From the NCBI RefSeq assembly GCF_900103715.1, contig NZ_FNHL01000001.1, positions 1,097,295-1,161,294 on the forward strand: 64,000 nt of DNA, written 5' to 3'. How positions within the stretch are numbered: the first letter of the stretch is position 1; every line of letters begins with the position of its first letter. This stretch comes from Halogranum gelatinilyticum. Its GTDB lineage: Archaea; Halobacteriota; Halobacteria; Halobacteriales; Haloferacaceae. This document shows positions 1 to 64,000 of this stretch, one piece after another. The notes beneath the pieces were generated by a model that ran no database searches, was not told where the DNA came from, and saw only the letters and a list, made by a program, of their open reading frames with translations. Position numbers and translations under genes: made by a program.

Positions 1-2
1 AC

Positions 3-743
3 CGCGAGCGTCCGTCCGCGACGCCGGTGGACAACATGAGCGTCGCCATGAAGGAATTAGACCGAATGTTCGCCGAGAACTATCTCAGAACCGGTGCCCA
101 CGTCGACATCGAACGCGACTCTCCCGACTACACGTCGAACGTCTCGGAGGGGCGGTGGATCGTCCACGACAACGACAGCCGGGAATTCACCGGTGCGACC
201 GGACCCGGTAACTGGACGCCGGTCAGCGGTGCCGAGGGGATTCGGTCCTACCGGATGCAGTTGAACGGTGGCAGTCTCGCGTCGACGACGACTCCCGGAG
301 CCGACGCGTTCCGCGTCGTCGTCGACGATGGCGGCACCAGCCAGTGGAAGCTCTTCGCCTACCAGGAGGCGGGGACGACGAAGCTGGCCGTCCAGAACGC
401 CTCCGACCCGTCGCCGACGCTCGACGTCTGTTCGCCGTCGACGGATCCCACTATCGACCTCACCAACGGCACCGTCGACGGGACCAACTGTGCGGCCCTC
501 GACTTCGCCAACGGCGTCGATCAACCCTACGAACTCCACTACGAGTATCCGGCACGCGCGACCGGAACGTACGAGTTCATCGCCAACACGACGACGACAG
601 GCGACGTCAACGCGGATGCCGCCAGTGGTTCCCCGTACTCCCTCGAAGGGGTCTACGGCGTGGAGGTCAACATCGTCTACGAGACATCGTCAGTCCGATA
701 CCACGCGCACGTCAGCGCGGTTCCGGGTGAGAGCGATGCGTAG
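3..743 (+). CDS. Exported pilin-like haloarchaeal protein, 5' end off the window
   Basis: The reading frame is open from base 3, so the true start and probably an N-terminal hydrophobic segment lie to the left of the window. The visible part (about 247 codons) has no membrane segment. It is rich in Thr, Ser, Gly and Asp, has several Asn-X-Thr/Ser sites and two Cys, and looks like an extracellular beta-rich domain. The stop codon overlaps the next gene by 8 bases, and the two following genes run the same way, so this is a co-transcribed set of secreted, pilin-like proteins. I do not recognise a specific family; haloarchaea have several such proteins known only by DUF labels. A role in surface structures is inferred from the neighbours. 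Confidence 0.65.
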   Translation, partial: RERPSATPVDNMSVAMKELDRMFAENYLRTGAHVDIERDSPDYTSNVSEGRWIVHDNDSREFTGATGPGNWTPVSGAEGIRSYRMQLNGGSLASTTTPGADAFRVVVDDGGTSQWKLFAYQEAGTTKLAVQNASDPSPTLDVCSPSTDPTIDLTNGTVDGTNCAALDFANGVDQPYELHYEYPARATGTYEFIANTTTTGDVNADAASGSPYSLEGVYGVEVNIVYETSSVRYHAHVSAVPGESDA

Positions 744-1173
744 CCGAATCCGTGGGAGTTCGACAGCACTCGGCTACGTCATGACGCTCAGCATCACCGC
801 GGTGCTCATCTCCGGGCTGCTCATCAGCACGGGCGGTGTCGTCGAGGACCAGCGCGACTCGGTCGCACGGGACGAACTCGACGTCGCCGGGCAACGCCTC
901 GCAGCGACGCTCATGTCCGCCGACCGACTCGCCGCGAGCGGCGGCGAAGACGTCCGCGTTCAGATCCAACTCTTCGACAGCGTCGTCGGCTCGCAGTACT
1001 TCGTCGAGGTGGACAGCTCCGCCTCGGAGCTCGTCCTCAGGTCCGACGCAGGCGTCACAGTCCGGGTCCGGTACGTCACGTCGCTGGACGTCGTTATCGA
1101 CGGTCCCGTCGCCGGAGAGATGGTCGTCGAACTCAGTGACGACGGGAGTACGTTGGAGGTGCGTCCGGCGTGA
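736..1173 (+). CDS. Small pilin-like membrane-anchored protein
   Basis: This 145-residue protein has one hydrophobic segment at about residues 12-30, preceded by a short basic stretch (MRSRIRGSSTALGY). That layout is typical of haloarchaeal type IV pilin-like proteins. The rest is a beta-rich extracellular domain without cysteines. The ATG at 736 lies inside the end of the upstream gene, and the stop TGA overlaps the GTG start of the next gene, so translation is probably coupled. Function is not known. The anchoring and surface location are inferred from the N-terminus and from the neighbours, which have the same architecture. Confidence 0.7.
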   Translation: MRSRIRGSSTALGYVMTLSITAVLISGLLISTGGVVEDQRDSVARDELDVAGQRLAATLMSADRLAASGGEDVRVQIQLFDSVVGSQYFVEVDSSASELVLRSDAGVTVRVRYVTSLDVVIDGPVAGEMVVELSDDGSTLEVRPA

Positions 1174-1919
1174 TTGACCGTGCCCAGTCCGAGACGCTCG
1201 GCTTCGTCTTCGTCTTCGCGATCATCACGATGTGTATCGGGACCGTCTACGTCGTCGGGATGCCGGGACTGAACGACGCCCAGGACGCGGCCCGCGAAGA
1301 GAACATGGTGCGGGCATTCGACGTGCTCGACAACAACGTCGAGGACCTCCGACAGGAAAACGTCCCCAGTCGGGCGACGGAACTCAAACTCACCGGCGGT
1401 AACCTCGGCGTCGGCCAAGAAGTACGGATAACGGTCAACGTCACCAGCTCCGTGGACCCCAGCCGAACTGACGAGTATGCCATCTCGACACAGCCACTCG
1501 TGTACCGCGAGGGCGATTCGGCGATCGTCTACGAGAGCGGTGCCCTGTTCCGCTCCAACAGGGACGGCGCGTTCATGTACTCCGACCCCGCCTGGCTGGT
1601 CGACGACGACCGGATGGTCGTCCCGTACGTCGTCACCTACGCCGGGAGCGGCCGGTCGGGTCTCGGTGGCTCGTCGACGGTACTCGTGGTCGCCCAGGGC
1701 GGCGAACCGGCGGTTCAGGGCCGGTTCGAGTCGGGAGCGTCCGAGGAACTTGACGTGCGGGTCACCGTCGATTCACCGCGTGCGGGAGCGTGGCAACGGT
1801 ATCTCGAATCGAAGGGGTTCACGGGCTGTACGCCGTCCGCCGGAAGCGTCACCTGTACCCGGACGACGAACGCAGTGTACACCTCGTATCAGACGATCGA
1901 ACTCTCCTTCCAGCAGTAG
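1170..1919 (+). CDS. Pilin-like secreted protein, DUF7289-like
   Basis: This 249-residue protein starts with a GTG that overlaps the previous stop. The N-terminus has the motif DRAQSETLGFVF followed by a hydrophobic segment (about residues 9-29). The Gln-Ser-Glu just ahead of the segment is like the prepilin peptidase sites of archaeal class III signal peptides. The body resembles the N-terminal half of the 576-residue protein encoded convergently at 1963-3693: both have a phrase of the type 'YREGDSAIVYESGALFRS' or 'YRNGDETIAYQGGGVWRQ' followed by a 'VVPYVVTY' or 'LTLPLVVP' strand. I therefore place both in one haloarchaeal family. Two Cys near the C-terminus (CTPSAGSVTC) may form a disulfide. 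Confidence 0.72.
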   Translation: MIDRAQSETLGFVFVFAIITMCIGTVYVVGMPGLNDAQDAAREENMVRAFDVLDNNVEDLRQENVPSRATELKLTGGNLGVGQEVRITVNVTSSVDPSRTDEYAISTQPLVYREGDSAIVYESGALFRSNRDGAFMYSDPAWLVDDDRMVVPYVVTYAGSGRSGLGGSSTVLVVAQGGEPAVQGRFESGASEELDVRVTVDSPRAGAWQRYLESKGFTGCTPSAGSVTCTRTTNAVYTSYQTIELSFQQ

Positions 1920-1962
1920 ACGGCCGTCGGCTCTCGCCAACGGCCAGGGGCGAGCTCAGGGG

Positions 1963-3693
1963 TCAGGTCGCGGTGACGTTGACTTCCGAGACCGAGACGT
2001 GGAGATACGTGAGCTTCGGTGCGTTCGACCCGTATCCTTCCAACGGGTTCTCACGCTTCAGGGCTTCGTCGAAATGGATGCCGACGCCGTTCGGAACGTT
2101 CGGCACCTGTCCGACCAGTCCCCCGTAGACCTGCGCCTGGTTCGAGACGGAGATCTGCGCGCCCGACTCGTCACCGGTGCCTGGCCCGTAGATGACGCCT
2201 TCGAACCGTGCCTGGTTCGCCAGTCCCGCTTGCCCGTTCGGGTTCAGATACACCCAAAACTGCGGCGAACGCTGCGCCGGAACGTCGACCGTACCCTGGT
2301 TGCTCTGGTGGTAGGAGTTCTCGACGTAGAGCCGAGCGACGCCGTCTCCCTTGACCGTTATCGAGGTGTCCCCCGAGAGTCCCACGCTTCCGTCGACGAC
2401 TATCTCGATGTCGCCGTTGGTCGTATCCAGGACGACCTCCTCGTTCCAGAGATGGAGGTCGTCGAAGTAGTAGAGCCCCGATTCGAGAGTACAGTCGCTG
2501 TCGCAGACGAGTTGGTCGTTTGCGGCGTCGTAGTCGTCGTCCGTCGTGGTCGTGTTCTTGGCCGCCGCACGACGCTCGTCGATGACCCACTCGACGCTCT
2601 CTAACTCGGGGATGTCGGCGTTCTGCCGCTCCCACCCGTTGACCTCTGCCTTGTTGGCCTTGCTCACCGTTCCGGTGTACGAGAGGTTGCCGGTGATGAG
2701 TGCTTGGTTGCTCATCCAGATGCTTCCGCCCGTTTCGAGGTCGCCCTCGACGGTCGCTTTGTTGCTCATCGTGACGTCACCGGCCGCGATGATCGACGTC
2801 TGTTTCGCCGCGCTGGTCGCGTACGTCCCGTCCCCGATCGACGAGTTGTAGCTGTCGACGACGACGCCGTTCGCGAGATGGAGCGACCCACCGGCTCCGC
2901 CCGAGACGATGCCACCGCTGACGGCCGGACTCGACCCGGGGACGACGAGCGTCAGTGTGACCCGCTGGTTCGAGTCGTCGTAACTCACTGTTCCACCCGT
3001 CCGCTCCTCGAAGAAGCGGCCCCACGCACGGTAGTAGTCACTTTCGACGATGACGTGTACTTCGCCGCTACCCAGCGGATTCCGTTCGTCGGCGTTCGCA
3101 GCGTTCGGCAGCGGGAACTTCGGCACCGGCTCGCCCGCACGGGTGATCTGTGCGCGGGAACCCAACGTCCCGTCACCCACCGGAACCACGAGCGGGAGCG
3201 TGAGCGTCTTGTCACGGTAGTGGAACTCCGGTGGTGAGACCATCGTCGAGCCGGACGTCGTCTGCCGCCAGACGCCGCCTCCCTGGTAGGCGATGGTCTC
3301 GTCGCCGTTTCTGTACGCGACCGACCCGAACGACCGGTTCATGATCTCTCTCACGGACCCGCCGTTCGACACCGTTACCAGCATCCGCCCGGTGTCGTCT
3401 TCGACCGACACGGTCGACCCGCTGCCGCCTGGCAGTGCGACTTCCTGTGACGGCGAGTCTCCGTGTGCGACGAGACTCGTCCGAGAGTCGAACTCGGTCA
3501 TCGCGTGTTCCGCGCTCTCCACTTCGAGCTGGTGCTCGGAGTCCGCGAGCGTCTGTGACCCGAGCGCGACGATGGTGCCCGCTCCGAGAACCGTAATCGC
3601 GAGCAGCAACACCACCCCGATGACGTCCGACTGTCCTCGGCCCTCCCCAGCAGGCCGATTCGTATGTGCCCGTCGGACGTTCTCTTTCGACAT
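1963..3693 (-). CDS. Large pilin-like surface protein with bactofilin-like repeats
   Basis: This 576-residue protein begins with a basic N-terminus and the motif GRGQSDVIGVVLLLAITV (about residues 19-36), a class III (pilin-type) signal and membrane segment. Residues of about 80-250 match the shorter pilin-like protein encoded at 1170-1919. From about 280 to 360 and again from 430 to 555 there are short turns rich in Gly, Asn and Ala (for example 'AAGDVTMSNKATVEGDLETG' and 'VSNQAQVYGGLVGQ'), which look like the beta-helix repeats of bactofilin or polymer-forming proteins. A Cys pair (CDSDC) lies near 395. The TATA-like sequence at about 3717-3727 implies a very short leader. It converges on the upstream pilin-like set. 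Surface adhesion or an envelope scaffold is inferred. Confidence 0.72.
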   Translation of the reverse strand: MSKENVRRAHTNRPAGEGRGQSDVIGVVLLLAITVLGAGTIVALGSQTLADSEHQLEVESAEHAMTEFDSRTSLVAHGDSPSQEVALPGGSGSTVSVEDDTGRMLVTVSNGGSVREIMNRSFGSVAYRNGDETIAYQGGGVWRQTTSGSTMVSPPEFHYRDKTLTLPLVVPVGDGTLGSRAQITRAGEPVPKFPLPNAANADERNPLGSGEVHVIVESDYYRAWGRFFEERTGGTVSYDDSNQRVTLTLVVPGSSPAVSGGIVSGGAGGSLHLANGVVVDSYNSSIGDGTYATSAAKQTSIIAAGDVTMSNKATVEGDLETGGSIWMSNQALITGNLSYTGTVSKANKAEVNGWERQNADIPELESVEWVIDERRAAAKNTTTTDDDYDAANDQLVCDSDCTLESGLYYFDDLHLWNEEVVLDTTNGDIEIVVDGSVGLSGDTSITVKGDGVARLYVENSYHQSNQGTVDVPAQRSPQFWVYLNPNGQAGLANQARFEGVIYGPGTGDESGAQISVSNQAQVYGGLVGQVPNVPNGVGIHFDEALKRENPLEGYGSNAPKLTYLHVSVSEVNVTAT

Positions 3694-3914
3694 CGTACAT
3701 TCTCTGGAACCGAACAGTTAAAAATACCGTGCTTAACCCCGGTCGAAATCGAGCTTTTGGTCGGGATTGTGGTCATATTGACCTACTCGTGCGTCGCGGG
3801 CGACGTGACTTGGGGACGAGACTGTCGGAATCCGAGTGTGGATTTGACGGTTGCGAGAACCAAGCCGCTGAATACAGGGCGCGAGTCGGTCACCACGATC
3901 GGAGAGCGTCTCCC

Positions 3915-6149
3915 CTACGGCCGGATGTCCGCGCGCCGCAGGAGTTGGGCGTTCACCGCCACGATGACCGTACTCACGGACATCAGGACCGCGCCGAGCG
4001 CGGGCGACAGGAGGATACCTACCGGAGCCAAGATACCCGCAGCCAGCGGCACCGCGAACACGTTGTATCCCGCGGCCCACACGAGGTTCTCCTGCATCTT
4101 CCGGTAACTCTGCTTGCTGAGGCGCACGAGTGCCACCACGTCACGGGGGTCGTTCTCCACGAGGACGACGTCCGCAGACTCCACCGCGACGTCGGTGCCG
4201 GAGCCGATGGCGATACCCACGTCCGCACGCGTCAGTGCCGGTGCGTCGTTCACGCCGTCACCGACCATCGCCACCAGTCGACCCGCCCGCTGGAGTTCGA
4301 CGATTTTCTTGTCCTTGTCTTCGGGCAACACCTCGGCGAAGTAGGTGTCGATACCGAGGTCTTCGGCGACCGCACGAGCGACAGCCTCTGAGTCACCGGT
4401 CAGCATCGCCACCTCGATGCCCATCGCGTGAAGCGCGTCGATGGCCTCGCGGCTCTCCTCGCGGACGACGTCGGCGAGGGCGACGGCACCGACCACCTGT
4501 TCCCCGTGGACGAGGTAGACGACACCGCGCCCGAGCGACCCCATCTCTTGGGCGAACGATTCGATGCCCTCGCTACGGTCGAGAGCCAGTTCACGGAGGA
4601 GGTTCGGCCCACCGACGTACACCTTCTCTTCGGTGCTCCCTTCACCGCCGACCAGTGCCGTGTCCACCTCGACCGTCGCGCGGACACCGCGGCCCTCCAG
4701 TGCCTCGAATTCGGTCGCGGTAGGTACGTTGAGGGCTCGCTCCTCCGCGTGTTCGCGGATGGCTGCGGCAATCATGTGTTCGGAGTCGCCCTCGGCAGCG
4801 GCCATCAGCCGGAGGACGTCGTCCTCGTTCCATCTATCTATCGTCGCTACCTCGACGACCCCCTGTTCCCCCTTCGTGAGCGTCCCAGTCTTGTCGAAGA
4901 CAACCATGTCGAGGTTACGGGCCTCTTCCATCGCGATGCGGTCGCGGACGAGCATCCCGTTGCGGGCGGCCAGCGAGGTATTGATGGCGACAACCAGCGG
5001 GACGGCCAGCCCGAGCGCGTGTGGACACGCGATGACGAGGACGGCGACCACCCGTTCGACCACGGTAAGTCCGAACCCGACGGCGACCGTCCATGTGACA
5101 GCCGTGACGACCGCGGCCCCGAGCGCTCCGTAGAACAGCCACCCGGCCGCGCGGTCGGCGAGTACCTGTGTCCGTGATCGGCTCTGCTGGGCCTCCTCGA
5201 CGAGACGCATGATACCCGAGAGAGTCGTCTCCTCGCCCGTTGCGGTTACCCTGATCCGGAGACTCCCGCTCCGGTTGGTCGTCCCGCCGATGACCTCGTC
5301 GCCCGGTGTCTTCTCGACGGGCGCGGACTCTCCGGTGACCATCGACTCGTTGACCTTCGACTCGCCCTCCGCAACGACGCCGTCGGCGGGGACGTTCGCC
5401 CCCGGCCGGACGAGAACGAGATCGCCCTCGACGAGGTCAGCCACTGCAACCTCCTCCGTTTCGCCTGATTCGGTGACTCGCTCTGCGGTGTCCGGCATCA
5501 GGTCGGCCAGTTCGTCGAGCGCGCCCGACGCCCGCCGGACGCTTCGCATCTCGACCCAGTGGCCCAGCAGGAAGATGACGATGAGCGTGACCAGTTCCCA
5601 GAAGAACGGTTCACCGATACCAGAGACGACGACGGCGATGCTGTAGACGAACGAGACAGTGATTGCCAGCGAGATGAGCAGCATCATTCCGGGTTCGCGG
5701 TTGCGTACCTCGACGGCACCCATCCGCAGGAACGGGACACCCCCGTAGGCGAAGACGAGGACGCCGAAGACGGGAGCGATGAACCCGCTCCCGGGGAACG
5801 AGATCGCGCTGAAGCCGAGCCACGACTGGAGGGACGCGCTGTAGTAGAGGACTGGAATCGCCAGCGCGAGGCTGACGAAGAATCGACGTCTGAACATCGC
5901 CTCGTGGTCGGAGTGGTCGACCATCGCGCCGTGGTCGTGCCCCCCATCGTGGCCGTGTTCCTCGTCGGTATCAGCCGTGCTGTGGGCGGCGTGTAGTGCC
6001 CGCTCGGCACCCGTTCCGTCGCGTGTCGGGCGGTAGCACTCACACACCCGGCACCCCGGACACGCGTGGTCCGTGCGCCGCTCGCGGTGGGCGTGGGTGG
6101 CGTGTTCGGCGTCGTCGTGAGCTGCCCGATGGTCGGCCATCGGCGTCAC
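3915..6149 (-). CDS. copB: Copper-transporting P-type ATPase, P1B-3 (CopB) type
   Basis: This 744-residue membrane pump couples ATP hydrolysis to metal export. The N-terminus (residues 1-85) is very rich in His and has a CPGCRVCEC cluster (Cys30, 33, 36, 38) instead of a folded HMA domain. The transmembrane metal site is CPH (375-377). The TGE actuator motif is at 272-274, DKTGT with the phosphorylated Asp at 419-423, and GDGVNDAP lies in the P domain. The last membrane segments contain the GYN and MSVST signatures. CPH together with a His-rich N-terminus is characteristic of P1B-3 ATPases, which move Cu(II), Cu(I) or Ag. The GTG start overlaps the upstream stop as GTGA, which ties it to the SHOCT gene; an in-frame ATG three codons later is the alternative start. 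Confidence 0.92.
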
Positions 6150-6502
6150 TCCGACTCGCCGAGCCGTTGACGGCGGCGTTCGAACTCTTCATCCGAGATG
6201 TCGCCGCGAGCGTACGCGATTCGGAGTTCTTCGAGCGCGGGGTCAGTTGACTCGTCGACCACCCCGGACAGACTCCGGTAGAACAGGTAGCCGAGTCCCC
6301 CGATGAGGACCAGCGGTATGACCCACATCATGACCCACACCCACGACCCGCCGCCAACGCCCCACATCCCAGTGTCGGCCATGTGGCCCCAGCCCCACAT
6401 CCCCATCATTGGCATCATGAATGCCATGCTGAGGATCGGGAGGAGGATGATGGCTGCGACGACGAGCAGGAGCGTTCTGGTGAGAGTTTCGTTCTGTGTC
6501 AT
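6146..6502 (-). CDS. SHOCT-domain membrane protein of the copper operon
   Basis: This 118-residue protein has two membrane segments (about 8-30 and 53-75) and a C-terminal SHOCT helix pair (about 88-112, with the [19 protein letters not shown] consensus). The membrane part is unusually rich in Met, Trp and Gly, with several Met-Met steps. Met-rich membrane segments occur in copper-handling proteins. It is the first gene of the pair and overlaps the ATPase start by four bases, so a part in copper delivery or pump assembly is likely. That role is inference; SHOCT proteins have no general assigned activity. Confidence 0.85.
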
Positions 6503-6557
6503 GGTCTGGTATTGGAAACGTGTGTTTGTCGGCAGTGCTCAGGTACTGGACGTCCAG

Positions 6558-6755
6558 TCAGGCGAATGCCTCGTACCCTGCGTCTTCGACGGCGGCCACG
6601 AGGACGGCGACGTCCGCGTCACCATCGATTGCTGCCGTCCCTGCGGACCGGTCGACGGATACCGTGGTCACACCGGGTACGTCCTCGGTGGCCTCGGCGA
6701 CGGTTCGCTTGCAGTGTCCACCGGATATGCCTTCGATGTTCAGGGTGGTCGACAT
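6558..6755 (-). CDS. HMA-domain copper-chaperone-like protein with degenerate metal site
   Basis: This 65-residue protein is a full-length heavy-metal-associated (ferredoxin-like) domain of the CopZ/Atx1 type and lies just upstream of the SHOCT-ATPase pair on the same strand. The usual loop is G-M-S-C-G-H-C. Here it reads G9-I10-S11-G12-G13-H14-C15, so the first metal-binding Cys is Gly while His14 and Cys15 remain. A single base change (TGT/TGC to GGT) would explain it. A one-Cys site should bind Cu(I) weakly unless it dimerises. The rest of the domain (VDRSAGTAAIDGDAD, EDAGYEA) is intact, so the gene does not look decayed. Confidence 0.88.
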   Translation of the reverse strand: MSTTLNIEGISGGHCKRTVAEATEDVPGVTTVSVDRSAGTAAIDGDADVAVLVAAVEDAGYEAFA

Positions 6756-7219
6756 ACAGGTAGAAGTACGTCGGGGAACACTTTGCCTATTTCCCCACCA
6801 TACCCAAAGCCGTAGAGTCGAGAGAAGAGCGGCACTACTGGAAAGTTATGTGCCCAATGACGGGGTAGGGCATCGGATTCAAGAGTGGTGTAGATGGCGA
6901 TACCAAAGTCTCTCCGTGAGAGTAGCGAGGTGAACCCGTTGCCGGTACTGCGCACCCGTCTCGTGTACTGATAGCAGTCGCTCGCTGTCGCGAGCGACAG
7001 AGAATCATGGACTCGCCGGGATTTGAACTACGTGAAGACGGTCCTGCTCGTCTCGCTACGCTCGACTGCGCGGGCTGCGACTTCTCTACTTCAAATCCCG
7101 CCTCGTGTCGGCGAATTCGCGACGCAGACTCCTCGCTATCGCTCACGGCTTCGCCGTTCGCTTTCGAGGTCGCTATGCGACCTCGCACCGCTCGTCGTGT
7201 AGCGTCGCGAAAATCGTGA
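6756..7219. other. 464-base gene-free region with tRNA 3'-end copy
   Basis: I see no credible gene here. The left part (6756-6975) is the upstream region of the HMA gene and looks unremarkable. A perfect 9-bp stem with a TGTC tetraloop lies at 6977-6998. From 7008 there is a copy of the 3' end of the neighbouring tRNA-Ala, followed by spacer and the inverted counterpart of its T arm (7090-7100). Then comes about 110 bases (7110-7219) that recur near 8310-8419. Short open frames in this stretch that read 'DSPGFE' are translations of tRNA sequence. Confidence 0.7.
7008..7110 (-). repeat. tRNA-Ala 3'-end copy with inverted T-arm repeat
   Basis: On the minus strand this element ends with the T arm and acceptor 3' strand of tRNA-Ala (complement of 7008-7028, identical to the tRNA at 7220). 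Some 60 bases upstream in that sense, at 7090-7100, is the inverted copy TTCAAATCCCG. The two T-arm halves can pair (GGGATTTGAA with TTCAAATCCC), giving a hairpin-like unit with a tRNA-like 3' end. A second unit of the same build lies at 8514-8596. It may be a remnant of element integration into a tRNA gene or a small RNA gene; the sequence alone does not decide. Confidence 0.6.
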
Positions 7220-7291
7220 TGGACTCGCCGGGATTTGAACCCGGGGCCTCTCCCATGCCAAGGGAGTGATCTACCCCTGATCTACGAGCCC
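7220..7291 (-). tRNA. tRNA-Ala(GGC), copy 1
   Basis: The complement folds as a complete 72-base tRNA without encoded CCA. The acceptor stem GGGCTCG/CGAGTCC contains the G3-U70 wobble pair that marks alanine tRNAs. The D stem is GATC/GATC and the anticodon stem CTCCC/GGGAG. The anticodon loop TTGGCAT has U33 and anticodon GGC (reads GCC). The T arm is CCGGG-TTCAAAT-CCCGG. There is no intron. It lies on the strand opposite to the aIF1A gene, about 230 bases from it. Confidence 0.96.
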
Positions 7292-7522
7292 TCGAACGCA
7301 CTCCTGTCTTCTTGGGATGTATTAATAAGGGCTTCGACTTCCGCAGTGGCGAGCGAGTCGCTCACACGCACGAAACCGCGGGACTGCGAGCCGACGGCGC
7401 GTCGGTGGGGACGCCGCCGTATCACGTCGATTTTCGACCACAGAGTGCGCGTTCAGCGGGTCGAAAGCCCCGAAAAGCCGAGAATGCTAACGATTTTACT
7501 ACCTCAGAAACGACTGTGAGCC

Positions 7523-7810
7523 ATGAGCGAAGAATCTGGGCGTCGGAACCTTCGCATGCCCGACGACGACGAACTGTTCGCGGTCGTCACGAATATGCAG
7601 GGGCACGGCCGCGTCACGCTCCGCTGTAACGACGGGAAAGAGCGGATGGGTCGCATCCCCGGCCGGATGCGGAAGCGTATCTGGATCCGCGAAGACGACA
7701 TCGTCCTCTGCGAACCGTGGGACTGGCAGGACGAGAAAGCCGACGTCACCTGGCGCTACGAGAAGTCCGAGGCCGACCAGCTCCGCCGCGAAGGTCACAT
7801 CAACGTCTGA
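7523..7810 (+). CDS. eif1A: Translation initiation factor aIF1A
   Basis: This 95-residue protein is the archaeal counterpart of eIF1A, an OB-fold (S1-like) factor that binds the A site of the 30S subunit and helps start-codon selection. The typical core is present: [32 protein letters not shown], then [19 protein letters not shown] and the C-terminal [19 protein letters not shown]. Length is normal for the family. An upstream TATA-like stretch (CGATTTTACTACC, about 7492) sits close to the ATG. It is flanked by tRNA-Ala(GGC) genes on both sides, both on the other strand. Confidence 0.97.
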
Positions 7811-7891
7811 GATGTCGCTCCTTTTCGCTCTCTTACCCCGCCCGTGACAGCCTCGCAGCGTTGACAGATTTATAACCCGAAGCGGTCATCT

Positions 7892-8287
7892 ATGGGCATG
7901 GTCGACGCACAAGCCCTCCTCGACTCCAAACTCGCGCACGTCATCGCCATCGTCCTCGGTCTCGTCGGCGTCGCGGCGTTCGTCACCACCTCCGCGGCGA
8001 CGAGCTTCTGGTTCTGGATCTTCTACGGTCTCGCGTGGCTGACCTTCTTGGACCTCTTCGACGACGACGAGGCGTTCTGGAGCCTCTTCCGCGACGACTC
8101 GGACTCCGAGAAAGCGTCCGAACCCGAACCCGTCGCCGAGGTCCCCGGTGAAGACCCCCTCGAAACGCTGAAACGCCGCTACGCCGAGGGCGAGATCGAC
8201 GACGACGAGTTCGACGACCGGCTGGACCGACTCGTCGGGACGCCGGATACGCTGAAGGAGTTAGAGGCGGAGCGGAGTCGGAGCTAA
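7892..8287 (+). CDS. SHOCT-domain membrane protein
   Basis: This 131-residue haloarchaeal protein has two membrane segments (about 15-34 and 39-56, with SFWFWIFYGLAW), an acidic linker (70-95) and a C-terminal SHOCT motif (about 96-122, LETLKRRYAEGEIDDDEFDDRLDRL). A TATA-like TTTATAAC lies at about 7869-7876. The ATG at 7892 follows it closely, and ATG at 7898 (MVDAQ) is an equally good start. The SHOCT helices are thought to mediate oligomerisation; no specific function is known. It has its own promoter and is not clearly part of an operon. Confidence 0.85.
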   Translation: MGMVDAQALLDSKLAHVIAIVLGLVGVAAFVTTSAATSFWFWIFYGLAWLTFLDLFDDDEAFWSLFRDDSDSEKASEPEPVAEVPGEDPLETLKRRYAEGEIDDDEFDDRLDRLVGTPDTLKELEAERSRS

Positions 8288-8419
8288 ACCCCTGCATCTC
8301 CGTCTCGCGGATGGGTCTCCTGACACAGACTCTTCGCTATCGCTCACGGCTCCGCTGTTCGCTTTCGAGGTCGTAAGTGACCTTGCACCGCTCGTCATGC
8401 AATGTCGAGAAAACGTGGG

Positions 8420-8433
8420 TGGACTCGCCGGGA
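8420..8433 (-). repeat. Short tRNA-Ala 3'-end copy
   Basis: Fourteen bases (TGGACTCGCCGGGA on the plus strand) are identical to the last 14 bases of the two tRNA-Ala genes, then identity stops. The preceding 100 bases resemble those next to tRNA copy 1, so the repeat unit is 'flank plus tRNA 3' end', as expected for attachment-site or duplication remnants. Confidence 0.6.
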
Positions 8434-8513
8434 CTCCCGCGAGCGAACGGAGTGAGCGAGGGGGAGTAAGGCGAGGCCACTGAACGAGTTGAGCGCAGCG
8501 AAACGAAGTGAAG

Positions 8514-8622
8514 TGGACTCGCCGGGATTTGAACCACGGTCGCTCCCGTTCGCTCGCTTGCGCTTGCTCACCTCTCGCTCCCTGATTCAAATCCCGTCTC
8601 GTGTCGGCGAATTCGCCGACAC
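8514..8622 (-). repeat. tRNA-Ala 3'-end copy with inverted T-arm repeat and palindrome
   Basis: This unit has the same build as that at 7008-7110: the tRNA 3' end (8514-8534), a 51-base GC-rich spacer made of 'gctcgct'-like steps, then the inverted T-arm half at 8586-8596. It is followed at once by a perfect 22-base palindrome (8601-8622, arms GTGTCGGCGAA/TTCGCCGACAC). The unit at 7008 has a decayed version of that palindrome. Confidence 0.6.
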
Positions 8623-8667
8623 AGACACCTCGCTATCGCTCGTCGTGTTGTGTCGGCAGAATTCTAG

Positions 8668-8739
8668 TGGACTCGCCGGGATTTGAACCCGGGGCCTTTC
8701 CCCTGCCAAGGGAACGATCTACCACTGATCTACGAGCCC
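8668..8739 (-). tRNA. tRNA-Ala(GGC), copy 2
   Basis: This is a complete 72-base tRNA with the same acceptor stem, G3-U70 pair, D stem and T arm as the copy at 7220. It differs in the D loop (AGTGGTA against AGGGGTA) and in the anticodon arm (TTCCC/GGGAA stem, TTGGCAG loop). The anticodon is again GGC. The stem changes keep base pairing, which suggests both copies are functional. Confidence 0.95.
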
Positions 8740-8895
8740 TCGTCGTTGACAAGCCCCCGGTACCTAAAGGACGCTTCGGTTTGGCTGCCCGAGAAGTCGA
8801 AACCGTTTAATCCGTGAGTCGGGCACAGATAGATGGGAACAGCGCAGCCGCAAATCTGACTCGCCCGTTTGGGCTTGGGATTGCGGTAGTGCTCC

Positions 8896-8922
8896 CGAGA
8901 GCCGTCACTGGCGGCTCTCGGA
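8896..8922 (+). promoter_or_regulatory. Stable hairpin in the rps15 leader region
   Basis: A 10-bp perfect stem (CCGAGAGCCG/CGGCTCTCGG) with a 7-base loop lies about 40 bases upstream of the rps15 ATG and is followed directly by ACA. It is in the right place for a leader structure of the ribosomal operon. It could also belong to a small RNA. No protein is encoded in the 220 bases between the tRNA and rps15, although the rps15 frame stays open. Confidence 0.4.
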
Positions 8923-8960
8923 CACGCTATCCTGCGGTCTGTGCGTTCCAACTCAATACA

Positions 8961-9425
8961 ATGGCACGAATGCACACCCGCCGCCGTGGCTCGTCCTCTT
9001 CGGACAAGCCGGTGGCAGACGAAGCCCCCGAGTGGAGCGACGTCGACGCCGAAGACGTCGAAGCACGCGTCGTCGAACTGGCAGAGCAGGGTCACGACCC
9101 CGCGGTCATTGGCCTGAAGCTTCGCGACGAAGGCGTGAAGGGCACGCCCGTCCCGAACGTCAAGCTCGCGACCGGCAAGAAGGTCACCGAGATCCTCGAA
9201 GAGAACGATGCCGCCCCTGAGCTGCCGGAAGACCTCCGCAACCTGATGGAGCGCGCAATCCGTCTGCGCGAGCACGTCGAAGAGAACGGTCAGGACGCGC
9301 AGAACAAGCGCGCCCTCCAGAACACCGAGTCGAAGATCCGCCGTCTGGTCAACTACTACCGCGGCGACAAGCTCGACGAGGACTTCCGGTACACGTACCA
9401 GAACGCACGCGAACTCCTCGAATAG
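8961..9425 (+). CDS. rps15: 30S ribosomal protein S15 (uS15)
   Basis: This 154-residue archaeal/eukaryotic-type uS15 starts with the usual MARMHTRRRGSSSSDKP N-terminus. I chose the ATG at 8961 because it gives this conserved start; the open frame runs 49 codons further upstream but that part is not protein-like. The core contains VIGLKLRDEGVKGTPVPNVK and RLREHVEEN-KRALQNTESKIRRLVNYYR, which bind 16S rRNA in the platform. It heads an operon with recJ-like, pcc1 and rps3ae, an order widely conserved in haloarchaea. Confidence 0.97.
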   Translation: MARMHTRRRGSSSSDKPVADEAPEWSDVDAEDVEARVVELAEQGHDPAVIGLKLRDEGVKGTPVPNVKLATGKKVTEILEENDAAPELPEDLRNLMERAIRLREHVEENGQDAQNKRALQNTESKIRRLVNYYRGDKLDEDFRYTYQNARELLE

Positions 9426-9431
9426 ACCCCC

Positions 9432-10613
9432 ATGTCGACCGCGCGCTCCACAGCCGAGGACGCCCCCGCCGCCGACGTCGCCGCGGCACTCCGCGAGGCC
9501 CCGTTCGTCCGGGTCGTCGCGCGAGCCGACGGCGACTCGCTGGCCGCGAGTGGCATCCTCGCCGCCGCCTGTCGGAGCGTCGGAACCCCGTTCCACGTCC
9601 GAGCGAACCCGAACCCGACACTCGACCCCGACGCCGACGGTCTGTCCGTCGTCGTGGGGTTCACGGGTGGTGACGTCGCCGTCGCTGGCGCGAGCCGGCC
9701 GGCGAGCGTGACCGCCTTCGAGGTGGCGCGGGAACTCGGCGTCGAGCCGGACCCGATACTCGGCCTCGCGGGCGTCGTCGCCGCCGAATCGACTATCGGA
9801 GTCGACGGCAGCGGCACGATTCTCGACGCGGCCGAACGTCGCGGGACGGTCGAACGCCGACCGGGACTCGCCGTCCCGACCGCAGACGTCAGCGACGGTA
9901 TCGCCCACTCGACGCTCGTCCACACGCCCAGTTCGGGCGAGGTGGAGCGCGTCAGAGCGGAGCTGGCCGAGATGGACCTTCCCGCCGAACTCGACGAGGA
10001 GGCCCACCGTCGGCTCGCATCCGTCGTCGCCATCGACGCCACGACGGCCGAGGGCGCGACGCCCCGTGCCGCCGAGGCAGTCGAGCGGGCACTCCGCCCC
10101 TACGCGACGCCCGAGGCGACGTTCGAGACGGTCGGCGGCTACGCCGACGTGCTCGAAGCCGTCGCGCACGAACAGCCCGGAACCGGCGTGGCACTCGCAC
10201 TGGGCCACGGTGAGGCAGCGCGAACTGCCGCACTCGACGCCTGGCGCGCCCACGCCATCGCGGCCCACCGCCTCCTCCGAGAGGCCACCACGGGTCGCTA
10301 CGAGGGCGTGTTCGTCGCTCGCGTCGACGCCGACGCCGAGTCGGCGCGAGCGTTACCGACGGTCGCACGGCTGCTGCGGGACTTCCGTTCGCCGGAGTCC
10401 GTCGCACTCGTCGTCGCCGAAGACGTCTCTGGTCGGACGCACGCGGCCGCCGCGAGCGTCGAGGACCGAGCACTCGGTATCGCGATGGCCGACGCTGCGG
10501 AGACGCTCGACGGGACGGGCTACGGCACCGACACGCGCGGAGCAGCGCGGTTCGACGGGCAGAGAGAGACAACCGACTTCATCACGGCACTTCGGGAGGT
10601 GCTTGCGCGATGA
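9432..10613 (+). CDS. RecJ-like DHH-superfamily protein with degenerate motifs
   Basis: This 393-residue protein begins six bases after rps15. It resembles the archaeal RecJ/GAN group: the N-terminal motif appears as ARADGDSLAASGIL (about 31-44), and a later GVVAAESTIG matches the region around motif III. I find no DHH triad, however, so the metal-binding set for exonuclease activity seems incomplete. Non-catalytic RecJ homologues are known in archaea as partners of active RecJ proteins, or as the Cdc45-like member of the replicative helicase complex. A structural role is therefore as likely as a nuclease role. Its position between two ribosomal protein genes is typical for haloarchaea. Confidence 0.8.
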   Translation: MSTARSTAEDAPAADVAAALREAPFVRVVARADGDSLAASGILAAACRSVGTPFHVRANPNPTLDPDADGLSVVVGFTGGDVAVAGASRPASVTAFEVARELGVEPDPILGLAGVVAAESTIGVDGSGTILDAAERRGTVERRPGLAVPTADVSDGIAHSTLVHTPSSGEVERVRAELAEMDLPAELDEEAHRRLASVVAIDATTAEGATPRAAEAVERALRPYATPEATFETVGGYADVLEAVAHEQPGTGVALALGHGEAARTAALDAWRAHAIAAHRLLREATTGRYEGVFVARVDADAESARALPTVARLLRDFRSPESVALVVAEDVSGRTHAAAASVEDRALGIAMADAAETLDGTGYGTDTRGAARFDGQRETTDFITALREVLAR

Positions 10614-10843
10614 GACAGGCACGAATCGAGACGACACACGAGGACGCCCGCCGCATCGCCGACGCAGTGACCCCCGACAACACCGACTCGATGACGACGA
10701 CGGTGGAGGGAGACTCCATCGTCACCGTCGTCGAGCGGGAGACGACCGGCGGCCTCCAGGCCACGGTCGACGACTACGTGGTGAACCTGACCGTCGCGGA
10801 GACGGTCGCAGACAACGCAACACGACACATCAACCATGAGTGA
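10610..10843 (+). CDS. pcc1: KEOPS complex subunit Pcc1
   Basis: This 77-residue protein belongs to the Pcc1 family, the small dimeric subunit that bridges Kae1 in the KEOPS complex, which makes t6A37 on ANN-decoding tRNAs. The pattern of an N-terminal strand, helix with 'DARRIADAVTPDN' and the closing helix ('LTVAETVADNATRHI') fits. The ATG overlaps the recJ-like stop as ATGA, and its own stop overlaps the rps3ae start, so all four genes are translationally coupled. Confidence 0.9.
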   Translation: MRQARIETTHEDARRIADAVTPDNTDSMTTTVEGDSIVTVVERETTGGLQATVDDYVVNLTVAETVADNATRHINHE

Positions 10844-11480
10844 ACGATCCGTATCCAAGCAGAAGAAGGGAAAGCGATGGTACTCCATTCTCGCGCCCGA
10901 GCAGTTCGACCGCGCGGAACTCGGCGAGACCTTCGCTGACGAGACAGAACAGATCGTCGGGCGGACCATCCAGGTCACCCTCGGCGAACTCACCGGCGAC
11001 GCCGGTGCCAACAACACGAAGCTGACCTTCAAGATCACCGACGTCGGCAGCGACTCGGCGTACACCGAGTTCGTCCAGCACGAACTCACCCGTGACTACC
11101 TCCGTAGTCTCGTCCGCCGCGGTGCCTCGAAGGTCGCCGCCAACATCACCGTCCTGACGAAGGACGACTACCGCGTCCAGCTCCAGCCGGTCGCCTTCAC
11201 GACGAAGAAGGCCGACAAGAGCCAGGAGAAGGCCATCCGCAAGGTCATGACCCAGATCGTCGAGGACGCCGCCGTCGACCGCACGTTCGCGGACCTCGTC
11301 GACAGCATCGTCGAGGGCCGTCTCTCCTCCGCCATCTACGGCGAGGCAAAGACCATCTACCCGCTGCGCCGCGTCGAGATCCAGAAGCTCTCGCTCGAAG
11401 CGCGTCCGGAAGAGGTCGCCGCCGAGGAAGAGGCCGCCGTCGACGTCGACGACGACGAAGTCGCAGTCGACGAAGCGTAA
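10836..11480 (+). CDS. rps3ae: 30S ribosomal protein S3Ae (eS1)
   Basis: This 214-residue archaeal/eukaryotic ribosomal protein eS1 has the conserved KQKKGKRWYSILAP start, the 'NNTKLTFKITDV' strand and the 'EFVQHELTRDYLRSLVRRG' helix. It ends with an acidic tail (about residues 190-214), as is common in haloarchaea. It is the last gene of the rps15 operon and starts eight bases before the pcc1 stop. Confidence 0.97.
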   Translation: MSERSVSKQKKGKRWYSILAPEQFDRAELGETFADETEQIVGRTIQVTLGELTGDAGANNTKLTFKITDVGSDSAYTEFVQHELTRDYLRSLVRRGASKVAANITVLTKDDYRVQLQPVAFTTKKADKSQEKAIRKVMTQIVEDAAVDRTFADLVDSIVEGRLSSAIYGEAKTIYPLRRVEIQKLSLEARPEEVAAEEEAAVDVDDDEVAVDEA

Positions 11481-11549
11481 GACCGCAGTCGCGGTTCCGA
11501 TTCTCCGTTTATTCGTCCGCGTGAGTCGCTACGCGCTCCGCTTCAGTTC

Positions 11550-11966
11550 TCACTCTTCGACGATAATCCGCCCGACCATCCCGCCCTGTTCGTGGGGGAT
11601 GCAGACGTACTCGTAGCGGCCGGGGACCTCGAAGGTGTGGCTGTAGCTCTCGCCGCTGCTGATCTGCCCCCCGGCGAAGCCCTCCTGTCGGAACGCCTCG
11701 CGAGCCGCCTGTTCGTTCTCGTAGCCGCCGGTCGCGAAGTAGTCGGCCGCGTCGGGAATCGCGTTCTCGTAGGCCGTCACGGTGTGGCCGCGGGTACTCG
11801 CGTTATACCAGGTGACCGTGTCGCCGACGCTGACGGTGTACTCGTACGGGTCGAACGCCGACGCACGCATCAGGATGTCGCCCTGCGACCCACTGACGCC
11901 CGCACAGCCCGCGACGGCGGCCAGTCCGGCCGTGCCGACGCTCGCGAGAAACGCCCTGCGTTGCAT
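11550..11966 (-). CDS. Halocyanin-like blue copper lipoprotein
   Basis: This 138-residue cupredoxin is an electron carrier attached to the outer face of the membrane. The N-terminus has a twin-arginine start (MQRRAFLAS) and a lipobox ending at Cys21 (AAVAGC), so Tat export and lipid anchoring are expected. The type 1 copper ligands are all present: His61, Cys122, His125 and Met130 (GHTVTAY and CIPHEQGGM). The insertion at residues 70-100 is longer than in classical plastocyanins. It converges on the rps3ae gene. Confidence 0.9.
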   Translation of the reverse strand: MQRRAFLASVGTAGLAAVAGCAGVSGSQGDILMRASAFDPYEYTVSVGDTVTWYNASTRGHTVTAYENAIPDAADYFATGGYENEQAAREAFRQEGFAGGQISSGESYSHTFEVPGRYEYVCIPHEQGGMVGRIIVEE

Positions 11967-12071
11967 ACTCGACGTTCGGGGTTCGACCGATAAATGCGGC
12001 GTGGTTCGTCAGTCGAATCTCGGAGGCTCCGGATATAAACACGTAAAACGGTCCTCGCCGACTCCCGAGAC

Positions 12072-12749
12072 ATGAAGCCGCGGTTCGTCGGTCGGTTCGG
12101 GCTTGCCGATTACGTCACCGTCAGCAACGCGGCACTCGGCTTTCTGGCTACCGTCGCCGCCGCAATCGACCCGACGCTGGCGGCTCGGCTCATCCTCCTC
12201 GGTGCCATCGCCGACGGTCTCGACGGCGTCATCGCCCGACAGTTCGGCGGCTCGGAGGCGGGACCGTATCTCGACTCGCTGGCCGACGTCGCCTCCTTCA
12301 GCGTCGCCCCCGCGTTCCTCGTCGTCAGCGTCGTCCGCGAGACGTGGGGCTTCGACCCCCTCCGACTCTGGGGGAGTGCCGTTCTCTGCGCACTGTTCGT
12401 CGGGATGGGCGTCACGCGACTCGGTCTCTATACGGCCTACGACAGCAAGTCCGACTCCACGGAGGGGGTGCCGACGACGCTCGCAGCGACCATCCTCTCG
12501 GCCGGCGTCCTCGCCGGATTCACCGAGCCGATCTTTCTCGTTCCACTGGTGGGGATTCTGTCCGTGATGATGGTGGTGACGGTCAACTATCCCGACCTCC
12601 ACTGGCAGGACGCGCTCGTGATGGGCGCAGTGCAAGCGCTCGCCATCCTGCTGTCGGGCTACGCGGGAGAAGTGTTCGCGTTCGGACTGCTCTTTCTCGC
12701 ACTTGGCTATCTCTTTCTCGGCCCGCGGTTCTACTGGCGCGGGACCTGA
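12072..12749 (+). CDS. pssA: Archaetidylserine synthase-type CDP-alcohol phosphatidyltransferase
   Basis: This 225-residue membrane enzyme has the CDP-alcohol phosphatidyltransferase signature ADGLDGVIAR(x8)G(x3)D(x3)D at about residues 45-70. There are six to seven hydrophobic segments. In haloarchaea the PssA-type member makes archaetidylserine, and together with PssD it supports lipid attachment by archaeosortase ArtA. The GFLATVAAAIDPTLAAR and 'GVTRLGLYT' phrases fit that subgroup better than the glycerophosphate or inositol enzymes, but substrate choice is inferred. No pssD or artA is in this window. Confidence 0.8.
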   Translation: MKPRFVGRFGLADYVTVSNAALGFLATVAAAIDPTLAARLILLGAIADGLDGVIARQFGGSEAGPYLDSLADVASFSVAPAFLVVSVVRETWGFDPLRLWGSAVLCALFVGMGVTRLGLYTAYDSKSDSTEGVPTTLAATILSAGVLAGFTEPIFLVPLVGILSVMMVVTVNYPDLHWQDALVMGAVQALAILLSGYAGEVFAFGLLFLALGYLFLGPRFYWRGT

Positions 12750-12758
12750 CGGCCCGGC

Positions 12759-13037
12759 TTACATCCCCATGTCGGCGGCGTCCTCGGGAACCGGCAGGTC
12801 GTGGACGCCGACGCCGAGCAGTTCCGCGGCGTGGTCGAGTGCCATGTCGAAGCCGTAGTATCGCTCCAACTCGTCGCCGTCGACGGTGGGCCGTACCTTC
12901 AGCATGGCGTAGCCGTCGACGTTCTGGGCGACGGCCGCCGTCCGTCCCTCGCGGCTGAACTCGAGGACGCGTTCGTCGTCCGTCTCGTAGTAGCGGGCGG
13001 TGATGCCCTCGGCAGTGGTTTCCGACAGATCGGACAT
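12759..13037 (-). CDS. Conserved haloarchaeal protein of unknown function
   Basis: This 92-residue soluble protein starts MSDLSETTAEGITARYYETDDERVLEF. I chose the ATG at 13037, since the open frame upstream overlaps the divergent KaiC-like gene promoter and is not protein-like. The sequence suggests an alpha/beta fold with no Cys, no membrane segment and no known motif. The end (VPEDAADMGM) is acidic. It converges on pssA with a ten-base gap and is divergent from the KaiC-like ATPase. Confidence 0.75.
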   Translation of the reverse strand: MSDLSETTAEGITARYYETDDERVLEFSREGRTAAVAQNVDGYAMLKVRPTVDGDELERYYGFDMALDHAAELLGVGVHDLPVPEDAADMGM

Positions 13038-13118
13038 ATCCGGCGGTTGGGGTCCGAGGCAGTCGAAACTATCGGTTAGGTCCAGATTTATATAAGACCG
13101 TGGAGATGTTCCTGACAG

Positions 13119-14615
13119 ATGACGGCACAAGTCTCAGCGACGGGAGACGCAGTTCTCGACCAGATGCTCGGTGGAGGCTTTCCGGCACGCCGAGCGACGC
13201 TGGTCACTGGCGACGCCGGGACCGGCAAGACGACCCTCGGGATGCAGTTTCTACAGGCCGGCCTCGACGACGGCGACGACTGTCTCTTTATCAGTACCGA
13301 ACAGACGCTGAGCGAACTCCGCGAGTCGTTTCAGCAGTTCAACTTCGATCTCGACCACGAGAATCTGACCTTCGCGTCGGTCCACGCCGCTCCGGGACGG
13401 ACGCTGGAAGGCGACGAGGAACTCGTCCTCCAGACGCTCGGTGCCGACGGCGAACCGACCTCGATGGGCTTCGACGCCCCCTTCACGGGCGAGTACATCC
13501 AGCAGCATCTCCAGCAGTTCGGCCCTGCCGACCGGGTCGTCTTCGACAGCATCTCCGGACTCGCTGCCATCACGGACGACGAGGAACGCTACCGACGGAC
13601 GATCATCGACCTCATCCGGTTTTTCACCGACCAGTTCGAGGCGACGACGGTGTTCACCGCCGAAGCCCGCACGCCGGGCGAAGGGTCGATGACCGAAGTC
13701 CTCCGGTTCGTCACCCACGGCGTGCTCGAACTCACTCGGCAGACCGTCGCCGAGGACACCCACCGCTTCCTCGAAGTGCGGAAGCTCCGCGGCGTCGACC
13801 ACGACCGCCGCACTTTCGAGGTCGAAGTGACGGCCGACGGCCTCCGTGCGGGACCCGCCCGCCGGTCGCAGCCACCGGCACTCAAAGACCACCACCACCA
13901 GCCCATCGGTATCGAGGGCCTCGACAACCTCGCTGGCGGCGGTCTCGTCCAGGGCACTGGGGTGCTCATCGAACAGGACGGCCGTGTCAACCTCAGCGCG
14001 CTGTTCGCCCAGCTGCTCCACTTCGCCATCGAGTCCGACTACGCCATCACCCTGGTCCCGACAGTCAGCTTGCGGGAGTCCCGCGTCCAGCAGCTCCTGG
14101 ACGGCTACGGTCTCGAGGTGGAGACGCTGCTCGCCGAGGACCGCCTGTTCGTCGTCGACCTCGTCGGCACGTGGAACCGCGAGTATGAGAACGTGCTCAC
14201 GCCGGACCACACCGCAGAGGCCGTCACCGACGCGCTCGCCGAACTCCAGACGCGGACCGACCGCTCGATGTTCTCGCTCGTCGGCACCGACGGACTCGTC
14301 CACGCGCTCGGCGTCGAAGGGTCGCGAACGGTCCGCTACGCGCAGGAGGCACAGCTCGTCGACGACGAGGAGATGCTGATTCACGTCGTCAATCCGGACG
14401 TCGTCTCCGACGCCGTCGGCGCGTTCTACGTCGACGCCGCAGACCAGGTGCTCTCGACGTGGATTCGCGACGACGGTCTCCAGTACGTCACGCTCCAGAA
14501 GTCACCCTGCGGCTTCGTCGGCAGCACGTCGCTCGTCGAGTATATCGACGAACCGCCCTACCTCCGCGTGCAGAACCCGCCACAGACGCGAGAGAATCCG
14601 TACGTCTGCGACTGA
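13119..14615 (+). CDS. Double-domain KaiC/RAD55-type ATPase, second domain degenerate
   Basis: This 498-residue protein has two RecA-like domains. The first (about 1-250) has a perfect Walker A (GDAGTGKTT) near residue 33 and a Walker B-like VVFDSIS near 145. The second (about 270-480) begins with the usual 'GIEGLDNLAGGG' but its P-loop position reads EQDGRVNLS, so it should not bind ATP normally. Haloarchaea use many KaiC-like proteins as signalling or gas-vesicle-related regulators, and I cannot assign a process. A 40-base sequence that includes its last codons is repeated just after the stop. Confidence 0.85.
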   Translation: MTAQVSATGDAVLDQMLGGGFPARRATLVTGDAGTGKTTLGMQFLQAGLDDGDDCLFISTEQTLSELRESFQQFNFDLDHENLTFASVHAAPGRTLEGDEELVLQTLGADGEPTSMGFDAPFTGEYIQQHLQQFGPADRVVFDSISGLAAITDDEERYRRTIIDLIRFFTDQFEATTVFTAEARTPGEGSMTEVLRFVTHGVLELTRQTVAEDTHRFLEVRKLRGVDHDRRTFEVEVTADGLRAGPARRSQPPALKDHHHQPIGIEGLDNLAGGGLVQGTGVLIEQDGRVNLSALFAQLLHFAIESDYAITLVPTVSLRESRVQQLLDGYGLEVETLLAEDRLFVVDLVGTWNREYENVLTPDHTAEAVTDALAELQTRTDRSMFSLVGTDGLVHALGVEGSRTVRYAQEAQLVDDEEMLIHVVNPDVVSDAVGAFYVDAADQVLSTWIRDDGLQYVTLQKSPCGFVGSTSLVEYIDEPPYLRVQNPPQTRENPYVCD

Positions 14616-14693
14616 CAGGGTGTGTCGCAGCCGATCATTGTACGTCTGCGACTGACTGGGTATCGCAACCGACCACTGCACGTCCGCGGCTGA
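14601..14693. repeat. About 40-base tandem repeat overlapping the 3' end of the KaiC-like gene
   Basis: Unit 1 (14601-14640) and unit 2 (14641-14678) share TACGTCTGCGACTGAC followed by a CGCA(G/A)CCGA(T/C)CA stretch. A partial unit 3 begins at 14679 with CACGTCCGCGGCTGA. The stop codon of the KaiC-like gene lies in unit 1. Each unit can form a short stem (CTGCGAC with GTCGCAG in unit 1), so the array may act as repeated terminator hairpins. Confidence 0.7.
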
Positions 14694-14749
14694 AGAACAC
14701 AATCTCACTTTCACGGAACGCGAGACCCCACAGCCGTTGCTGGCGAGTG

Positions 14750-15087
14750 TAGATGAAGTATGAATGGGGACGGGCCGAGATTGCCCGGTGTTCCGAACGC
14801 GGGTAATCTCGGTTGCCTCCTCCACCCCGCGATCCTGCGAGCGACGCACGTCCGGCGGTGGGCTGCTCGCTTCCGCGCCTGACCCAGTGCCACCGATCAA
14901 CGGCGAGTCGACGTCCCTGCGGACGTGTTTCGCCGAGCCGCTGTCCCCGAAGGACGAGGTTTCTACGTTGGCTCCCGAGGTCCACGCCGGTCTGACCGGA
15001 CGCCCTCGGCGTTCGGTCCCCGCTAAAGACTCTATCGCGGGAAATGAGCAGGGCCTAACTGCCCGACCTAGTCCACTCTACTCTACC
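14750..15087 (-). ncRNA. ffs: Signal recognition particle RNA (archaeal 7S RNA)
   Basis: The minus strand carries the invariant helix 8 of SRP RNA: GTCAGG-CGC-GGAA-GCG-AGCAG, flanked by GGTGG/CCACC, near 14840-14885. Upstream in the RNA are a GNAR-loop helix 6 (CGTCC-GCAG-GGACG) and the haloarchaeal elements GAGCCAACG-GAAACC and CTAGGTCGGGCAGTTAGG. This RNA scaffolds SRP54 and SRP19 and targets membrane proteins. The ends are set from an imperfect helix 1 between about 15087 and 14750 and may be off by 20 bases. A possible promoter (CGAAAGG-CTTATGA, about 15097-15113) lies directly upstream. Confidence 0.88.
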
Positions 15088-15152
15088 CGACCGTGTCATA
15101 AGGGCCTTTCGACTTGTCGGCGGAAAAATCGCGAGACGGCAGTGCGGCGGTC

Positions 15153-15572
15153 TCAGCCTCGGAGGACGCCACGCGCGTACCCAGCGGCACTGATCGGGAC
15201 GACCGCGGCGACGGCGACGACGACCCAGCGGTGGCTCGTCATCCACGCGGCCGACGCCGGGAGGTTGAACAGCAGCGTCTCGTCGACGGCGAGTGCCCAG
15301 AGGGCCGCCAGTGCCAGCGTGACGACGCCGAGGACGAGCGCGATACCGGAGACGAGTGCGGGGTCGGCAGTCCCGCGCGTCCCCGAGAGAAAGACGACGA
15401 CGGTCAGGACGGCGAGGAAGGCCACGCCGCCGACGCCGACCGCGCCCGAGGCGTAGTACTCACTGAGGACGGTCCCCGGTTCGCTGACGGCGACGTATGG
15501 CACTCCGAGCGTGACGAGTAGCGCGGCGCAGGCGACGACTCCGACCGTCGGTGCGACGTCTTCCAACTCCAT
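15153..15572 (-). CDS. Haloarchaeal membrane protein of unknown function
   Basis: This 139-residue protein has four predicted membrane segments (about 9-28, 44-62, 75-95 and 112-132) joined by short loops, and no conserved polar motif I can name. The first loop reads EPGTVLSEYYASGAVGVGG. It lies downstream of nothing on its strand and ends close to the SRP RNA promoter, so it is probably monocistronic. Family members are found in many haloarchaea without assigned function; that statement is from general knowledge, not from a search. Confidence 0.75.
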   Translation of the reverse strand: MELEDVAPTVGVVACAALLVTLGVPYVAVSEPGTVLSEYYASGAVGVGGVAFLAVLTVVVFLSGTRGTADPALVSGIALVLGVVTLALAALWALAVDETLLFNLPASAAWMTSHRWVVVAVAAVVPISAAGYARGVLRG

Positions 15573-15652
15573 ACGCGACCTCCGGACGGCTCGGAGATAA
15601 AAGATGTGAGACAGCTCCGGCGACGGGTGACGGCCGTTCGGCGGCAGATGGC

Positions 15653-15692
15653 GGCCGGTGACGGCCGGTAGTGGTCGGTAGTGGCCGGTAAT
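15653..15692. repeat. Ten-base tandem repeat in a divergent promoter region
   Basis: Four direct units of ten bases follow one another: GGCCGGTGAC, GGCCGGTAGT, GGTCGGTAGT and GGCCGGTAAT. The period equals about one helical turn. They lie between a membrane protein gene (minus strand) and the thiolase-like gene (plus strand). GTGGCCGGT also recurs in the region upstream of the ctaB fusion (about 30650). Confidence 0.6.
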
Positions 15693-15799
15693 GTCCGCTG
15701 GCAGTCGACGGCCGGCAGACGCCGACGACCGACCGACGGTCGCCCAAATCCGGCCGCCGGAGGGGAAAACTGTAAATCACTCCGTTGCGCGCCTCCCGT

Positions 15800-16951
15800 A
15801 TGGAACGCGTAGCAATCATTGGCGCGTCGATGACCCAGTTCGGGCAACGCGACGCGTGGATCCGTGAACTGCTCGCGGAGGCTGGACAGGCGTGTCTCGA
15901 CGACGCGGGTGTCTCACCCGACGCGGTCGAGCATCTTTACGTCTCGAACATGGCGAGCGGCGAGTTCGAGGGGCAGACGGGCGTCCCGAACGCCCTCGCC
16001 CACGACCTCGCGGCACTCCCCGCCTACACCGCACGTATCGACCAGACGTCCTCGTCGGGCGGTGCTGGTGCCTACGCCGCCTGGCAGTCGGTCGCCAGCG
16101 GCGCGAGCGAGATGACGCTCCTCGTCGGCGGCGAGAAGATGACACACCGGACGACGGCGGAGGCCACAGACGTCATCGCCTCGCTGACACACCCAGTCGA
16201 GTACAAACAGGGCGTGACACTGCCGAGCTTCGCCGGACTCACCGCGCGACTCTATCTCGACACCTACGACGCCCCGCGCGAAAGTCTCGGCAAGGTCGCC
16301 GTCAAGAACCACAAGAACGGCGTGGACAACCCCCACGCGCAGTTCCAGAAGGAGGTCGATTTGGATACTGTTCTGGACTCGCCCATCGTGGCCGACCCGC
16401 TGCGGCTCTACGACTTCTGTCCCATCACGGACGGCAGCGCGGCACTGCTCTTCTGCCCCGAGTCCGTCGCTCGCGAGTATACGGACAACTACGCCGTCGT
16501 CAGCGGCATCGGCGGCGCGACCGACACCCACGTCGTCCACGAGCGCTCGGACCCGACGACGATGGGCGGCGTCGTCAACTCCAGCGAGATTGCCTACGAC
16601 ATGGCCGACCTCGGGCCGGAGGATGTCGACGTGGCGGAACTCCACGATATGTTCACCATTCTCGAATTCCTCCAGTCGGAGGACCTCGGCTTCTTCGAGA
16701 AAGGAGAAGGCTGGAAGGCCGTCGAGGAGGGCGTCACCGACCGCGACGGCGAGCTCCCCATCAACACCTCCGGTGGCCTCAAATCGAAGGGTCACCCCCT
16801 CGGCGCGTCGGGCGTCGCGCAGGTGTACGAGATCTACAAGCAGGTCGTCGGCGAGGCGGGCCCGCGACAGGTCGAGGCGGACGTCGGCCTCGCGTGTAAC
16901 GTCGGCGGCTTCGGGAACTGTGTCACGACCACCATTCTGGAGGGCAACTGA
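15800..16951 (+). CDS. Thiolase-superfamily protein with Ser at the nucleophile position
   Basis: This 383-residue protein has the SCP2/acetyl-CoA C-acyltransferase fold. The His motif (GHPLGASG) and the C-terminal Cys motif (CNVGGFG) are intact. In active thiolases the first motif has a Cys followed by a small residue and S-G-G; here residues 81-88 read DQTSSSGG, so Ser84 takes the place of the nucleophilic Cys. Classical thiolysis is therefore doubtful. The gene overlaps the following OB-fold gene by one base. Pairing of a thiolase with a DUF35-type protein is known in archaeal acetoacetyl-CoA/HMG-CoA complexes. The ATG at 15800 gives the standard MERVAIIGASMT start. Confidence 0.88.
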   Translation: MERVAIIGASMTQFGQRDAWIRELLAEAGQACLDDAGVSPDAVEHLYVSNMASGEFEGQTGVPNALAHDLAALPAYTARIDQTSSSGGAGAYAAWQSVASGASEMTLLVGGEKMTHRTTAEATDVIASLTHPVEYKQGVTLPSFAGLTARLYLDTYDAPRESLGKVAVKNHKNGVDNPHAQFQKEVDLDTVLDSPIVADPLRLYDFCPITDGSAALLFCPESVAREYTDNYAVVSGIGGATDTHVVHERSDPTTMGGVVNSSEIAYDMADLGPEDVDVAELHDMFTILEFLQSEDLGFFEKGEGWKAVEEGVTDRDGELPINTSGGLKSKGHPLGASGVAQVYEIYKQVVGEAGPRQVEADVGLACNVGGFGNCVTTTILEGN

Positions 16952-17322
16952 TGAGCGACAACCCACCCATGGAAGCAGCACGCTACTCCGACGGCAGCAT
17001 CACCTACCCCGGCCACCCCATCGGTCCGAACGGCGACGAGCCGGTCGGGACCGTCGACCTCAGCGAGTACACCGCGACGGTCATCACGTGGACCACGTCG
17101 ACGGCGACGCCGCCGGGCGTCCGCCAGCCGAACACGCTGGCTATCGTCGAGTTCGACGTCGAGGGCGAACCCGTCCGCGCGCTCGGACAGGTCACGACCG
17201 ACGAGGTCGATATCGGCGACGAAGTTACGCCGGTCTACTGCGAGGAACTCCGCGAACCCGGTGCGGGCATCCGCGAGCCGGAGAGTCAGGAGTGGGACGG
17301 GTATCGGTTTGAACCGGTCTGA
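16951..17322 (+). CDS. DUF35-type OB-fold protein, partner of the thiolase-like protein
   Basis: This 123-residue protein matches the OB-fold part of the DUF35 (ChsH2-like) family (about 35-105, with VDLSEYTATVITWTT and GQVTTDEVDIGDEVTPVYCEE). DUF35 proteins normally start with a rubredoxin-like zinc ribbon with four Cys; here the N-terminal 30 residues contain no Cys at all (YSDGSITYPGHPIG). The protein is short enough to be a ribbonless scaffold. Its ATG overlaps the thiolase stop, so a complex of the two is very likely. Confidence 0.85.
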   Translation: MSDNPPMEAARYSDGSITYPGHPIGPNGDEPVGTVDLSEYTATVITWTTSTATPPGVRQPNTLAIVEFDVEGEPVRALGQVTTDEVDIGDEVTPVYCEELREPGAGIREPESQEWDGYRFEPV

Positions 17323-17340
17323 GCGCAGTCTCGTCTGCGC
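17323..17340 (+). terminator. Hairpin directly after the OB-fold gene
   Basis: A 6-bp perfect stem (GCGCAG/CTGCGC) with a six-base loop begins right after the stop codon, between two convergent genes. There is no strong T run after it, so use as a terminator is only a guess. Confidence 0.35.
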
Positions 17341-17389
17341 GGTACGGTTCGAACTGTTCGAATAACGAAACGACCCGAATCACCCTTCT

Positions 17390-17806
17390 TCAACAGCACC
17401 CACCGACGACAGCCTCGGGCTTCTCGCGTGCGACGACTGCACACTCCTCGACCCCACACTCGCCGCAGTCGACGACGCCGACCTGTGTCTCCAACTCGCG
17501 GAGCGTCGCCACGAACCGTCGGCCTGCGTCGGTGAGCGTGTACCGTGTCGACGGCGGCGTCGTCGCCTCGACGTGACGCGCGACGAAGCCCCGACAGCGG
17601 AGTTCTCGGAGTCGCGCGGAGAGGGTCTTCGCCGTGACGCCGTCGAGTTCGCGCTTCATCTCGTTGAAGCCCGCGTCGTGCTCGGCGAGCAGCCGGAGGA
17701 CGTGGAGTGCCCACTTGTTGCCGAGCGTGTCGTGGAGCGTGTGCCACACGCGCTGCCAGTCGTCTGCATCCGCTCCGTTGCTGCCCGGAGCCTCGTCGGC
17801 GGTCAT
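17390..17806 (-). CDS. HxlR-family transcriptional regulator with Cys-rich tail
   Basis: This 138-residue protein has the HxlR winged-helix domain at about residues 18-105 (LGNKWALHVLRLLAEHDAGFNEMKREL, then LSARLRELRCRGFV). After it comes a tail of about 30 residues with five of the six cysteines: Cys114, 117, 122, 137 and 138 (DCGEC, EECA and a terminal GGCC). Such a tail could bind metal or sense thiol stress. TTTACGA at about 17832-17838 is a fitting TATA box for a leaderless start. The gene is divergent from a 32-residue Cys-rich peptide, with 117 bases between the starts. Confidence 0.87.
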   Translation of the reverse strand: MTADEAPGSNGADADDWQRVWHTLHDTLGNKWALHVLRLLAEHDAGFNEMKRELDGVTAKTLSARLRELRCRGFVARHVEATTPPSTRYTLTDAGRRFVATLRELETQVGVVDCGECGVEECAVVAREKPEAVVGGCC

Positions 17807-17848
17807 TACCGACTGTAGGCACTCGTCGTTCGTAAACCCAGCCGGGTG

Positions 17849-17864
17849 GTTTCTCCGGAGATAC
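17849..17864. promoter_or_regulatory. Candidate operator palindrome between HxlR gene and Cys-rich peptide gene
   Basis: GTTTCTCCGGAGATAC is palindromic except for one mismatched pair, with a perfect 10-base core TCTCCGGAGA. It lies between the two divergent promoters, close to the regulator's own TATA box. A direct repeat GATAC (17860 and 17869) overlaps its right side. It is a good candidate binding site for the dimeric HxlR protein. Confidence 0.45.
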
Positions 17865-17923
17865 TACAGATACCTAAGCAAACTGCCAATTATAAGCGTT
17901 CTCCAGCCCACCCTCTGAGTGCA

Positions 17924-18022
17924 ATGTCCGAAGACTCCGACGCGGCCTGTTGCTGTACCGACTGTGGATGCGTCCAGTGCTCCTGCAGCCAGCCCACCAG
18001 AACTAGTTGTTGCTGCTGTTAG
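17924..18022 (+). CDS. Tiny Cys-rich, metallothionein-like peptide
   Basis: An ATG at 17924 opens a 32-codon frame ending in TAG. It reads MSEDSDAACCCTDCGCVQC, then SCSQPTRTSCCCC. Eleven of 32 residues are Cys, in CCC, CxxC, CxC and terminal CCCC groups, as in metallothioneins. The first residues (SEDSD) are acidic, as in haloarchaeal proteins. A clear TATA box (ATTATAAG, 17888-17895) lies about 29 bases upstream of the ATG, so the transcript would be nearly leaderless. Its TAG shares four bases with the stop of the convergent gene. Metal or thiol binding is inferred from composition only; I know no named family for it. Confidence 0.7.
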   Translation: MSEDSDAACCCTDCGCVQCSCSQPTRTSCCCC

Positions 18023-18756
18023 CGGTCGTCAGCGTCCTCGTCGAGGTCGTCCTTGATGGACTGTAACTCGGCCTCGACGTTGACTTCCGTCTCGTCGCTG
18101 TCGTCCTCGCTCGCGGGCGACGTGGGCGAGTCGTCGACCTCGTGGCCGTCGTCCGACTCCTCGTCGACGGCGATCTCGACGGGACCGCTGCGGCTCCGGC
18201 CACCGTCACCCTGTGAGCGTCGACGCGACGCCGACTGTGCGTAATCTCGCGAACGGTCGCGGGAGCGAGACCGACTCCGCGAACGCGAGCGTCCCGACCG
18301 ACTCTCCTCGATACGACGCTCGATCTCGTCGGTCAGGCTGCGGGCGTCCTCGACGATGTCGCGGGACTCGGGGTCGCTCGGGAGGTCGGCCTCAGAGAGT
18401 GCCCGCTGGAGTTCCGAGAGCGCGCGGTCGAGACCGTCGACGGCGTCGTCTCGAACGTTGCGGACGCCGCGAACCCCGCGACGGGCCGTGTTCGTCGCCT
18501 CGCGCGCGCTGCCCTCCGGGTTGGCGAGCCGCAGCAGTTTCTGGAGCAGTTCGAGCGCGCGGATGTTGGCCTCCAGAATCGAGATGACGGTCGGAATGGT
18601 GTACTCGTCGGTGAAGCGGAGGATCTCACCCGGACTCGGTGGACGGAGCTGTCGGCGGGCCTCGGGCCGTTGCTGGAGTTCCTCGCGGAGGTCCGAGAGG
18701 GTGTATTCGAGGTCGTCCAAGAGGTCGACGAGGTCGTCGTCGCGGCGGGAGCTCAT
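18019..18756 (-). CDS. Haloarchaeal protein with helical core, Ser-Arg repeat and acidic tail
   Basis: This 245-residue protein has a helical N-terminal two-thirds (about 1-150; DDDLVDLLDDLEYTLSDLREEL and a conserved EILRFTDEYTIPTVISILEANIRALELLQ). Then comes an Arg/Ser tract of about ten SR or RS steps (about 152-172) and an acidic tail rich in Asp, Glu and Ser. The central phrase about an entry helix and ILEANIRALELLQ marks a family seen in haloarchaea, but I cannot give a function. The strongly basic SR tract is unusual for such an acidic proteome and may be a nucleic-acid or phosphorylation site. Confidence 0.78.
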   Translation of the reverse strand: MSSRRDDDLVDLLDDLEYTLSDLREELQQRPEARRQLRPPSPGEILRFTDEYTIPTVISILEANIRALELLQKLLRLANPEGSAREATNTARRGVRGVRNVRDDAVDGLDRALSELQRALSEADLPSDPESRDIVEDARSLTDEIERRIEESRSGRSRSRSRSRSRDRSRDYAQSASRRRSQGDGGRSRSGPVEIAVDEESDDGHEVDDSPTSPASEDDSDETEVNVEAELQSIKDDLDEDADDR

Positions 18757-18801
18757 ACCTCGGGGTTGGCGCGGGACGGTGAAAAGCGTTGGTCGCGAGC
18801 G

Positions 18802-19881
18802 TCAGAACCCGCGGCGGTACTGCGCCGGGACGTCGACGTCGACGCCGAGTTCGTGAGCCGCGTGGAGCGCGAAGTAGGGGTCACGGAGATGTTCGCGGCC
18901 GACGATCGCGAGGTCGGCACGCTCGTTGCGAATCAGTTGGTCGGCCTGTTCGCCGGTGGTGATGCCACCGACCGCGCCGACGGCCAGGTCCGTGTTCTCC
19001 TTGATGGTCTCGGCGTAGGGAATCTGGTAGCCTGGCCCGGCGTTCGGGATCTCCTGGTCGGGATGGATACCGCCCGCGCTGACGTCGACGAGATCCGCGC
19101 CCGCCTCTGCGAGCAACGGGGCCAGTCGGACCGACTGGTCGATGTCCCACGACTCGCGGTCGGGGAGCCAGTCGGTCGCGGAGATGCGGACGAAGACGGG
19201 CTTGTCGTCGGGCCAGACCGCGCGGACTGCGGCCGTGATCTCCCGAACGAGTCGCGTGCGGTTCTCGAAGCTGCCGCCGTACTCGTCGTCGCGGTCGTTC
19301 GTCACGGGCGAGAGGAACTCGTGGAGGAGATAGCCGTGGGCGGCGTGGACCTCGGCGATCTCGAAGCCCGCCTCGCGGGCGCGCTTCGCGGCCGTGACGA
19401 ACGAGTCGGTCACGTCGTCGATGTCCTCGGCCGTCATCGCGCGCTGTTGCGGCGGCTCGTCGTCGTAGGGATACGGCTCCGCCGAGGGGGCGACCGTCTC
19501 CCAGCCGCCCTCGTCGGGCTGGAGGGGTTCGCTCCCGTCCCACGGCCGGGTCTTCGAAGCCTTTCGCCCGGCGTGAGCGAGCTGGATGGCCGGAACGCTC
19601 CCCTGCGACCGGATGAACTCCGTGATCGGTGCGAGCGCGTCGGCGTGCTCTTGGCTCCAGATGCCGAGGTCGTGCGGGGTGATACGGCCGCGTGGTTCGA
19701 CCGCGGTCGCCTCGGTCATCACGACGCCGGCCCCGCCGACGGCGCGGCTCCCGAGGTGGACCTGATGCCAGTCGGTCGCGACGCCGTCACCAGTCGAATA
19801 CTGGCACATCGGCGAGACCATCACACGGTTTCGAGCAGTCGTCTCACGCAACGAGAGGGGCGTGAACAGCGACGGTGTCAT
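18802..19881 (-). CDS. Old yellow enzyme-type NADH:flavin oxidoreductase (YqjM group)
   Basis: This 359-residue FMN-dependent TIM barrel reduces activated C=C bonds of enones. The start [29 protein letters not shown] is the usual YqjM form (Cys after SPM), and I chose the ATG at 19881 for this reason over the longer open frame. The FMN and substrate motifs [42 protein letters not shown] and [13 protein letters not shown] are intact. The physiological substrate is unknown. It stands alone between two unrelated genes and is divergent from the KaiC-like gene at 19999. Confidence 0.93.
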   Translation of the reverse strand: [359 protein letters not shown]

Positions 19882-19998
19882 CACCCACCGTTGGAGACGA
19901 CGGATGAAACCCCTGGCGACAGCGGCACGCTGGACGTGGTATCCCCGCCGCAGACCTTGTACCGGTCCACAACACTTAATATCCAATCGAGAATACGT

Positions 19999-20718
19999 AT
20001 GAAAAGAATGGAGACGCCAGTCGACGACCTGACGTTCAGCCGGTCGCTCTCGGCACTGAAGCAACGAGGGAGCAACCTCCTCGTCGTCGGGTCGGCCGCC
20101 GAAACGGTCCGCAAAGCGGCAGCTCGGCGGTTCCTCGGCGACGGCGTCGGCGAGTCACGTCGTCGGCTGTTCGTCTTCACCGACGCGGCCCACACGGACA
20201 CGACCATCGGCAGTGGGCCGGTCACTCACGGAACGACGCGCGTCGTCACCCGGGAGACGCCGACACGGGGCGCGGCTGGGGTACAGCAGCCGTCGGCGGC
20301 GACGCCGACGGAGCTTCCGTCGTCGACCCAGCGGGAGGAGATCGAGCACCGCACCGTCGACAGCGAACAGCTGGGAACGTTGGCGTGGGCGATCGAACAG
20401 GAACTCTCCGGCTTCGAGCGCGACGGGGGTCCGTTCGCGACCGGCGAACTCCGGCTGTGTTTCGACTCGCTCACACCTCTGCTCTCGACACACGACACGC
20501 CTGCCGTCCTCCGCTTTCTCCGCGCCATCGGCAACCGAGTCCGCGCGGACTCCGGGATGGCACACTACCATCTCCCGGTCGCGCGGGACGACCCCGCTGT
20601 CGACGAACTCGCACCGCTGTTCGACGCGGTCATCGAACTCCGACTGTCGGACGGCCGTCCCGAACACCGCTGGATTCTCCGCGACGAGTCCTTCGAGAGC
20701 GACTGGCTCCCCCTCTGA
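19999..20718 (+). CDS. KaiC/RecA-like haloarchaeal protein without full P-loop
   Basis: This 239-residue protein has a RecA-like core: LKQRGSNLLVVGSAAETVRKAAARRFLG at the P-loop position and RLCFDSLTPLL as the Walker B-like strand. The P-loop lacks the GKT/S, so ATP binding is doubtful. A haloarchaeal family of this kind is often encoded near signalling genes. The ATG at 19999 follows a TATA-like CTTAATATCC by about 25 bases; METPVDDL at 20008 is the alternative start. The open frame reaches back to 18670, but that part lies antisense to the flavin enzyme and is not coding. Confidence 0.75.
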   Translation: MKRMETPVDDLTFSRSLSALKQRGSNLLVVGSAAETVRKAAARRFLGDGVGESRRRLFVFTDAAHTDTTIGSGPVTHGTTRVVTRETPTRGAAGVQQPSAATPTELPSSTQREEIEHRTVDSEQLGTLAWAIEQELSGFERDGGPFATGELRLCFDSLTPLLSTHDTPAVLRFLRAIGNRVRADSGMAHYHLPVARDDPAVDELAPLFDAVIELRLSDGRPEHRWILRDESFESDWLPL

Positions 20719-20750
20719 GAGCGGTTTCGGCCATCCACAACCTATTTGTC

Positions 20751-20766
20751 TTTAGGCTCGCCTAAG
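20751..20766. promoter_or_regulatory. DtxR/SirR-type iron-box-like palindrome
   Basis: TTAGGC-TC-GCCTAA is a perfect palindrome apart from its two-base centre and lies between a TATA-like CTATTTG (20741) and the ATG at 20774. It resembles the TTAGG...CCTAA operators of DtxR-family iron-dependent repressors, which in haloarchaea are the Idr/SirR proteins. The position over the start of transcription suggests repression. Confidence 0.6.
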
Positions 20767-20773
20767 ACCGACC

Positions 20774-20941
20774 ATGGCAGCCACCGACGGCTCCGAAGAG
20801 CCCGACTTCCCGGCCGAGCCACCGGAGCCACAGACGACGGTCTCCGCACACCGGAGTTCACCCGAGCGACTGGTTTTCACCGAAGAAGGCAACACAGACG
20901 GCTGGATCGCGACCGACCTCGTGGTCGACCTCGAACGGTAG
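20774..20941 (+). CDS. Small acidic haloarchaeal protein
   Basis: This 55-residue protein has a Pro/Glu-rich N-terminus and the phrase RLVFTEEGNTDGWIATD followed by LVVDLER. Short haloarchaeal proteins with this closing phrase are recurrent, but none has an assigned function that I know. The start follows the iron-box-like palindrome by eight bases, so expression is probably iron-responsive. It converges on dpsA with 62 bases between the stops. Confidence 0.75.
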   Translation: MAATDGSEEPDFPAEPPEPQTTVSAHRSSPERLVFTEEGNTDGWIATDLVVDLER

Positions 20942-21003
20942 CCGCGTCGAGCGACGTGGAAACGCGAGAAGGGAAGAACGGAGAACGAGCAGAGCGGTCG
21001 GTC

Positions 21004-21552
21004 TCAGTTGGTCGCCGAATCCAACACGAGCGTGTCGTCTTCGAGATAGTGCTCGATGTGGTGGGCGTTCTCTTCGATCTCGATGAGCTGCTGGCGGAGC
21101 ATCTCGGCCGTCGCGTGGTCGCCGAGGTTCGTCGTCAGATCGACGTGGCCGCGGACCTGTTCGATGATGTCGCCGTACATCTCCATGTCGTTCTCGAGTG
21201 ACGTCCGGATGTCGTAGACATCGTCGTCCTCGGGGGCGACGGGTGCGGCTTCTTCGAGGTTCTTGCCGCCCGCGATGGGGACGCCACCGAGTGCCTGGAC
21301 GCGCTCGGCGAGTTCGTCGGCCGCTTCTTCGGCCGCCCCGGCAGCCTCGCCGAGGAAGACGTGGATGTCGCGGAACTCCGCACCCTCGACGTTCCAGTGG
21401 TGCTTCTTCAGCTGGTGGTAGAGGACGTAGGTCGCCGCGAGGTCCGACTGGAGCGCGTCGACGATCTGCTCGACCTTCTCCTGCTCGAGTCGGAGTGCGG
21501 GACTCGCTTCGACGCTCCCTGCCTGTCGCTGGACGTTCTTCTGGGTACTCAT
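21004..21552 (-). CDS. dpsA: DNA-protecting ferritin DpsA
   Basis: This 182-residue Dps protein forms dodecamers that oxidise and store iron and protect DNA from oxidative damage. The start MSTQKNV and the whole body match halobacterial DpsA closely. The ferroxidase-site helix LYHQLKKHHWNVEGAEFRDIHVFLGEAA is intact, as is the C-terminal AHHIEHYLEDDTLV. I chose the ATG at 21552. A TATA-like ATTTATGTG on the minus strand (about 21579-21587) gives a very short leader. An imperfect inverted repeat at 21598-21618 sits just upstream of it. Confidence 0.97.
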   Translation of the reverse strand: MSTQKNVQRQAGSVEASPALRLEQEKVEQIVDALQSDLAATYVLYHQLKKHHWNVEGAEFRDIHVFLGEAAGAAEEAADELAERVQALGGVPIAGGKNLEEAAPVAPEDDDVYDIRTSLENDMEMYGDIIEQVRGHVDLTTNLGDHATAEMLRQQLIEIEENAHHIEHYLEDDTLVLDSATN

Positions 21553-21597
21553 TGCAGTCGGTAATTGGCGCGCGAGCCACATAAATCTTCACTCGAA

Positions 21598-21618
21598 GAA
21601 AACCGAAGTTTGGTTCTC
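21598..21618. promoter_or_regulatory. Imperfect inverted repeat upstream of the dpsA TATA box
   Basis: The arms GAAAACC and GGTTCTC are separated by seven bases and differ at one pair. The repeat is directly upstream of the dpsA BRE/TATA region, where an activator or redox/iron regulator could bind. It does not resemble the TTAGG-type box found 850 bases away. Confidence 0.35.
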
Positions 21619-21744
21619 CTGAAGAAATGTTCTCGTGTGGGAAGATACTCCCCGACTGCTATCAGTTTGTGGCGTGGTCACACAAGACACGACGGCCGTG
21701 ACAACTGTCCCACCGTTGTCTTCGAGTGGGCGATATGGAGGGTC

Positions 21745-22533
21745 TCACTCGTCGCCGGTCGACGGCTCGTCGAAGACGGGAATGAACGCCCGCTGTTCGG
21801 CCAACACGTCGGGGTCGAGTGTCGCCACGAGGTCACGCTCGTCGCGGTTGAGTGCGGCCGCGACCATCCCGTCCGGACGGACGACGGCCGACCGGCCCGC
21901 GTACTGCGTCGACGGCGCGTCGGGGAGGTCGCGTCGGCCGGTCCGTCCCGCGCCGACGACCCAGCGGACGCCGTCGAGTGCTCGCGCACGCAGGAGCAGC
22001 CGCCAGTTCTCGCTGTGGGCTGCGGGCCACGCGCCGACGACGAACAGCGCGTCGACGCGGTCGCGAGCGAACGCCGCGCTCTCGGCGACGAAGTTCAGGT
22101 CATAGCAGGTCAGTAGTCCGGTCTTCCCGACCGGTGTCTCCACCACGACGCGCTCGTCGCCCGCCCTGACGACGTCGCGTTCGCCGCCCCAGCGGTGACG
22201 CTTACGGTAGAAGGTCGGCTCGCTGTCGCCGTCGCGGGGGACGTACGCTGTCGTGTTGTACAACTGCTCGCCGTCGCGTTCGACAAAGCCAACGACGAGT
22301 GCGCAGTCGGCGTCGGCGGCGACCGTCCGGAGTCGGTCCAGTTCGGGTCCGTGGCGGCCGAGTGCGACAGTCGTGAGTCTGTTGTCGGCGACGAAGCCTG
22401 TCAGGGCGTACTCGGGGAAGAGCGCGACGTCGACCTCGTCGGCGAGCGCGTCGACCCGCTCGACGACGGCACGGAGGTTCGTCTCGACGGCGAGGTCCTC
22501 GACGCTGAGTTGGGGGACGGCGACGGTCGGCAT
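21745..22533 (-). CDS. Carbon-nitrogen hydrolase (nitrilase superfamily)
   Basis: This 262-residue enzyme has the nitrilase catalytic triad in order: Glu in FPEYALTG, Lys in YRKRHRWGG and Cys in LLTCYDLNF. These enzymes hydrolyse amides or nitriles of small molecules. The substrate here is not evident; omega-amidase and amidase subfamilies are possible. The ATG at 22533 gives the normal MPTVAVPQLSVE start; the longer frame upstream is excluded by the promoter-like region. Monocistronic. Confidence 0.9.
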   Translation of the reverse strand: MPTVAVPQLSVEDLAVETNLRAVVERVDALADEVDVALFPEYALTGFVADNRLTTVALGRHGPELDRLRTVAADADCALVVGFVERDGEQLYNTTAYVPRDGDSEPTFYRKRHRWGGERDVVRAGDERVVVETPVGKTGLLTCYDLNFVAESAAFARDRVDALFVVGAWPAAHSENWRLLLRARALDGVRWVVGAGRTGRRDLPDAPSTQYAGRSAVVRPDGMVAAALNRDERDLVATLDPDVLAEQRAFIPVFDEPSTGDE

Positions 22534-22825
22534 GGTCGTCCGTCGGACGCACTGCCCAATAACGGCTCGGGACGCGCTGTCATCGCGGGACACACCGGCG
22601 CGCAGAGACGTGTCAAATAGAAGATATACGTCAGACAGATATACTTCCATGACATATGTTACCGTACCGGTCGACTACTGTACGTGACCGGTGGGCGTCC
22701 GCAAACGGGGTGGGTTTCGTCATGGTTTCCCCTCCGGGTAGGGAGCGGTCGCCCGTTTCAAACGCGGACCGCCGACGGTCCCCAAAGGGAAACGCTCTTT
22801 TCATCGTCGCACCGACTTCCGACAT

Positions 22826-24094
22826 ATGAGTGACGGGGACGACGCGTCCGACGACTCGGGCGCCCCGGAAGAGGAGATCTCGGTCGAGAGCCTACAGGAC
22901 GGGCTGTCGGCCGTCGAAGAGGAACTCGAGGCCGCCGAGACGGAAGCGGCCCTCGACGAGGTAGAGAGCACGCTCGACGACATCGAGTCCAAACTCGAAG
23001 CCGCCGACCTGCCCGAACCGGCAGACGACGACGAGGAGGACCCGAGCGAAGAGCTTGCAGACTCGCTGGCGACGCTCCGTGAGGAGCTCGAAGCCAAGCG
23101 CGGTCCCTACGCCGAAGACGTCGTCGCGGCCATCGACGAGGCCAAGACGAAGATCGAGGACACCCGCTGGACCGACCGCGGCGAGGGCGAGATCGTCGAG
23201 GCCGTCGAGTCGTTCGTCGCCTCGGTGAACGAGACGCTCGACGCCGACGTCTCCGTCGACGGCGAGGACGCCGAAGAGCTGTCGGCCGCGCTCGCCGACG
23301 CCGCGGACGTCGTCGGCTCGGCCGGTCTCGACGCCGACGAGGACGCCGAAACCATCGCCGCGCTCGTCGAGGCCGCCGACAGTCTCGAATCTGACCTCGA
23401 AGCCGCCCAGGAGTGGGACGACCTCGAGACGCGCGAGAAGCTCGAAGCGCAGGGCTTCTACGACGTCCTCGGCCATTACAAGGACTATCCGCCGGAGTGG
23501 GCGGCAGTCAAAGGCTGGGAAGAGGAGGGTAACGTCGAGATGATTCTGCTCGCGCTCGACAACCTCCAGTCGGACTTCATGGAGCGTCACTGCATCGAGT
23601 CGCTCACCCGTCTCAACGACCAGGCGGCCTTCGAGGCCATGCACCAGCGCGCCCAGAAGCGTGACAAGCCCTCGATCAAGGCACTCGGCAAGATGCGCGC
23701 CGAAGACGCCGTCGAGACGCTCATCGAGTACGTCGACACCGACAAGGACCCGCAGCTCCAGAAGGTGACGTTCAAGGCACTCGGCGAGATCGGCGACGAG
23801 CGCGCGACCCAGCCGCTCGCGGACAAGCTCGTCATGGAGAACGACAACGTCCGGCCCTACGCGGCCCGCGCGCTCGGTCTCCTCGGCGACACCCGTGCCG
23901 TCGAACCACTCATCGACACCCTCCGCGACGACGAGAGCGACTCCGTCCGCTCCAGCGCGGCGTGGGCACTCCGACAGATCGGCACGCAGGTCGCCCTCGA
24001 AGCGGCCGCCGAACACGTCGACGACCGCTCCTACCTCGTCCAGAGCGAGGCCGAGAAGGCCCGCGAAGCACTCGGCATCTCCCAGACCGCGTAA
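22826..24094 (+). CDS. HEAT-repeat protein with acidic coiled-coil N-terminus
   Basis: This 422-residue protein has an extremely Asp/Glu-rich helical N-terminal half (about 1-200; heptad-like stretches such as LQDGLSAVEEELEAAETEAALDEVESTL). From about 250 to 415 there are five or so HEAT/PBS-lyase repeats (DPQLQKVTFKALGEIGDERATQPLAD, VRPYAARALGLLGDTRAVEPLI, VRSSAAWALRQIG). Such proteins are protein-protein scaffolds. No enzymatic site is visible, and the partner is unknown. About 290 bases of gene-free sequence precede it, with two AGATATAC copies (22622, 22637). Confidence 0.85.
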   Translation: MSDGDDASDDSGAPEEEISVESLQDGLSAVEEELEAAETEAALDEVESTLDDIESKLEAADLPEPADDDEEDPSEELADSLATLREELEAKRGPYAEDVVAAIDEAKTKIEDTRWTDRGEGEIVEAVESFVASVNETLDADVSVDGEDAEELSAALADAADVVGSAGLDADEDAETIAALVEAADSLESDLEAAQEWDDLETREKLEAQGFYDVLGHYKDYPPEWAAVKGWEEEGNVEMILLALDNLQSDFMERHCIESLTRLNDQAAFEAMHQRAQKRDKPSIKALGKMRAEDAVETLIEYVDTDKDPQLQKVTFKALGEIGDERATQPLADKLVMENDNVRPYAARALGLLGDTRAVEPLIDTLRDDESDSVRSSAAWALRQIGTQVALEAAAEHVDDRSYLVQSEAEKAREALGISQTA

Positions 24095-24190
24095 GCGACC
24101 CGCAGTTTTCGCTCCCGTCACCCGCTTCCAGCCCGTCCGCAACCCTCCCGAGCCGAGCGTTTATCACACAGGACGCGGCCACCGACCCCC

Positions 24191-25912
24191 GTGAGGCTCC
24201 ACACGGCTGCGTGTCTCGTCGTCCTCTGTCTCGCCTCTCTCGCCTGTGTCGCCCCCGTCGGCACGGCAGCGAGCAGCGACGCTCTCCACGCCGACCCCGT
24301 CGTCGACTACGCTGCGTCCAACATCAGCGTCAGCGACGACCGTACCGCCGACGGGAGCCGCATCACCGGCTTCCTCGCCAACCCCGTCGCCGACGGCGAC
24401 CGCGGCGAGTACGTTTCTATCATGGTTGCCCGCGGCGGCAACTGGACGCTGAGCGACGGTGAGGCGACCGTCTCGCTCCCGACGAACACCACCGGCCACG
24501 TCGTCGTCACGGCCACGCCGGACGCGCTCGCGAACGACACGGTGGACGCGGCCGGAACCACCGTCAGCGCGCCGTCATCCTTCGCCCTCGCCAACGGCGG
24601 CGAGGAACTCACGCTCCGCCGGAACGGGACCGTCGTCGACCGCGCGAGCTACGAGACGGCTCCCGAGGGCGAGGACTGGCGGTGGAACCGCACGCCGCGC
24701 TGGCGACCGGTCGGACTGGAGCCGCGAACAGTGGTCGCCACCGGCTCCGCGACCGCCGAGGCGTTCGTCCTCCCCGACTCCCCCGATGTCGCGCTCGACA
24801 CGCTCCGTGCGGCCGACGACCGCATCCTGCTCGCCGGATACACCTTCGCCTCGCCCCGCGTCGCCGACGCGCTCGTCGCCGCGGCCGAGCGAGGCGTCCG
24901 CGTCCGTGTCCTCGTCGACGACGCGCCGGTCGGGGGTACGACCACGAGGCAGGCGAGGGCACTCGACCGGCTGACCCGCGCCGGCGTTCCGGTCTCGGTC
25001 CTCGGCGGCGAGTACGCCAGATACGACTACCATCACCCGAAGTACGCCGTCGTCGACGGCCGCGCACTCGTGCTCACGGAGAACTGGAAACCGAGCGGCG
25101 TCGGCGGTCGGAGTAGCCGCGGCTGGGGCGTCCGCGTCGACTCGCAGGCGACGGCTGTGGAGCTGGCAGAGGTCTTTCGTACCGACGCCGACGGCCGCGA
25201 CGCTACCACGTGGTCCGACTACCGACGCGGCCGCTCGTTCACCCAGACGAACGCTTCAGACGCGAGCTATCCCACCGAGTTCGACCCGGCGACCGTCGAC
25301 GCCGACGGCGTCCGGCTCGTCACCGCCCCGGGCAACGCGGAGTCGGCGACGGTCGGACTCGTCGACAACGCGACGGAGCGCGTCTGGGTCGTCCAGCCGA
25401 CCGTCGGCAGTCGCTCCCATCCGTTCCTCCGCGCCGCGATGCGGGCGGCCGAGCGCGACGTCGAGGTCCGCATCCTGCTCGCCGGGACGTGGTACGTCGA
25501 AGAAGACAACCGTCGACTCGCCGACTGGCTGAACGCGTGGGCCGACGAGGGCGACCATCCGCTGGAGGCGCGTCTGGTGACTCCCGACGGGCGGTTCGAG
25601 AAGATCCACGCCAAGGGGATGGTCGTCGACGACGCGGCCGTCGTCGGCAGCGTCAACTGGAACAACAACTCGGTCCGCGAGAACCGCGAGGTGGCTGTCG
25701 TCCTCGACGGGACGGAACCGGCCAGCTACTACGGCGACGTCTTCGCGGCCGACTGGCGTGCGTCGGCAGGAGACGGCGGTGGCGTGGGCGACCAAGGCAG
25801 CCTCACCGGCGACGACGCCGTCCCGCTCGGTCTCGTCGCGGCCGCGGTGCTCTCGGTGGTCTTCGTCGCGGTCGTCGCAAAACGGAAACTGGAGTTCGAG
25901 CGTGAGCCTTAG
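24191..25912 (+). CDS. Secreted phospholipase D-like protein with lamin-tail-like domain
   Basis: This 573-residue protein starts with GTG and a signal peptide (about 1-26, ending GTAAS). Residues of about 40-165 look like a lamin-tail beta domain (GSRITGFLANPVADGDRGEYVSIMV, LANGGEELTLRRNGTVVDRASY). Two HKD motifs follow: HHPKYAVVDG (about 280) and IHAKGMVVDD (about 475), each with the downstream Asn used in phospholipase D or nuclease active sites (ENW, SVNWNNNS). A C-terminal membrane segment (about 543-562) and a basic tail anchor it with the catalytic part outside. Substrate (lipid or DNA) is open; the lamin-tail plus PLD pairing is seen in secreted nucleases. Confidence 0.87.
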   Translation: MRLHTAACLVVLCLASLACVAPVGTAASSDALHADPVVDYAASNISVSDDRTADGSRITGFLANPVADGDRGEYVSIMVARGGNWTLSDGEATVSLPTNTTGHVVVTATPDALANDTVDAAGTTVSAPSSFALANGGEELTLRRNGTVVDRASYETAPEGEDWRWNRTPRWRPVGLEPRTVVATGSATAEAFVLPDSPDVALDTLRAADDRILLAGYTFASPRVADALVAAAERGVRVRVLVDDAPVGGTTTRQARALDRLTRAGVPVSVLGGEYARYDYHHPKYAVVDGRALVLTENWKPSGVGGRSSRGWGVRVDSQATAVELAEVFRTDADGRDATTWSDYRRGRSFTQTNASDASYPTEFDPATVDADGVRLVTAPGNAESATVGLVDNATERVWVVQPTVGSRSHPFLRAAMRAAERDVEVRILLAGTWYVEEDNRRLADWLNAWADEGDHPLEARLVTPDGRFEKIHAKGMVVDDAAVVGSVNWNNNSVRENREVAVVLDGTEPASYYGDVFAADWRASAGDGGGVGDQGSLTGDDAVPLGLVAAAVLSVVFVAVVAKRKLEFEREP

Positions 25913-27810
25913 TCGTCGAGTGCGGGCGTGCTCGACAGCTCTTCGTCGAGGTCGGCGTCGGCCATCTTGTCGACGAGGCTGTCGATGACCTCCTCGCGCA
26001 TCCCCTTCACGAACTTGATGGAGCCGACGACGAGGTGGCCGCCGCCGTTGACGCCGCCGCCGACGACTTCCTCGTTGAGTTCGGCGACCATCTGCGGGAT
26101 GTCGAGGCGGACGCCATCGGAACGGAGGACGGCGAAGTCCGGCCCGTAGCCGATGGTGATGACGGGTTCGCCCGTCTCTTTGACCTTGGTGTCGTGGAGT
26201 TCACCGGTCGTCTTGCCGGGTGCCGGGTAGGTGAAGCGGTGGGCGAAGTTGTCGAGGTCGACCGTGTAGAGATGTGCCCCGCTGTCGAGGGTCTCGTGGT
26301 CGACGTGGGAGTCGACGGCTTCCAGCTGTCGCTCGACGTCGCGCTCGGCGCGCTCCGAGAGGAACTCGACGAGTTCGCGGTGGCGCTCCTCGTCGTCGCA
26401 GTCGACGTTGAGCACGTCGTTGACGAACGACTGGCCGTCCGAGTAGCGCAGCCAGTGGGCGGCGTAGTCGAGTGCCTCGCCGATGTCGAGCAGGCGGTCA
26501 CGGTCGTAACCCTCGGCCTCCGCGAGGTCGACGAACTCGCCCATGACCTCGGCCTTCGAGCGGTCCGAGAGACCGGCGACGGCGGGAACGTGACGGAGTT
26601 CGTCGGTCACGTCGGGGTCGATCATCCGCGCGAGTTCGACACACATCATCCCGGTAGTGATGCGATAGTCCTCGTCGTGGAGGTAGGGGTTGACGTGCGC
26701 ATCGAGGAGATGGTTGACCGCCTCCGGGTCGGGGTGGTGGTGGTCGACCACGGCGATGGGCATATCGTAGTGCGCGAGGTTCTGGTACGCCGGGACGTCC
26801 TCTTCAGTGGACCCGTTGTCCAGCATGAGCAGGAACGGGAGCTTCTGGCCGTGGCGGGCCTGTCCCTCCAGCGCGAAGTTCAGGTCGCGCGTGACGTCCT
26901 CCATCTCGTAGAACGGGGCCTTCGAGGGGAGCCGCTTGAAGAGATGTCGCGGCGCGTCGGGGTCGGCGTGGACCTCCGCGATGAACTTCTCCAGTGCGAG
27001 CTGCACCGGGAGGGAGGCGCACATTCCGTCACCGTCGGCGTGGTGACGGACGCGAATCGGGCGGCCTTCGAGGACCGTCCGGCGGAGCAGTCGGGCGACG
27101 TCCGCGAGGTCGTCGCGGAGCTTGTCGAAGGCGGGCCACTCGACGAGCGGGTCGACGTCGTTCGGTTCGGCGCGGTCGTCGAGGGCGGCGTCGCGACGTT
27201 CGGCCGCATCCTCGGCCTGCTCACCCGTGAGTTTGGTCAGGGAGGCGACTTCGATCTGCGTCGCGCCATCGTGGGTCTCGACGGTGCCGCCGATGCGGAC
27301 GAGGTCGTCGAGTTCGACGTCGGGGTGGGCGCGGACGCCCGCCTCCTCGAAGGCGGCGCAGGCGACGATGCCGGTCTCGTCGCTGAGGTGGAAGATGGTC
27401 GGGCCACCGGTCTGTTTGATCTGGACGATGGTGCCCTCGATGTGGACGTCGGCTCCGGTCTGGAGCGCCTCGACGGCCGTCCGTTCGGGCTCGTGGTCGA
27501 CGACTTCGGTCTGGTAGTCCTCGGGATCGGCGGCCGTGAAGGCGATGTCGCCGTTCTCGCGGACGTTCTCCAACTCGACGATGAGGCGGTCGCCGACGTC
27601 GTAGTCGCGGTCGAGGTTCGACTCGTGGACGAGGCCCGAAACCGTATCCGAGATGTCGACGAAGACGCCGTAGTCGACGACGCCGTTGACGACGGCGTGG
27701 TAGCGCGCGCCGACTTCGACGTCCTCGACGGTACAATCAGGTGCGAGGTCGTAGACGGTGGGTCGCGAATCTGACCCGGTGCCGGAATCCCCGGCTGTCT
27801 CGCTGTTCAT
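25909..27810 (-). CDS. RecJ-like DHH phosphoesterase with S1 and OB domains
   Basis: This 633-residue protein has an N-terminal S1 RNA-binding domain (about 32-85, GARYHAVVNGVVDYGVFVDIS), an OB nucleic-acid-binding domain (about 112-180), then the DHH domain with HHADGDGMCAS (about 253-263) and VVDHHHPD (about 348), and a DHHA1 C-terminus with GGGVNGGGHLVVGS. The motifs are complete, unlike the RecJ-like protein at 9432. It is probably a 5'-3' exonuclease acting on single-stranded DNA or RNA; the S1 domain suggests RNA. The ATG at 27810 was chosen by the protein-like start MNSETAGDSGTGSDS. Its stop shares four bases with the PLD gene. Confidence 0.9.
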   Translation of the reverse strand: MNSETAGDSGTGSDSRPTVYDLAPDCTVEDVEVGARYHAVVNGVVDYGVFVDISDTVSGLVHESNLDRDYDVGDRLIVELENVRENGDIAFTAADPEDYQTEVVDHEPERTAVEALQTGADVHIEGTIVQIKQTGGPTIFHLSDETGIVACAAFEEAGVRAHPDVELDDLVRIGGTVETHDGATQIEVASLTKLTGEQAEDAAERRDAALDDRAEPNDVDPLVEWPAFDKLRDDLADVARLLRRTVLEGRPIRVRHHADGDGMCASLPVQLALEKFIAEVHADPDAPRHLFKRLPSKAPFYEMEDVTRDLNFALEGQARHGQKLPFLLMLDNGSTEEDVPAYQNLAHYDMPIAVVDHHHPDPEAVNHLLDAHVNPYLHDEDYRITTGMMCVELARMIDPDVTDELRHVPAVAGLSDRSKAEVMGEFVDLAEAEGYDRDRLLDIGEALDYAAHWLRYSDGQSFVNDVLNVDCDDEERHRELVEFLSERAERDVERQLEAVDSHVDHETLDSGAHLYTVDLDNFAHRFTYPAPGKTTGELHDTKVKETGEPVITIGYGPDFAVLRSDGVRLDIPQMVAELNEEVVGGGVNGGGHLVVGSIKFVKGMREEVIDSLVDKMADADLDEELSSTPALDD

Positions 27811-27902
27811 GGGCGGTTTAGACGGGGGTTCGGGGTTAAGCTTTCCATACTGGCTCGCCCCCTTCCGCAACCCTTAGATGGCGACGAACCGGACTTTCGG
27901 CC

Positions 27903-28391
27903 ATGCGACTGTTCCGGTCGGGCGAGATCATCGGCATCGCGGCCGACACGCTCGACTTCGCCCTCGAAGCCTCCGAGGAGACCCACCCCGACGAGTATAT
28001 GGGACTTCTCCGCGGCGAGGACGCCCGCGACCTCGGCCTGGACCGTGACGGCACCGTCGTCACCGACGTGCTCATCATCCCTGGAACGGAGTCGAACCCC
28101 GTCAGTGCCACCGTCAACTCCAGTATGATTCCCAACGATATGCGGGCGGTCGGCTCCATCCACTCGCACCCCAACGGCGTCCTCAAACCCAGCGACGCCG
28201 ACCTCGCCACCTTCGGCTCCGGCGACGTCCACATCATCGTCGGCTTCCCCTACCGCACGAGCGACTGGCGAGCCTTCGACCGCGAGGGCAACGAGCGCAA
28301 ACTCGACGTGTTGAACGTCGACCTCGCGGACCCCGAATCGTTCTTCGACTTCACCCAGGAAGACATCGACAGCGAGCTATCCGACAAATGA
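27903..28391 (+). CDS. JAMM/MPN+ metalloprotease, desampylase-like
   Basis: This 162-residue protein has the JAMM zinc site: Glu in HPDEYMGLL (about 31) and [14 protein letters not shown] (about 88-101). In haloarchaea such proteases remove SAMP ubiquitin-like proteins from targets (HvJAMM1/2). This one is encoded directly before ribL (ATGA overlap), the arrangement I associate with JAMM2. The loop insert [16 protein letters not shown] is typical of the archaeal form. Which SAMP conjugates it acts on cannot be read from sequence. Confidence 0.88.
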
Positions 28392-28828
28392 CGAACATGA
28401 CCACCGTCATCGCACAAGGGACCTTCGACCTGCTCCATCCGGGCCACGTCCACTATCTGACCGACGCCGCCGAGCGCGGCGACGAACTCCACGTCATCAT
28501 CGCCCGCCGCGGCAACGTGACGCACAAGGCCAAACCGATCCTCCCCGACCGCCAACGCCGCGACATGGTGGCCGCGCTCGACTGCGTCGACGAGGCCCAT
28601 CTCGGCCATCCCGAGGACATCTTCGTCCCCATCGAGGAGATCCAGCCGGACGTCATCATGCTCGGCTACGACCAGCACCACGACGCCGACGGGATTCGGG
28701 AGGCACTGGCGTCGCGGGGCATCGACTGCGCCGTCGAACGCGCCTCGGCTCGCGAGCCGAAGTACGAGGGCGAACTGCTGTCGACAGGCCGCATCGTCGA
28801 CCGGATTCTCGAAGAGCGCGGCGAGTAA
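28388..28828 (+). CDS. ribL: FAD synthase RibL
   Basis: This 146-residue nucleotidyltransferase transfers AMP to FMN to give FAD. It has the cytidylyltransferase motifs [14 protein letters not shown] (about 11-24, with HxGH) and the TGRI(V) end motif ([10 protein letters not shown]). The archaeal RibL type was defined on the Methanocaldococcus enzyme. It is translationally coupled to the JAMM gene. The next gene on the strand is biotin ligase, so two adenylate-forming cofactor enzymes stand together. The start is ATG at 28388; MTT at 28397 is possible. Confidence 0.93.
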
Positions 28829-28888
28829 CGGGCCGGCTATCCGCTCCGACCACCATCTCTTAGAGCCGCGGCTGTCTCTTCGGACTCG

Positions 28889-29701
28889 ATGGACACCGAC
28901 AGGCTCACGGACAGACTCGGCGTCCCCGTCGAGGTCCACGGCCGCATCCCCAACACCACCGACCGAATCAGACGGCTCGCCCGCGACGACGCCCCGCACG
29001 GTACGACGGTCGTCGCCGACGAACTCACCGCCGCCCGCGGCCGCACCGGCTCGGCGTGGTCGGCACCCTCCGGCGGCGTCTGGACGAGCACCCTCCTCCG
29101 ACCGGACTTCGACGCAGACCACGTCGGCCGACTCACCTTCGCCGCGGGCGTCGCCGTCGCCGACGTCGTCTCCTCGTTCGGCGTCAATGCCGAACTCAAG
29201 TGGCCGAACGACGTGCTGGTGGGTGGGAAGAAGATCGCGGGCATCCTCACCGAGTCCGTCCACGACGGCGTCCCCGTCGCGGGCAAGCCGGTCGACGAGG
29301 TCTTTCCGGGCGGCGAACCCGGACTCGACTACGTCACCCTCGGCATCGGCATCAACGCCAACGTCGACCCCGCGGACCTGAATCTCGACCGCCCGGCCAC
29401 CGCACTCCGAGCCGAGACCGGCGGCGACGTCGACCGCGAGACCGTCGTGGTCCGGCTGAATGAGGGGCTTCGCGAACGGTGCGCGCAGGTCGAAACGGCC
29501 GACGGATTCAGTCACCTCCTCGACGACTGGCGCGAGCGAAGCGTGACGCTCGGCCAGCGGGTCGTCGTCCACCGCCGCGGGCAGGCCGTCGTCGAGGGTG
29601 TCGCACGCGACGTGACCGAGACGGGCGCGCTCGTCGTCGACACCGGTGAAGAGCGAATCGAAGTAACAGAGGGCGAGTGTCGGCAGCTGCGCCGGGAGTG
29701 A
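28889..29701 (+). CDS. birA: Biotin-protein ligase
   Basis: This 270-residue enzyme activates biotin as biotinyl-AMP and attaches it to the carrier protein of acyl-CoA carboxylases. Seen are the biotin-binding GTTVVADELTAARGRTGSAW (about 39-58, GRGRxGRxW degenerate to ARGRTGSAW), KWPNDVLVGGKKIAGIL and the C-terminal SH3-like domain (about 225-268). No N-terminal DNA-binding domain is present, so it should not act as a repressor. About 30 residues inserted around 135-150 (GVPVAGKPVDEVFPGGEPG) are typical of haloarchaea. Confidence 0.93.
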   Translation: MDTDRLTDRLGVPVEVHGRIPNTTDRIRRLARDDAPHGTTVVADELTAARGRTGSAWSAPSGGVWTSTLLRPDFDADHVGRLTFAAGVAVADVVSSFGVNAELKWPNDVLVGGKKIAGILTESVHDGVPVAGKPVDEVFPGGEPGLDYVTLGIGINANVDPADLNLDRPATALRAETGGDVDRETVVVRLNEGLRERCAQVETADGFSHLLDDWRERSVTLGQRVVVHRRGQAVVEGVARDVTETGALVVDTGEERIEVTEGECRQLRRE

Positions 29702-29775
29702 GTTGTCGGAGCGAGAAGCGAACGGGAAGGAGACGGCTACCGCTCGGCGGTCGAGAAAACGGAAGAGAGGCGACG

Positions 29776-30534
29776 TTAGTTCGCGAGCGCGGTCAGCTCG
29801 TCGGGGGAGTCGAGGCTGGCCGAGGAGTTGTCGGAACTGGTCTGGTCTTGGACCCACTGGTCGTACTCGTCCTGCGGCAGCACTTCGACGGTGAAGTACA
29901 TCTGCGAGTGCGCGACACCGCAGTACTCAGTACAGTAGCCCTGGTAGGTACCCGGTTCGGTCGGGACCGTCCGGATGACGTTCTCCTGGCCGGGGATGGC
30001 GTCCTGCTTCAGCCCGAGTTCGGGGACGGCAAAGCCGTGCAACACGTCTTGTGACGTTATCACAAAGTAGACGTCCTGGTCGGCCGGGATGACGATCTCG
30101 TTACCGTTCGAGAAGCCGTGCTGGGGGTAGCTCATGTTCCAGCCCCACTGGAAGGCGTCGGCCTGCACGACGACGTCGTCGTTCTCCGGGGCGACGGGGT
30201 CGTCGGCCGTGTAGGTGATGTCCTCGTTCGCGAGCACGCCGTAGGAGGCGGCACCGACGAACAGCAGGATGATGGCCGTCGCGATGGTCCAGGTGATCTC
30301 CAGCCGCCGGTTCTCTCGGGTCGGCTGGGCCTTGTCGTTGTCCTTGAACTTGAAGACCGTGTAGATGAGGATCGCCTCCACCAGGATGGCGATCGGGACC
30401 CCGACCAACAGCAGCTTCTCGTTCAGGTTGTCGATGAGATCGATCGACGTCGACTGCGCCGCGACCGGCTCGACGGCGAAGGCGAGGAGCGCCGCCGAGA
30501 GGAGCGAAACGAGCGCGAGACGCTTGCCTTTCAT
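29776..30534 (-). CDS. coxB: Cytochrome c oxidase subunit II
   Basis: This 252-residue protein has a signal peptide (about 1-26), two membrane helices (about 40-60 and 82-103) and an extracellular cupredoxin domain. The CuA ligands are complete: His166, Cys201, Glu203 (backbone), Cys205, His209 and Met212 (YCTEYCGVAHSQM). It receives electrons from halocyanin-like carriers and passes them to subunit I, which is not in this window. The ctaB fusion required for heme biosynthesis is encoded divergently, 190 bases away, which supports a terminal oxidase locus. Confidence 0.95.
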   Translation of the reverse strand: MKGKRLALVSLLSAALLAFAVEPVAAQSTSIDLIDNLNEKLLLVGVPIAILVEAILIYTVFKFKDNDKAQPTRENRRLEITWTIATAIILLFVGAASYGVLANEDITYTADDPVAPENDDVVVQADAFQWGWNMSYPQHGFSNGNEIVIPADQDVYFVITSQDVLHGFAVPELGLKQDAIPGQENVIRTVPTEPGTYQGYCTEYCGVAHSQMYFTVEVLPQDEYDQWVQDQTSSDNSSASLDSPDELTALAN

Positions 30535-30724
30535 GCTAATCTGGGCTTAGGAGAACACGCGTAAATACCTACTGTTGTGCGTTCCCAGTGCGACCGACCG
30601 GCGGCCGGCCAACGCCCGACTGGTGGGTAGCCAGCGGCCGGTCGATGCGTGGCCGGTGGCCAGCCGACGGCGAAGCGCGTCGCCTAAATACCGCGATTCC
30701 TAACCCCCACGCAAGTGATTTAGC

Positions 30725-32128
30725 GTGGCAGACACACAGACACCCGACCGGTTCGTCGGCCTGCTCGCCGCGACGGCGATGGGCGTCTATCTCCTCTTGG
30801 CCGTCGGCGCGACGACGGCCATCACGGACGCCACCGCCGCGTGTACCGCCTGGCCCGTCTGCGGCGACGGCTGGACCCTCCCGACGACCGTCGACGGCTA
30901 CGTCGCCGTCGGCCACCGCCTCGTCGCGCTGGCCGTCGGTCTGCTCGTCGTCGCCACCGCCGTCGTCGGCTGGCGTCGTCGCGAGTCCCGGCGCGTCCGC
31001 GCCGCACTCGCCGTCTCCGTCCTCCTCTACCCGGTTCAGGCGGCAGTTGGCGCGCTCGTCGCGACCTCCGGCGTGACCCTCGCGCTCTCGGTGCTCCATC
31101 TCGCCGTCGCGATGGTCATCTTCGGCGGTCTAGTCGCCGCGCTCGCGTGGACGCTCGAAGTCCAGACCGGCGACCCCGACGACGTCCCCGAATCCGCGCC
31201 CGAACCCGACCTCCCGCCCGCGGACGACCGCTCGCCCGAGATTCCCTCGGAGCCCGTCGCCCGCGCCAAAGCGACCGCGAACGCCTACTTCCGGCTGATG
31301 AAGCCACGGCTGATGTGGCTGCTCTGTCTCGTCGCCTCGGCGGGGATGGCGCTCGCAGCGGGCAGTCAGGGCCTCGACATCGTGACCGTCCTCGCCACCC
31401 TCGGGGGCGGCGCGCTCTCTATCGGCGCGTCGGGGACGTTCAACCACGTCCTCGAACGCGACATCGACCGGCGGATGAACCGCACCAGCGACCGGCCGCT
31501 CGCGACGGACCTCGTGCCCGTCCGCAACGCCATCGCCTTCGGCGTCGTCCTCGCGGCCCTCTCGCTCGCGCTGTTCGCCTCGGTCAATCTCCTCGCCGCC
31601 GCCCTCGGCCTCGCGGCCATCCTGTTCTACAGCGTCGTCTACACGCTCATCCTCAAGCCGAACACGGTCCAGAACACCGTCATCGGCGGGGCGGCCGGCG
31701 CGCTGCCCGCCATCATCGGCTGGGTCGCCGTCACCGGCTCCATCGGGCTTGGCGGCATCGCGCTCGCGACGCTCATCTTCCTCTGGACGCCCGCGCACTT
31801 CTACAACCTCGCGCTGGCGTACAAGGACGACTACGAGCGCGGCGGCTTCCCGATGATGCCCGTCGTCCGCGGCGAGACGACCACGCGCCGCCACATCCTC
31901 TGGTATCTCGGCGCGACGCTCCTCGCCGCCGGCGCGCTCGCCGCCTCCGAGGCCCTCGGCTGGGTCTACGTCGTCTCGGGCGTCCTCGTCGGCGCGGTGT
32001 TCCTCTGGGCGGTCGTCCGCCTCCACTACGAGCAGACCGAGTCCGCGGCGTTCCGCGCGTTCCACGCCTCGAACGCCTATCTCGGCGTCACGCTGCTCGC
32101 CATCGTCGTCGACACGCTCGCAATCTGA
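30725..32128 (+). CDS. ctaB: Heme o synthase (CtaB) fused to a CtaA-like half domain
   Basis: This 467-residue membrane protein starts with GTG. Residues of about 1-145 contain four membrane segments with His in VGHRLVALA and VLHLAVAMV, like one half of heme A synthase CtaA. A charged Pro-rich linker (about 146-178) follows. The rest is protoheme IX farnesyltransferase, with the prenyl-diphosphate motifs NHVLERDIDRRMNRTSDRPL and YKDDYERGGFPMMPVVRG. The enzyme farnesylates heme B to heme O. The fusion suggests that the two steps, or heme transfer between them, are linked; whether the half CtaA has activity is unknown. Confidence 0.92.
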   Translation: MADTQTPDRFVGLLAATAMGVYLLLAVGATTAITDATAACTAWPVCGDGWTLPTTVDGYVAVGHRLVALAVGLLVVATAVVGWRRRESRRVRAALAVSVLLYPVQAAVGALVATSGVTLALSVLHLAVAMVIFGGLVAALAWTLEVQTGDPDDVPESAPEPDLPPADDRSPEIPSEPVARAKATANAYFRLMKPRLMWLLCLVASAGMALAAGSQGLDIVTVLATLGGGALSIGASGTFNHVLERDIDRRMNRTSDRPLATDLVPVRNAIAFGVVLAALSLALFASVNLLAAALGLAAILFYSVVYTLILKPNTVQNTVIGGAAGALPAIIGWVAVTGSIGLGGIALATLIFLWTPAHFYNLALAYKDDYERGGFPMMPVVRGETTTRRHILWYLGATLLAAGALAASEALGWVYVVSGVLVGAVFLWAVVRLHYEQTESAAFRAFHASNAYLGVTLLAIVVDTLAI

Positions 32129-32137
32129 GGCGCACAG

Positions 32138-32860
32138 ATGTCCTTCGCAACCTCGACCCTGCCGAACTGGCGACCCTCGAAGCAGGAGCTCCTGGTCTGG
32201 GCGGCTATCCTGAACGCCGAACTGCTGGCCGTCCTCCTCTATCTCCTGTTCATGCCCGTCCGGGTGCAGTCGTGGCGGTTCATCCTCTACGGCTTCCTCT
32301 GGATCAACGTCGGGGTCTTCGCCGTCTGGAAGACGAACCCGACGCCCTCTGACCCCCGGACGCGACGTATTGCACTCCTCGTCGCCGCGGGCTACTTCCT
32401 GGTACTCGCCGTCGCGGGCGGCATCCTCGGCCCGAGTCACACCAGCCCCATCGCCGCGCTCCTGACCGACGGCCACACCCACAGCCACGGCGCGACGACG
32501 GCCGCCGCGAGCTACGAACTCCGGATGCTCCCGCCGGGCTGGGGGCCGGCGTTCGTCTACCAGGGCGCGTGGGTCATGCTCATCCTCATGCCATACAAGG
32601 TGGTCGGCTACCTCGCCCTGGCGTATCTCGTCTACGCGACCGTCATCGACGCCGTGACGGCAAGCATCTCGGGCGCGCTCGGCCTGCTCTCGTGTATCAG
32701 CTGTACGTGGCCGATTCTCGGGTCGCTCGCCGCCAGCGTCTTCGGGAGCGGCTCGGCCGTCGCCGTCGCCGCGACGACCTGGCCCTACGACATCTCGACG
32801 GTCGCCTTCCTCGGCGTGGTCGGCTTGCTCATGTGGCGGCCGCTCGTCGGCGACGGCTGA
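32138..32860 (+). CDS. Haloarchaeal membrane protein linked to ctaB
   Basis: This 240-residue protein has six predicted membrane helices and a His-rich loop (TDGHTHSHGATT, about 108-119) outside the second pair. Two cysteines lie near 188-191 (SCISCTW). It begins nine bases after ctaB, so it is co-transcribed. The His loop and CxxC could bind copper or heme; a part in oxidase assembly is inferred from position only. I do not recognise a named family. Confidence 0.75.
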   Translation: MSFATSTLPNWRPSKQELLVWAAILNAELLAVLLYLLFMPVRVQSWRFILYGFLWINVGVFAVWKTNPTPSDPRTRRIALLVAAGYFLVLAVAGGILGPSHTSPIAALLTDGHTHSHGATTAAASYELRMLPPGWGPAFVYQGAWVMLILMPYKVVGYLALAYLVYATVIDAVTASISGALGLLSCISCTWPILGSLAASVFGSGSAVAVAATTWPYDISTVAFLGVVGLLMWRPLVGDG

Positions 32861-32920
32861 GTGGCAGCTACGACGAGGGTGAGAAACGGGCTTTTGTGTC
32901 GTCGTCGCCAAGGTTTCTCC

Positions 32921-33151
32921 ATGACGACCGTCGACATCGAATACTGCGTCCCCTGTGGCTTTCTGAACCGCGCCGAAGACATCCAGCACGCGCTCTTGAG
33001 CCAGTTCGGCGAGGAACTCGATTCCGTGGCACTCGTCACGGGCGACCACGGCGTGCTCCGCGTCGACGTCGACGGCGAATCCGTCTGGGACAAATCGGAA
33101 GACGACTACGATGTCGACGAGATCACGCGGCGGGTGCGGGCGAAACTCTAA
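32921..33151 (+). CDS. Rdx (SelW/SelT-like) family thioredoxin-fold protein
   Basis: This 76-residue protein has the short Rdx fold with CVPC (residues 9-12; MTTVDIEYCVPCGFLNRA) and an ending 'VDEITRRVRAKL'. In eukaryotes and some bacteria the second position is selenocysteine; here it is ordinary Cys. Such proteins are thiol oxidoreductases of unclear target. I chose the ATG at 32921, after a 60-base gap from the membrane protein gene, because the frame upstream is not protein-like. Its stop shares four bases with the convergent methyltransferase. Confidence 0.88.
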   Translation: MTTVDIEYCVPCGFLNRAEDIQHALLSQFGEELDSVALVTGDHGVLRVDVDGESVWDKSEDDYDVDEITRRVRAKL

Positions 33152-33771
33152 GCCACCTGCGCCAACACGAGCGGGAACTTCGAATCGTCGTTTCCGTCGT
33201 CGAGTTTGTCGGGATAGACCCACGTCTCTTCGACCTCGAATCCGCGCTCTTCCAGCAACTCGTGGGTCTGCTCGACACCGAGGATGCTCCACTCCATCGC
33301 GACGCCCGTCTCCAGCCAGTCGGGGTTGCGGCCCTCCCACTCGCTACAGCCGGTCGTGAACAGCAGCCAGCCGCCGGGTCGGAGGACGCGTCGGAACTCT
33401 CGGAGCGTCGCTCCGTGTTCGCTGTCCGGAATGTGGATGAACGAGTTGAACGCACAGACCGCGTCGAAGCTGTCGGTCTCGAAGGGGAGTGCGGTCATGT
33501 CGCCCTGTGTGAGCCAGCCGGAGGAGAGTTGCTCGCGAGCCAGTTCGAGTTGCGTTCGCGAGAAGTCGAGACTCGCGACCTCGCTGTCGTCGAACCACGT
33601 CGAGACGGGCCGGCCGTCGCCACAGCCAGCGTCGAGGACGTGGGGACTTGACGGGAGTCGCCCGGCGAGGTCAGCCAAGCGTTCCTCGTCGTGGTCTCTG
33701 TCTCCTCGCGCTCGCTGATAGTCCTCTGCGAGTTCGTCGTAGCCCGCTCGAATCACGCTCCGGTCGGTCAT
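33148..33771 (-). CDS. Class I SAM-dependent methyltransferase
   Basis: This 207-residue protein has the SAM-binding motif HVLDAGCGDGRP (about 42-53), the acidic post-motif ASLDFSRTQL and motif II-like DSFDAVCAFNSFIHI. The substrate is not evident; Methyltransf_11-type proteins act on small molecules or lipids. The ATG at 33771 gives MTDRSVIRAGYDELAEDY, a standard start for the family. Confidence 0.88.
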   Translation of the reverse strand: MTDRSVIRAGYDELAEDYQRARGDRDHDEERLADLAGRLPSSPHVLDAGCGDGRPVSTWFDDSEVASLDFSRTQLELAREQLSSGWLTQGDMTALPFETDSFDAVCAFNSFIHIPDSEHGATLREFRRVLRPGGWLLFTTGCSEWEGRNPDWLETGVAMEWSILGVEQTHELLEERGFEVEETWVYPDKLDDGNDDSKFPLVLAQVA

Positions 33772-33826
33772 TGTCGGATGCTCAGGCGAGCGAAAGAAGT
33801 GTCTTGGGGTGGCGTGTGAACTCGAC

Positions 33827-34858
33827 TCAGTTCCGGTGGCCCCAGCGGTTGCCCTCCTCGTCGTAGCGGGCGTCAGCGATACGCTCGAACTGGCTCCCGG
33901 AGAGGTCGACCTCGGCCGCGCCGACGTTCTCCTCCAGCTGGTCGGTCGTCCGCGCGCCGACGATGGGGATGCAGGTGAAGTCACCCTGGTCCATCAGCCA
34001 GCGGAGCGCGACCTGTGCGGGCGTGGCGTCGACCTCGTCGGCGACGGCTCGGATGGCGTCCAGCACTTCCCAGCCACGCGCGGAGAGATAGAAGTTCGAG
34101 AAGCGCTCGTCGAAGCTGCCGCGAGAGCCGTCGGGTGCCTTCACCTTCGTCGGGTCGTCCGGGTCGGCGCGTTCGTACTTGCCGGTGAGGAAGCCACCCG
34201 CGAGCGGCGAGTACGGGCAGACCGCGATGTCCTGGTCCGCACAGACGTCGAGATAGTCGCCCACGTCGTCGCGGTAGGCCGCGTGGAAGAGCGGCTGGGT
34301 CACGTCGAACCGCTGGTAGCCCTCGGCGTCCGACTTCCACAGTGCCTTGGTGAGTTGCCAAGCTGCCATCGTCGACGCGCCGAGATACTGGACCTTCCCT
34401 TCCTCGACGAGACCGGTCAGGGTCGAGAGCGTCTCCTCGATGGGCGTCTCGTCGTCCCACCGGTGGATGTAGTAGACGTCGAGGTAGTCCGTGCCGAGGC
34501 GGTCGAGCGTCCCCTCGACCTGCGCGCGGATGTGTTTCCGGCCCAGCCCCGAGTCGTTCGGACCCGGCTCACCCCATCCGTCGAAGGGGAAGTAGACCTT
34601 CGACGCGAGCACGAAGTCCTCGCGGTCGCGCTCGGCCAGCCAGTCGCCGATGTACTCCTCACTGGTGCCGTTGGGGTTGCCGTAGACGTTCGCCGTGTCG
34701 ATGAAGTTGCCACCGTGGTCCGCGAAGGTGTCCAGCAGGTCGTGGGCCTGTTCCTTGTCGGTCTCGAGCACGCCGCTGGCCTCCCGGCCGAAGCGCCACG
34801 TGCCGAAGCAGAGTTCCGAGACCTTCGTGCCGGTCGACCCGAGTCGTCGGTAGTCCAT
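33827..34858 (-). CDS. Aldo/keto reductase, copy A
   Basis: This 343-residue TIM-barrel oxidoreductase is of the YajO/Kv-beta-like group. The tetrad Asp and Tyr (DTANVYGNPNG), Lys (LASKVYFP) and His (YYIHRWDD) is intact, and the NADP loop IPIVGARTTDQLEEN is present. It is 56 bases downstream of a close paralogue on the same strand. The two proteins are near-identical over the first 140 residues and diverge in the C-terminal third, which suggests a duplication with a change in substrate pocket. Confidence 0.92.
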   Translation of the reverse strand: MDYRRLGSTGTKVSELCFGTWRFGREASGVLETDKEQAHDLLDTFADHGGNFIDTANVYGNPNGTSEEYIGDWLAERDREDFVLASKVYFPFDGWGEPGPNDSGLGRKHIRAQVEGTLDRLGTDYLDVYYIHRWDDETPIEETLSTLTGLVEEGKVQYLGASTMAAWQLTKALWKSDAEGYQRFDVTQPLFHAAYRDDVGDYLDVCADQDIAVCPYSPLAGGFLTGKYERADPDDPTKVKAPDGSRGSFDERFSNFYLSARGWEVLDAIRAVADEVDATPAQVALRWLMDQGDFTCIPIVGARTTDQLEENVGAAEVDLSGSQFERIADARYDEEGNRWGHRN

Positions 34859-34914
34859 GGATGAACGTCGCCAGCGAGCCGCAAAAAGGTGTGAGTCGCG
34901 GTAAGGAGTCGAGA

Positions 34915-35913
34915 TTACTCGTCGTCGGCCGCCCGCGCGTCGGCGATGCGGTCGTACTGGTCCGTGGAGAGCGAGATCTCCGTCGCCCCGAGGTTGTCCT
35001 CCATCTGGTCGACCGTCCGCGCGCCGACGATGGGGATGCAGGTGAAGTCACGCTGCTCGATGAGGAAGCGGAGTGCGACCTGTGCAGGCGTCGCGCCGAG
35101 GTCGTCGGCGACGGCCTCGATGGCGTCGAGGACGCGCCAGCTCGTCTCGGAGACGTAGGCGTCCTGGAAGTAGTCGACGAGCGTCGCCCGCGAGCCGTCG
35201 GGACCGACGGCGCTGCCGTCCTCGCCACGCTCGTACTTGCCGGTGAGGAAGCCGCCAGCGAGCGGCGAGTACGGACAGACCGCGAGGTCCTGGTCCGCAC
35301 AGACGTCGAGGTAGTCGTCGACCTCCTCGTACGCGGCGTGGTACATCGGCTGGGTGACGTCGAACCGCTGGAGGCCCTCCACGTCCGAGGTCCAGAGTGC
35401 CTTCGTCAGCTGCCAGGCGGCCATCGTCGACGCGCCGAGATAGTTGACCTTGCCCTCGTCGACGAGTTCCGTCAGGGTCGAGAGCGTCTCCTCGATGGGT
35501 GTCTCGTCGTCCCAGCGGTGGATGTAGTAGACGTCGAGATAGTCGGTGCCGAGACGGTCGAGGGTGCCTTCGATCTGTGCGCGGATGTGCTTCCGCGAGA
35601 GACCGGAGTCGTTCGGGCCGGGTTCGCCCCAGCCGTCGAAGGGGAAGTAGACCTTCGACGCGAGCACGAAGTCCTCACGGTCGCGCTCGGCCAGCCAGTC
35701 GCCGATGTACTCCTCACTGGTGCCGTTGGGGTTGCCGTAGACGTTCGCCGTGTCGATGAAGTTGCCACCGCCCGCCTCGAAGGCGTCGAGCAGTTCGTGT
35801 GCTTCGTCGCGCCCCGTCTCCACGACGTCGCCCGAGCGCATCCCGAAGCGCCACGTGCCGAAGCAGAGTTCCGAAACCTTGGTCCCGGTCGAACCGAGCT
35901 GTCGATAGTTCAT
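34915..35913 (-). CDS. Aldo/keto reductase, copy B
   Basis: This 332-residue paralogue of the gene at 33827 has the same motifs (DTANVYG, LASKVYFP, YYIHRWDD, IPIVGARTVDQMEDN). It lacks ten or so residues of the loop DPDDPTKVKAPDG and ends earlier (RAADDE). It is the first gene of the pair; the short gap makes co-transcription likely. Substrates are unknown: aldehydes, ketones or sugars are possible. Confidence 0.92.
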   Translation of the reverse strand: MNYRQLGSTGTKVSELCFGTWRFGMRSGDVVETGRDEAHELLDAFEAGGGNFIDTANVYGNPNGTSEEYIGDWLAERDREDFVLASKVYFPFDGWGEPGPNDSGLSRKHIRAQIEGTLDRLGTDYLDVYYIHRWDDETPIEETLSTLTELVDEGKVNYLGASTMAAWQLTKALWTSDVEGLQRFDVTQPMYHAAYEEVDDYLDVCADQDLAVCPYSPLAGGFLTGKYERGEDGSAVGPDGSRATLVDYFQDAYVSETSWRVLDAIEAVADDLGATPAQVALRFLIEQRDFTCIPIVGARTVDQMEDNLGATEISLSTDQYDRIADARAADDE

Positions 35914-36022
35914 AATCGATTGTCCAACGCTCGGTACAAAAACACCGGTGATGCGTCGGGGGCGAGCGACTGTCGTCGCCCCGTCCCACAGACTTTTCTC
36001 TCCGCCCCGCGCCGACTCCGGT

Positions 36023-37033
36023 ATGCTCAGAGTCGCAGGAATCGGCGTCGGCGACCTCGGTCGGCTCGAACTCAGTCTCCTCTCGGATATCGACGGCGTC
36101 GAGGTCGTCGCCGGTGCCGACCCCTCTCACGACGCCCGCGCGGCGTTCGCCCACGAACTCAGCGTCCCCACGTACGAGGACTACGAGGAACTGCTCGCCG
36201 AGGAGGACGTCGACGCGGCGTGTATCGTCACCCCCCACACGCTCCACTACGAGCAGGCCAAAGCCTGTCTCGAACGCGACGTCCACGTCCATCTGGAGAA
36301 GCCGATGGTGACGGACATCGACCACGCCCACGACCTCATCGACCGCGCCGAGGCGCGCAACCTCGTGCTCGCGGTCGGCTACCAGCGACATTTCGACCCG
36401 CGCTTCCGCGAGATTCAGCGGCTCGTCGACGCGGGCCGCATCGGCGACGTCCACATGGCCGCCTGCCATCTCGAACAGGTGTGGATTCGCTGGACGAAAG
36501 ACCAGTGGCGCGGCAACCCCGCGCTCTCCGGCGGCGGCCAGCTCTACGACTCCGGCTCGCATCTGCTCGACGCGCTGCTGTGGTCGACCCGGAGCACGCC
36601 CGTCTCCGTCGCGGCGACTGTCGACAACCGCGGCCACGACGTCGACGTCAACAGCGCGCTCGCGGCGACGCTCGAACGCGAGGACGGCGACCGCATCACG
36701 GCCAGCATCGGCGTCTCCGGAGCGGGGCAGAGTACGCCCGCGCCCGGCGAGATGCTCACCCTGCTCGGCACCGAGGGAACCATCAGCTTCGACGGCGAGA
36801 CCATCGAAGTCACCGAGGGCGGCACGACCTACACCGCGACGCCGAACGACCCCGGTTTCGACGCCGTGACGCGCCGGAAGCTGGAGAACTTCGTCGACGC
36901 CATCCGCGGCGACGTCGACCTCGACATCCCCGCCGAAGACGCGCTGAAGGTGACCGCCCTCACGGAGGCCGCCTACGACGCGGCTGAGACCGGCCAGACC
37001 GTCGACGTGCAGGCCTTACTCGACCGGTCGTAA
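36023..37033 (+). CDS. Gfo/Idh/MocA-family oxidoreductase
   Basis: This 336-residue NAD(P)-dependent sugar or inositol dehydrogenase-type enzyme has an N-terminal Rossmann domain (GIGVGDLGR), the HLEKPM motif with the catalytic Lys (about 93-98) and the C-terminal beta domain from about 125. The DGSHLLDA-like 'YDSGSHLLDALLW' phrase is typical. The substrate is unknown. It is divergent from the aldo/keto reductases, and an alcohol dehydrogenase gene follows on the same strand; a shared sugar-oxidation role is inferred. Confidence 0.92.
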   Translation: MLRVAGIGVGDLGRLELSLLSDIDGVEVVAGADPSHDARAAFAHELSVPTYEDYEELLAEEDVDAACIVTPHTLHYEQAKACLERDVHVHLEKPMVTDIDHAHDLIDRAEARNLVLAVGYQRHFDPRFREIQRLVDAGRIGDVHMAACHLEQVWIRWTKDQWRGNPALSGGGQLYDSGSHLLDALLWSTRSTPVSVAATVDNRGHDVDVNSALAATLEREDGDRITASIGVSGAGQSTPAPGEMLTLLGTEGTISFDGETIEVTEGGTTYTATPNDPGFDAVTRRKLENFVDAIRGDVDLDIPAEDALKVTALTEAAYDAAETGQTVDVQALLDRS

Positions 37034-37146
37034 GCGCGTCTCTCGTCGTCGCCCACAGCGACGTGACCGCCGTTCTCGACTGGCATGTCGTTTCGCCAGC
37101 ATCCCGCGCTAGTCGTTAACTATTATCGGTGCGAATTAGAGGTGCA

Positions 37147-38217
37147 ATGCAAGCACTCCGGTACCACGGCCGACGAGACCTCCGCGTCGAAGACCTCGAA
37201 CAGTCCCCGCTCGAAGCCGACAGCGTCCGCGTCGACGTCGACTCCTGTGGCATCTGCGGCTCGGACCTCCACGAGTACGCCGCCGGCCCCATCTTCGTGC
37301 CCGAGGGCGAACCCCACCCGGTATCGGGCGACGTCGCTCCGATTCGGATGGGCCACGAGTTCAGCGGCACGGTGAGCGAGGTCGGCGACGACGTGGGGGA
37401 CCTCGCGGTCGGCGACAACGTCGCCATCAACCCCATCCTCTACTGTGGCGACTGCCGACAGTGCAACGAAGGCAACTACCACATCTGTGACTCCATCGGC
37501 TTTTTGGGGCTTTCGGGCGGCGACGGCGGCTTCGCGGAGAACGTCGTCGTGAAGGCCGAACAAGCCGTCCCGCTCCTCGACGGCGTCCCGCTGGAGCACG
37601 GCGCGCTCGTCGAACCGCTGAGCGTCGGCCTCCACGCGGTCCGTCGCTCGGGGGTCCAGGCGGGCGACACCGTCGCCGTCTTCGGCAGCGGTCCCATCGG
37701 CCTCTCGGTCATCCAGTGTCTCCGGGCGGCTGGGGCGGGTACCATCTACGTCTCGGAACCTCGCGAGGCGCGGCGGAACCGCGCGGTCGACTGCGGTGCC
37801 GACGAGACCATCGACCCGACCGAGACGGACGCGGTCGAGTACATCTCCGATGCGACGGGCGGCGGCGTCGACGTCGCCTTCGAGGTCGCCGGTATCGAGG
37901 CGACCTACAAGGCCGCGCTCCAGAGCACGCGCCCCAGCGGGACGACGGCAATCGTCAGCATCTGGGAGGGCGAAGTCGCTTCGCACCCGAACAACATCGT
38001 CCTCGGCGAACGGACCATCACCGGCACGCTCGCCTACCTCGGCGGGCCCCGCTCGGGCGAGGAGTACGGGATGGTCATCAAGATGCTCGCCGACGGCGAC
38101 CTCGATCCCGAAGCGCTCATCACCGACCGCATCGGCCTGGAGGACATCGTCGACGACGGCTTCGAGTCGCTGCTCGACGCCGAGAGCGACCAGGTGAAGA
38201 TTCTGGTCAAGCCCTGA
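37147..38217 (+). CDS. Zinc-dependent medium-chain alcohol dehydrogenase (butanediol/threonine type)
   Basis: This 356-residue MDR enzyme has the catalytic zinc ligands in SCGICGSDLHEY and GHEFSG, the structural zinc lobe CGDCRQCNEGNYHIC and the cofactor motif VFGSGPIGLSVIQ. The long N-terminal insertion AAGPIFVPEGEPHPVSGDVAPIRM marks the 2,3-butanediol/glycerol-type subfamily. The real start is ATG at 37147 (MQALRYHGRRDLRVED). It has its own upstream AT-rich promoter (GTTAACTATTATC). Confidence 0.92.
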   Translation: MQALRYHGRRDLRVEDLEQSPLEADSVRVDVDSCGICGSDLHEYAAGPIFVPEGEPHPVSGDVAPIRMGHEFSGTVSEVGDDVGDLAVGDNVAINPILYCGDCRQCNEGNYHICDSIGFLGLSGGDGGFAENVVVKAEQAVPLLDGVPLEHGALVEPLSVGLHAVRRSGVQAGDTVAVFGSGPIGLSVIQCLRAAGAGTIYVSEPREARRNRAVDCGADETIDPTETDAVEYISDATGGGVDVAFEVAGIEATYKAALQSTRPSGTTAIVSIWEGEVASHPNNIVLGERTITGTLAYLGGPRSGEEYGMVIKMLADGDLDPEALITDRIGLEDIVDDGFESLLDAESDQVKILVKP

Positions 38218-38240
38218 GTGACGTCGACCACCATTCTTTT

Positions 38241-38257
38241 GTTGTCGGTCTGACAAC
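38241..38257. promoter_or_regulatory. Inverted repeat just upstream of the lipoprotein gene
   Basis: GTTGTC and GACAAC form perfect arms around five bases and end nine bases ahead of the ATG at 38266. This is where a repressor could cover the start of transcription of a leaderless gene. Confidence 0.35.
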
Positions 38258-38265
38258 CACGGGCT

Positions 38266-38802
38266 ATGCAGCCCTCCAGACGTGCGGTCCTCGGAGCCGT
38301 CGGCTCGTCGGTGCTCGCACTGAGTGCCGGCTGTACCGGCGCGCTTCCGACCAGCAGCGGCAGCGAACAGACCAGCGACGTATCCGCAACCGACGCACCG
38401 GCGACCGGCGGCACGTCGACCGGTTCCGACGGTGCGGCCTTCGAAGCCCGACTCCACGGTCCCGAGCGGGAGTGGCTCCTCTTCGACGGGACAGACCTCG
38501 AGCGGGTTGGGGACGTCCGGACGACCGACTCCGGGATGGTCGGCCTGCCGGTCCTGTTGACCGAGGCAGCACTCGCGGACGTCACCGAGACGTTCCGAGA
38601 GGCTGGTGTCGCCGAGAACCGCGATGCCTTCGAAATCGTCCAGACCTACGATGGCGACGAGACGGGTCGGTTCGGTATCTCGGCCTCGCTGGTTGAAGCC
38701 ATCACGGACGGCGAGTGGGACGGCCAGCTTCTGCTCTCGTTCGAGAACCGCGAGCAGGCAGAGCGAGTCAGAGCCGCGCTCGTCGCGAGCAGCGACGCGT
38801 AG
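38266..38802 (+). CDS. Tat-exported lipoprotein of unknown function
   Basis: This 178-residue protein has a twin-arginine signal (MQPSRRAVLGAVGSSVLALSAGC) with lipobox Cys23. After a Ser/Thr/Gly-rich linker (to about 55) comes a compact alpha/beta domain ending VRAALVASSDA. No known motif is seen. It is followed by an ABC exporter pair on the same strand with a gap of 84 bases, so a link is possible but not shown. Confidence 0.75.
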   Translation: MQPSRRAVLGAVGSSVLALSAGCTGALPTSSGSEQTSDVSATDAPATGGTSTGSDGAAFEARLHGPEREWLLFDGTDLERVGDVRTTDSGMVGLPVLLTEAALADVTETFREAGVAENRDAFEIVQTYDGDETGRFGISASLVEAITDGEWDGQLLLSFENREQAERVRAALVASSDA

Positions 38803-38886
38803 GACGAAGCTGTCGCCCGCGCGGTCTCTCCCGGCCGTGCCCGTCGAAAGGGAAGCCTTACCTCCGAATCACCACGACACGGAGAT

Positions 38887-39831
38887 ATGGACGCGGTACT
38901 CGTCGCCGACGACGTCCGCCGGACGTACGGCGATACAGTTGCGCTCGACGGAGTCTCGCTCTCGGTCGGCGAGGGCGAGGTGTTCGGCCTCATCGGCCCG
39001 AACGGCGCGGGCAAGACGACGCTCGTCCGAGCACTGACGGGGACGACCGACACCGAAGGCGAGGTGCGAGTCCTCGGCGAGAGTCCGACGTCGGTCGACA
39101 GCCAGCGCGTCGGCTTCCTCCCGCAGTCGTTCACGCCACCGGAGCGACTCACGGCGAGAGAACTCGTCGCCTATTATGCTGGCCTGTACGAGGAAGCGCG
39201 CGACCCCGACAGCGTGCTCGCGGACGTCGGGCTCGGCGGGACGGGCGACACCTGGTACGAGAACCTCTCGGGCGGCCAACAACGCCGAGTCTGCGTCGCG
39301 ACGGCACTCGTCAACGACCCCGACGTGCTCTTTCTCGACGAGCCGACGACCGGCATCGACCCGGCCGGTCGCCGCGCGCTCTGGGGCCTCATCGAGAACC
39401 TCGCCGAGTCGGGCACGACCGTCTTTCTCACCAGCCACTCGATGGACGAAGTCGAACGGCTGGCCGACCGGGTCGGCCTCCTGAACGCGGGCGAACTCGT
39501 CGCCGTCGGCTCGCCGGGCGAACTCGTCGCCGAACACGGCGGCGAGACGCGGCTCGTCGTCCGCACGTCGGCCGGAACCGACGCCGTCGCCGACGCTGGC
39601 TTCGTCGTCGAGGCCGACCAAGAGACGCTGACCTTCCACGACGTCGACCCGCGGGACATCGGCCGCGCCGTCGACGCCCTCGAAGCGGCGGGCGTCGCCT
39701 ACGACTCGCTGACGTGGAAACAGCCCGGTCTCGAAGAGGTCTATCTCCGACTCACGGGTGAGGCGTTCGAGGGCGTGCGGCCGACGGCGAGCCCGCAAGC
39801 CGTCGCACCCGACACAGGAGGTGCCCAATGA
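38887..39831 (+). CDS. ABC-2 type transporter ATP-binding protein
   Basis: This 314-residue ATPase has Walker A GPNGAGKTT (about 39-47), signature LSGGQQRR, Walker B VLFLDEPTTGIDP and the H-loop SHSMDE. The C-terminal 90 residues form the accessory domain seen in drug or daunorubicin-type exporters. It is translationally coupled to the permease gene (ATGA overlap at 39828). Substrate unknown. Confidence 0.95.
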   Translation: MDAVLVADDVRRTYGDTVALDGVSLSVGEGEVFGLIGPNGAGKTTLVRALTGTTDTEGEVRVLGESPTSVDSQRVGFLPQSFTPPERLTARELVAYYAGLYEEARDPDSVLADVGLGGTGDTWYENLSGGQQRRVCVATALVNDPDVLFLDEPTTGIDPAGRRALWGLIENLAESGTTVFLTSHSMDEVERLADRVGLLNAGELVAVGSPGELVAEHGGETRLVVRTSAGTDAVADAGFVVEADQETLTFHDVDPRDIGRAVDALEAAGVAYDSLTWKQPGLEEVYLRLTGEAFEGVRPTASPQAVAPDTGGAQ

Positions 39832-40592
39832 GCCGTCTCCAGCGCGTCGCGTCGACGACGCGCGCCGGCTGGTACTCCTTCCTCCGTCGCCGGACGGCGG
39901 TGTTCTTCACGTTCTTCTTCCCGGTCATCATCGTCTCCATCTTCGCCGGGCTGGTCCAGACCCAACCCACCGGCGGCGGCATCTTCGCCGAGCCACCGGC
40001 GTACTACATCCCCGGCTATCTGGCCGTCGTCGTGCTGTTCACCCCGCTCTCGCGCGTCGGCAGCGAGATCGCCCGCCACCGCGACGGCAGCCAGTTCGAG
40101 AAGCTGGCGACCACACCCCTCAAGCGGTGGGAGTGGCTGCTCGCCCAGACGCTCGTCAACGTCGTCGTCATCGGGCTTGCGGGCTTGCTGCTCCTCGGGC
40201 TGACGGTGCTCGTGACGGGCGTGTCGATTCCGCTGTCGGCGTCGACGCTACTCTTGATTCCCTTCGTCGCCGTCGGCGTCGCGCTCTTCTGTGGACTCGG
40301 CGCGCTGCTCGGCAACTTCTCGGACTCCCAGGACGGCGTCATCGCCGCCAGCAACGCCATCGCGCTGCCCCTACTGTTCCTCTCGGAGACCTTCGTCACG
40401 CCGGACCTGCTTCCGACGTGGTTCCGCCCGGCGATGGAACTCTCGCCGCTGACGTACTTCTCGCGTGGGGTGCGCGGACTAACCTACAGCGACGCGGCAC
40501 CCTCGCTCGTCCTCACGAACCTCGGCATCCTTTGTGTCCTCGCGCTCGGCTTCTTCGTCGCCGGCGCGGTGACGGTTCCACGGACGGACTGA
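39828..40592 (+). CDS. ABC-2 type transporter permease
   Basis: This 254-residue membrane protein has six helices of the ABC2_membrane family. It contains the SEIARHRDGSQFEKLATTPLKRWEWL coupling helix and the conserved phrase LPLLFLSETFVTPDLLPTWFR-PLTYFSRGVRGL. It works as a dimer with the ATPase encoded directly upstream. The transported compound is not evident. Confidence 0.94.
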   Translation: MSRLQRVASTTRAGWYSFLRRRTAVFFTFFFPVIIVSIFAGLVQTQPTGGGIFAEPPAYYIPGYLAVVVLFTPLSRVGSEIARHRDGSQFEKLATTPLKRWEWLLAQTLVNVVVIGLAGLLLLGLTVLVTGVSIPLSASTLLLIPFVAVGVALFCGLGALLGNFSDSQDGVIAASNAIALPLLFLSETFVTPDLLPTWFRPAMELSPLTYFSRGVRGLTYSDAAPSLVLTNLGILCVLALGFFVAGAVTVPRTD

Positions 40593-40616
40593 CTTCCGCG
40601 GACGGACTGAGGCACC

Positions 40617-41759
40617 TCAGTCGATGGGGATGCGACTGCCGCCGTCGCGGTCGTCCCCTCCGTCGTCACTGTCTCGGCCGTCGTCACGACGCGGACTCTC
40701 GTCGCCACGCGGCACGCGACCACGGTCACGCCGACCGCGCCGATTACGCCGACCACGTCCGCGACGTCGCTCGTCTTCCTGCGACGGTTGCGGCCGCTCG
40801 CCGAGCACGACGCTCAGCGTCGTCGGCTCGCCCTCCCGAATCACGTCGATATCGACGGGTTCGCCGGGGCGCGTCTCGGTGATGAGAAACCGCATCAGCT
40901 CCTCGTGGGTGTGGACTTCGTGGCCCTCGATTCCCAAGATGACGTCGCCGCCGACGGGGATCTCGCGGCCGCGGACGGTCCGACTGGTGTGTGACCCTCG
41001 GAGTTCGTTTCCGTCGTCGCCCACGTCGACGACGAGGACGCCGCGCGGTCGGTCGAGACCGTTCGCCTCGGCGACCGTGGGCGTGACGTCCAGCGTCCGC
41101 GTCCGGAGGTAGGAGTGGCGGTACTCCCCCTCCTCGATAAGCGCGGGAACGACCCGGTTGACGATGGTCGGGGAGACGGCGAAGCCAATTCCGTCGCCCT
41201 GACGGGCGCGGTTGACGCCGACGACTTCGTACTCGACTGCTCCGTCGGCGTCCAGTGTGTCAGTTCCCGCGACGACGCCGACCAGCGGCCCGCCGCTGTT
41301 ACCGGGGTTGATGGCGGCGTCGGTCTGGACGACGTCGGGGATGGCGAAGCCGTTGGCGGTCGCCATCGACCGGTTCGCCCCGGAGACGATGCCCGTCGTG
41401 ATCGAGCCGTCGAGTCCGAGCGGGTTGCCGAGCGCGGCGACCTGTCGGCCCGGTCGGGGGTTGTCGGCGGCGACCGTCAGGGGTGTTGCGGTCGCCGGGA
41501 GGTCGTCGACGTGGATCACCGCCAAGTCGGTGTAGGCGTCAGTGCCGACGACGCGGCCCGTCCGCCACGAGCCGTCGCTGAAGCGCGGTTCCACGTCGTC
41601 GACGCCCCCGACGACGTGCTGGTTCGTGAGGACGTGGTTGTCCCCGATGACGAAGCCGGAACCGGCACCCATCGCCGGGCCGTCGCGGCCCACGTAGACC
41701 GAGACGACGGAGGGACTCACGTCGCGGTACAGCCGTTCGAGATCGATATATCGTGTCAT
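40617..41759 (-). CDS. HtrA/DegP-like serine protease with PDZ domain, no signal peptide
   Basis: This 380-residue trypsin-like S1C protease has the triad His (TNQHVVG), Asp (YTDLAVIHVDD) and Ser (NPGNSGGPLVG), and one PDZ domain (about 220-320). There is no signal peptide or membrane segment, so it acts inside the cell, unlike most HtrA proteins. The last 55 residues are an Arg/Gly/Asp-rich low-complexity tail (RGRGRRNRRGRRDRGR). The ATG at 41759 was chosen; the frame upstream crosses two inverted repeats in the leader. Confidence 0.9.
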   Translation of the reverse strand: MTRYIDLERLYRDVSPSVVSVYVGRDGPAMGAGSGFVIGDNHVLTNQHVVGGVDDVEPRFSDGSWRTGRVVGTDAYTDLAVIHVDDLPATATPLTVAADNPRPGRQVAALGNPLGLDGSITTGIVSGANRSMATANGFAIPDVVQTDAAINPGNSGGPLVGVVAGTDTLDADGAVEYEVVGVNRARQGDGIGFAVSPTIVNRVVPALIEEGEYRHSYLRTRTLDVTPTVAEANGLDRPRGVLVVDVGDDGNELRGSHTSRTVRGREIPVGGDVILGIEGHEVHTHEELMRFLITETRPGEPVDIDVIREGEPTTLSVVLGERPQPSQEDERRRGRGRRNRRGRRDRGRVPRGDESPRRDDGRDSDDGGDDRDGGSRIPID

Positions 41760-41769
41760 AGGTGGGTGG

Positions 41770-41788
41770 CCGACACCCGCCGTGTCGG
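41770..41788. promoter_or_regulatory. Hairpin in the htrA-like leader
   Basis: CCGACAC and GTGTCGG form a perfect 7-bp stem around five bases, starting 11 bases upstream of the protease ATG. It may be a leader structure or an operator. Confidence 0.35.
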
Positions 41789-41792
41789 GCAC

Positions 41793-41809
41793 ACTTACCT
41801 CGGGTAAGT
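41793..41809. promoter_or_regulatory. Perfect inverted repeat ACTTACC-TCG-GGTAAGT
   Basis: Perfect 7-bp arms around three bases lie 34-50 bases upstream of the htrA-like ATG, where the promoter is expected. It is a good operator candidate for stress regulation of the protease. Confidence 0.45.
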
Positions 41810-41972
41810 CTCGGGCGTATATGACCACGTCGCGCTGTGGCGTGGGTGACGCTCACACGGCTCAGTTCTCCCGTTTCCGTGTGTTCGCCCCTGGCGCGGT
41901 CACGACACTGCGACGGCGAGTTCGGGCGGCGTCGCGGGTTTTTATTACCGCTCCGCGACGAGGGCCATCCGA

Positions 41973-42632
41973 ATGCCTACCCTCGACAAACACGCGGATA
42001 TGCAGCGACTCGTAGACAGCGGCGTCGTCGCCGTCATGCGCGGCGCGGACGCCGACACGGTCATCGAAGTCGCCGACGCGCTCCAGCAGGGCGGCGTCAC
42101 CGCACTCGAACTCACCGCCGACACACCCGGCGTGATGGATATGCTCTCGGAGGTCTCGGCGTCGTTCTCCGAATCGGAGACCATCGTCGGCGCGGGAACC
42201 GTCCTCGACGCCGAGACGGCCCGCTCGGCACTGCTCTCGGGCGCGGAGTTCGTCGTCTCGCCGACGCTCGAAGAGGACGTCATCGACGTCGCCAACCGCT
42301 ACGGAAAGCTCGTCGCACCGGGCGTCATGACGCCGACCGAAGCGCTCCGCGGCTACGAGGCCGGTGCGGACTTCGTGAAGGTCTTCCCCGCCTCCTCGCT
42401 CGGACCGGGCCATCTGAGCAGCATCAAAGGCCCGCTCGGCCAGATTCCCATCATGCCGACCGGCGGCGTGAGTCTCGACAACGCGGCAGAGTTCATCGAC
42501 GCCGGCGCGCTCGTCGTCGGCGCGGGCAGCGCGCTCGTCGACGACGACGCCGTCGCAGCGGGCGACTTCGAGGCAATCACCGAGCAGGCCCGGAAGTTCT
42601 CCGAAGTCATCGACGAGGCCCGCGACGAGTAA
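41973..42632 (+). CDS. kdgA: 2-keto-3-deoxy-6-phosphogluconate aldolase (KDPG aldolase)
   Basis: This 219-residue class I aldolase cleaves KDPG to pyruvate and glyceraldehyde 3-phosphate. That is the last step of the semi-phosphorylative Entner-Doudoroff pathway used by haloarchaea. It has the Schiff-base Lys136 (FVKVFPA), Glu46 (ALELTADTP) and the phosphate-binding PTGGVSLDN. It is of the bacterial Eda type, as in Haloferax. A TATA-like TTTTTATTACC lies at about 41938-41948, 25 bases before the ATG, consistent with a leaderless transcript. Confidence 0.9.
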   Translation: MPTLDKHADMQRLVDSGVVAVMRGADADTVIEVADALQQGGVTALELTADTPGVMDMLSEVSASFSESETIVGAGTVLDAETARSALLSGAEFVVSPTLEEDVIDVANRYGKLVAPGVMTPTEALRGYEAGADFVKVFPASSLGPGHLSSIKGPLGQIPIMPTGGVSLDNAAEFIDAGALVVGAGSALVDDDAVAAGDFEAITEQARKFSEVIDEARDE

Positions 42633-42683
42633 CAGCGCGGGGGCGAGTAGAGAGTTAAGCCCCCGGCACGCGACTGCCGGGAT

Positions 42684-43034
42684 ATGTCCGGAATCGTCTT
42701 CTTCGCGACGGAGCACCACGACGCAGTCGTCGAGTTCTACACCGAGGTCGTCGGCGCGAGCGTCTGGCTCGAACAGCCCGACTGCACGATTTTGAAGTAC
42801 GACAATCTCCTCGTCGGCTTCTGCGCCCGCGACGAGACCGACGACTGCGGGACGGTGACGTTCGTCGCCGACTCCCGTGCGGGCGTCAACGCGATGCACG
42901 AACGCGTCGGCGACGCCGCTCGCGAGGAGCCTCATCTGAACGAGAAATACGACATCTACCAGTTCTTCGCCAGCGACCCCGACGGCCGGACGGTCGAGTT
43001 TCAGAGTTTCGAGCACGCGGTCGACGAGGTCTGA
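42684..43034 (+). CDS. VOC (glyoxalase/bleomycin-resistance fold) protein
   Basis: This 116-residue single-domain vicinal oxygen chelate protein has a possible metal set of His (EHHDAVVEFYTEVVG) and Glu (VEFQSFE). Function is not assigned. It is downstream of kdgA with a 51-base gap on the same strand, so co-transcription is possible. Confidence 0.88.
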   Translation: MSGIVFFATEHHDAVVEFYTEVVGASVWLEQPDCTILKYDNLLVGFCARDETDDCGTVTFVADSRAGVNAMHERVGDAAREEPHLNEKYDIYQFFASDPDGRTVEFQSFEHAVDEV

Positions 43035-43035
43035 G

Positions 43036-44775
43036 TTACGCGCCGCTCGCGCCGGAGTCGTCGGCGACGTCCGTCGGGTCGCGGCGGCCGTCGTTCGTGG
43101 TGTCGTCAGGAGTGTCGTCGTCACTCGCGGTGTCGTCAAGAGTGTCGTCATCGCTCGCAGTGTCGCCAGGAGTGTCGTCGTCGCTCGCGGTGTCGTCAGG
43201 AGTGTCGTCCGCGGTGTCCGACGTGTCGGCAGCAGCATCCGTGGTCTCTCCCGCAGCTGCGTCGTCGCCGACGGCTTCGTCTTCGGCTTCGACCGGCCCG
43301 ACGACCGGCTGTCGCGCCAGCCGCCGCGCCGACCGGCGGTCGGCGACCGAGGTCACCAGCCGCTCTTCCAACTCGGCGCGCATCGACTCGGCTTCGTCGG
43401 CCTCGATGTCGACGGCGGCGGCGTCCTGTGCGACGAGCGACAGCGACCCTGCGGTGTCGACCGTGACGGTGGCGACGCGCCACCGACGCTGGAACAGGGT
43501 CTGCGAGTCGATGACCGTCTGGATGCGGTAGTAGGGGACGACCTTCGTCTGGCGTTTCCAGAAGCCGTTTCTCGTCACCACGTGCTCGTCGCCGAGCCAG
43601 TAGCCGCGGTGTTTCCACTTGTAGTGGGCCGCGACCGGGATGACGGGGAGGACGGCGAGCGTCGCGTACCACGGCACCGTGAGTGCGGCGAGGCTGTCGA
43701 CGGCGAACAGCACCCCCGTCACGACGCCGAGGACGATGAGGTAGCGTGCGGCGTAGCGTCGGCGGATACGCTTCGGCGGGCGGCTGAACGACGGAGTGCC
43801 GAACTGTTCGATATCGTTCGCGAGCGTGAGCACCCGGTCGCGCTCGGCAAGCGGCACGGCGGCCTCCGAGCCGCGTTGGGCACCCTGACCGGGCGCGTAG
43901 CCCGCAGTCTCGATGGCCAGTGTCGCGTAGCCGAAGTACCGCTTGAGCGGGTTGTCCTCGATGGTGAGCGTCTGAATCTTGTCGAACGGGATGGAGCCGT
44001 CGTACCGCTGGAGCAGGCCGCGTTCGTACTGGAGTTCGTCCTCCGTCCGCGACAGCCGGAAGCCGTAGTAGTTGACGACGGCGATGGCGATGCCCGCGAC
44101 CCACGAGACGACGAGGATGGCCGCGAGGACGAGTATCGCCCCGACCGCGAGGACGAGTGCCTCGTCGCCGAACGAGAAGAACGACGAGGCGACCGGAATC
44201 GACCCCGAGAGGAGGAACGCGAGAATCCCCGGCCCGCGGAGGTCGAACGAGAGCGCGCCGACGACGGCGAGTTCGCGGTCCGAGAGCGCGAACAGTTCCG
44301 TCGTCTCTGCCTCCGGCGCGTCCTCGGCCGCACCGCGCTTCAGCCGAGAGATCTCGCCTTGGAGCCGCTTTGCCTCCTCGAAGGTGACGTAGCGGATGGC
44401 GGCCTCGGTCTGGCTGCCACCGGCGGTCTCGAAGTCGAGTGCCGCGATACCCAGCACGCGCTGGACCACGTTCCGGCTGATGTCGACGTTCTGGACGCGC
44501 CGGAGCGGAATCTCGCGGTTGCGACGCGAGACGACGCCCGACTGGATGTCGAAGCTGTCGGCCGTCAGTTCGTAGTCGTACCGCTGGTAGTACAGCACCT
44601 CGTAACCGACGAGTGCCACGACGATGAGACCGAGGAGACCGACGGCGACGAGCGGGCCACCGATACCGCCGAGAAACGACGACGCGCCCGAGAAGAGGAT
44701 GAACGCGAGCGTGAAGACGATACTCGCGCCCTTCTGGACGGCCTTGTAGGGAATCGAGAGCGGCGAGAGCTTCAT
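43036..44775 (-). CDS. Membrane protein with repeated bacterial PH domains (YdbT-like)
   Basis: This 579-residue protein has several paired membrane helices and three bPH_2 domains (about 65-150, 235-310 and 395-455; phrases DSFDIQSGVVSRRNREIPLRRVQNVDI, YERGLLQRYDGSIPFDKIQTLTIEDNP and HVVTRNGFWKRQTKVVPYYRIQTVI). The C-terminal 110 residues are low-complexity Asp/Thr/Ala with a ten-residue repeat (DTASDDDTPD) encoded by a 30-base DNA tandem repeat. It is coupled to the shorter PH protein upstream (ATGA overlap), as in bacterial ydbS-ydbT pairs. Function is unknown. Confidence 0.9.
   Translation of the reverse strand: MKLSPLSIPYKAVQKGASIVFTLAFILFSGASSFLGGIGGPLVAVGLLGLIVVALVGYEVLYYQRYDYELTADSFDIQSGVVSRRNREIPLRRVQNVDISRNVVQRVLGIAALDFETAGGSQTEAAIRYVTFEEAKRLQGEISRLKRGAAEDAPEAETTELFALSDRELAVVGALSFDLRGPGILAFLLSGSIPVASSFFSFGDEALVLAVGAILVLAAILVVSWVAGIAIAVVNYYGFRLSRTEDELQYERGLLQRYDGSIPFDKIQTLTIEDNPLKRYFGYATLAIETAGYAPGQGAQRGSEAAVPLAERDRVLTLANDIEQFGTPSFSRPPKRIRRRYAARYLIVLGVVTGVLFAVDSLAALTVPWYATLAVLPVIPVAAHYKWKHRGYWLGDEHVVTRNGFWKRQTKVVPYYRIQTVIDSQTLFQRRWRVATVTVDTAGSLSLVAQDAAAVDIEADEAESMRAELEERLVTSVADRRSARRLARQPVVGPVEAEDEAVGDDAAAGETTDAAADTSDTADDTPDDTASDDDTPGDTASDDDTLDDTASDDDTPDDTTNDGRRDPTDVADDSGASGA
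43100..43213. repeat. 30-base in-frame tandem repeat
   Basis: Nearly four units of 30 bases start at 43100, 43130, 43160 and 43190, with only a few substitutions between them. Each codes for ten residues of the acidic tail of the PH-domain protein. The length can change by replication slippage without loss of frame. Confidence 0.85.
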
Positions 44776-45233
44776 ACCGCGTCGTCACCCTCGGCCCGGA
44801 TGGCCAGCCCCTTCAGCCGCTCTTGGAGGTCGTCGGAGCCGTCGGGCGTGAGACCGGGAATCTGGACGTCCGCGCCGCGCGACCCGGCGGTGTAGACCAC
44901 CGTGCTCGCCAGCCCGAGCATCCGTTCGATGGGGCCGCGGGCGGAGTCGACGTGCTGGATGCGGACGAACGGGACGACCGTCCGCACGCGAGTGAAGACG
45001 CCGCGTTCGAGATAGAGCGAGTCGTCACGCACCTCGTAGCCCCAGAGCCGGTAGCGCAGCAGTGCGAGGGCCACCCCGACGACGAGGACGACGACGAACA
45101 GCCCGACGGGGACGTAGACTGGCAGTCCGAGCGTCACGCGGTTGAGCAGAAAACTCCCGACGCCGAGGACGGCGGCGAAGATGACCGCCCGGAGTATCCA
45201 CACCACCCGTATTCGGGGATGCAGTCGGTTCAT
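44772..45233 (-). CDS. Short PH-domain membrane protein (YdbS-like)
   Basis: This 153-residue protein has two membrane helices (about 14-32 and 37-55) followed by one bPH_2 domain (DSLYLERGVFTRVRTVVPFVRIQHVDSARGPIERMLGLAS). Its stop overlaps the start of the larger PH protein. A TATA-like ACTTATAC is about 20-27 bases upstream of the ATG. The two proteins probably form one membrane complex. Confidence 0.9.
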   Translation of the reverse strand: MNRLHPRIRVVWILRAVIFAAVLGVGSFLLNRVTLGLPVYVPVGLFVVVLVVGVALALLRYRLWGYEVRDDSLYLERGVFTRVRTVVPFVRIQHVDSARGPIERMLGLASTVVYTAGSRGADVQIPGLTPDGSDDLQERLKGLAIRAEGDDAV

Positions 45234-45324
45234 GTCTCCTGGTTTTGTCGGCGGCAGTATAAGTATCCCGCAGTGGCGGCGCGCCCGCCGGAGTCGTGGG
45301 GACGGCTGGGGGTGGAGGGCCGAC

Positions 45325-45408
45325 TGTCGGCGGGGTATGACTGGGTGTCGGCGGGGCGTTGCCGAGTCCCAGCGGAGTGTGATTGAGTGTCGGCGGGGCG
45401 TAGCCGGC
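45325..45408. repeat. Four 21-base tandem units
   Basis: Units start at 45325, 45346, 45367 and 45388. Units 1, 2 and 4 begin TGTCGGCGGGG; unit 3 is degenerate (TCCCAGCGGAG) but keeps the spacing. The repeats lie in the 225 bases between the PH operon promoter and a short gene. The period is seven codons, but no protein of this reading seems real. Confidence 0.65.
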
Positions 45409-45458
45409 CCACACCGGTCGCGTCTACGCCACGGCGTCGTCCTGCGCGACCGGGAGTG

Positions 45459-45599
45459 TCACCGCTCGACGTGTTCGGTGACGGTTCCGAGCGCGGTCCG
45501 CCGCTCGATGCGGATGGCACCCGTCTCGCTGTCGAGTTCGATCACGACCGAGGCTGTCGGTCCGCGGCGGCTCGTTGGTTCGGGGTCGTCAGTTGCCAT
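45459..45599 (-). CDS. Short acidic protein of unknown function
   Basis: An ATG at 45599 opens a 46-codon frame: MATDDPEPTSRRGPTASVVIELDS, then a strand-rich end with RIERRTALGTVTEHVER. The N-terminus has the usual haloarchaeal acidic start. Immediately upstream on this strand is a very AT-rich promoter-like stretch (45625-45652, with TATAATATATCC). This is a better coding candidate than the overlapping frames. No family is recognised. Confidence 0.5.
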   Translation of the reverse strand: MATDDPEPTSRRGPTASVVIELDSETGAIRIERRTALGTVTEHVER

Positions 45600-45739
45600 C
45601 GCGTCAGCGAACGGGCGACTGCCTGTTAATTATATCGGATATATTATATATTCTGCACGGGAGTGCTCTGACGTCTATTGAGTGCTCCCGAGTCCCTCGA
45701 GCACCACCGACCGTCCGGCGACAGGTCCGACCCACTCCC

Positions 45740-46462
45740 TCACTCGACCCGCCGAATCCGGTCGGCTGTCACGTCCGACCGCTCCGCGTAGTGGACCAGC
45801 GGCTCACTCTCGGGTCGCTCGAAGCCGTTGGCCTCGAACAGCGTGTTGGCCCGGATTTCGACCGTCGCCTCCTGCAACGGCCACGGCTCGTGGCGGATGT
45901 CGCCGCGGTAGAGCCGCCGTCCCTGCGTGTAGAACCGGTAGTTCTCGACGAGAAACGCCTCCAGCGAGCCGGGTTCGGGGCGGAACACCTCGCCCGTCGG
46001 GCGGTAGGTCGCATCGAACCGGGCGGGCGAGACGTTCCGGTGGGTACGCCGGTGGGTCAGCGTCACCGCGTCGCCGAACTCCTCGCCCGCCGTGTCGGCG
46101 TCGCCTCGTTCACGGGCGACCCGCATCTCGGCGCGGTAGTACGGGAGGGCGAAGAGCGCGCGAGCGACGGGGACGCCGATGCGGTCGGCGGCGTCGAGGT
46201 TGAAGAAGTAGACGCCGCGCTGGCCGCCGTCCTCGGGTTCGACGTAGGTCCGGAGGTTCAGCTCGGGAAACGACAGCCCGATGGGCGACCCCCGCGGCCG
46301 GATGTCGGTCATCTCGAAGCCGACGATGCCGAGCCACGCCTGCCCGTCGTCGGTCGCCACGTCGAGCCCGTCGGGCAGCCGCTCGGCGACGAGTTCCGGC
46401 TCGACCGGCCAGTGGGCGAACAGCGCGTCGCGCCACGTCATCGTCAGCAGGTCTCGCTGCAT
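45740..46462 (-). CDS. DUF2071 (YqjF-like) family protein
   Basis: This 240-residue soluble protein has the family phrases MTWRDALFAHWPVEPELVAERLPDGLDVATDDGQAWLGIVGF and SFPELNLRTYV. The fold resembles acetoacetate decarboxylase, but a catalytic Lys is not obvious and no reaction is established. The ATG at 46462 (MQRDLLTMTWRDALF) was preferred to 46486, as the extra eight residues are not conserved in kind. Confidence 0.87.
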   Translation of the reverse strand: MQRDLLTMTWRDALFAHWPVEPELVAERLPDGLDVATDDGQAWLGIVGFEMTDIRPRGSPIGLSFPELNLRTYVEPEDGGQRGVYFFNLDAADRIGVPVARALFALPYYRAEMRVARERGDADTAGEEFGDAVTLTHRRTHRNVSPARFDATYRPTGEVFRPEPGSLEAFLVENYRFYTQGRRLYRGDIRHEPWPLQEATVEIRANTLFEANGFERPESEPLVHYAERSDVTADRIRRVE

Positions 46463-46615
46463 ACGCGCGCTTAGGAGTCGGAACACTTCCGTGTGACGGC
46501 AGCGGCGGCGGTCGAATCAGCTCCGGAAGCGACCGACTGTGACCGTGCGACGATGACTCAAACACCTCTTTGACCCTTGACAACTCTTAACGGGTGAAGT
46601 GACGTCTGTGCAGCT

Positions 46616-47530
46616 ATGCCGAGACGAACCAAACTGCTTCTGACGCTGCTCCTCACGCTCCTCGTCGTCACGGCGGGCTGTTCTGCAGGGTCCAACACCG
46701 GAGCGAGCGGCGGTGCCGACGGTGGCGATGCGAGCTACGACCAGGCGACGGCTGCGTCGGGCGGTGACGGCGGAAGCGGCACAGGTGGCGACGAGGCTGC
46801 CCAGGCCGAGGACGCGTCGACGGCCAGCCAGTCCGGCTCGGTCGCCCGCCGCGAACTCATCAGAACCGGCGAGGTCAGGCTCCGCGTCGACGACTTCGAC
46901 GCCGCCGAGTCGAACCTCACGGCGGCCGTCGAGGCGCGCGGTGGCTACGTCAGCGACACCAGCCAGGAGGTCCGCGGCTACGACAACCAGACGTGGACGG
47001 CCGGGACGCTCGTGCTCCGCGTGCCGAACGAGAACTTCAGTGCCTTCTTCGAGCGCGTGAAGGCCGAGGGCGAGGTCCAACACTCCGAGACCGGGACCGA
47101 GGACGTGACGGATCGCGTCGTCGACCTCGAAGCGCGGCTGACGAACCTCCGCGCCGAGCGCGACCGGCTCCGGACGCTCTACGACCGGGCCAACGAGACC
47201 GAAGACGTGCTCGCGGTCGGCCGCGAACTCTCGGACACCCAAGAGGAAATTGAGCGGCTCGAAGCCCAACTCCGGACGCTGGAAGGACGAGTCGCGTACT
47301 CGACGGTGACGGTCCATCTCACGGAGCCGGAACCCGAGTACGAGCCGCCGGAGCGCGCGGCGTGGTACGACACGAGTGCCGTGACGGCGTTTCTCGAATC
47401 CGTCGACGGCGTGGTGACGGTCGCACGCGCCGCGTTCGTCGGCGCGGCCTACGCCGCACCGTACGTCCTCGTGTTCGGTCTCCCGCTCGCGGGCGCGGCG
47501 GTCATCATCCGCCGTCGGCGACTGCTCTGA
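46616..47530 (+). CDS. DUF4349 lipoprotein with coiled coil and C-terminal membrane segment
   Basis: This 304-residue protein starts with a lipoprotein signal (lipobox VVTAGC, Cys22). After a Gly/Ser/Ala-rich linker comes the DUF4349 domain (about 80-255; RRELIRTGEVRLRVDDFDAAE, ARGGYVSD, TLVLRVPNENFSAFFERV). It includes a coiled coil (about 180-225, RVVDLEARLTNLRAERDRLRTLY...ELSDTQEEIERLEAQL). A membrane helix lies at about 275-297 with RRRRLL at the end. Function is unknown; an envelope role is likely. Confidence 0.9.
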   Translation: MPRRTKLLLTLLLTLLVVTAGCSAGSNTGASGGADGGDASYDQATAASGGDGGSGTGGDEAAQAEDASTASQSGSVARRELIRTGEVRLRVDDFDAAESNLTAAVEARGGYVSDTSQEVRGYDNQTWTAGTLVLRVPNENFSAFFERVKAEGEVQHSETGTEDVTDRVVDLEARLTNLRAERDRLRTLYDRANETEDVLAVGRELSDTQEEIERLEAQLRTLEGRVAYSTVTVHLTEPEPEYEPPERAAWYDTSAVTAFLESVDGVVTVARAAFVGAAYAAPYVLVFGLPLAGAAVIIRRRRLL

Positions 47531-47532
47531 GC

Positions 47533-48312
47533 CTAGTTCCGAACGGCGTCGAACAGCGCGTCCCGCGTCGCCCCGTCGGCCGCGCCGACGTATATTCCAT
47601 TCTCTGAGCGGGAGGCGACACCCGCTCCTCGGGCAAGTAACTCACCGGCGTACTGTTCGTAGACGTCCGGATGGAAGCAGACGATGCCCTCCAGCGCGCC
47701 GCGAGCGACGAGTCCCCAGTCGACGCAGGGCGACCACGTGGTGACGACGCGCTTGACCCGGTCACCGAGCGCGCGCTCGATCTCGTCGGCGCGGGCCGAG
47801 AGCGTCTCGTCGCGGACGGCTGGCAGGCCGACGACGAACGAGACGGTGCCGTTGTCGAGGGCGACGTCGCTTCCCGTTGAGAGTGGGTCGCCATTGACCG
47901 TCGCCCCCACGCCGTCGCGGGCGACATAGAGTGTGTCGGGCAGCGGTTCGTAGATGGCCGAGACGACCGGGTCGCCGTCGTGGAGGACGGCCACGGCCGT
48001 CGCGAAGGCGGGCAGACCGCTGGCGAAGTTGTTGGTCCCGTCGAGCGGGTCGACGACCCACTCGTACTCGCTGTCGCCCTGTCGGCCCGACTCCTCGCCG
48101 TGGAGGGCGTGGCCGGGGAACTCCGCGCGAATCGCGTCGAGGACGCGAGCCTCGGCTTCCCGGTCGGCGACGGCCTTCACGTCGTCCGTGCTGTACTCGG
48201 CCTCGACGTGACCCGTCCGGAACTCGTCGGCGAGATAGTCGCCCCCGGCACGGGCCGCACGGGTCGCGACGTCTGCGAGCGCTCGCTGACTCACGCGCTC
48301 GGATTCGTTCAT
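47533..48312 (-). CDS. Inositol-monophosphatase-family phosphatase
   Basis: This 259-residue metal-dependent phosphatase has the HGEES motif (about 71), DPLDGTNNF (about 87-95) and the C-terminal VDWGLVARG, where the usual WD(x)AAG is changed. Archaeal members act as inositol-1-phosphatases and fructose-1,6-bisphosphatases; which one applies is not decidable here. The ATG at 48312 gives MNESERVSQRALADVA. It is divergent from ribH. Confidence 0.88.
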   Translation of the reverse strand: MNESERVSQRALADVATRAARAGGDYLADEFRTGHVEAEYSTDDVKAVADREAEARVLDAIRAEFPGHALHGEESGRQGDSEYEWVVDPLDGTNNFASGLPAFATAVAVLHDGDPVVSAIYEPLPDTLYVARDGVGATVNGDPLSTGSDVALDNGTVSFVVGLPAVRDETLSARADEIERALGDRVKRVVTTWSPCVDWGLVARGALEGIVCFHPDVYEQYAGELLARGAGVASRSENGIYVGAADGATRDALFDAVRN

Positions 48313-48445
48313 ACCGTCACCAGTCGGTGGGTTCCTAAGAGCCGTTCGGTCAGCGTCGTCGCGTTCCGCCGGTCTCCGGGGGTCGAGTGTGAAACCCTCG
48401 CCGCCAACGAATACCTCTTTTACTGCTCCGCCGAACCCGCCGAGT

Positions 48446-48850
48446 ATGGTCACACTCGGACTCGTGGTGGCGCAGTTCAACGAGAGCGTCACCGGCCCGA
48501 TGGCGGAGGCAGGCCGCGAGGCCGCCGCCGACGCGGGCGCGGAGATCGTCGAAACGTACGAGATTCCCGGCGTCTACGACGCCCCTCTGGCAGCGGACCG
48601 GCTGGCGCGGCGCGACGATATTGACGCCGTCGCCGTCCTCGGTGCCATCGTCACCGGCGACACGAAACACGACGAGGTCATCGCCGACGCGACGGCCCAA
48701 GCCCTCACCGACATCAGCTTAGACCGGGACAAACCCGTCGCCTTCGGCGTCTCCGGGCCGGGCATGAGCGGCGCGGAGGCTCGCGAGCGCGTCGACAAAG
48801 GAGCGGAAGCGGTTAGTGCCGCCATCGAGATGGTCGAGGTGTTAGCATGA
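48446..48850 (+). CDS. ribH: 6,7-dimethyl-8-ribityllumazine synthase
   Basis: This 134-residue enzyme condenses 5-amino-6-ribitylaminouracil with dihydroxybutanone phosphate, the penultimate step to riboflavin. It has the N-terminal FN(E/D)-like VVAQFNESVT, the PGxYD-like EIPGVYDAPLAADRLA and GAIVTGDTKHDEVIADATAQAL, with the catalytic His. I chose ATG at 48446. A TATA-like CTCTTTTAC lies about 30 bases upstream. ribL at 28388 is the other flavin gene in the window. Confidence 0.95.
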   Translation: MVTLGLVVAQFNESVTGPMAEAGREAAADAGAEIVETYEIPGVYDAPLAADRLARRDDIDAVAVLGAIVTGDTKHDEVIADATAQALTDISLDRDKPVAFGVSGPGMSGAEARERVDKGAEAVSAAIEMVEVLA

Positions 48851-49995
48851 GCATGGAGTTCGCAGACCGTGTCGGACGTGTCGAACCGAGCGCGACGCTG
48901 GCTATCAGCGACCTCGCGAGCAAGCTTGAGGCCGAAGGCAAGGACGTCGTCGACCTCTCCGTCGGCGAGCCCGACTTCCCGACGCCCGAGACCGTCATCG
49001 AGGCCGCCAAGGACGCGATGGACGCGGGCCACACCGGCTACGCGCCGTCGAACGGCGTGCCCGCGCTGAAGGACGCCATCGTCGAGAAGCTCACCGCCGA
49101 CGGCATCGACTGCGGCCCGGAGAACCTCATCGTCACGCCCGGCGCGAAGCAGGCACTCTACGAGACCGTCCAGTCGCTCATCGACGACGGCGACGAAGTC
49201 GTCCTGCTGGACCCCGCGTGGGTCTCCTACGAGGCGATGGTCAAACTCGCCGGCGGCAGCCTGAACCGCGTCGACCTCGCGAGCCACGACTTCCAGCTCG
49301 AACCCGCGCTCGACGACCTCGCCGACGCGGTCTCGGACGACACGGAACTCCTCGTCGTCAACTCCCCGTCGAACCCGACCGGCGCGGTCTACACCGACGC
49401 GGCACTCGAAGGCGTCCGCGACCTCGCCGTCGAACACGACATCACCGTCATCTCCGACGAGATCTACGACGAGATTACCTTCGGCGTCGAGCAGACCAGT
49501 CTCGCTTCCCTCGACGGCATGGGCGACCGCACGGTCACCATCAACGGCTTCTCGAAGGCCTACTCGATGACCGGCTGGCGGCTCGGCTACATCTGCGCTC
49601 CCGAGGCTCTCATCTCGCAGGCGGGCAAGCTCCACTCCCACTCGGTCTCCTCGGCCGTCAACTTCGTCCAGCACGCGGGTATCGAAGCCCTGCAGAACAC
49701 CGACGACGAGGTCGAAGAGATGCGCGCCGCCTTCGAGGAACGCCGCGATATGCTCGTCGACCTGCTGGCCGAACACGACGTCGACGTCGCCGTCCCCGAC
49801 GGCGCGTTCTACATGATGCTCCCCGTCGACGACGACGACCAGGCATGGGCCGAGGCCGCACTCGAAGACGCCCACGTCGCGACCGTCCCCGGCAGTGCCT
49901 TCGGCGCGCCGGGCTACGTCCGCATCTCCTACGCCGCCAGCGAAGAGCGGCTGCGTGAGGCCGTCGAACGCCTCGCCGAGAACGGTTACTTCTAA
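48847..49995 (+). CDS. Class I PLP-dependent aminotransferase (aspartate type)
   Basis: This 382-residue aminotransferase has the PLP Lys in NGFSKAYSMTGWRLGY, NSPSNPTGAVY, SDEIYDEI and the C-terminal Arg in YVRISYAAS. Sequence type fits archaeal aspartate aminotransferases (AspC, I-gamma). It overlaps ribH by four bases (ATGA), a common pairing in haloarchaea. The exact amino acid is inferred. Confidence 0.93.
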   Translation: MSMEFADRVGRVEPSATLAISDLASKLEAEGKDVVDLSVGEPDFPTPETVIEAAKDAMDAGHTGYAPSNGVPALKDAIVEKLTADGIDCGPENLIVTPGAKQALYETVQSLIDDGDEVVLLDPAWVSYEAMVKLAGGSLNRVDLASHDFQLEPALDDLADAVSDDTELLVVNSPSNPTGAVYTDAALEGVRDLAVEHDITVISDEIYDEITFGVEQTSLASLDGMGDRTVTINGFSKAYSMTGWRLGYICAPEALISQAGKLHSHSVSSAVNFVQHAGIEALQNTDDEVEEMRAAFEERRDMLVDLLAEHDVDVAVPDGAFYMMLPVDDDDQAWAEAALEDAHVATVPGSAFGAPGYVRISYAASEERLREAVERLAENGYF

Positions 49996-50114
49996 GCTGT
50001 CGACACGGCGTCGTCTCACCTGACGCCCTCGGCGCGGCTCGTCTCGAATCGTCTCCTACTTCCTCACACTCGCCGGTCACAAGACTTAGTGGCCGACTGG
50101 CAGTCTCGACAGCT

Positions 50115-50522
50115 ATGGTCTCCGACGTACTCTCCCTCGCCGGCTTCCTCCTCGGCGTCGGCCTCCAACTCGTCGCGCTGGTCGGTCTCGTCCGATACAT
50201 CTCAAGCGACGCGACGACCCGCGGGATTCCCTATCCGCGACTGCTGGCGGTCGTCTGCGCGCTGACGCTCGTCCCGCTCGTCTACTACGTCGCCGCGCGC
50301 CGTCGACACGGACGAGACTCGCCACCGACCGCCGACGAACGTCGCTCGCTCTTCGCGGCACTCGCGAGTCTGGGGGCGTGGCTGCCTGCGGCCTCGGTCG
50401 CCCCACCGGACGTGGGGTCACAGGCACTCTACACCGTCGGCTTCCTTGCCGTCTCCGTGCCGGTCGCATATCTCGTCGCGTTCCGTGACGTGTGGTCTCG
50501 TCTCAAATCAGCCGTCCGCTGA
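50115..50522 (+). CDS. Small haloarchaeal membrane protein
   Basis: This 135-residue protein has four predicted membrane segments (about 6-26, 42-60, 78-96 and 102-122) with a charged loop RRRHGRDSPPTADERR between the second and third. No known motif or family is recognised. It lies between the aminotransferase and the convergent ABC operon. Confidence 0.72.
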   Translation: MVSDVLSLAGFLLGVGLQLVALVGLVRYISSDATTRGIPYPRLLAVVCALTLVPLVYYVAARRRHGRDSPPTADERRSLFAALASLGAWLPAASVAPPDVGSQALYTVGFLAVSVPVAYLVAFRDVWSRLKSAVR

Positions 50523-50531
50523 CTCATTCCC

Positions 50532-51677
50532 TTACTTCCGCAACGCGTCCACCGGCCGTTCGCTCGCCGCCTTCCACGCTGGATAGAGCCCGCTGAGGAC
50601 GCTCGTCGTCAGCCCGAAGGCGACGGCAAGAACGAGATAGAGCACGTTGATGGGCTGGAACGTCACCAACACGTCGTTCAGGACGAACTGGTTCAAGGCG
50701 AGTCCGGCCGCGAGTGCGAGTGCCGCCCCCACGAGGCCGCCGACGAGTCCCAACAGCGCGGCTTCGAGCAGGATCATCCGAATCACGTCGCGCTTCTGGA
50801 CGCCGACGGCGCGTAGCACGCCGATCTCCTCGCGTCGCTCGACGGTACTCATCAGCATGACGTTCAGGATACTCACGCCGGCGACAATCAGCGAGATGGA
50901 GCCGATGCCGAGGAGGAAGGCGTTGAGAATGCCGAAGAAGACGTTGATTCCCTCGGTGATCGAGCTGAGTTCGAACACCGTGACGCGTTCCTCGCGGCCG
51001 TTGAGGCTGTCGCGGATGTTCTCGGCCGCGGCCGACGCCGCCTCGCCGGTCGGCGCGGCGACGACGACCTGCGAGTAGCCGTCCGTCTCGAACTCGCTGG
51101 GCGCAACGATGACTGCGTTGTTCGGGTTGACGAGCGTGATGCCGTCGACCTGCGCGAGGACGGCGACGACGCGGTAGGACTTGTCGTCGACGCTGATCGA
51201 ATTGCCGGCCTGGAGACCGAACCGCTCGGCGAGTCCCGCGCCGACGACGGCCCCTTGACGCAGCCTGTCGGGGGCACGCCCGTCCGTCGCCGTGTAGAGC
51301 GCGCCGGGCTGTTCCATCCCGTAGAGCGTCGTCACTGTCCGCTCGTCGCCCCGCGTCACGAGACTCTGCCGCTGTTTGACCGGGACAACCGTCGTCCCGG
51401 TCGCCGCCCGTTCGATACGTGTCACGTCACGGTCGGTCAGTTCGACGACGCCCTCGCTGAACGCGGGTGAGACGACGACCTCGTTGCCGATGTCGCCGAG
51501 TTCGCCCGTCGCCCCCGCCCGGAGCGTCGTCCCGAACATCCCGAGCGAGGCGATGGCGAAGACACCGATGATGATTCCCAGTGCGGCCAGCCCCGACCGG
51601 AGTTGGTTGCGCGAGAGGTTCCGCCGCGCCATCAACAGTGCCGGGAACCGCCGGGCGAGGTCGTCGACGACGCTCAC
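50532..51677 (-). CDS. MacB-type ABC transporter permease
   Basis: This 381-residue protein has the MacB/FtsX layout: one N-terminal helix (about 23-45), a large periplasm-facing domain (about 50-240) and three C-terminal helices with ERREEIGVLRAVGVQKRDVIRMILLEAALLGLVGG and the ending YPAWKAASERPVDALRK. It is the last gene of a three-gene unit, coupled to the ATPase by a GTGA/ATGA overlap. MacB-type systems act by mechanotransmission more than by transport. Confidence 0.93.
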   Translation of the reverse strand: MSVVDDLARRFPALLMARRNLSRNQLRSGLAALGIIIGVFAIASLGMFGTTLRAGATGELGDIGNEVVVSPAFSEGVVELTDRDVTRIERAATGTTVVPVKQRQSLVTRGDERTVTTLYGMEQPGALYTATDGRAPDRLRQGAVVGAGLAERFGLQAGNSISVDDKSYRVVAVLAQVDGITLVNPNNAVIVAPSEFETDGYSQVVVAAPTGEAASAAAENIRDSLNGREERVTVFELSSITEGINVFFGILNAFLLGIGSISLIVAGVSILNVMLMSTVERREEIGVLRAVGVQKRDVIRMILLEAALLGLVGGLVGAALALAAGLALNQFVLNDVLVTFQPINVLYLVLAVAFGLTTSVLSGLYPAWKAASERPVDALRK

Positions 51678-52522
51678 TGCTCGGTCTCTCCCGGGAGTTC
51701 GCTCGGGTCGCTCTTGCTCTCTCCTGTCGCTTCGCTCTCGCTCGTCGCCTCGCCGTCTCTCTCACCGCTTGCGTCGTCCGGACTCTCTGCGTCGTCCGAA
51801 TCCACCGCCTCGTCCGACTCGTCCGTCTCGCCCGACCCGTGGACGTCCCACGCCTGCATCCGGCCGTCGACGAGCGTGATCGTCCGGTCGGCGTACTTCG
51901 AGACCTGCGGGTCGTGCGTGACGGCGATGATGGCGACGTCGCGCTCCTCGGTCAGCTCCAAGAACAGTTCGAGGACGCTCCTCCCCGTCTTCTGGTCGAG
52001 GTTGCCCGTCGGTTCGTCGGCGAGCAGGATGCGCGGCGAGTTGATGAGCGCGCGGGCGATGGCGACGCGCTGTTTCTGCCCGCCGGAGAGCTCGTTCGGC
52101 CGGTGTTCGAGGCGGTCGCCCAGCCCGACGCGCGTCAGCAGTTCCTCGGCCCGCTCGCGGGCGTCGGGGTCGTCGCCGAACAGCGTCGGCATCTCGACGT
52201 TTTCCGTGGCCGTCAGCGTCGGAATCAGGTAGAAGTTCTGGAAGACGAAGCCGATAGACCGCTTCCGCTCTTCGGTCTCCTCCTTCTCGGAGAGGTCCGT
52301 CACGTCCCGGCCGTCGAGGAAGACCTGCCCCTCGGTCGGCCCGTCGAGCAGGCCGAGCACGTTGAGCATGGTCGACTTGCCGCTGCCGCTGGGTCCCATG
52401 ACGGCGACGAACTCGCCGGGTTCGGCCGCGAAGTCGATGCCCTTCAGTGCCTCGACGACCTCCCCGCCGGTGTCGTACCGCTTGACGACGTCGCGGAGTT
52501 CGATGATGGGTTCTCGTGTCAT
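51674..52522 (-). CDS. MacB/LolD-type ABC ATPase with acidic tail
   Basis: This 282-residue ATPase has Walker A GPSGSGKST (about 40-48), signature LSGGQKQRVAIARAL, Walker B ILLADEPTGNLD and the H-loop THD. From about residue 232 there is a 50-residue Asp/Glu/Ser-rich tail, not part of the family domain. It lies between the exported partner and the permease, all with overlapping ends. Confidence 0.94.
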   Translation of the reverse strand: MTREPIIELRDVVKRYDTGGEVVEALKGIDFAAEPGEFVAVMGPSGSGKSTMLNVLGLLDGPTEGQVFLDGRDVTDLSEKEETEERKRSIGFVFQNFYLIPTLTATENVEMPTLFGDDPDARERAEELLTRVGLGDRLEHRPNELSGGQKQRVAIARALINSPRILLADEPTGNLDQKTGRSVLELFLELTEERDVAIIAVTHDPQVSKYADRTITLVDGRMQAWDVHGSGETDESDEAVDSDDAESPDDASGERDGEATSESEATGESKSDPSELPGETEQ

Positions 52523-53970
52523 CGTCGGAGATAGAGGAACCCGCCGGTCGCGAGCACGGCGAGGACGACCAGTCCGCCGCCGAAGAAGACGAGCGGCGAC
52601 GGGCCGTTCGTGGCCGGTGACGGGCCGCTCGTCGGCTGGCGGTCGTCTATCGGGACCTCGTACACGCTCGTCTGTTCGATACCGTCGGAGAGATACTCGA
52701 TTCGGATGGGGATGGCCGTCGCGTTCGCGTCGACCGCCGCGTAGAGGTCGAAGGAGACGAAGTCGCTCGCGGGGACGGTCCCGACGAAGTACTCGCGGTA
52801 CGGCCGCGCAGGCTGGACGCCCGCGCCGGGGACGACGCTCACGATGACGCTGTCGACGTCGCTCAGCCCGACGTTGCTCGCACTGCCGGTGATGTAGAGC
52901 CTGTCGCCCTCGCGCTCGTAGTCGACGCCGGTCAACTCGATGCGGCCGGGGTTGGTCCGGTAGGGGACCGTCGTCTCCACGCGGCCCTCGCTGGCACCCG
53001 TCTCGTAGTCGACGCGGACCGTCAGGTCGCCCTCGGGGACGTTCGAGACGTTGAACCGGACGCTCCGACTCGACTCGGCCGGAATCGGATCGACCGCACG
53101 GCGTGTCACCACGGTCCCGTCGGCGACGGCACTGAGCACCACCCGCGAGAGCGGCGCGTTACCGAAGTTCGTCACGTCGACGAGGACGGGCGGTTCGACG
53201 CCGCCCTCGACGACGTTCGCAGCGAGTCCCACGTCCTCACGGAGCGGGTCGGCCGCGAGCGACAGCCGTTCGTCGACGGTCACGGTGTCGCCAGCGGCGG
53301 TGGTGTAGCGCAACGTCGCCGTCACCGCCCCCTCGGTCGTGGCCGGACGGACGGTGAAGGCGAACTCCCGCGTCTCACCGCTTGGAATCTGCGGCGCGAC
53401 GCGGTCGCCGTCGTCGACGGCGACGTTCTCGCCCGCGAGGCTGAGTCGGACGTTCCGCGCGGTCGCATCCTCGCCGTTGGCGACGACGACCGTCGCGGTC
53501 GTCTCGGTGCCGACGACCGCGTCGTCGACGCTGATACTCACTTGCGGGCCGCCCTCGCGGACGGTGACGGTCAGCGGGTATCGGAGTTCGATATCCTCGC
53601 CGTTGCTCTCGGCGTCGACGACGACACGGAGTCGCTTGACGCCGACCTCTGCGAACTCGCTGGTCAGCGGGATGCGGAGTTCGCCCCCCGGTGCGAGGCT
53701 GCCGAGGTTCCGCACGTCGGCGACGTCGTTTCCGGAGATGCGTTCGAGCGTCACCTCGTTGATGGTCAGGCTGGACTGGCTGGCGGCGGCGTTGCGGATG
53801 GTCGTCGTGACGGTGAACCGCTCGCCGACGATGGGCTGGGTCGGCGAGACCGTCACGTCGGTGATGGACGCGACGGCCGTTTGGCTCTCGTCGGACTGGG
53901 CGGCGACGTCGACGACTGTCGCGGGGACGACGAGACAGAGAACGACGAGGAGGGTGAGGAGACGGGTCAT
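52519..53970 (-). CDS. Exported beta-sandwich (CARDB-like) protein of the ABC operon
   Basis: This 483-residue protein has a signal peptide (about 1-24, ending VDVAAQS), four or so immunoglobulin-like CARDB/NEW3 domains (repeated phrases such as 'VTVSPTQPIVGERFTVTTTIRN', 'PQVSISVDDAVVGTETTATVVVAN' and 'VDVTNFGNAPLSRVVLSA') and a C-terminal membrane helix with LYLRR. It heads the operon and overlaps the ATPase start. By position it takes the place of the MacA-like adaptor, but its fold is different; an extracellular lever or ligand-binding part is inferred. Confidence 0.88.
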   Translation of the reverse strand: MTRLLTLLVVLCLVVPATVVDVAAQSDESQTAVASITDVTVSPTQPIVGERFTVTTTIRNAAASQSSLTINEVTLERISGNDVADVRNLGSLAPGGELRIPLTSEFAEVGVKRLRVVVDAESNGEDIELRYPLTVTVREGGPQVSISVDDAVVGTETTATVVVANGEDATARNVRLSLAGENVAVDDGDRVAPQIPSGETREFAFTVRPATTEGAVTATLRYTTAAGDTVTVDERLSLAADPLREDVGLAANVVEGGVEPPVLVDVTNFGNAPLSRVVLSAVADGTVVTRRAVDPIPAESSRSVRFNVSNVPEGDLTVRVDYETGASEGRVETTVPYRTNPGRIELTGVDYEREGDRLYITGSASNVGLSDVDSVIVSVVPGAGVQPARPYREYFVGTVPASDFVSFDLYAAVDANATAIPIRIEYLSDGIEQTSVYEVPIDDRQPTSGPSPATNGPSPLVFFGGGLVVLAVLATGGFLYLRR

Positions 53971-54131
53971 CTGATACCACAGATATGCTCGTCGGCTGGA
54001 AATAACTGCCGCGTCGGCTGCCAACGGCCGACACTGGTCCCGAGCCGCACCCCACATCGCAGATTTTCTCGAACCGCGACCGCATCGAACCAGCGAGAGT
54101 TTTTATGCGGTCGGGCCACCACAGAGGAGTA

Positions 54132-56117
54132 ATGCACGTCCGGGACCTCCCGCTCCCCGACCCGGTCCTCGACCACTACGAGTCACAGGGCATCGAACGC
54201 CTGTATCCGCCGCAGGCGGAGGCCGTCGAGTCCGGCATCACCGACGGCGGCCGACTCGTCGCCGCCATCCCCACGGCCAGCGGCAAGACGCTCATCGCCG
54301 AGCTCGCCATGCTGACCGCCGACGGGCCGGGACTCTACATCTGTCCGCTGCGCGCGCTCGCCCGCGAGAAGTACGAGACGTTCTCCGCGCTCCCCGGCGT
54401 GAGCGTCGGCATCTCGACGGGCGACTACGACTCGCCGGCCGAGGAACTCGCCGAACACGACATCGTCGTCGCCACGTCTGAGAAGGTCGACTCGGCCATC
54501 AGAAACGGCGCGGACTGGGTCGCAGACCTCGCCTGCGTCGTCGTCGACGAGGTCCACCTGCTCGGTGCGGAGGGTCGCGGCCCGACACTCGAAGTGACGC
54601 TCGCGAACCTCCAGCGGCGCGCGCCGGGCGTCCAGATCGTCGCGCTCTCGGCGACCGTCGACAACCCCGAGGACATCGCCGACTGGCTCGACGCCGACCT
54701 CGTGAAGACGACGTGGCGACCCGTCGACCTCCGGACGGGCGTCTACGCCGACGGACTGGTCGAGTTCAACGACGGAACCGAACTGAGGGTCGACGTGGGG
54801 GCTGTCGCGGGCGCAGGCGATGGCACAGGCGGCGACGTCCCCGCCAGCGAGGACGACGAGACGGAGGCCACGGTCGCGCTCGTCGCCGATGCGGTCCACA
54901 ACGCGGGCGGGCAGTGTCTCGCGTTCGTCCGCTCGCGACGCGAGGCCGAGAACCTCGCGGAGCGACTCGCCCGCGAGGAACTCGGCGACGCCGACACCGT
55001 CGCCGCCGACCTCCGCGCCGTCGACGACACTGGAACCGGTCGCCGCCTCGCCGACTGCGTTGAGTCCGGCGTCGCGTTCCACCACGCGGGGCTGCGGAGC
55101 ACCCACCGCGCGGTCGTCGAGACCGCGTTCCGCAACCGCGACCTGAAGGTCATCTGCGCGACGCCGACGCTCGCGGCGGGCGTCAACGTCCCCGCCCGTC
55201 GGGTGGTCGTCCGCGACCAGGAACGCTACACCGGGTCGGCGATGGAGCCGCTGCCCGTCCTCGAAGTCCAGCAGATGTGCGGCCGGGCCGGACGGCCACA
55301 TCTCGACCCTTACGGCGAGGCGGTGCTCGTCGGCGACGAGCGGTCGAAAGACGAACTTGAAGAGCGGTACGTCGACGCCGACCCCGAAGCCGTCGAATCG
55401 AAGTTGCGGGACCGCACGGCCCTGCGGACGCACGTCCTCTCTATCGTCGCGACGGGCTTCGCCGACTCTCGGGAGACGGTGCTCGATACCCTCGAAGCGA
55501 CGTTCTACGCCCACGGGACGCCCGTCGCGGAGCTGGCCGACATCGTCGAGGCGGTCATCGCCGAACTGGCGGAGATGGGGATGTTGACCGACCACGGCGG
55601 GTCGGAGAGTGGGACTGGTGGCGGAGACGGCGACCCCGAACTCGCGGCCACGGTACTCGGCGCGCAGGTGTCGAAGCAGTACGTCGCCCCCGAGAGCGGC
55701 GCGCGCATCGTCGACGGACTTCGGACGGCCGTCGACATGGACCCGGCGAACGTGACGGGGCTGACGGTCCTGCAGTTCCTCGCCGATACGCCCGATATGC
55801 AGGACACCTATCTCGGCAACCGCGAGCGGGCGGCGATGTACCAGTACGCTCGGGACCACAACGCCGAGTTCACCGTCGGGATGCACGAGGCCGAGACGTT
55901 CGAGCGGTGGCTGGAGACGGTCAAGACGGCCCGTATCCTCTACGAGTGGACCGAGGGCGAGTCGATGGAGACCATCGTCGAGACCTACCGTATCGGTCCC
56001 GGCGACCTCGAATCGAGAGTCGAACGCGCCGAGTGGCTCCTCGGTGCGGCCGAGGCACTGGCGACGCTCTTGGACCTCGACGTCCCCGAGTTGGCGCGGA
56101 TACGAAGCCGACTCTAA
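54132..56117 (+). CDS. hel308: Hel308-family DNA helicase
   Basis: This 661-residue Ski2-like superfamily 2 helicase has Walker A (PTASGKTL), DEVH (VVVDEVHLLG), SAT (ALSATVDN), the GVNVPARRVVVRD region and motif VI QMCGRAGRP. The C-terminal ratchet and helical domains follow (about 395-655). Hel308 unwinds lagging strands at stalled replication forks. The ATG at 54132 gives MHVRDLPLPDPVLDHYESQGIERLYPPQAEAV, the standard start. A TATA-like GTTTTTATGC lies about 30 bases upstream. Confidence 0.94.
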   Translation: MHVRDLPLPDPVLDHYESQGIERLYPPQAEAVESGITDGGRLVAAIPTASGKTLIAELAMLTADGPGLYICPLRALAREKYETFSALPGVSVGISTGDYDSPAEELAEHDIVVATSEKVDSAIRNGADWVADLACVVVDEVHLLGAEGRGPTLEVTLANLQRRAPGVQIVALSATVDNPEDIADWLDADLVKTTWRPVDLRTGVYADGLVEFNDGTELRVDVGAVAGAGDGTGGDVPASEDDETEATVALVADAVHNAGGQCLAFVRSRREAENLAERLAREELGDADTVAADLRAVDDTGTGRRLADCVESGVAFHHAGLRSTHRAVVETAFRNRDLKVICATPTLAAGVNVPARRVVVRDQERYTGSAMEPLPVLEVQQMCGRAGRPHLDPYGEAVLVGDERSKDELEERYVDADPEAVESKLRDRTALRTHVLSIVATGFADSRETVLDTLEATFYAHGTPVAELADIVEAVIAELAEMGMLTDHGGSESGTGGGDGDPELAATVLGAQVSKQYVAPESGARIVDGLRTAVDMDPANVTGLTVLQFLADTPDMQDTYLGNRERAAMYQYARDHNAEFTVGMHEAETFERWLETVKTARILYEWTEGESMETIVETYRIGPGDLESRVERAEWLLGAAEALATLLDLDVPELARIRSRL

Positions 56118-56120
56118 CCC

Positions 56121-57044
56121 GTGGTCTACGCCGAACTCGGTCTGTTGCTCGTCGGTCTCGTCGCGCTCGTCGTCGGCGCGGAGCGTGCCGTCGCGGCCGC
56201 CGCCGACATCGCGCGGTTCTACGGCGTCTCGGCGTTCTTCGTCGGCGTCACCGTCATCTCCGTGGGTACCTCGGTGCCGGAGATGACGACCTCCGTCTAC
56301 GCCGCCTTCTACGGCGCGGGCGACATCGTCGTCGGCAACATCGTCGGCTCCGAGACGGCCCAGATTACGCTGGCCGTCGGCATCGTCGCGCTCATCTCGC
56401 CCATCGTCGCCGAACGGCGGAACGTCCTCGTCTACGGCGGGGCGATGACGCTCGCGATGGTCGTCATGCTGCTCACGCTCGACGACGGCCGCATCCAGCG
56501 TTCGGAGGGCTTCCTGATGATGCTCGCGTACGTCAACTTCGTCTACATCCTCTACACCAACGAGGGCGGCGAGGAGATCACCGAAGAGGTCGTCGACGAG
56601 GAACTCGAACGGCCGGGACGGTCGCTACCGTGGGTCGTCGCTGGCTTGGCACTCGTCGTCGTGGGCGGTCAGCTGCTCGTGACGAACGGCGTCGCGCTGG
56701 CTCGCGTCGCCGGCGTCTCGGAGTATACCATCGGTCTGCTGACGGGACTCGGGACGACCGCACCCGAGATCGTCGTCGCCGGTATCGCGGCCCACCGCGG
56801 CGAAGGCGGTATCTCGGTCGGCTCACTTCTCGGCTCGAACATCACGGACCCCGTCTTCTCGCTCGGCGTGGGCGCGCTCGTCGCCGACGTCGTCGTCACC
56901 GACCTCGCGGCCCTCTCGGGAACGACGACCTACATGCTCGCGGTCTCGCTCGTCGTCATCGGGCTTCTCTACTGGCGACAGGGAATTTCAAGACGGATGG
57001 CACTCGTCTGTCTCGCGCTCTACGTCCCGAGTGTCGTCCTCTGA
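56121..57044 (+). CDS. Na+/Ca2+ antiporter-family protein
   Basis: This 307-residue membrane protein has ten helices in two halves with the inverted alpha repeats: GTSVPEMTTSVYAAF-GDIVVGNIVGSE (about 52-78) and GTTAPEIVVAGIAAHRGEGGISVGSLLGSNITDP (about 211-245). It exchanges Ca2+ (or K+, Mn2+) for Na+. The start is GTG at 56121, three bases after the hel308 stop. Confidence 0.93.
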   Translation: MVYAELGLLLVGLVALVVGAERAVAAAADIARFYGVSAFFVGVTVISVGTSVPEMTTSVYAAFYGAGDIVVGNIVGSETAQITLAVGIVALISPIVAERRNVLVYGGAMTLAMVVMLLTLDDGRIQRSEGFLMMLAYVNFVYILYTNEGGEEITEEVVDEELERPGRSLPWVVAGLALVVVGGQLLVTNGVALARVAGVSEYTIGLLTGLGTTAPEIVVAGIAAHRGEGGISVGSLLGSNITDPVFSLGVGALVADVVVTDLAALSGTTTYMLAVSLVVIGLLYWRQGISRRMALVCLALYVPSVVL

Positions 57045-57110
57045 GGACAGTCGACATCGGACGACAGTTCTGCCCGCCGATTTATCTGCCTCGGTAACGT
57101 ATCCCACGCT

Positions 57111-58358
57111 ATGTCCGGAATCACGTACGAGGACTTCTTGGACCTGTCCTACACGCCGACCGAGACCGACCTCGTCTGTACGTTCCGCATCGCCCCCGCC
57201 GACGGGATGAGCATGGAGGCTGCGGCGAGCCGCGTCGCCTCCGAGAGTTCCAACGGCACGTGGGCAGCCCTCCACATCGACGACACCTTCACCGACATGG
57301 GCGCGACCACATTCGCAATCGACGGCGATACCATCAAAGTCGCCTACCCCGCGGGCCTGTTCGAGGCCGGCAATATGCCGCAGGTGCTCTCCTGTATCGC
57401 AGGGAACATCATGGGGATGAAAGCAGTCGACACCATCCGGCTGGAGGACTGTGAGTGGCCCGAAGCCATCGTCTCGGGCTACCGCGGTCCCCAGTTCGGC
57501 TCGGGCGTCCGGAGCGAGATCTTCGGCGTCGAGGACCGGCCCATCCTCGCGACCGTCCCGAAGCCGAAGGTCGGTCTCTCGACGGCCAAACACGCCGAGG
57601 TCGGCTACGAGGCGTGGGTCGGCGGCGTCGACCTGCTGAAGGACGACGAGAACCTCACCGACCAGCCGTTCAACCCCTTCTCGGACCGGCTGACCGAGAG
57701 CCTCGCCATGCGCGACAAGGCCCAAGACGAGACGGGCGAGGTCAAGAGCTACCTCGTCAACGTCACCGCCGAGACGAACGAGATGCTCGAACGCGCCGAC
57801 GAGGTCGCCTCGCAGGGCAACGAGTACGTCATGGTCGACGTCGTCACCTGCGGCTGGGCGGCCGTCCAAACGCTCAGAGAGCGGTGTGAGGAACTCGGCC
57901 TCGCCATCCACGCCCACCGCGCGATGCACGCGGCCTTCGACCGCCTGCCCGACCACGGCGTCTCGATGCGCGTCCTCGCACAGGTGTCGCGGCTCTGTGG
58001 CGTCGACCAGCTCCACACCGGGACGGCGGGACTCGGCAAACTCGCGAACGAGGACACCGTGGGTATCAACGAGTGGCTGCGCTCGGACCTCTACGGCATG
58101 ACCGACGTGCTGCCGACCGCCTCGGGCGGCCTCCACCCTGGCCTCGTCCCGGCGTTGATGGACGCGACGGGCACCAATATGTGCATCCAGGTCGGCGGCG
58201 GCATCCACGGCCACCCCGAGGGGACCCGTGCGGGTGCGGCCGCGTTCCGACAGGCCGTCGACGCGACGGTCGCGGGCGTGCCGATGGACGAGTACGCCGC
58301 GGACCACGCCGAACTCGCGACGGCACTGGAGAAGTGGGGGACGGAGACGCCACGGTAG
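57111..58358 (+). CDS. rbcL: Type III ribulose-1,5-bisphosphate carboxylase/oxygenase
   Basis: This 415-residue archaeal RuBisCO fixes CO2 onto ribulose 1,5-bisphosphate made from nucleotides. Active-site residues are all there: Lys151 and Lys153 (PKPK), Lys177 to be carbamylated with Asp179 and Glu180 (LLKDDEN), His269-Arg270 (HAHR), His302, loop 6 Lys310 (HTGTAGLGK), Ser338 (ASGG) and the phosphate-binding GGGI (362-365). Length and motifs fit form III, not a RuBisCO-like protein. Ribose-1,5-bisphosphate isomerase and AMP phosphorylase, which supply its substrate, are encoded 1.3-4 kb away on the other strand. No phosphoribulokinase is seen. Confidence 0.95.
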   Translation: MSGITYEDFLDLSYTPTETDLVCTFRIAPADGMSMEAAASRVASESSNGTWAALHIDDTFTDMGATTFAIDGDTIKVAYPAGLFEAGNMPQVLSCIAGNIMGMKAVDTIRLEDCEWPEAIVSGYRGPQFGSGVRSEIFGVEDRPILATVPKPKVGLSTAKHAEVGYEAWVGGVDLLKDDENLTDQPFNPFSDRLTESLAMRDKAQDETGEVKSYLVNVTAETNEMLERADEVASQGNEYVMVDVVTCGWAAVQTLRERCEELGLAIHAHRAMHAAFDRLPDHGVSMRVLAQVSRLCGVDQLHTGTAGLGKLANEDTVGINEWLRSDLYGMTDVLPTASGGLHPGLVPALMDATGTNMCIQVGGGIHGHPEGTRAGAAAFRQAVDATVAGVPMDEYAADHAELATALEKWGTETPR

Positions 58359-58415
58359 ACTGTCGCGTATACCCACAATCCGACGATTTTTGAGGGGATA
58401 CCCGTTTGTGAGCGT

Positions 58416-59102
58416 ATGGTCTCGGTCTCCGCGAAACAGCAGCGGTACGCCGTCGTCGGCCTCGCCCTCCTCCTCGTGTTCAACCCGTTCTACCTCGACG
58501 GGGTGCTCCACTTCGACGACCCGAACCGCTACGAGTACCACGCCGCAGCGGTGGAGTTCAGAGACGACGGCACGCCGGACCTCCCACTGGATCTCTACGG
58601 CCGCAGCCTCGACGACGAGATGGCCTGTTTCCTCACGGAGGACCGGGGCTGCGCGCTCGAACAGCACGTTCTCGACCACGGCGGGTCGATTCCGACGGAC
58701 GAGGACCGCCCCTACGCGACCTACGACTACGTCTACGTCGACGGAGCGTTCTACTCGGTCGAGTACACGGGGACCGACGACGGGGCTCGAATGCACCTGA
58801 ACGAGACGACGCGCGAGACCGCACTCGGTGTCGTCTCGGAGCCACTGGCCTTTGCTTCAGACGGCGCGCAAGAAGTCGTCCGCGACGGCCCGGTCACCCG
58901 CCGGACGGCCATCCCCGACGCGTACCAGCTGCTCGTCGACGACGGGAACTACTACGTCGTCTACGCCGAGGAGGGGCGGTTCTACGGCGAGGACTCCTTC
59001 GAGCGGCGACGGGGAACCGGAACGGCCATCGAGACGGCCATCTCGGCCGTCGGCGTCCTCGTCGGTCTCGGACTGTGGACCGTGGTCACCGGTCGCCGCT
59101 AA
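58416..59102 (+). CDS. Exported haloarchaeal protein with two membrane segments
   Basis: This 228-residue protein has an N-terminal hydrophobic segment (about 11-29) and a C-terminal one (about 204-222), with a beta-rich domain between them. The domain holds two Cys (CFLTEDRGC) likely to form a disulfide, so it is probably outside the cell. I recognise no family. Its stop shares four bases with the convergent peroxiredoxin gene. Confidence 0.75.
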   Translation: MVSVSAKQQRYAVVGLALLLVFNPFYLDGVLHFDDPNRYEYHAAAVEFRDDGTPDLPLDLYGRSLDDEMACFLTEDRGCALEQHVLDHGGSIPTDEDRPYATYDYVYVDGAFYSVEYTGTDDGARMHLNETTRETALGVVSEPLAFASDGAQEVVRDGPVTRRTAIPDAYQLLVDDGNYYVVYAEEGRFYGEDSFERRRGTGTAIETAISAVGVLVGLGLWTVVTGRR

Positions 59103-59593
59103 CGCGCGTCTTCGACCGCCGCTCGAACCTCTTCCGTGAGTTCGTCGAAGTCGGGGTTCTCGTCACCCTCGCGGACCCACGCGTACGTGACGACGCCGTC
59201 GGTGTCGACGACGAACGTCGCTCGTTCGGCGACCTCGACCATCCCGTACATATCCTCGAGGACGGCGTCGTACTCGTGGATGACCTCGTGGTCCCAGTCC
59301 GAGAGCATCGGGAAGTTGAGGTTCTCCTGCTGAATCCAGATGTTCTGTGCGAACGGGAGGTCGACGCTAAGACCGTAGACCTGCGCGTCGAGGTCGTCGA
59401 ACAGATGCATCGTGTCCCGGAGCGCGCACATCTGGTCCGTACAGCCGCTGGTGAACGCCGCGGGATAGAACGAGAGGACGGTCGGCCCGTCGGCGACGGC
59501 GTCGCTGAGGGTAAACGGTTCGAGGTCGTTGTACGCGTCACCGCCCGCTTTCGGGACGGTGAAGTCTGGTGCGGTGTCTCCGATGTCGACCAT
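59099..59593 (-). CDS. Peroxiredoxin (AhpC/TSA, BCP-like)
   Basis: This 164-residue thiol peroxidase has the peroxidatic motif YPAAFTSGC (Cys51), then Cys56 five residues on, as in atypical two-Cys BCP enzymes. The Thr (T48) and the distant Arg typical of the fold are also present. It reduces peroxides with a thioredoxin-like donor. The ATG at 59593 gives MVDIGDTAPDFTVPKAGG. It lies between the AMP-pathway genes, but no link is evident. Confidence 0.93.
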   Translation of the reverse strand: MVDIGDTAPDFTVPKAGGDAYNDLEPFTLSDAVADGPTVLSFYPAAFTSGCTDQMCALRDTMHLFDDLDAQVYGLSVDLPFAQNIWIQQENLNFPMLSDWDHEVIHEYDAVLEDMYGMVEVAERATFVVDTDGVVTYAWVREGDENPDFDELTEEVRAAVEDAR

Positions 59594-59655
59594 ATCTCTC
59601 ACTGGGGCGGTCGGTATTTCACGGTTCCCCCGACGGGACTCGCCGTCTGCGTCGA

Positions 59656-60621
59656 CTACTGGCCCGATTCCAGCCACGGCTCGGTCGTCTGCTCGCCGAA
59701 CAGTTCGCGCATGAGCATGACGATGCTCTCCGGCGGGAACTGGCCGCGTTCGGTGACGATGGCGTCGATGTAGCGCGGCGGCGTCACGTCGAAGGCGGGG
59801 TTGACGACCGTGGGGTCACCGATGGCCGCTTTCTCCTCGGGCGAGATGATCTCCGACTCGTCGCGCATCTCGATGTCGACGCTCTGGCCGGTCAGCGTCC
59901 CCGGATGCAGTTTGAACGTCTGGGCGGCGACGACGACGGGCGTTCCTCTATCTCTCGCGTTGACGGCCAGCCCGCTCGTCCCGATCTTGTTGATGACGCT
60001 GCCGTCGGCGGCGATGGAGTCGGCTCCAACCATCACGTGGTCGACGTCGTTAAGATACCGCCGGGCCGCGCTGTCGACGATGAGCGTCACGGGGACGCCG
60101 AGTTCGTGCAGCCGTTCGGCGGTGATGTGGCCCTGGTTCCGCGGGCGGGTCTCCTTGACGATGGCCGTCAGCTCCTTGCCCTGCTCGACGGCTGCTTCGA
60201 CGCACGCGAGCACGGCCGTCGAGTGGCAGTGGGTCATGATGCGGTCGCCGTCCTTCAGGCGGTTGGCACCGACCGCGCCGAGGTCCGTCTGCGACCGTTC
60301 GAGCCGGTCACAGAACCGGTCGGCGGCAGCGACAGTGTTCGAACGAAGGTCCTCGACCGTCGCGCCCTCCATCCCGTGGAGGACGTATCGGAGGGCGTTC
60401 GGGAGGCTGACCGCCGTCGGCCGGGTGTCGTGGAGGGCGCGTGCGGCAGCGCGGAGTTCGGCGCGGAACGTCTCGGGCGTCTCGGCCTCGCTCTCGACCG
60501 CCTGCGTTCGGAGGGCTGAGGCCGCGGCGTCGGCGATCTTCGCCGCGCCCCGAATCTCCATCGTCCCGATGTCGTCGGCGACGCGCCGGACCTCGGGACG
60601 AACCCGAATGTGCGGGTCCAT
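59656..60621 (-). CDS. Ribose-1,5-bisphosphate isomerase
   Basis: This 321-residue member of the eIF2B/MtnA family converts ribose 1,5-bisphosphate into ribulose 1,5-bisphosphate. The catalytic pair known from Thermococcus (Cys133 and Asp202) is matched by Cys132 (THCHSTAV) and Asp201 (VMVGADSI). ETRPRNQGH and the NKIGTSGLA turn are also typical. The ATG at 60621 gives MDPHIRVRPEVRRVADDIGTMEIRGAA. It is 44 bases downstream of AMP phosphorylase on the same strand, and so is co-transcribed with it. Confidence 0.93.
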   Translation of the reverse strand: MDPHIRVRPEVRRVADDIGTMEIRGAAKIADAAASALRTQAVESEAETPETFRAELRAAARALHDTRPTAVSLPNALRYVLHGMEGATVEDLRSNTVAAADRFCDRLERSQTDLGAVGANRLKDGDRIMTHCHSTAVLACVEAAVEQGKELTAIVKETRPRNQGHITAERLHELGVPVTLIVDSAARRYLNDVDHVMVGADSIAADGSVINKIGTSGLAVNARDRGTPVVVAAQTFKLHPGTLTGQSVDIEMRDESEIISPEEKAAIGDPTVVNPAFDVTPPRYIDAIVTERGQFPPESIVMLMRELFGEQTTEPWLESGQ

Positions 60622-60665
60622 GACACATTCTACGACGCCGAGGCATAAAAACCGGAGCCCGATGT

Positions 60666-62144
60666 TCACACCCGCTCGACCAGTGCCTCGTCCCGGCTCC
60701 GCACCCGGACCGCCTCGCTCTTGTCGACCAACCGCTCGGCATCCGTCAGCTTCTCCGCGCTCTCGGCGTGGACGGTGAAGAGGGGGTCGCCGGGGACGAT
60801 CTCGTCGCCGACGCGACAGTGGAGGACCATCCCGGCCGCCTTGTCTCGCGGCGCGCCCGCCCGCCGGGCAATGTCGCTCACGAGGCGGTTGTCGACGTGG
60901 GTGACGACGCCCGCGCGGTCGGCGGCGACGGGGAGTTCGTGACGGCCGGGGACGAGGTCGTCGACGGTCACGTCGGGGTCGCCGCCCTGCGCAGCTAGGA
61001 TGTCACGGAACGTCGCGAGTGCCCGTCCCGAGTCGAGAATCTCGGCCGCCTCGCCGCCACAGCCACAGCTCTCGAGGAGGATGTCGGCCAGCCGGAGGCT
61101 CTTCAGTCGCAGTTCCTCGGGACCGTTTCCGGCGAGCGTGTCCAGCACGTCCCGCGCTTCGAGAACCGGACCGATACCGCGGCCGATGGGCTGGGAGCCG
61201 CGCGTGATGGTACACTCGATGTGCATCCCGAGATGGTCGCCGACGCGTTTGAAGTCCTCCGCGAGTTCGCGGGCCGCCGCGAGGCTCTCGACTTTCGCCC
61301 CCTCGCCGTAGGGGACGTCGATGACGATGTGCGTCGACCCCGCGCTCTTCTTCTTCGAGAGGACCGAGGCGATGATCTGTCCCGGGGGGTCGATAGAGAG
61401 CGGCGTCTCCGCGCGGATGATCTTGTCGTCGACGGGCGAGAGGTTGACCGAGCCGCCCCAGACGAGACAGCCGTTCGTCTCCGTGACGATCTCCTTGATC
61501 TCGTCGAGCGAGAACTCCACGTCGCAGAGCACTTCCATCGTGTCGGCCGTCCCCGCGGGGGAGGTGACCGCCCGCGAGGAGGTCTTGGGAATCTTGATAC
61601 CCGCGGCGGCGACGATGGGGACGATGATCGGCGTGACGCGGTTGCCCGCGACGCCGCCGATGGAGTGTTTGTCGGCGACGACGGCGTCGTCCCACTGGAT
61701 GGCGTCGCCGACCTCGGCCATGCACTCCGCGAGATACATCGTCTCCTCCAAGGAGAGCCCGTTGGTGTACGTCCCCGTCACGTACGCGCCGAGTTCGACG
61801 TCCGAGAGGCGGTCCTGTTTGATGTCGAGGACGATTCTGTGTAACTCGTGTTTGTCCAACTCGATGTCGTCGAGTTTCTTCTTGATGTAGTGGACGGCGT
61901 TGGGCTGTGGCGCGGGAATCACGTCGACGTCGCCGGTGACGTAGCCGAGCCGTCGCGTGACGCCGAGCGTCCCCGGCTCGACCAGCTCGTCGGTGAACTC
62001 GACGATGCCGATGGCCGTGCGGCTGTCGTATTCGATCTGAATCCGGTCGAGCGGGTGGACGCCGAGTTCGGCGGCGTCGACGGTGTTGAGGAGGACGGTC
62101 GGCGCGCGCGAGCCGATGTCGATATACTGGGCGGCCAGCTTCAT
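60666..62144 (-). CDS. deoA: AMP phosphorylase
   Basis: This 492-residue enzyme of the thymidine phosphorylase family splits AMP (and other NMPs) with phosphate into base and ribose 1,5-bisphosphate. It has the N-terminal archaeal extension domain (about 1-85), DKHSIGGVAGNRVTPIIVPIVAAAG and KTSSRAVTSPAGTADTMEVL, plus a C-terminal lipoyl-like barrel (PVAADRAGVVTHVDNRLV). A TATA box at about 62165-62175 is 26 bases from ATG 62144, so I chose this over the start nine bases upstream (MSRMKL); the transcript would be leaderless. Confidence 0.94.
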   Translation of the reverse strand: MKLAAQYIDIGSRAPTVLLNTVDAAELGVHPLDRIQIEYDSRTAIGIVEFTDELVEPGTLGVTRRLGYVTGDVDVIPAPQPNAVHYIKKKLDDIELDKHELHRIVLDIKQDRLSDVELGAYVTGTYTNGLSLEETMYLAECMAEVGDAIQWDDAVVADKHSIGGVAGNRVTPIIVPIVAAAGIKIPKTSSRAVTSPAGTADTMEVLCDVEFSLDEIKEIVTETNGCLVWGGSVNLSPVDDKIIRAETPLSIDPPGQIIASVLSKKKSAGSTHIVIDVPYGEGAKVESLAAARELAEDFKRVGDHLGMHIECTITRGSQPIGRGIGPVLEARDVLDTLAGNGPEELRLKSLRLADILLESCGCGGEAAEILDSGRALATFRDILAAQGGDPDVTVDDLVPGRHELPVAADRAGVVTHVDNRLVSDIARRAGAPRDKAAGMVLHCRVGDEIVPGDPLFTVHAESAEKLTDAERLVDKSEAVRVRSRDEALVERV

Positions 62145-62164
62145 GCGAGACATAGTCTGTCGAT

Positions 62165-62175
62165 GTATAAATACT
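62165..62175 (-). promoter_or_regulatory. TATA box of the AMP phosphorylase operon
   Basis: On the minus strand the sequence GTATTTATACA is centred about 26 bases from the ATG at 62144, the normal distance from TATA box to transcription start in haloarchaea. It therefore supports a leaderless mRNA and decides between two possible start codons. Confidence 0.6.
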
Positions 62176-62306
62176 TCCCCGCGAACCGTCGAATTCGCGA
62201 AAAGCCCATGCACCAGGCTAGTGTCGTCCGTTTCTCGCCCAACGAGAACCACGCTCTCTTTATATGCTGTCACCGGGCGTCGTCTCATCTGTACAAGGTG
62301 AACAAG

Positions 62307-62858
62307 ATGAGCACTAACACATTCCAAAGCAAGATCGGCGGTCTGACTGTCACCGGGAAAGCCCACAGCCTCAGTGCGTGGTTCGTCCTCGCACTCCGGC
62401 TCATGATGGGGTTCGCGTTCACGTACGCTGGCGTCGAGAAGGTCCTCGGCCCGGAAGCGTTCAACGCACGCGGCTACCTCATGTTCGCCGTCCCCGAGAA
62501 CGGCGGCCCGGCCGTCGGCTTCCTGCAACTGTTCGCGACGAACGACCTACTCCTGGCCTTCGTCAACGTCGCCGTTCCGTGGGGTGAACTCGCCATCGGA
62601 CTGGCACTCGTCTTCGGCGTCCTGACCCGCTTTGCGGCGTTCTGGGGTGCCGTGATGATGCTCATGTTCTACCTCGGGAACTGGGACGTCGCCCACGGCG
62701 TCATCAACGGCGACTTCACCTACATGCTGGTGTTCCTCGCCGTCGCCGCCTTCGGTGCAGGCCGCATCCTCGGTCTCGACAGCTACATCGAGCAGTACGA
62801 GATCGACGGTGAACCGCTCATCGAGAAATACCCGATGCTCGACTACGTCCTCGGGTAA
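62307..62858 (+). CDS. DoxX-family membrane protein
   Basis: This 183-residue protein has four membrane helices of the DoxX/DoxD type (LRLMMGFAFTYAGVEKVLGPEAF, then ATNDLLLAFVNVAVPWGELAIGLALVFGVLTRFAAFWGAVMMLMF). In Acidianus DoxD is part of a thiosulfate:quinone oxidoreductase; most other members have no known activity. TTTATATG at about 62259-62266 is the likely TATA box. The start is ATG 62307; GTG 62298 is possible. Confidence 0.88.
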   Translation: MSTNTFQSKIGGLTVTGKAHSLSAWFVLALRLMMGFAFTYAGVEKVLGPEAFNARGYLMFAVPENGGPAVGFLQLFATNDLLLAFVNVAVPWGELAIGLALVFGVLTRFAAFWGAVMMLMFYLGNWDVAHGVINGDFTYMLVFLAVAAFGAGRILGLDSYIEQYEIDGEPLIEKYPMLDYVLG

Positions 62859-62882
62859 ACCACCCGAGGGGTCGACACGGGT

Positions 62883-62922
62883 CCGCGCCGATCCGTTCGA
62901 CGCCGCGCCGATCTGTTCGACG
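62883..62922. repeat. 20-base direct repeat, two copies
   Basis: CCGCGCCGATCCGTTCGACG and CCGCGCCGATCTGTTCGACG follow each other directly and differ at one base. They lie downstream of the DoxX gene in the 200-base space between two convergent genes. Confidence 0.75.
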
Positions 62923-63060
62923 CAGCCGCTGTGACGTTTTCTCCGGCCAAGTGCCGACGTTTTTGATTCCGAAGTCACTCCGATGCTTCCGACCGCTGAG
63001 TCACTGTTTTCGCCTCGCACCGTCTCCCCCGAGGTCAAATCGTCGCTGCCGAGGACACTG

Positions 63061-63345
63061 TCACTCGGCGTACAGCGAGTAGAAGATGACGACGAACCCG
63101 AACAGGGTGAGAAGCGAGTCCATCAGGATGCTCGTCGTGAGCTCGATGTTGAACACCTGGTCGAGCACGCCACCGAGCAGCGAGCCGAGGGTGACGATAC
63201 CGAAGCCGATGGCGAGCAGCTTCAGTGCCTGCGCGCCGGTCCGGCGGTAGGCCTTGTAACTGAAGAACGTGATGAGCCCGCCGAGGACGAGGATGCCCGT
63301 CTTGGCGACGACGATGGCCGTCGCGATGGTCGTACTGGCGACCAT
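63061..63345 (-). CDS. Small membrane protein paired with an HTH regulator
   Basis: This 94-residue protein has three hydrophobic segments (about 8-28, 40-60 and 68-90) with a short charged loop YKAYRRTGAQALK. The start ATG overlaps the stop of the HTH gene upstream by one base. A pair of HTH regulator and three-helix membrane protein recurs in haloarchaea, but no function is known to me. Confidence 0.8.
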   Translation of the reverse strand: MVASTTIATAIVVAKTGILVLGGLITFFSYKAYRRTGAQALKLLAIGFGIVTLGSLLGGVLDQVFNIELTTSILMDSLLTLFGFVVIFYSLYAE

Positions 63346-63719
63346 CAGGTCTGCCTCCTGACTTCGGCCCACATCGAGGCGAGGCGGTCCTCCGGTGCCC
63401 CGGCCTTCAGTTCGAGCGTGACGTCGAAGCTCCGGTCCTCGGCGAGCGCGATGGTGACCGAGTCGAACGCGACCCCGTAGCGGGTGGTGTGGTGGCCGTC
63501 GGTCCGCAGTTCGGTCGACTCGACCAGCAGTCCGGCGTCGGTCAGACTGTCCAGTTTCCGGTACGTCGTCGAGAGCGGCACGTCACAGGCGTCGGAGAGT
63601 TCACTTGCAGTCATCGGTTCGGAGAGTGCTCGAATCATCGCCCGTGAGGGCGGGTCGTCGAGTGCGTCGAGCACGGACTGGAGGTCCGCTTCGTCCTTGG
63701 GGGACTGCTCACGCAACAT
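63345..63719 (-). CDS. ArsR-like winged-helix transcriptional regulator
   Basis: This 124-residue protein has a winged HTH at about 12-75 (LQSVLDALDDPPSRAMIRALSEPMTASELSDACDVPLSTTYRKLDSLTDAGLL), then a short beta domain that may dimerise or sense a ligand. There are no metal-binding Cys pairs apart from a single Cys in the helix. The ATG at 63719 was chosen; a GTG three codons upstream is possible. It is translationally coupled to the three-helix membrane protein, which it may control or be controlled by. Confidence 0.87.
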   Translation of the reverse strand: MLREQSPKDEADLQSVLDALDDPPSRAMIRALSEPMTASELSDACDVPLSTTYRKLDSLTDAGLLVESTELRTDGHHTTRYGVAFDSVTIALAEDRSFDVTLELKAGAPEDRLASMWAEVRRQT

Positions 63720-63781
63720 TGTCGGCACGTTGAAACGCAGGCCTGCTAACTGTTGCGGTCAGCCGGAGGCGTCCCCGTTTG

Positions 63782-64000
63782 TCACTTTCGGCCGCTCTCC
63801 TCGGCGTTCGCCCGGTCGTAGGCGTGTGCGTTCCGCAACTCGCCAGCCCGAGCCAACACCGACGGCGTCCGACAGACACCTGACTCACCCGCCGCCTGCG
63901 GTACGGTGCAGTTGTTACAGTTCTCACAGACCGCACGAGTGTCGGCCGCCACCGACCCCTCCTCGTCCAAGAGCCGCGCTGGCAACTCGGGTTCGGCGTA
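63782..64000 (-). CDS. Cysteine-cluster protein, 5' end off the window
   Basis: The frame is open to the right edge, so only the last 72 residues are visible. They contain C-x2-C-x2-C-x11-C (CENCNNC, then GVC), a likely Fe-S or zinc site, followed by RTPSVLARAGELRNAHAYDRANAEESGRK. The C-terminal end after the cluster is short and charged. I do not recognise the family; an accessory Fe-S cluster tail is one possibility. Confidence 0.6.
   Translation of the reverse strand, partial: YAEPELPARLLDEEGSVAADTRAVCENCNNCTVPQAAGESGVCRTPSVLARAGELRNAHAYDRANAEESGRK

Follow-up and report, generated by a model that had tools for sequence, protein, structure and literature searches.

Introduction

Regulators of the HxlR/DUF24 family (HypR, YodB, QsrR, CatR, HxlR) are winged-helix thiol sensors in which electrophiles are sensed by an N-terminal Cys, as is the case of Cys11 of Bacillus subtilis HxlR (PMC7835342). 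The regulator described here, encoded by Halogranum gelatinilyticum within a 64,000-nucleotide stretch of DNA that was analysed as a whole (the window), belongs to the same winged-helix family and Cys-based signalling is expected of it. It differs from the described members in having, instead of the N-terminal sensor Cys, a Cys in the predicted recognition helix and a probably disordered tail that in proteins of this type holds three to six Cys, and in that its partner is a Cys-rich micropeptide and not an oxidoreductase of the known kinds.

In haloarchaea, OxsR of Haloferax volcanii is a single-domain winged helix-turn-helix (wHTH) thiol-stress activator that acts from a site located approximately 50-75 bp before the start codon (PMC9426492). 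In contrast to the protein of the window, OxsR belongs to the TrmB family, has a single N-terminal Cys, controls a global regulon and lacks a Cys-peptide partner.

Some members of the HxlR family studied here are found inside ars operons (ArsR, ArsD, ArsA, Acr3), and ArsD has vicinal Cys pairs, as do the peptides reported below. However, the sensor candidate is an HxlR and not an ArsR/SmtB protein, and the window module contains no efflux or reductase gene. An ars operon with a Rdx-type HxlR also encodes HcsL (NF041416) and HcsS (NF041415), haloarchaeal halo-CC-star proteins with a Cys-Cys end; unlike the micropeptides neither of them is Cys-rich, HcsL being a YlbF-family protein and HcsS looking like a shorter relative.

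Metallothioneins (the bacterial SmtA type and others) share with the window peptide a very small size, a high Cys content and CC/CxC/CCC clusters, and with the peptides in general a proportion of Cys that reaches up to one third and a gene placed beside a Cys-bearing regulator. The peptides differ from metallothioneins in that they match no described Pfam or NCBIfam family and in that their Cys spacing is not fixed. In a literature search the phrase "archaeal metallothionein" was not found, and nothing relevant was retrieved on archaeal metallothionein or on HcsL/HcsS. Based on the comparisons presented here, we consider it probable that the regulator and the peptide constitute a dedicated stress switch, in which HxlR would sense thiophilic metal(loid)s or thiol stress and activate a metallothionein-like peptide.

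The HxlR Regulator and Its Cysteines

The features of the locus, in window coordinates, are the following:

17390..17806, minus strand: HxlR-family winged-helix regulator (138 aa; Pfam HxlR match)
17832..17837, minus strand: TATA-like element, putative HxlR promoter (GTTTAC on the minus strand; conserved column)
17848..17865, no strand: operator-like palindrome GGTTTCTCCGGAGATACT, putative HxlR-binding site (consensus GGTTTC-N6-GAAACC)
17882..17885, plus strand: ACTG, part of a conserved ACTGA box (at +25..+29 relative to the operator centre, immediately before the partner TATA)
17890..17895, plus strand: TATA box TTATAA of the peptide gene (TATA column block +34..+38 in both partner groups)
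17924..18022, plus strand: Cys-rich micropeptide gene, by ORF translation (32 codons, 11 Cys, ends CCCC; family in 25 loci)

The regulator was assigned to PF01638 (HxlR) by a Pfam search (64 bits vs a cut-off of 20.8, E=1e-17), and a PDB search identified YodB (2e-14), QsrR and HxlR as relatives; its nearest named relative, with 64-65% identity, is from Halogranum rubrum. A first-pass annotation of this DNA had reported five Cys in the last 25 residues of the regulator and, 117 bp away on the other strand, a 32-codon ORF with 11 Cys, an acidic start and a TATA box. These observations were confirmed: the tail reads CGECGVEECAVVAREKPEAVVGGCC, the divergent ORF, whose start codon lies 117 bp from that of HxlR, encodes MSEDSDAACCCTDCGCVQCSCSQPTRTSCCCC (32 aa, acidic start), and the TATA box is TTATAA at 17890-17895. 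The operator-like palindrome at 17848-17865, the recognition-helix Cys and the missing N-terminal sensor Cys are additions to that reading.

In the AlphaFold2 model of the window HxlR the wHTH is confident and residues 123-138 have a pLDDT below 50, the Cys-rich C-terminal tail being predicted as disordered. The canonical N-terminal sensor Cys of HxlR/DUF24 proteins is not present in the window HxlR, the first Cys of which is Cys71, in an ELRC motif at the end of the predicted recognition helix. Comparison with relatives indicated that C71 and C122 are invariant; an equivalent of Cys71 occurs in 45 of the 46 Cys-tailed relatives (the exception is L160) and is absent from ten tail-less paralogues, while the tails of the Cys-tailed group contain 3-6 Cys. 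Only 5/46 relatives have any Cys N-terminal of this core Cys, at scattered positions. Since the family fold is kept and the N-terminal Cys is missing, with Cys71 and the tail present instead, the candidate sensing residues appear to have been relocated.

The Cysteine-Rich Micropeptide

The peptides vary considerably in size, from 27 to 67 aa with 8-17 Cys in the 23 loci found by script, and those of L158 and L160, which first looked partner-less and were recognised by eye, are longer (78 and 89 aa); none of the peptides has fewer than 8 Cys. Most of them open with a few acidic residues and then CC, the middle part being hypervariable. The expectation of a conserved pair with kept Cys positions held in part, as the pair, the Cys clusters and a terminal Cys (21 of 25 peptides) are maintained, but there is no column-by-column conservation. 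Between the window and the H. rubrum peptides 7 of 15 aligned Cys positions are replaced, and this fast divergence counts against the stress-switch reading.

Close relative pairs gave a pooled dS of 0.59 and dN of 0.21 (dN/dS 0.36), and among their Cys codons 35 were identical, 11 silently changed and 5 replaced; in this calculation the GTG at +64 was taken as the peptide start of L029/L072 and an upstream ATG inside the TATA box was discarded. Judging from these substitutions, the peptide family evolves as coding sequence, under purifying selection in relatives. The frequency of such ORFs was evaluated upstream of 296 predicted genes from 21 loci (ORF divergent, starting with ATG or GTG 60-170 bp upstream, and containing ≥6 Cys and ≥13% Cys): they were detected at six genes, all six of them HxlR of this family, other family members being missed because the gene caller had set their starts too far upstream.

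The window peptide had no match in Pfam at E up to 0.1 and none in NCBIfam, HMM searches being weak at such length, and two relative peptides had no NCBIfam match either; none of the three matched NF041415/NF041416. By these searches, the micropeptides are an uncatalogued family without a Pfam or NCBIfam model. A DUF7547 gene (18019-18756, minus strand) is convergent with the window peptide gene, the two ends overlapping by 4 bp, and is also a neighbour at nine further peptide-type loci.

Pairing of Regulator and Partner in Haloarchaea

Searches of whole genomes and named contigs, after removal by HxlR sequence of duplicate loci (same organism, different searches), yielded 56 distinct HxlR relatives, all from Halobacteriales; among 295 sampled genomes of the phylum, no family member was detected outside this order. 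The tail contains at least three Cys in 46 of them and none in 10. The partner of the Cys-tailed HxlR is a Cys-peptide in 25/46 cases, a DUF2703 protein in 15/46 and Rdx in 6/46, the first two encoded divergently and Rdx in the orientation of HxlR, ~0.66 kb upstream of it. Conservation of the short frame beside HxlR in relatives had been set beforehand as a test, and it was found at these 25 Cys-tailed loci, with a thiol-redox gene in the other 21. One of the three partners thus accompanies 46/46 Cys-tailed HxlR vs 0/10 tail-less paralogues (Fisher P=3e-11, a value that only ranks the effect because related sequences are not independent).

The two alternative partners belong to CxxC thioredoxin-fold families; we take DUF2703 to be a thioredoxin-fold protein with a CxxC motif and Rdx to be SelT/W/H-like. 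Partner types are clustered on the tree (7 changes vs a shuffled mean of 28) and the module is present in several haloarchaeal families. Based on these counts, the pairing of Cys-tailed HxlR and micropeptide is conserved and not the result of chance. Besides HxlR, the only genes that peptide loci have in common are lineage-specific neighbours (CDF/HIT or DUF7547). A DUF2703 gene was not found in the window genome by a search in which the positive controls gave no signal either.

Two candidates were discarded during this survey. A 33-residue Cys-rich ORF (MEGVCGQLS...) upstream of HxlR in ars loci, considered as a peptide, proved to belong, in frame, to the C-terminal end of a Rdx protein of 101 aa, and F11, an ORF antisense to the Rdx gene, was judged an artefact.

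The Control Region Between the Genes

The 18-bp palindrome occupies the equivalent position in most loci of the peptide and DUF2703 types, and the promoters of both groups have a common layout with the palindrome centre at 0, ACTGA at +25, TATA at +34 and the start codon at about +67. A version of the operator with a 4-base spacer was wrong, the spacer being of 6 bases. In 18 of 20 peptide-group loci the peptide start lies at 64-67 from the palindrome centre (a count that uses the corrected L029/L072 starts and a corrected L032 site), the exceptions being L033 and L039, which contain insertions. On the other side, HxlR is separated from the palindrome by 48-51 bp in the peptide group, as against 50-84 bp where the partner is DUF2703. 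As the partner spacing is fixed and equal in both groups whereas the HxlR distance is variable, the partner gene is likely the main target. On the HxlR side, TTTA at -24..-21 from the operator centre is conserved in the peptide group (column information 1.2-1.8 bits), and on the peptide side a predicted transcription start at about 17918 is compatible with the TATA position. The ACTGA box, situated 5-9 bp before the partner TATA, could be an unusual BRE/BRE variant or the site of a second regulator.

The window palindrome is imperfect, with 10/12 consensus bases, which counts against the stress-switch reading; among random 200-bp sequences matched for composition, <1% attained this number of matching bases. 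It also counts against this reading that no palindrome, or only a weak one, directly precedes HxlR in the Rdx group or in L060, L079, L152, L153, L158, L159 and L160; upstream of the Rdx gene, the ars loci have a related palindrome, GGTTTCAGCGCTGAAAGG. A genome-wide operator search that allowed up to one mismatch gave 49 strand-hits vs 16 for a control pattern, and besides the window site no exact match lay convincingly before a relevant gene, so that very few target genes would be expected for the circuit; this is a further point against the stress switch. Different palindromes (GGTATCGGAACTGATACC, GGTACCTATCGAGGTACC) are present upstream of tail-less HxlR paralogues, in L024 and L027, at about equal distance from HxlR, which suggests a separate operator for each HxlR clade.

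The palindrome centre is 67 bp upstream of the peptide start and outside the TATA/BRE region, a position that makes activation likely. In Haloferax, a motif at -50..-74 of the target is required for activation by OxsR, and sites located upstream of the TATA box are associated with activation and those downstream with repression (PMC9426492). The window palindrome spans -58..-76 and, by comparison with OxsR, activation is favoured.

Conversely, HxlR may act as a repressor that is released upon metal or thiol attack, in which case both genes would be derepressed and the biology would otherwise be that of the stress switch. The palindrome, whose centre is ~22 bp from the TATA of HxlR, adjoins this element, as would fit autorepression of HxlR, and ArsR-type metal sensors are repressors released by metal. 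On the other hand, the palindrome lies ~25 bp outside the peptide TATA and at a fixed distance from the partner start in two groups, an activator position by the OxsR precedent. In addition, B. subtilis HxlR itself is a positive regulator (PMC7835342; title of a reference in PMC6943732). Repression is a credible possibility, although we consider it somewhat doubtful.

Arsenic, Metal and Thiol Context

Five of the six Rdx-type members have enough flanking sequence, and they are located in arsD-arsA-acr3 clusters, some of which include in addition ArsC (LMW-ArsC) and ArsM. In the annotation of Halorubrum lacusprofundi pHLAC01 the gene order is acr3, arsR, arsD, arsA, hcsL, hcsS, M20 hydrolase, Rdx and HxlR. 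Among DUF2703-type loci, L065 (Natrinema mahii) has Acr3 and ArsC alongside and L079 has ArsC. At all seven Haladaptataceae peptide loci a cation-diffusion-facilitator (CDF) efflux gene (PF01545) is placed behind the peptide in the same direction, with 52-77 bp between the peptide stop and the start of the CDF match; this synteny could have been inherited once. An ars cluster of Rhodococcus aetherivorans includes a DUF2703 gene, whose induction by arsenate is under 10-fold (PMC6514093). The ars neighbours, the Rhodococcus DUF2703 gene and the CDF genes point to thiophilic metal(loid)s, arsenite in the first place.

The first-pass annotation had proposed a self-contained metal or thiol response. 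A response of this kind is supported by the shared operator/promoter layout, the ars contexts and the CDF gene behind the peptide. As to its being self-contained, this agrees with the window copy, beside which no ars efflux, reductase or methylase gene nor any efflux gene was found, only the convergent DUF7547 gene, but not with relatives in which the regulator sits in bigger arsenic operons. The lack of such genes beside the window copy counts against the stress switch, as does the negative DUF2703 search in the window genome.

Other observations were made in these neighbourhoods. The HcsL and HcsS genes of pHLAC01 (L162:4365-4912) lie between arsA and the Rdx/HxlR genes, and from this location HcsL/HcsS are likely to have a role in arsenic handling. 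Between Rdx and HxlR in L038 (~6590-6860) there is an 89-aa ORF with a zinc-finger-like CEHCGCP motif, kept in 6/6 Rdx-type loci and with no match in Pfam or NCBIfam. L161 contains an HxlR-DUF2703 pair near CDF and HIT genes, which are the neighbours of the Haladaptataceae peptide type, so that the partner differs and the neighbourhood is similar. A ferritin-like (Dps-type) gene is present in the window at 21004-21582 (minus strand), about 3 kb from the module, and a relative of it (family F32) is found near the L029 module.

It may also be considered that redox state and not metal is sensed, the HxlR Cys responding to disulfide, hypochlorite or electrophile stress and the peptide serving as a sacrificial thiol or as the substrate of a disulfide relay. 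Such stress is sensed by the HxlR/DUF24 regulators HypR, YodB and CatR (PMC6943732), the haloarchaeal OxsR is a thiol-redox activator (PMC9426492), and the CxxC thioredoxin-fold nature of DUF2703 and Rdx would agree with this role. We nevertheless regard it as unlikely, as ars and CDF neighbours recur, the canonical N-terminal Cys is missing and clustered Cys would be better suited to metal(loid) ligation.

Proposed Mechanism

The pairing, the coding selection, the shared operator/promoter layout and the ars/CDF linkage in relatives were established by sequence comparison. In the stress switch that we favour, thiophilic metal(loid)s would react with or bridge the HxlR Cys, namely that of the recognition helix and the three to six of the tail; arsenite is the best guess as inducer, Zn/Cd/Cu-type ions or thiol oxidants being possible. 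Cys modification or metal binding would alter the hold of HxlR on its putative site GGTTTC-N6-GAAACC and the peptide promoter would be switched on. The peptide, about one third Cys, may then act as a metallothionein-like chelator or thiol buffer; at related loci a DUF2703 or Rdx thiol-redox protein would take its place under the same regulator and promoter.

A different function for the peptide would be that of a partner of the sensor (metal delivery, mixed disulfides or metal bridges with the HxlR tail) or of a regulatory leader (translation/Cys supply). The tail and the peptide are both Cys-rich, a thiol partner accompanies the tail in every case, and a CDF gene follows the peptide in seven loci. 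Yet the peptide is replaced by folded redox domains (DUF2703, Rdx), in the case of DUF2703 under the same promoter layout, and neither the window nor most other loci have a same-direction gene downstream, which makes both functions quite improbable. With their Cys-rich core and, in some members, a GG-like stretch, peptides such as MAEQHCCEADAESLADLFETTVEVPVGMVLAGGCCCCRCC resemble the leader and core of a RiPP-type precursor of an enzyme-modified natural product, but this origin is very improbable, since no modification or maturation enzyme was seen in, or was common to, the neighbourhoods of the peptide loci. Finally, a chance intergenic ORF, as might be suspected from a short, fast-evolving sequence without a family match, is hardly conceivable for the window and is refuted for the family as a whole by the control genes without such an ORF, the fixed position and promoter and the coding-type substitutions.

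Returning to the stress switch, a more detailed proposal can be made in which a subfamily of HxlR became a sensor of arsenite or thiophilic metals by dropping the N-terminal Cys and gaining the recognition-helix Cys and the Cys tail, and controls uncatalogued, hypervariable metallothionein-like micropeptides that are interchangeable with DUF2703 and Rdx. We advance this combined proposal tentatively, its chances being in our judgement slightly less than even.

Concluding Remarks

The HxlR family is known, and what is most likely new is the relocation of the sensor Cys together with the uncatalogued micropeptide family. Haloarchaea thereby gain a candidate family of metallothionein-like peptides and a candidate HxlR-type metal(loid) sensor, and their strict co-occurrence and fixed promoter geometry make both candidates directly testable in a genetically tractable group. 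A role for archaeal Rdx proteins and for DUF2703 is likewise suggested by the association, which in addition exposes a class of 30-60-codon genes for which no family model exists. A conserved switch in which a disordered Cys peptide and folded redox domains alternate as effector would represent an uncommon evolutionary case. Altogether, the module has the appearance of a small circuit, so far overlooked, that would defend the cell against arsenic or similar poisons that attack thiols.
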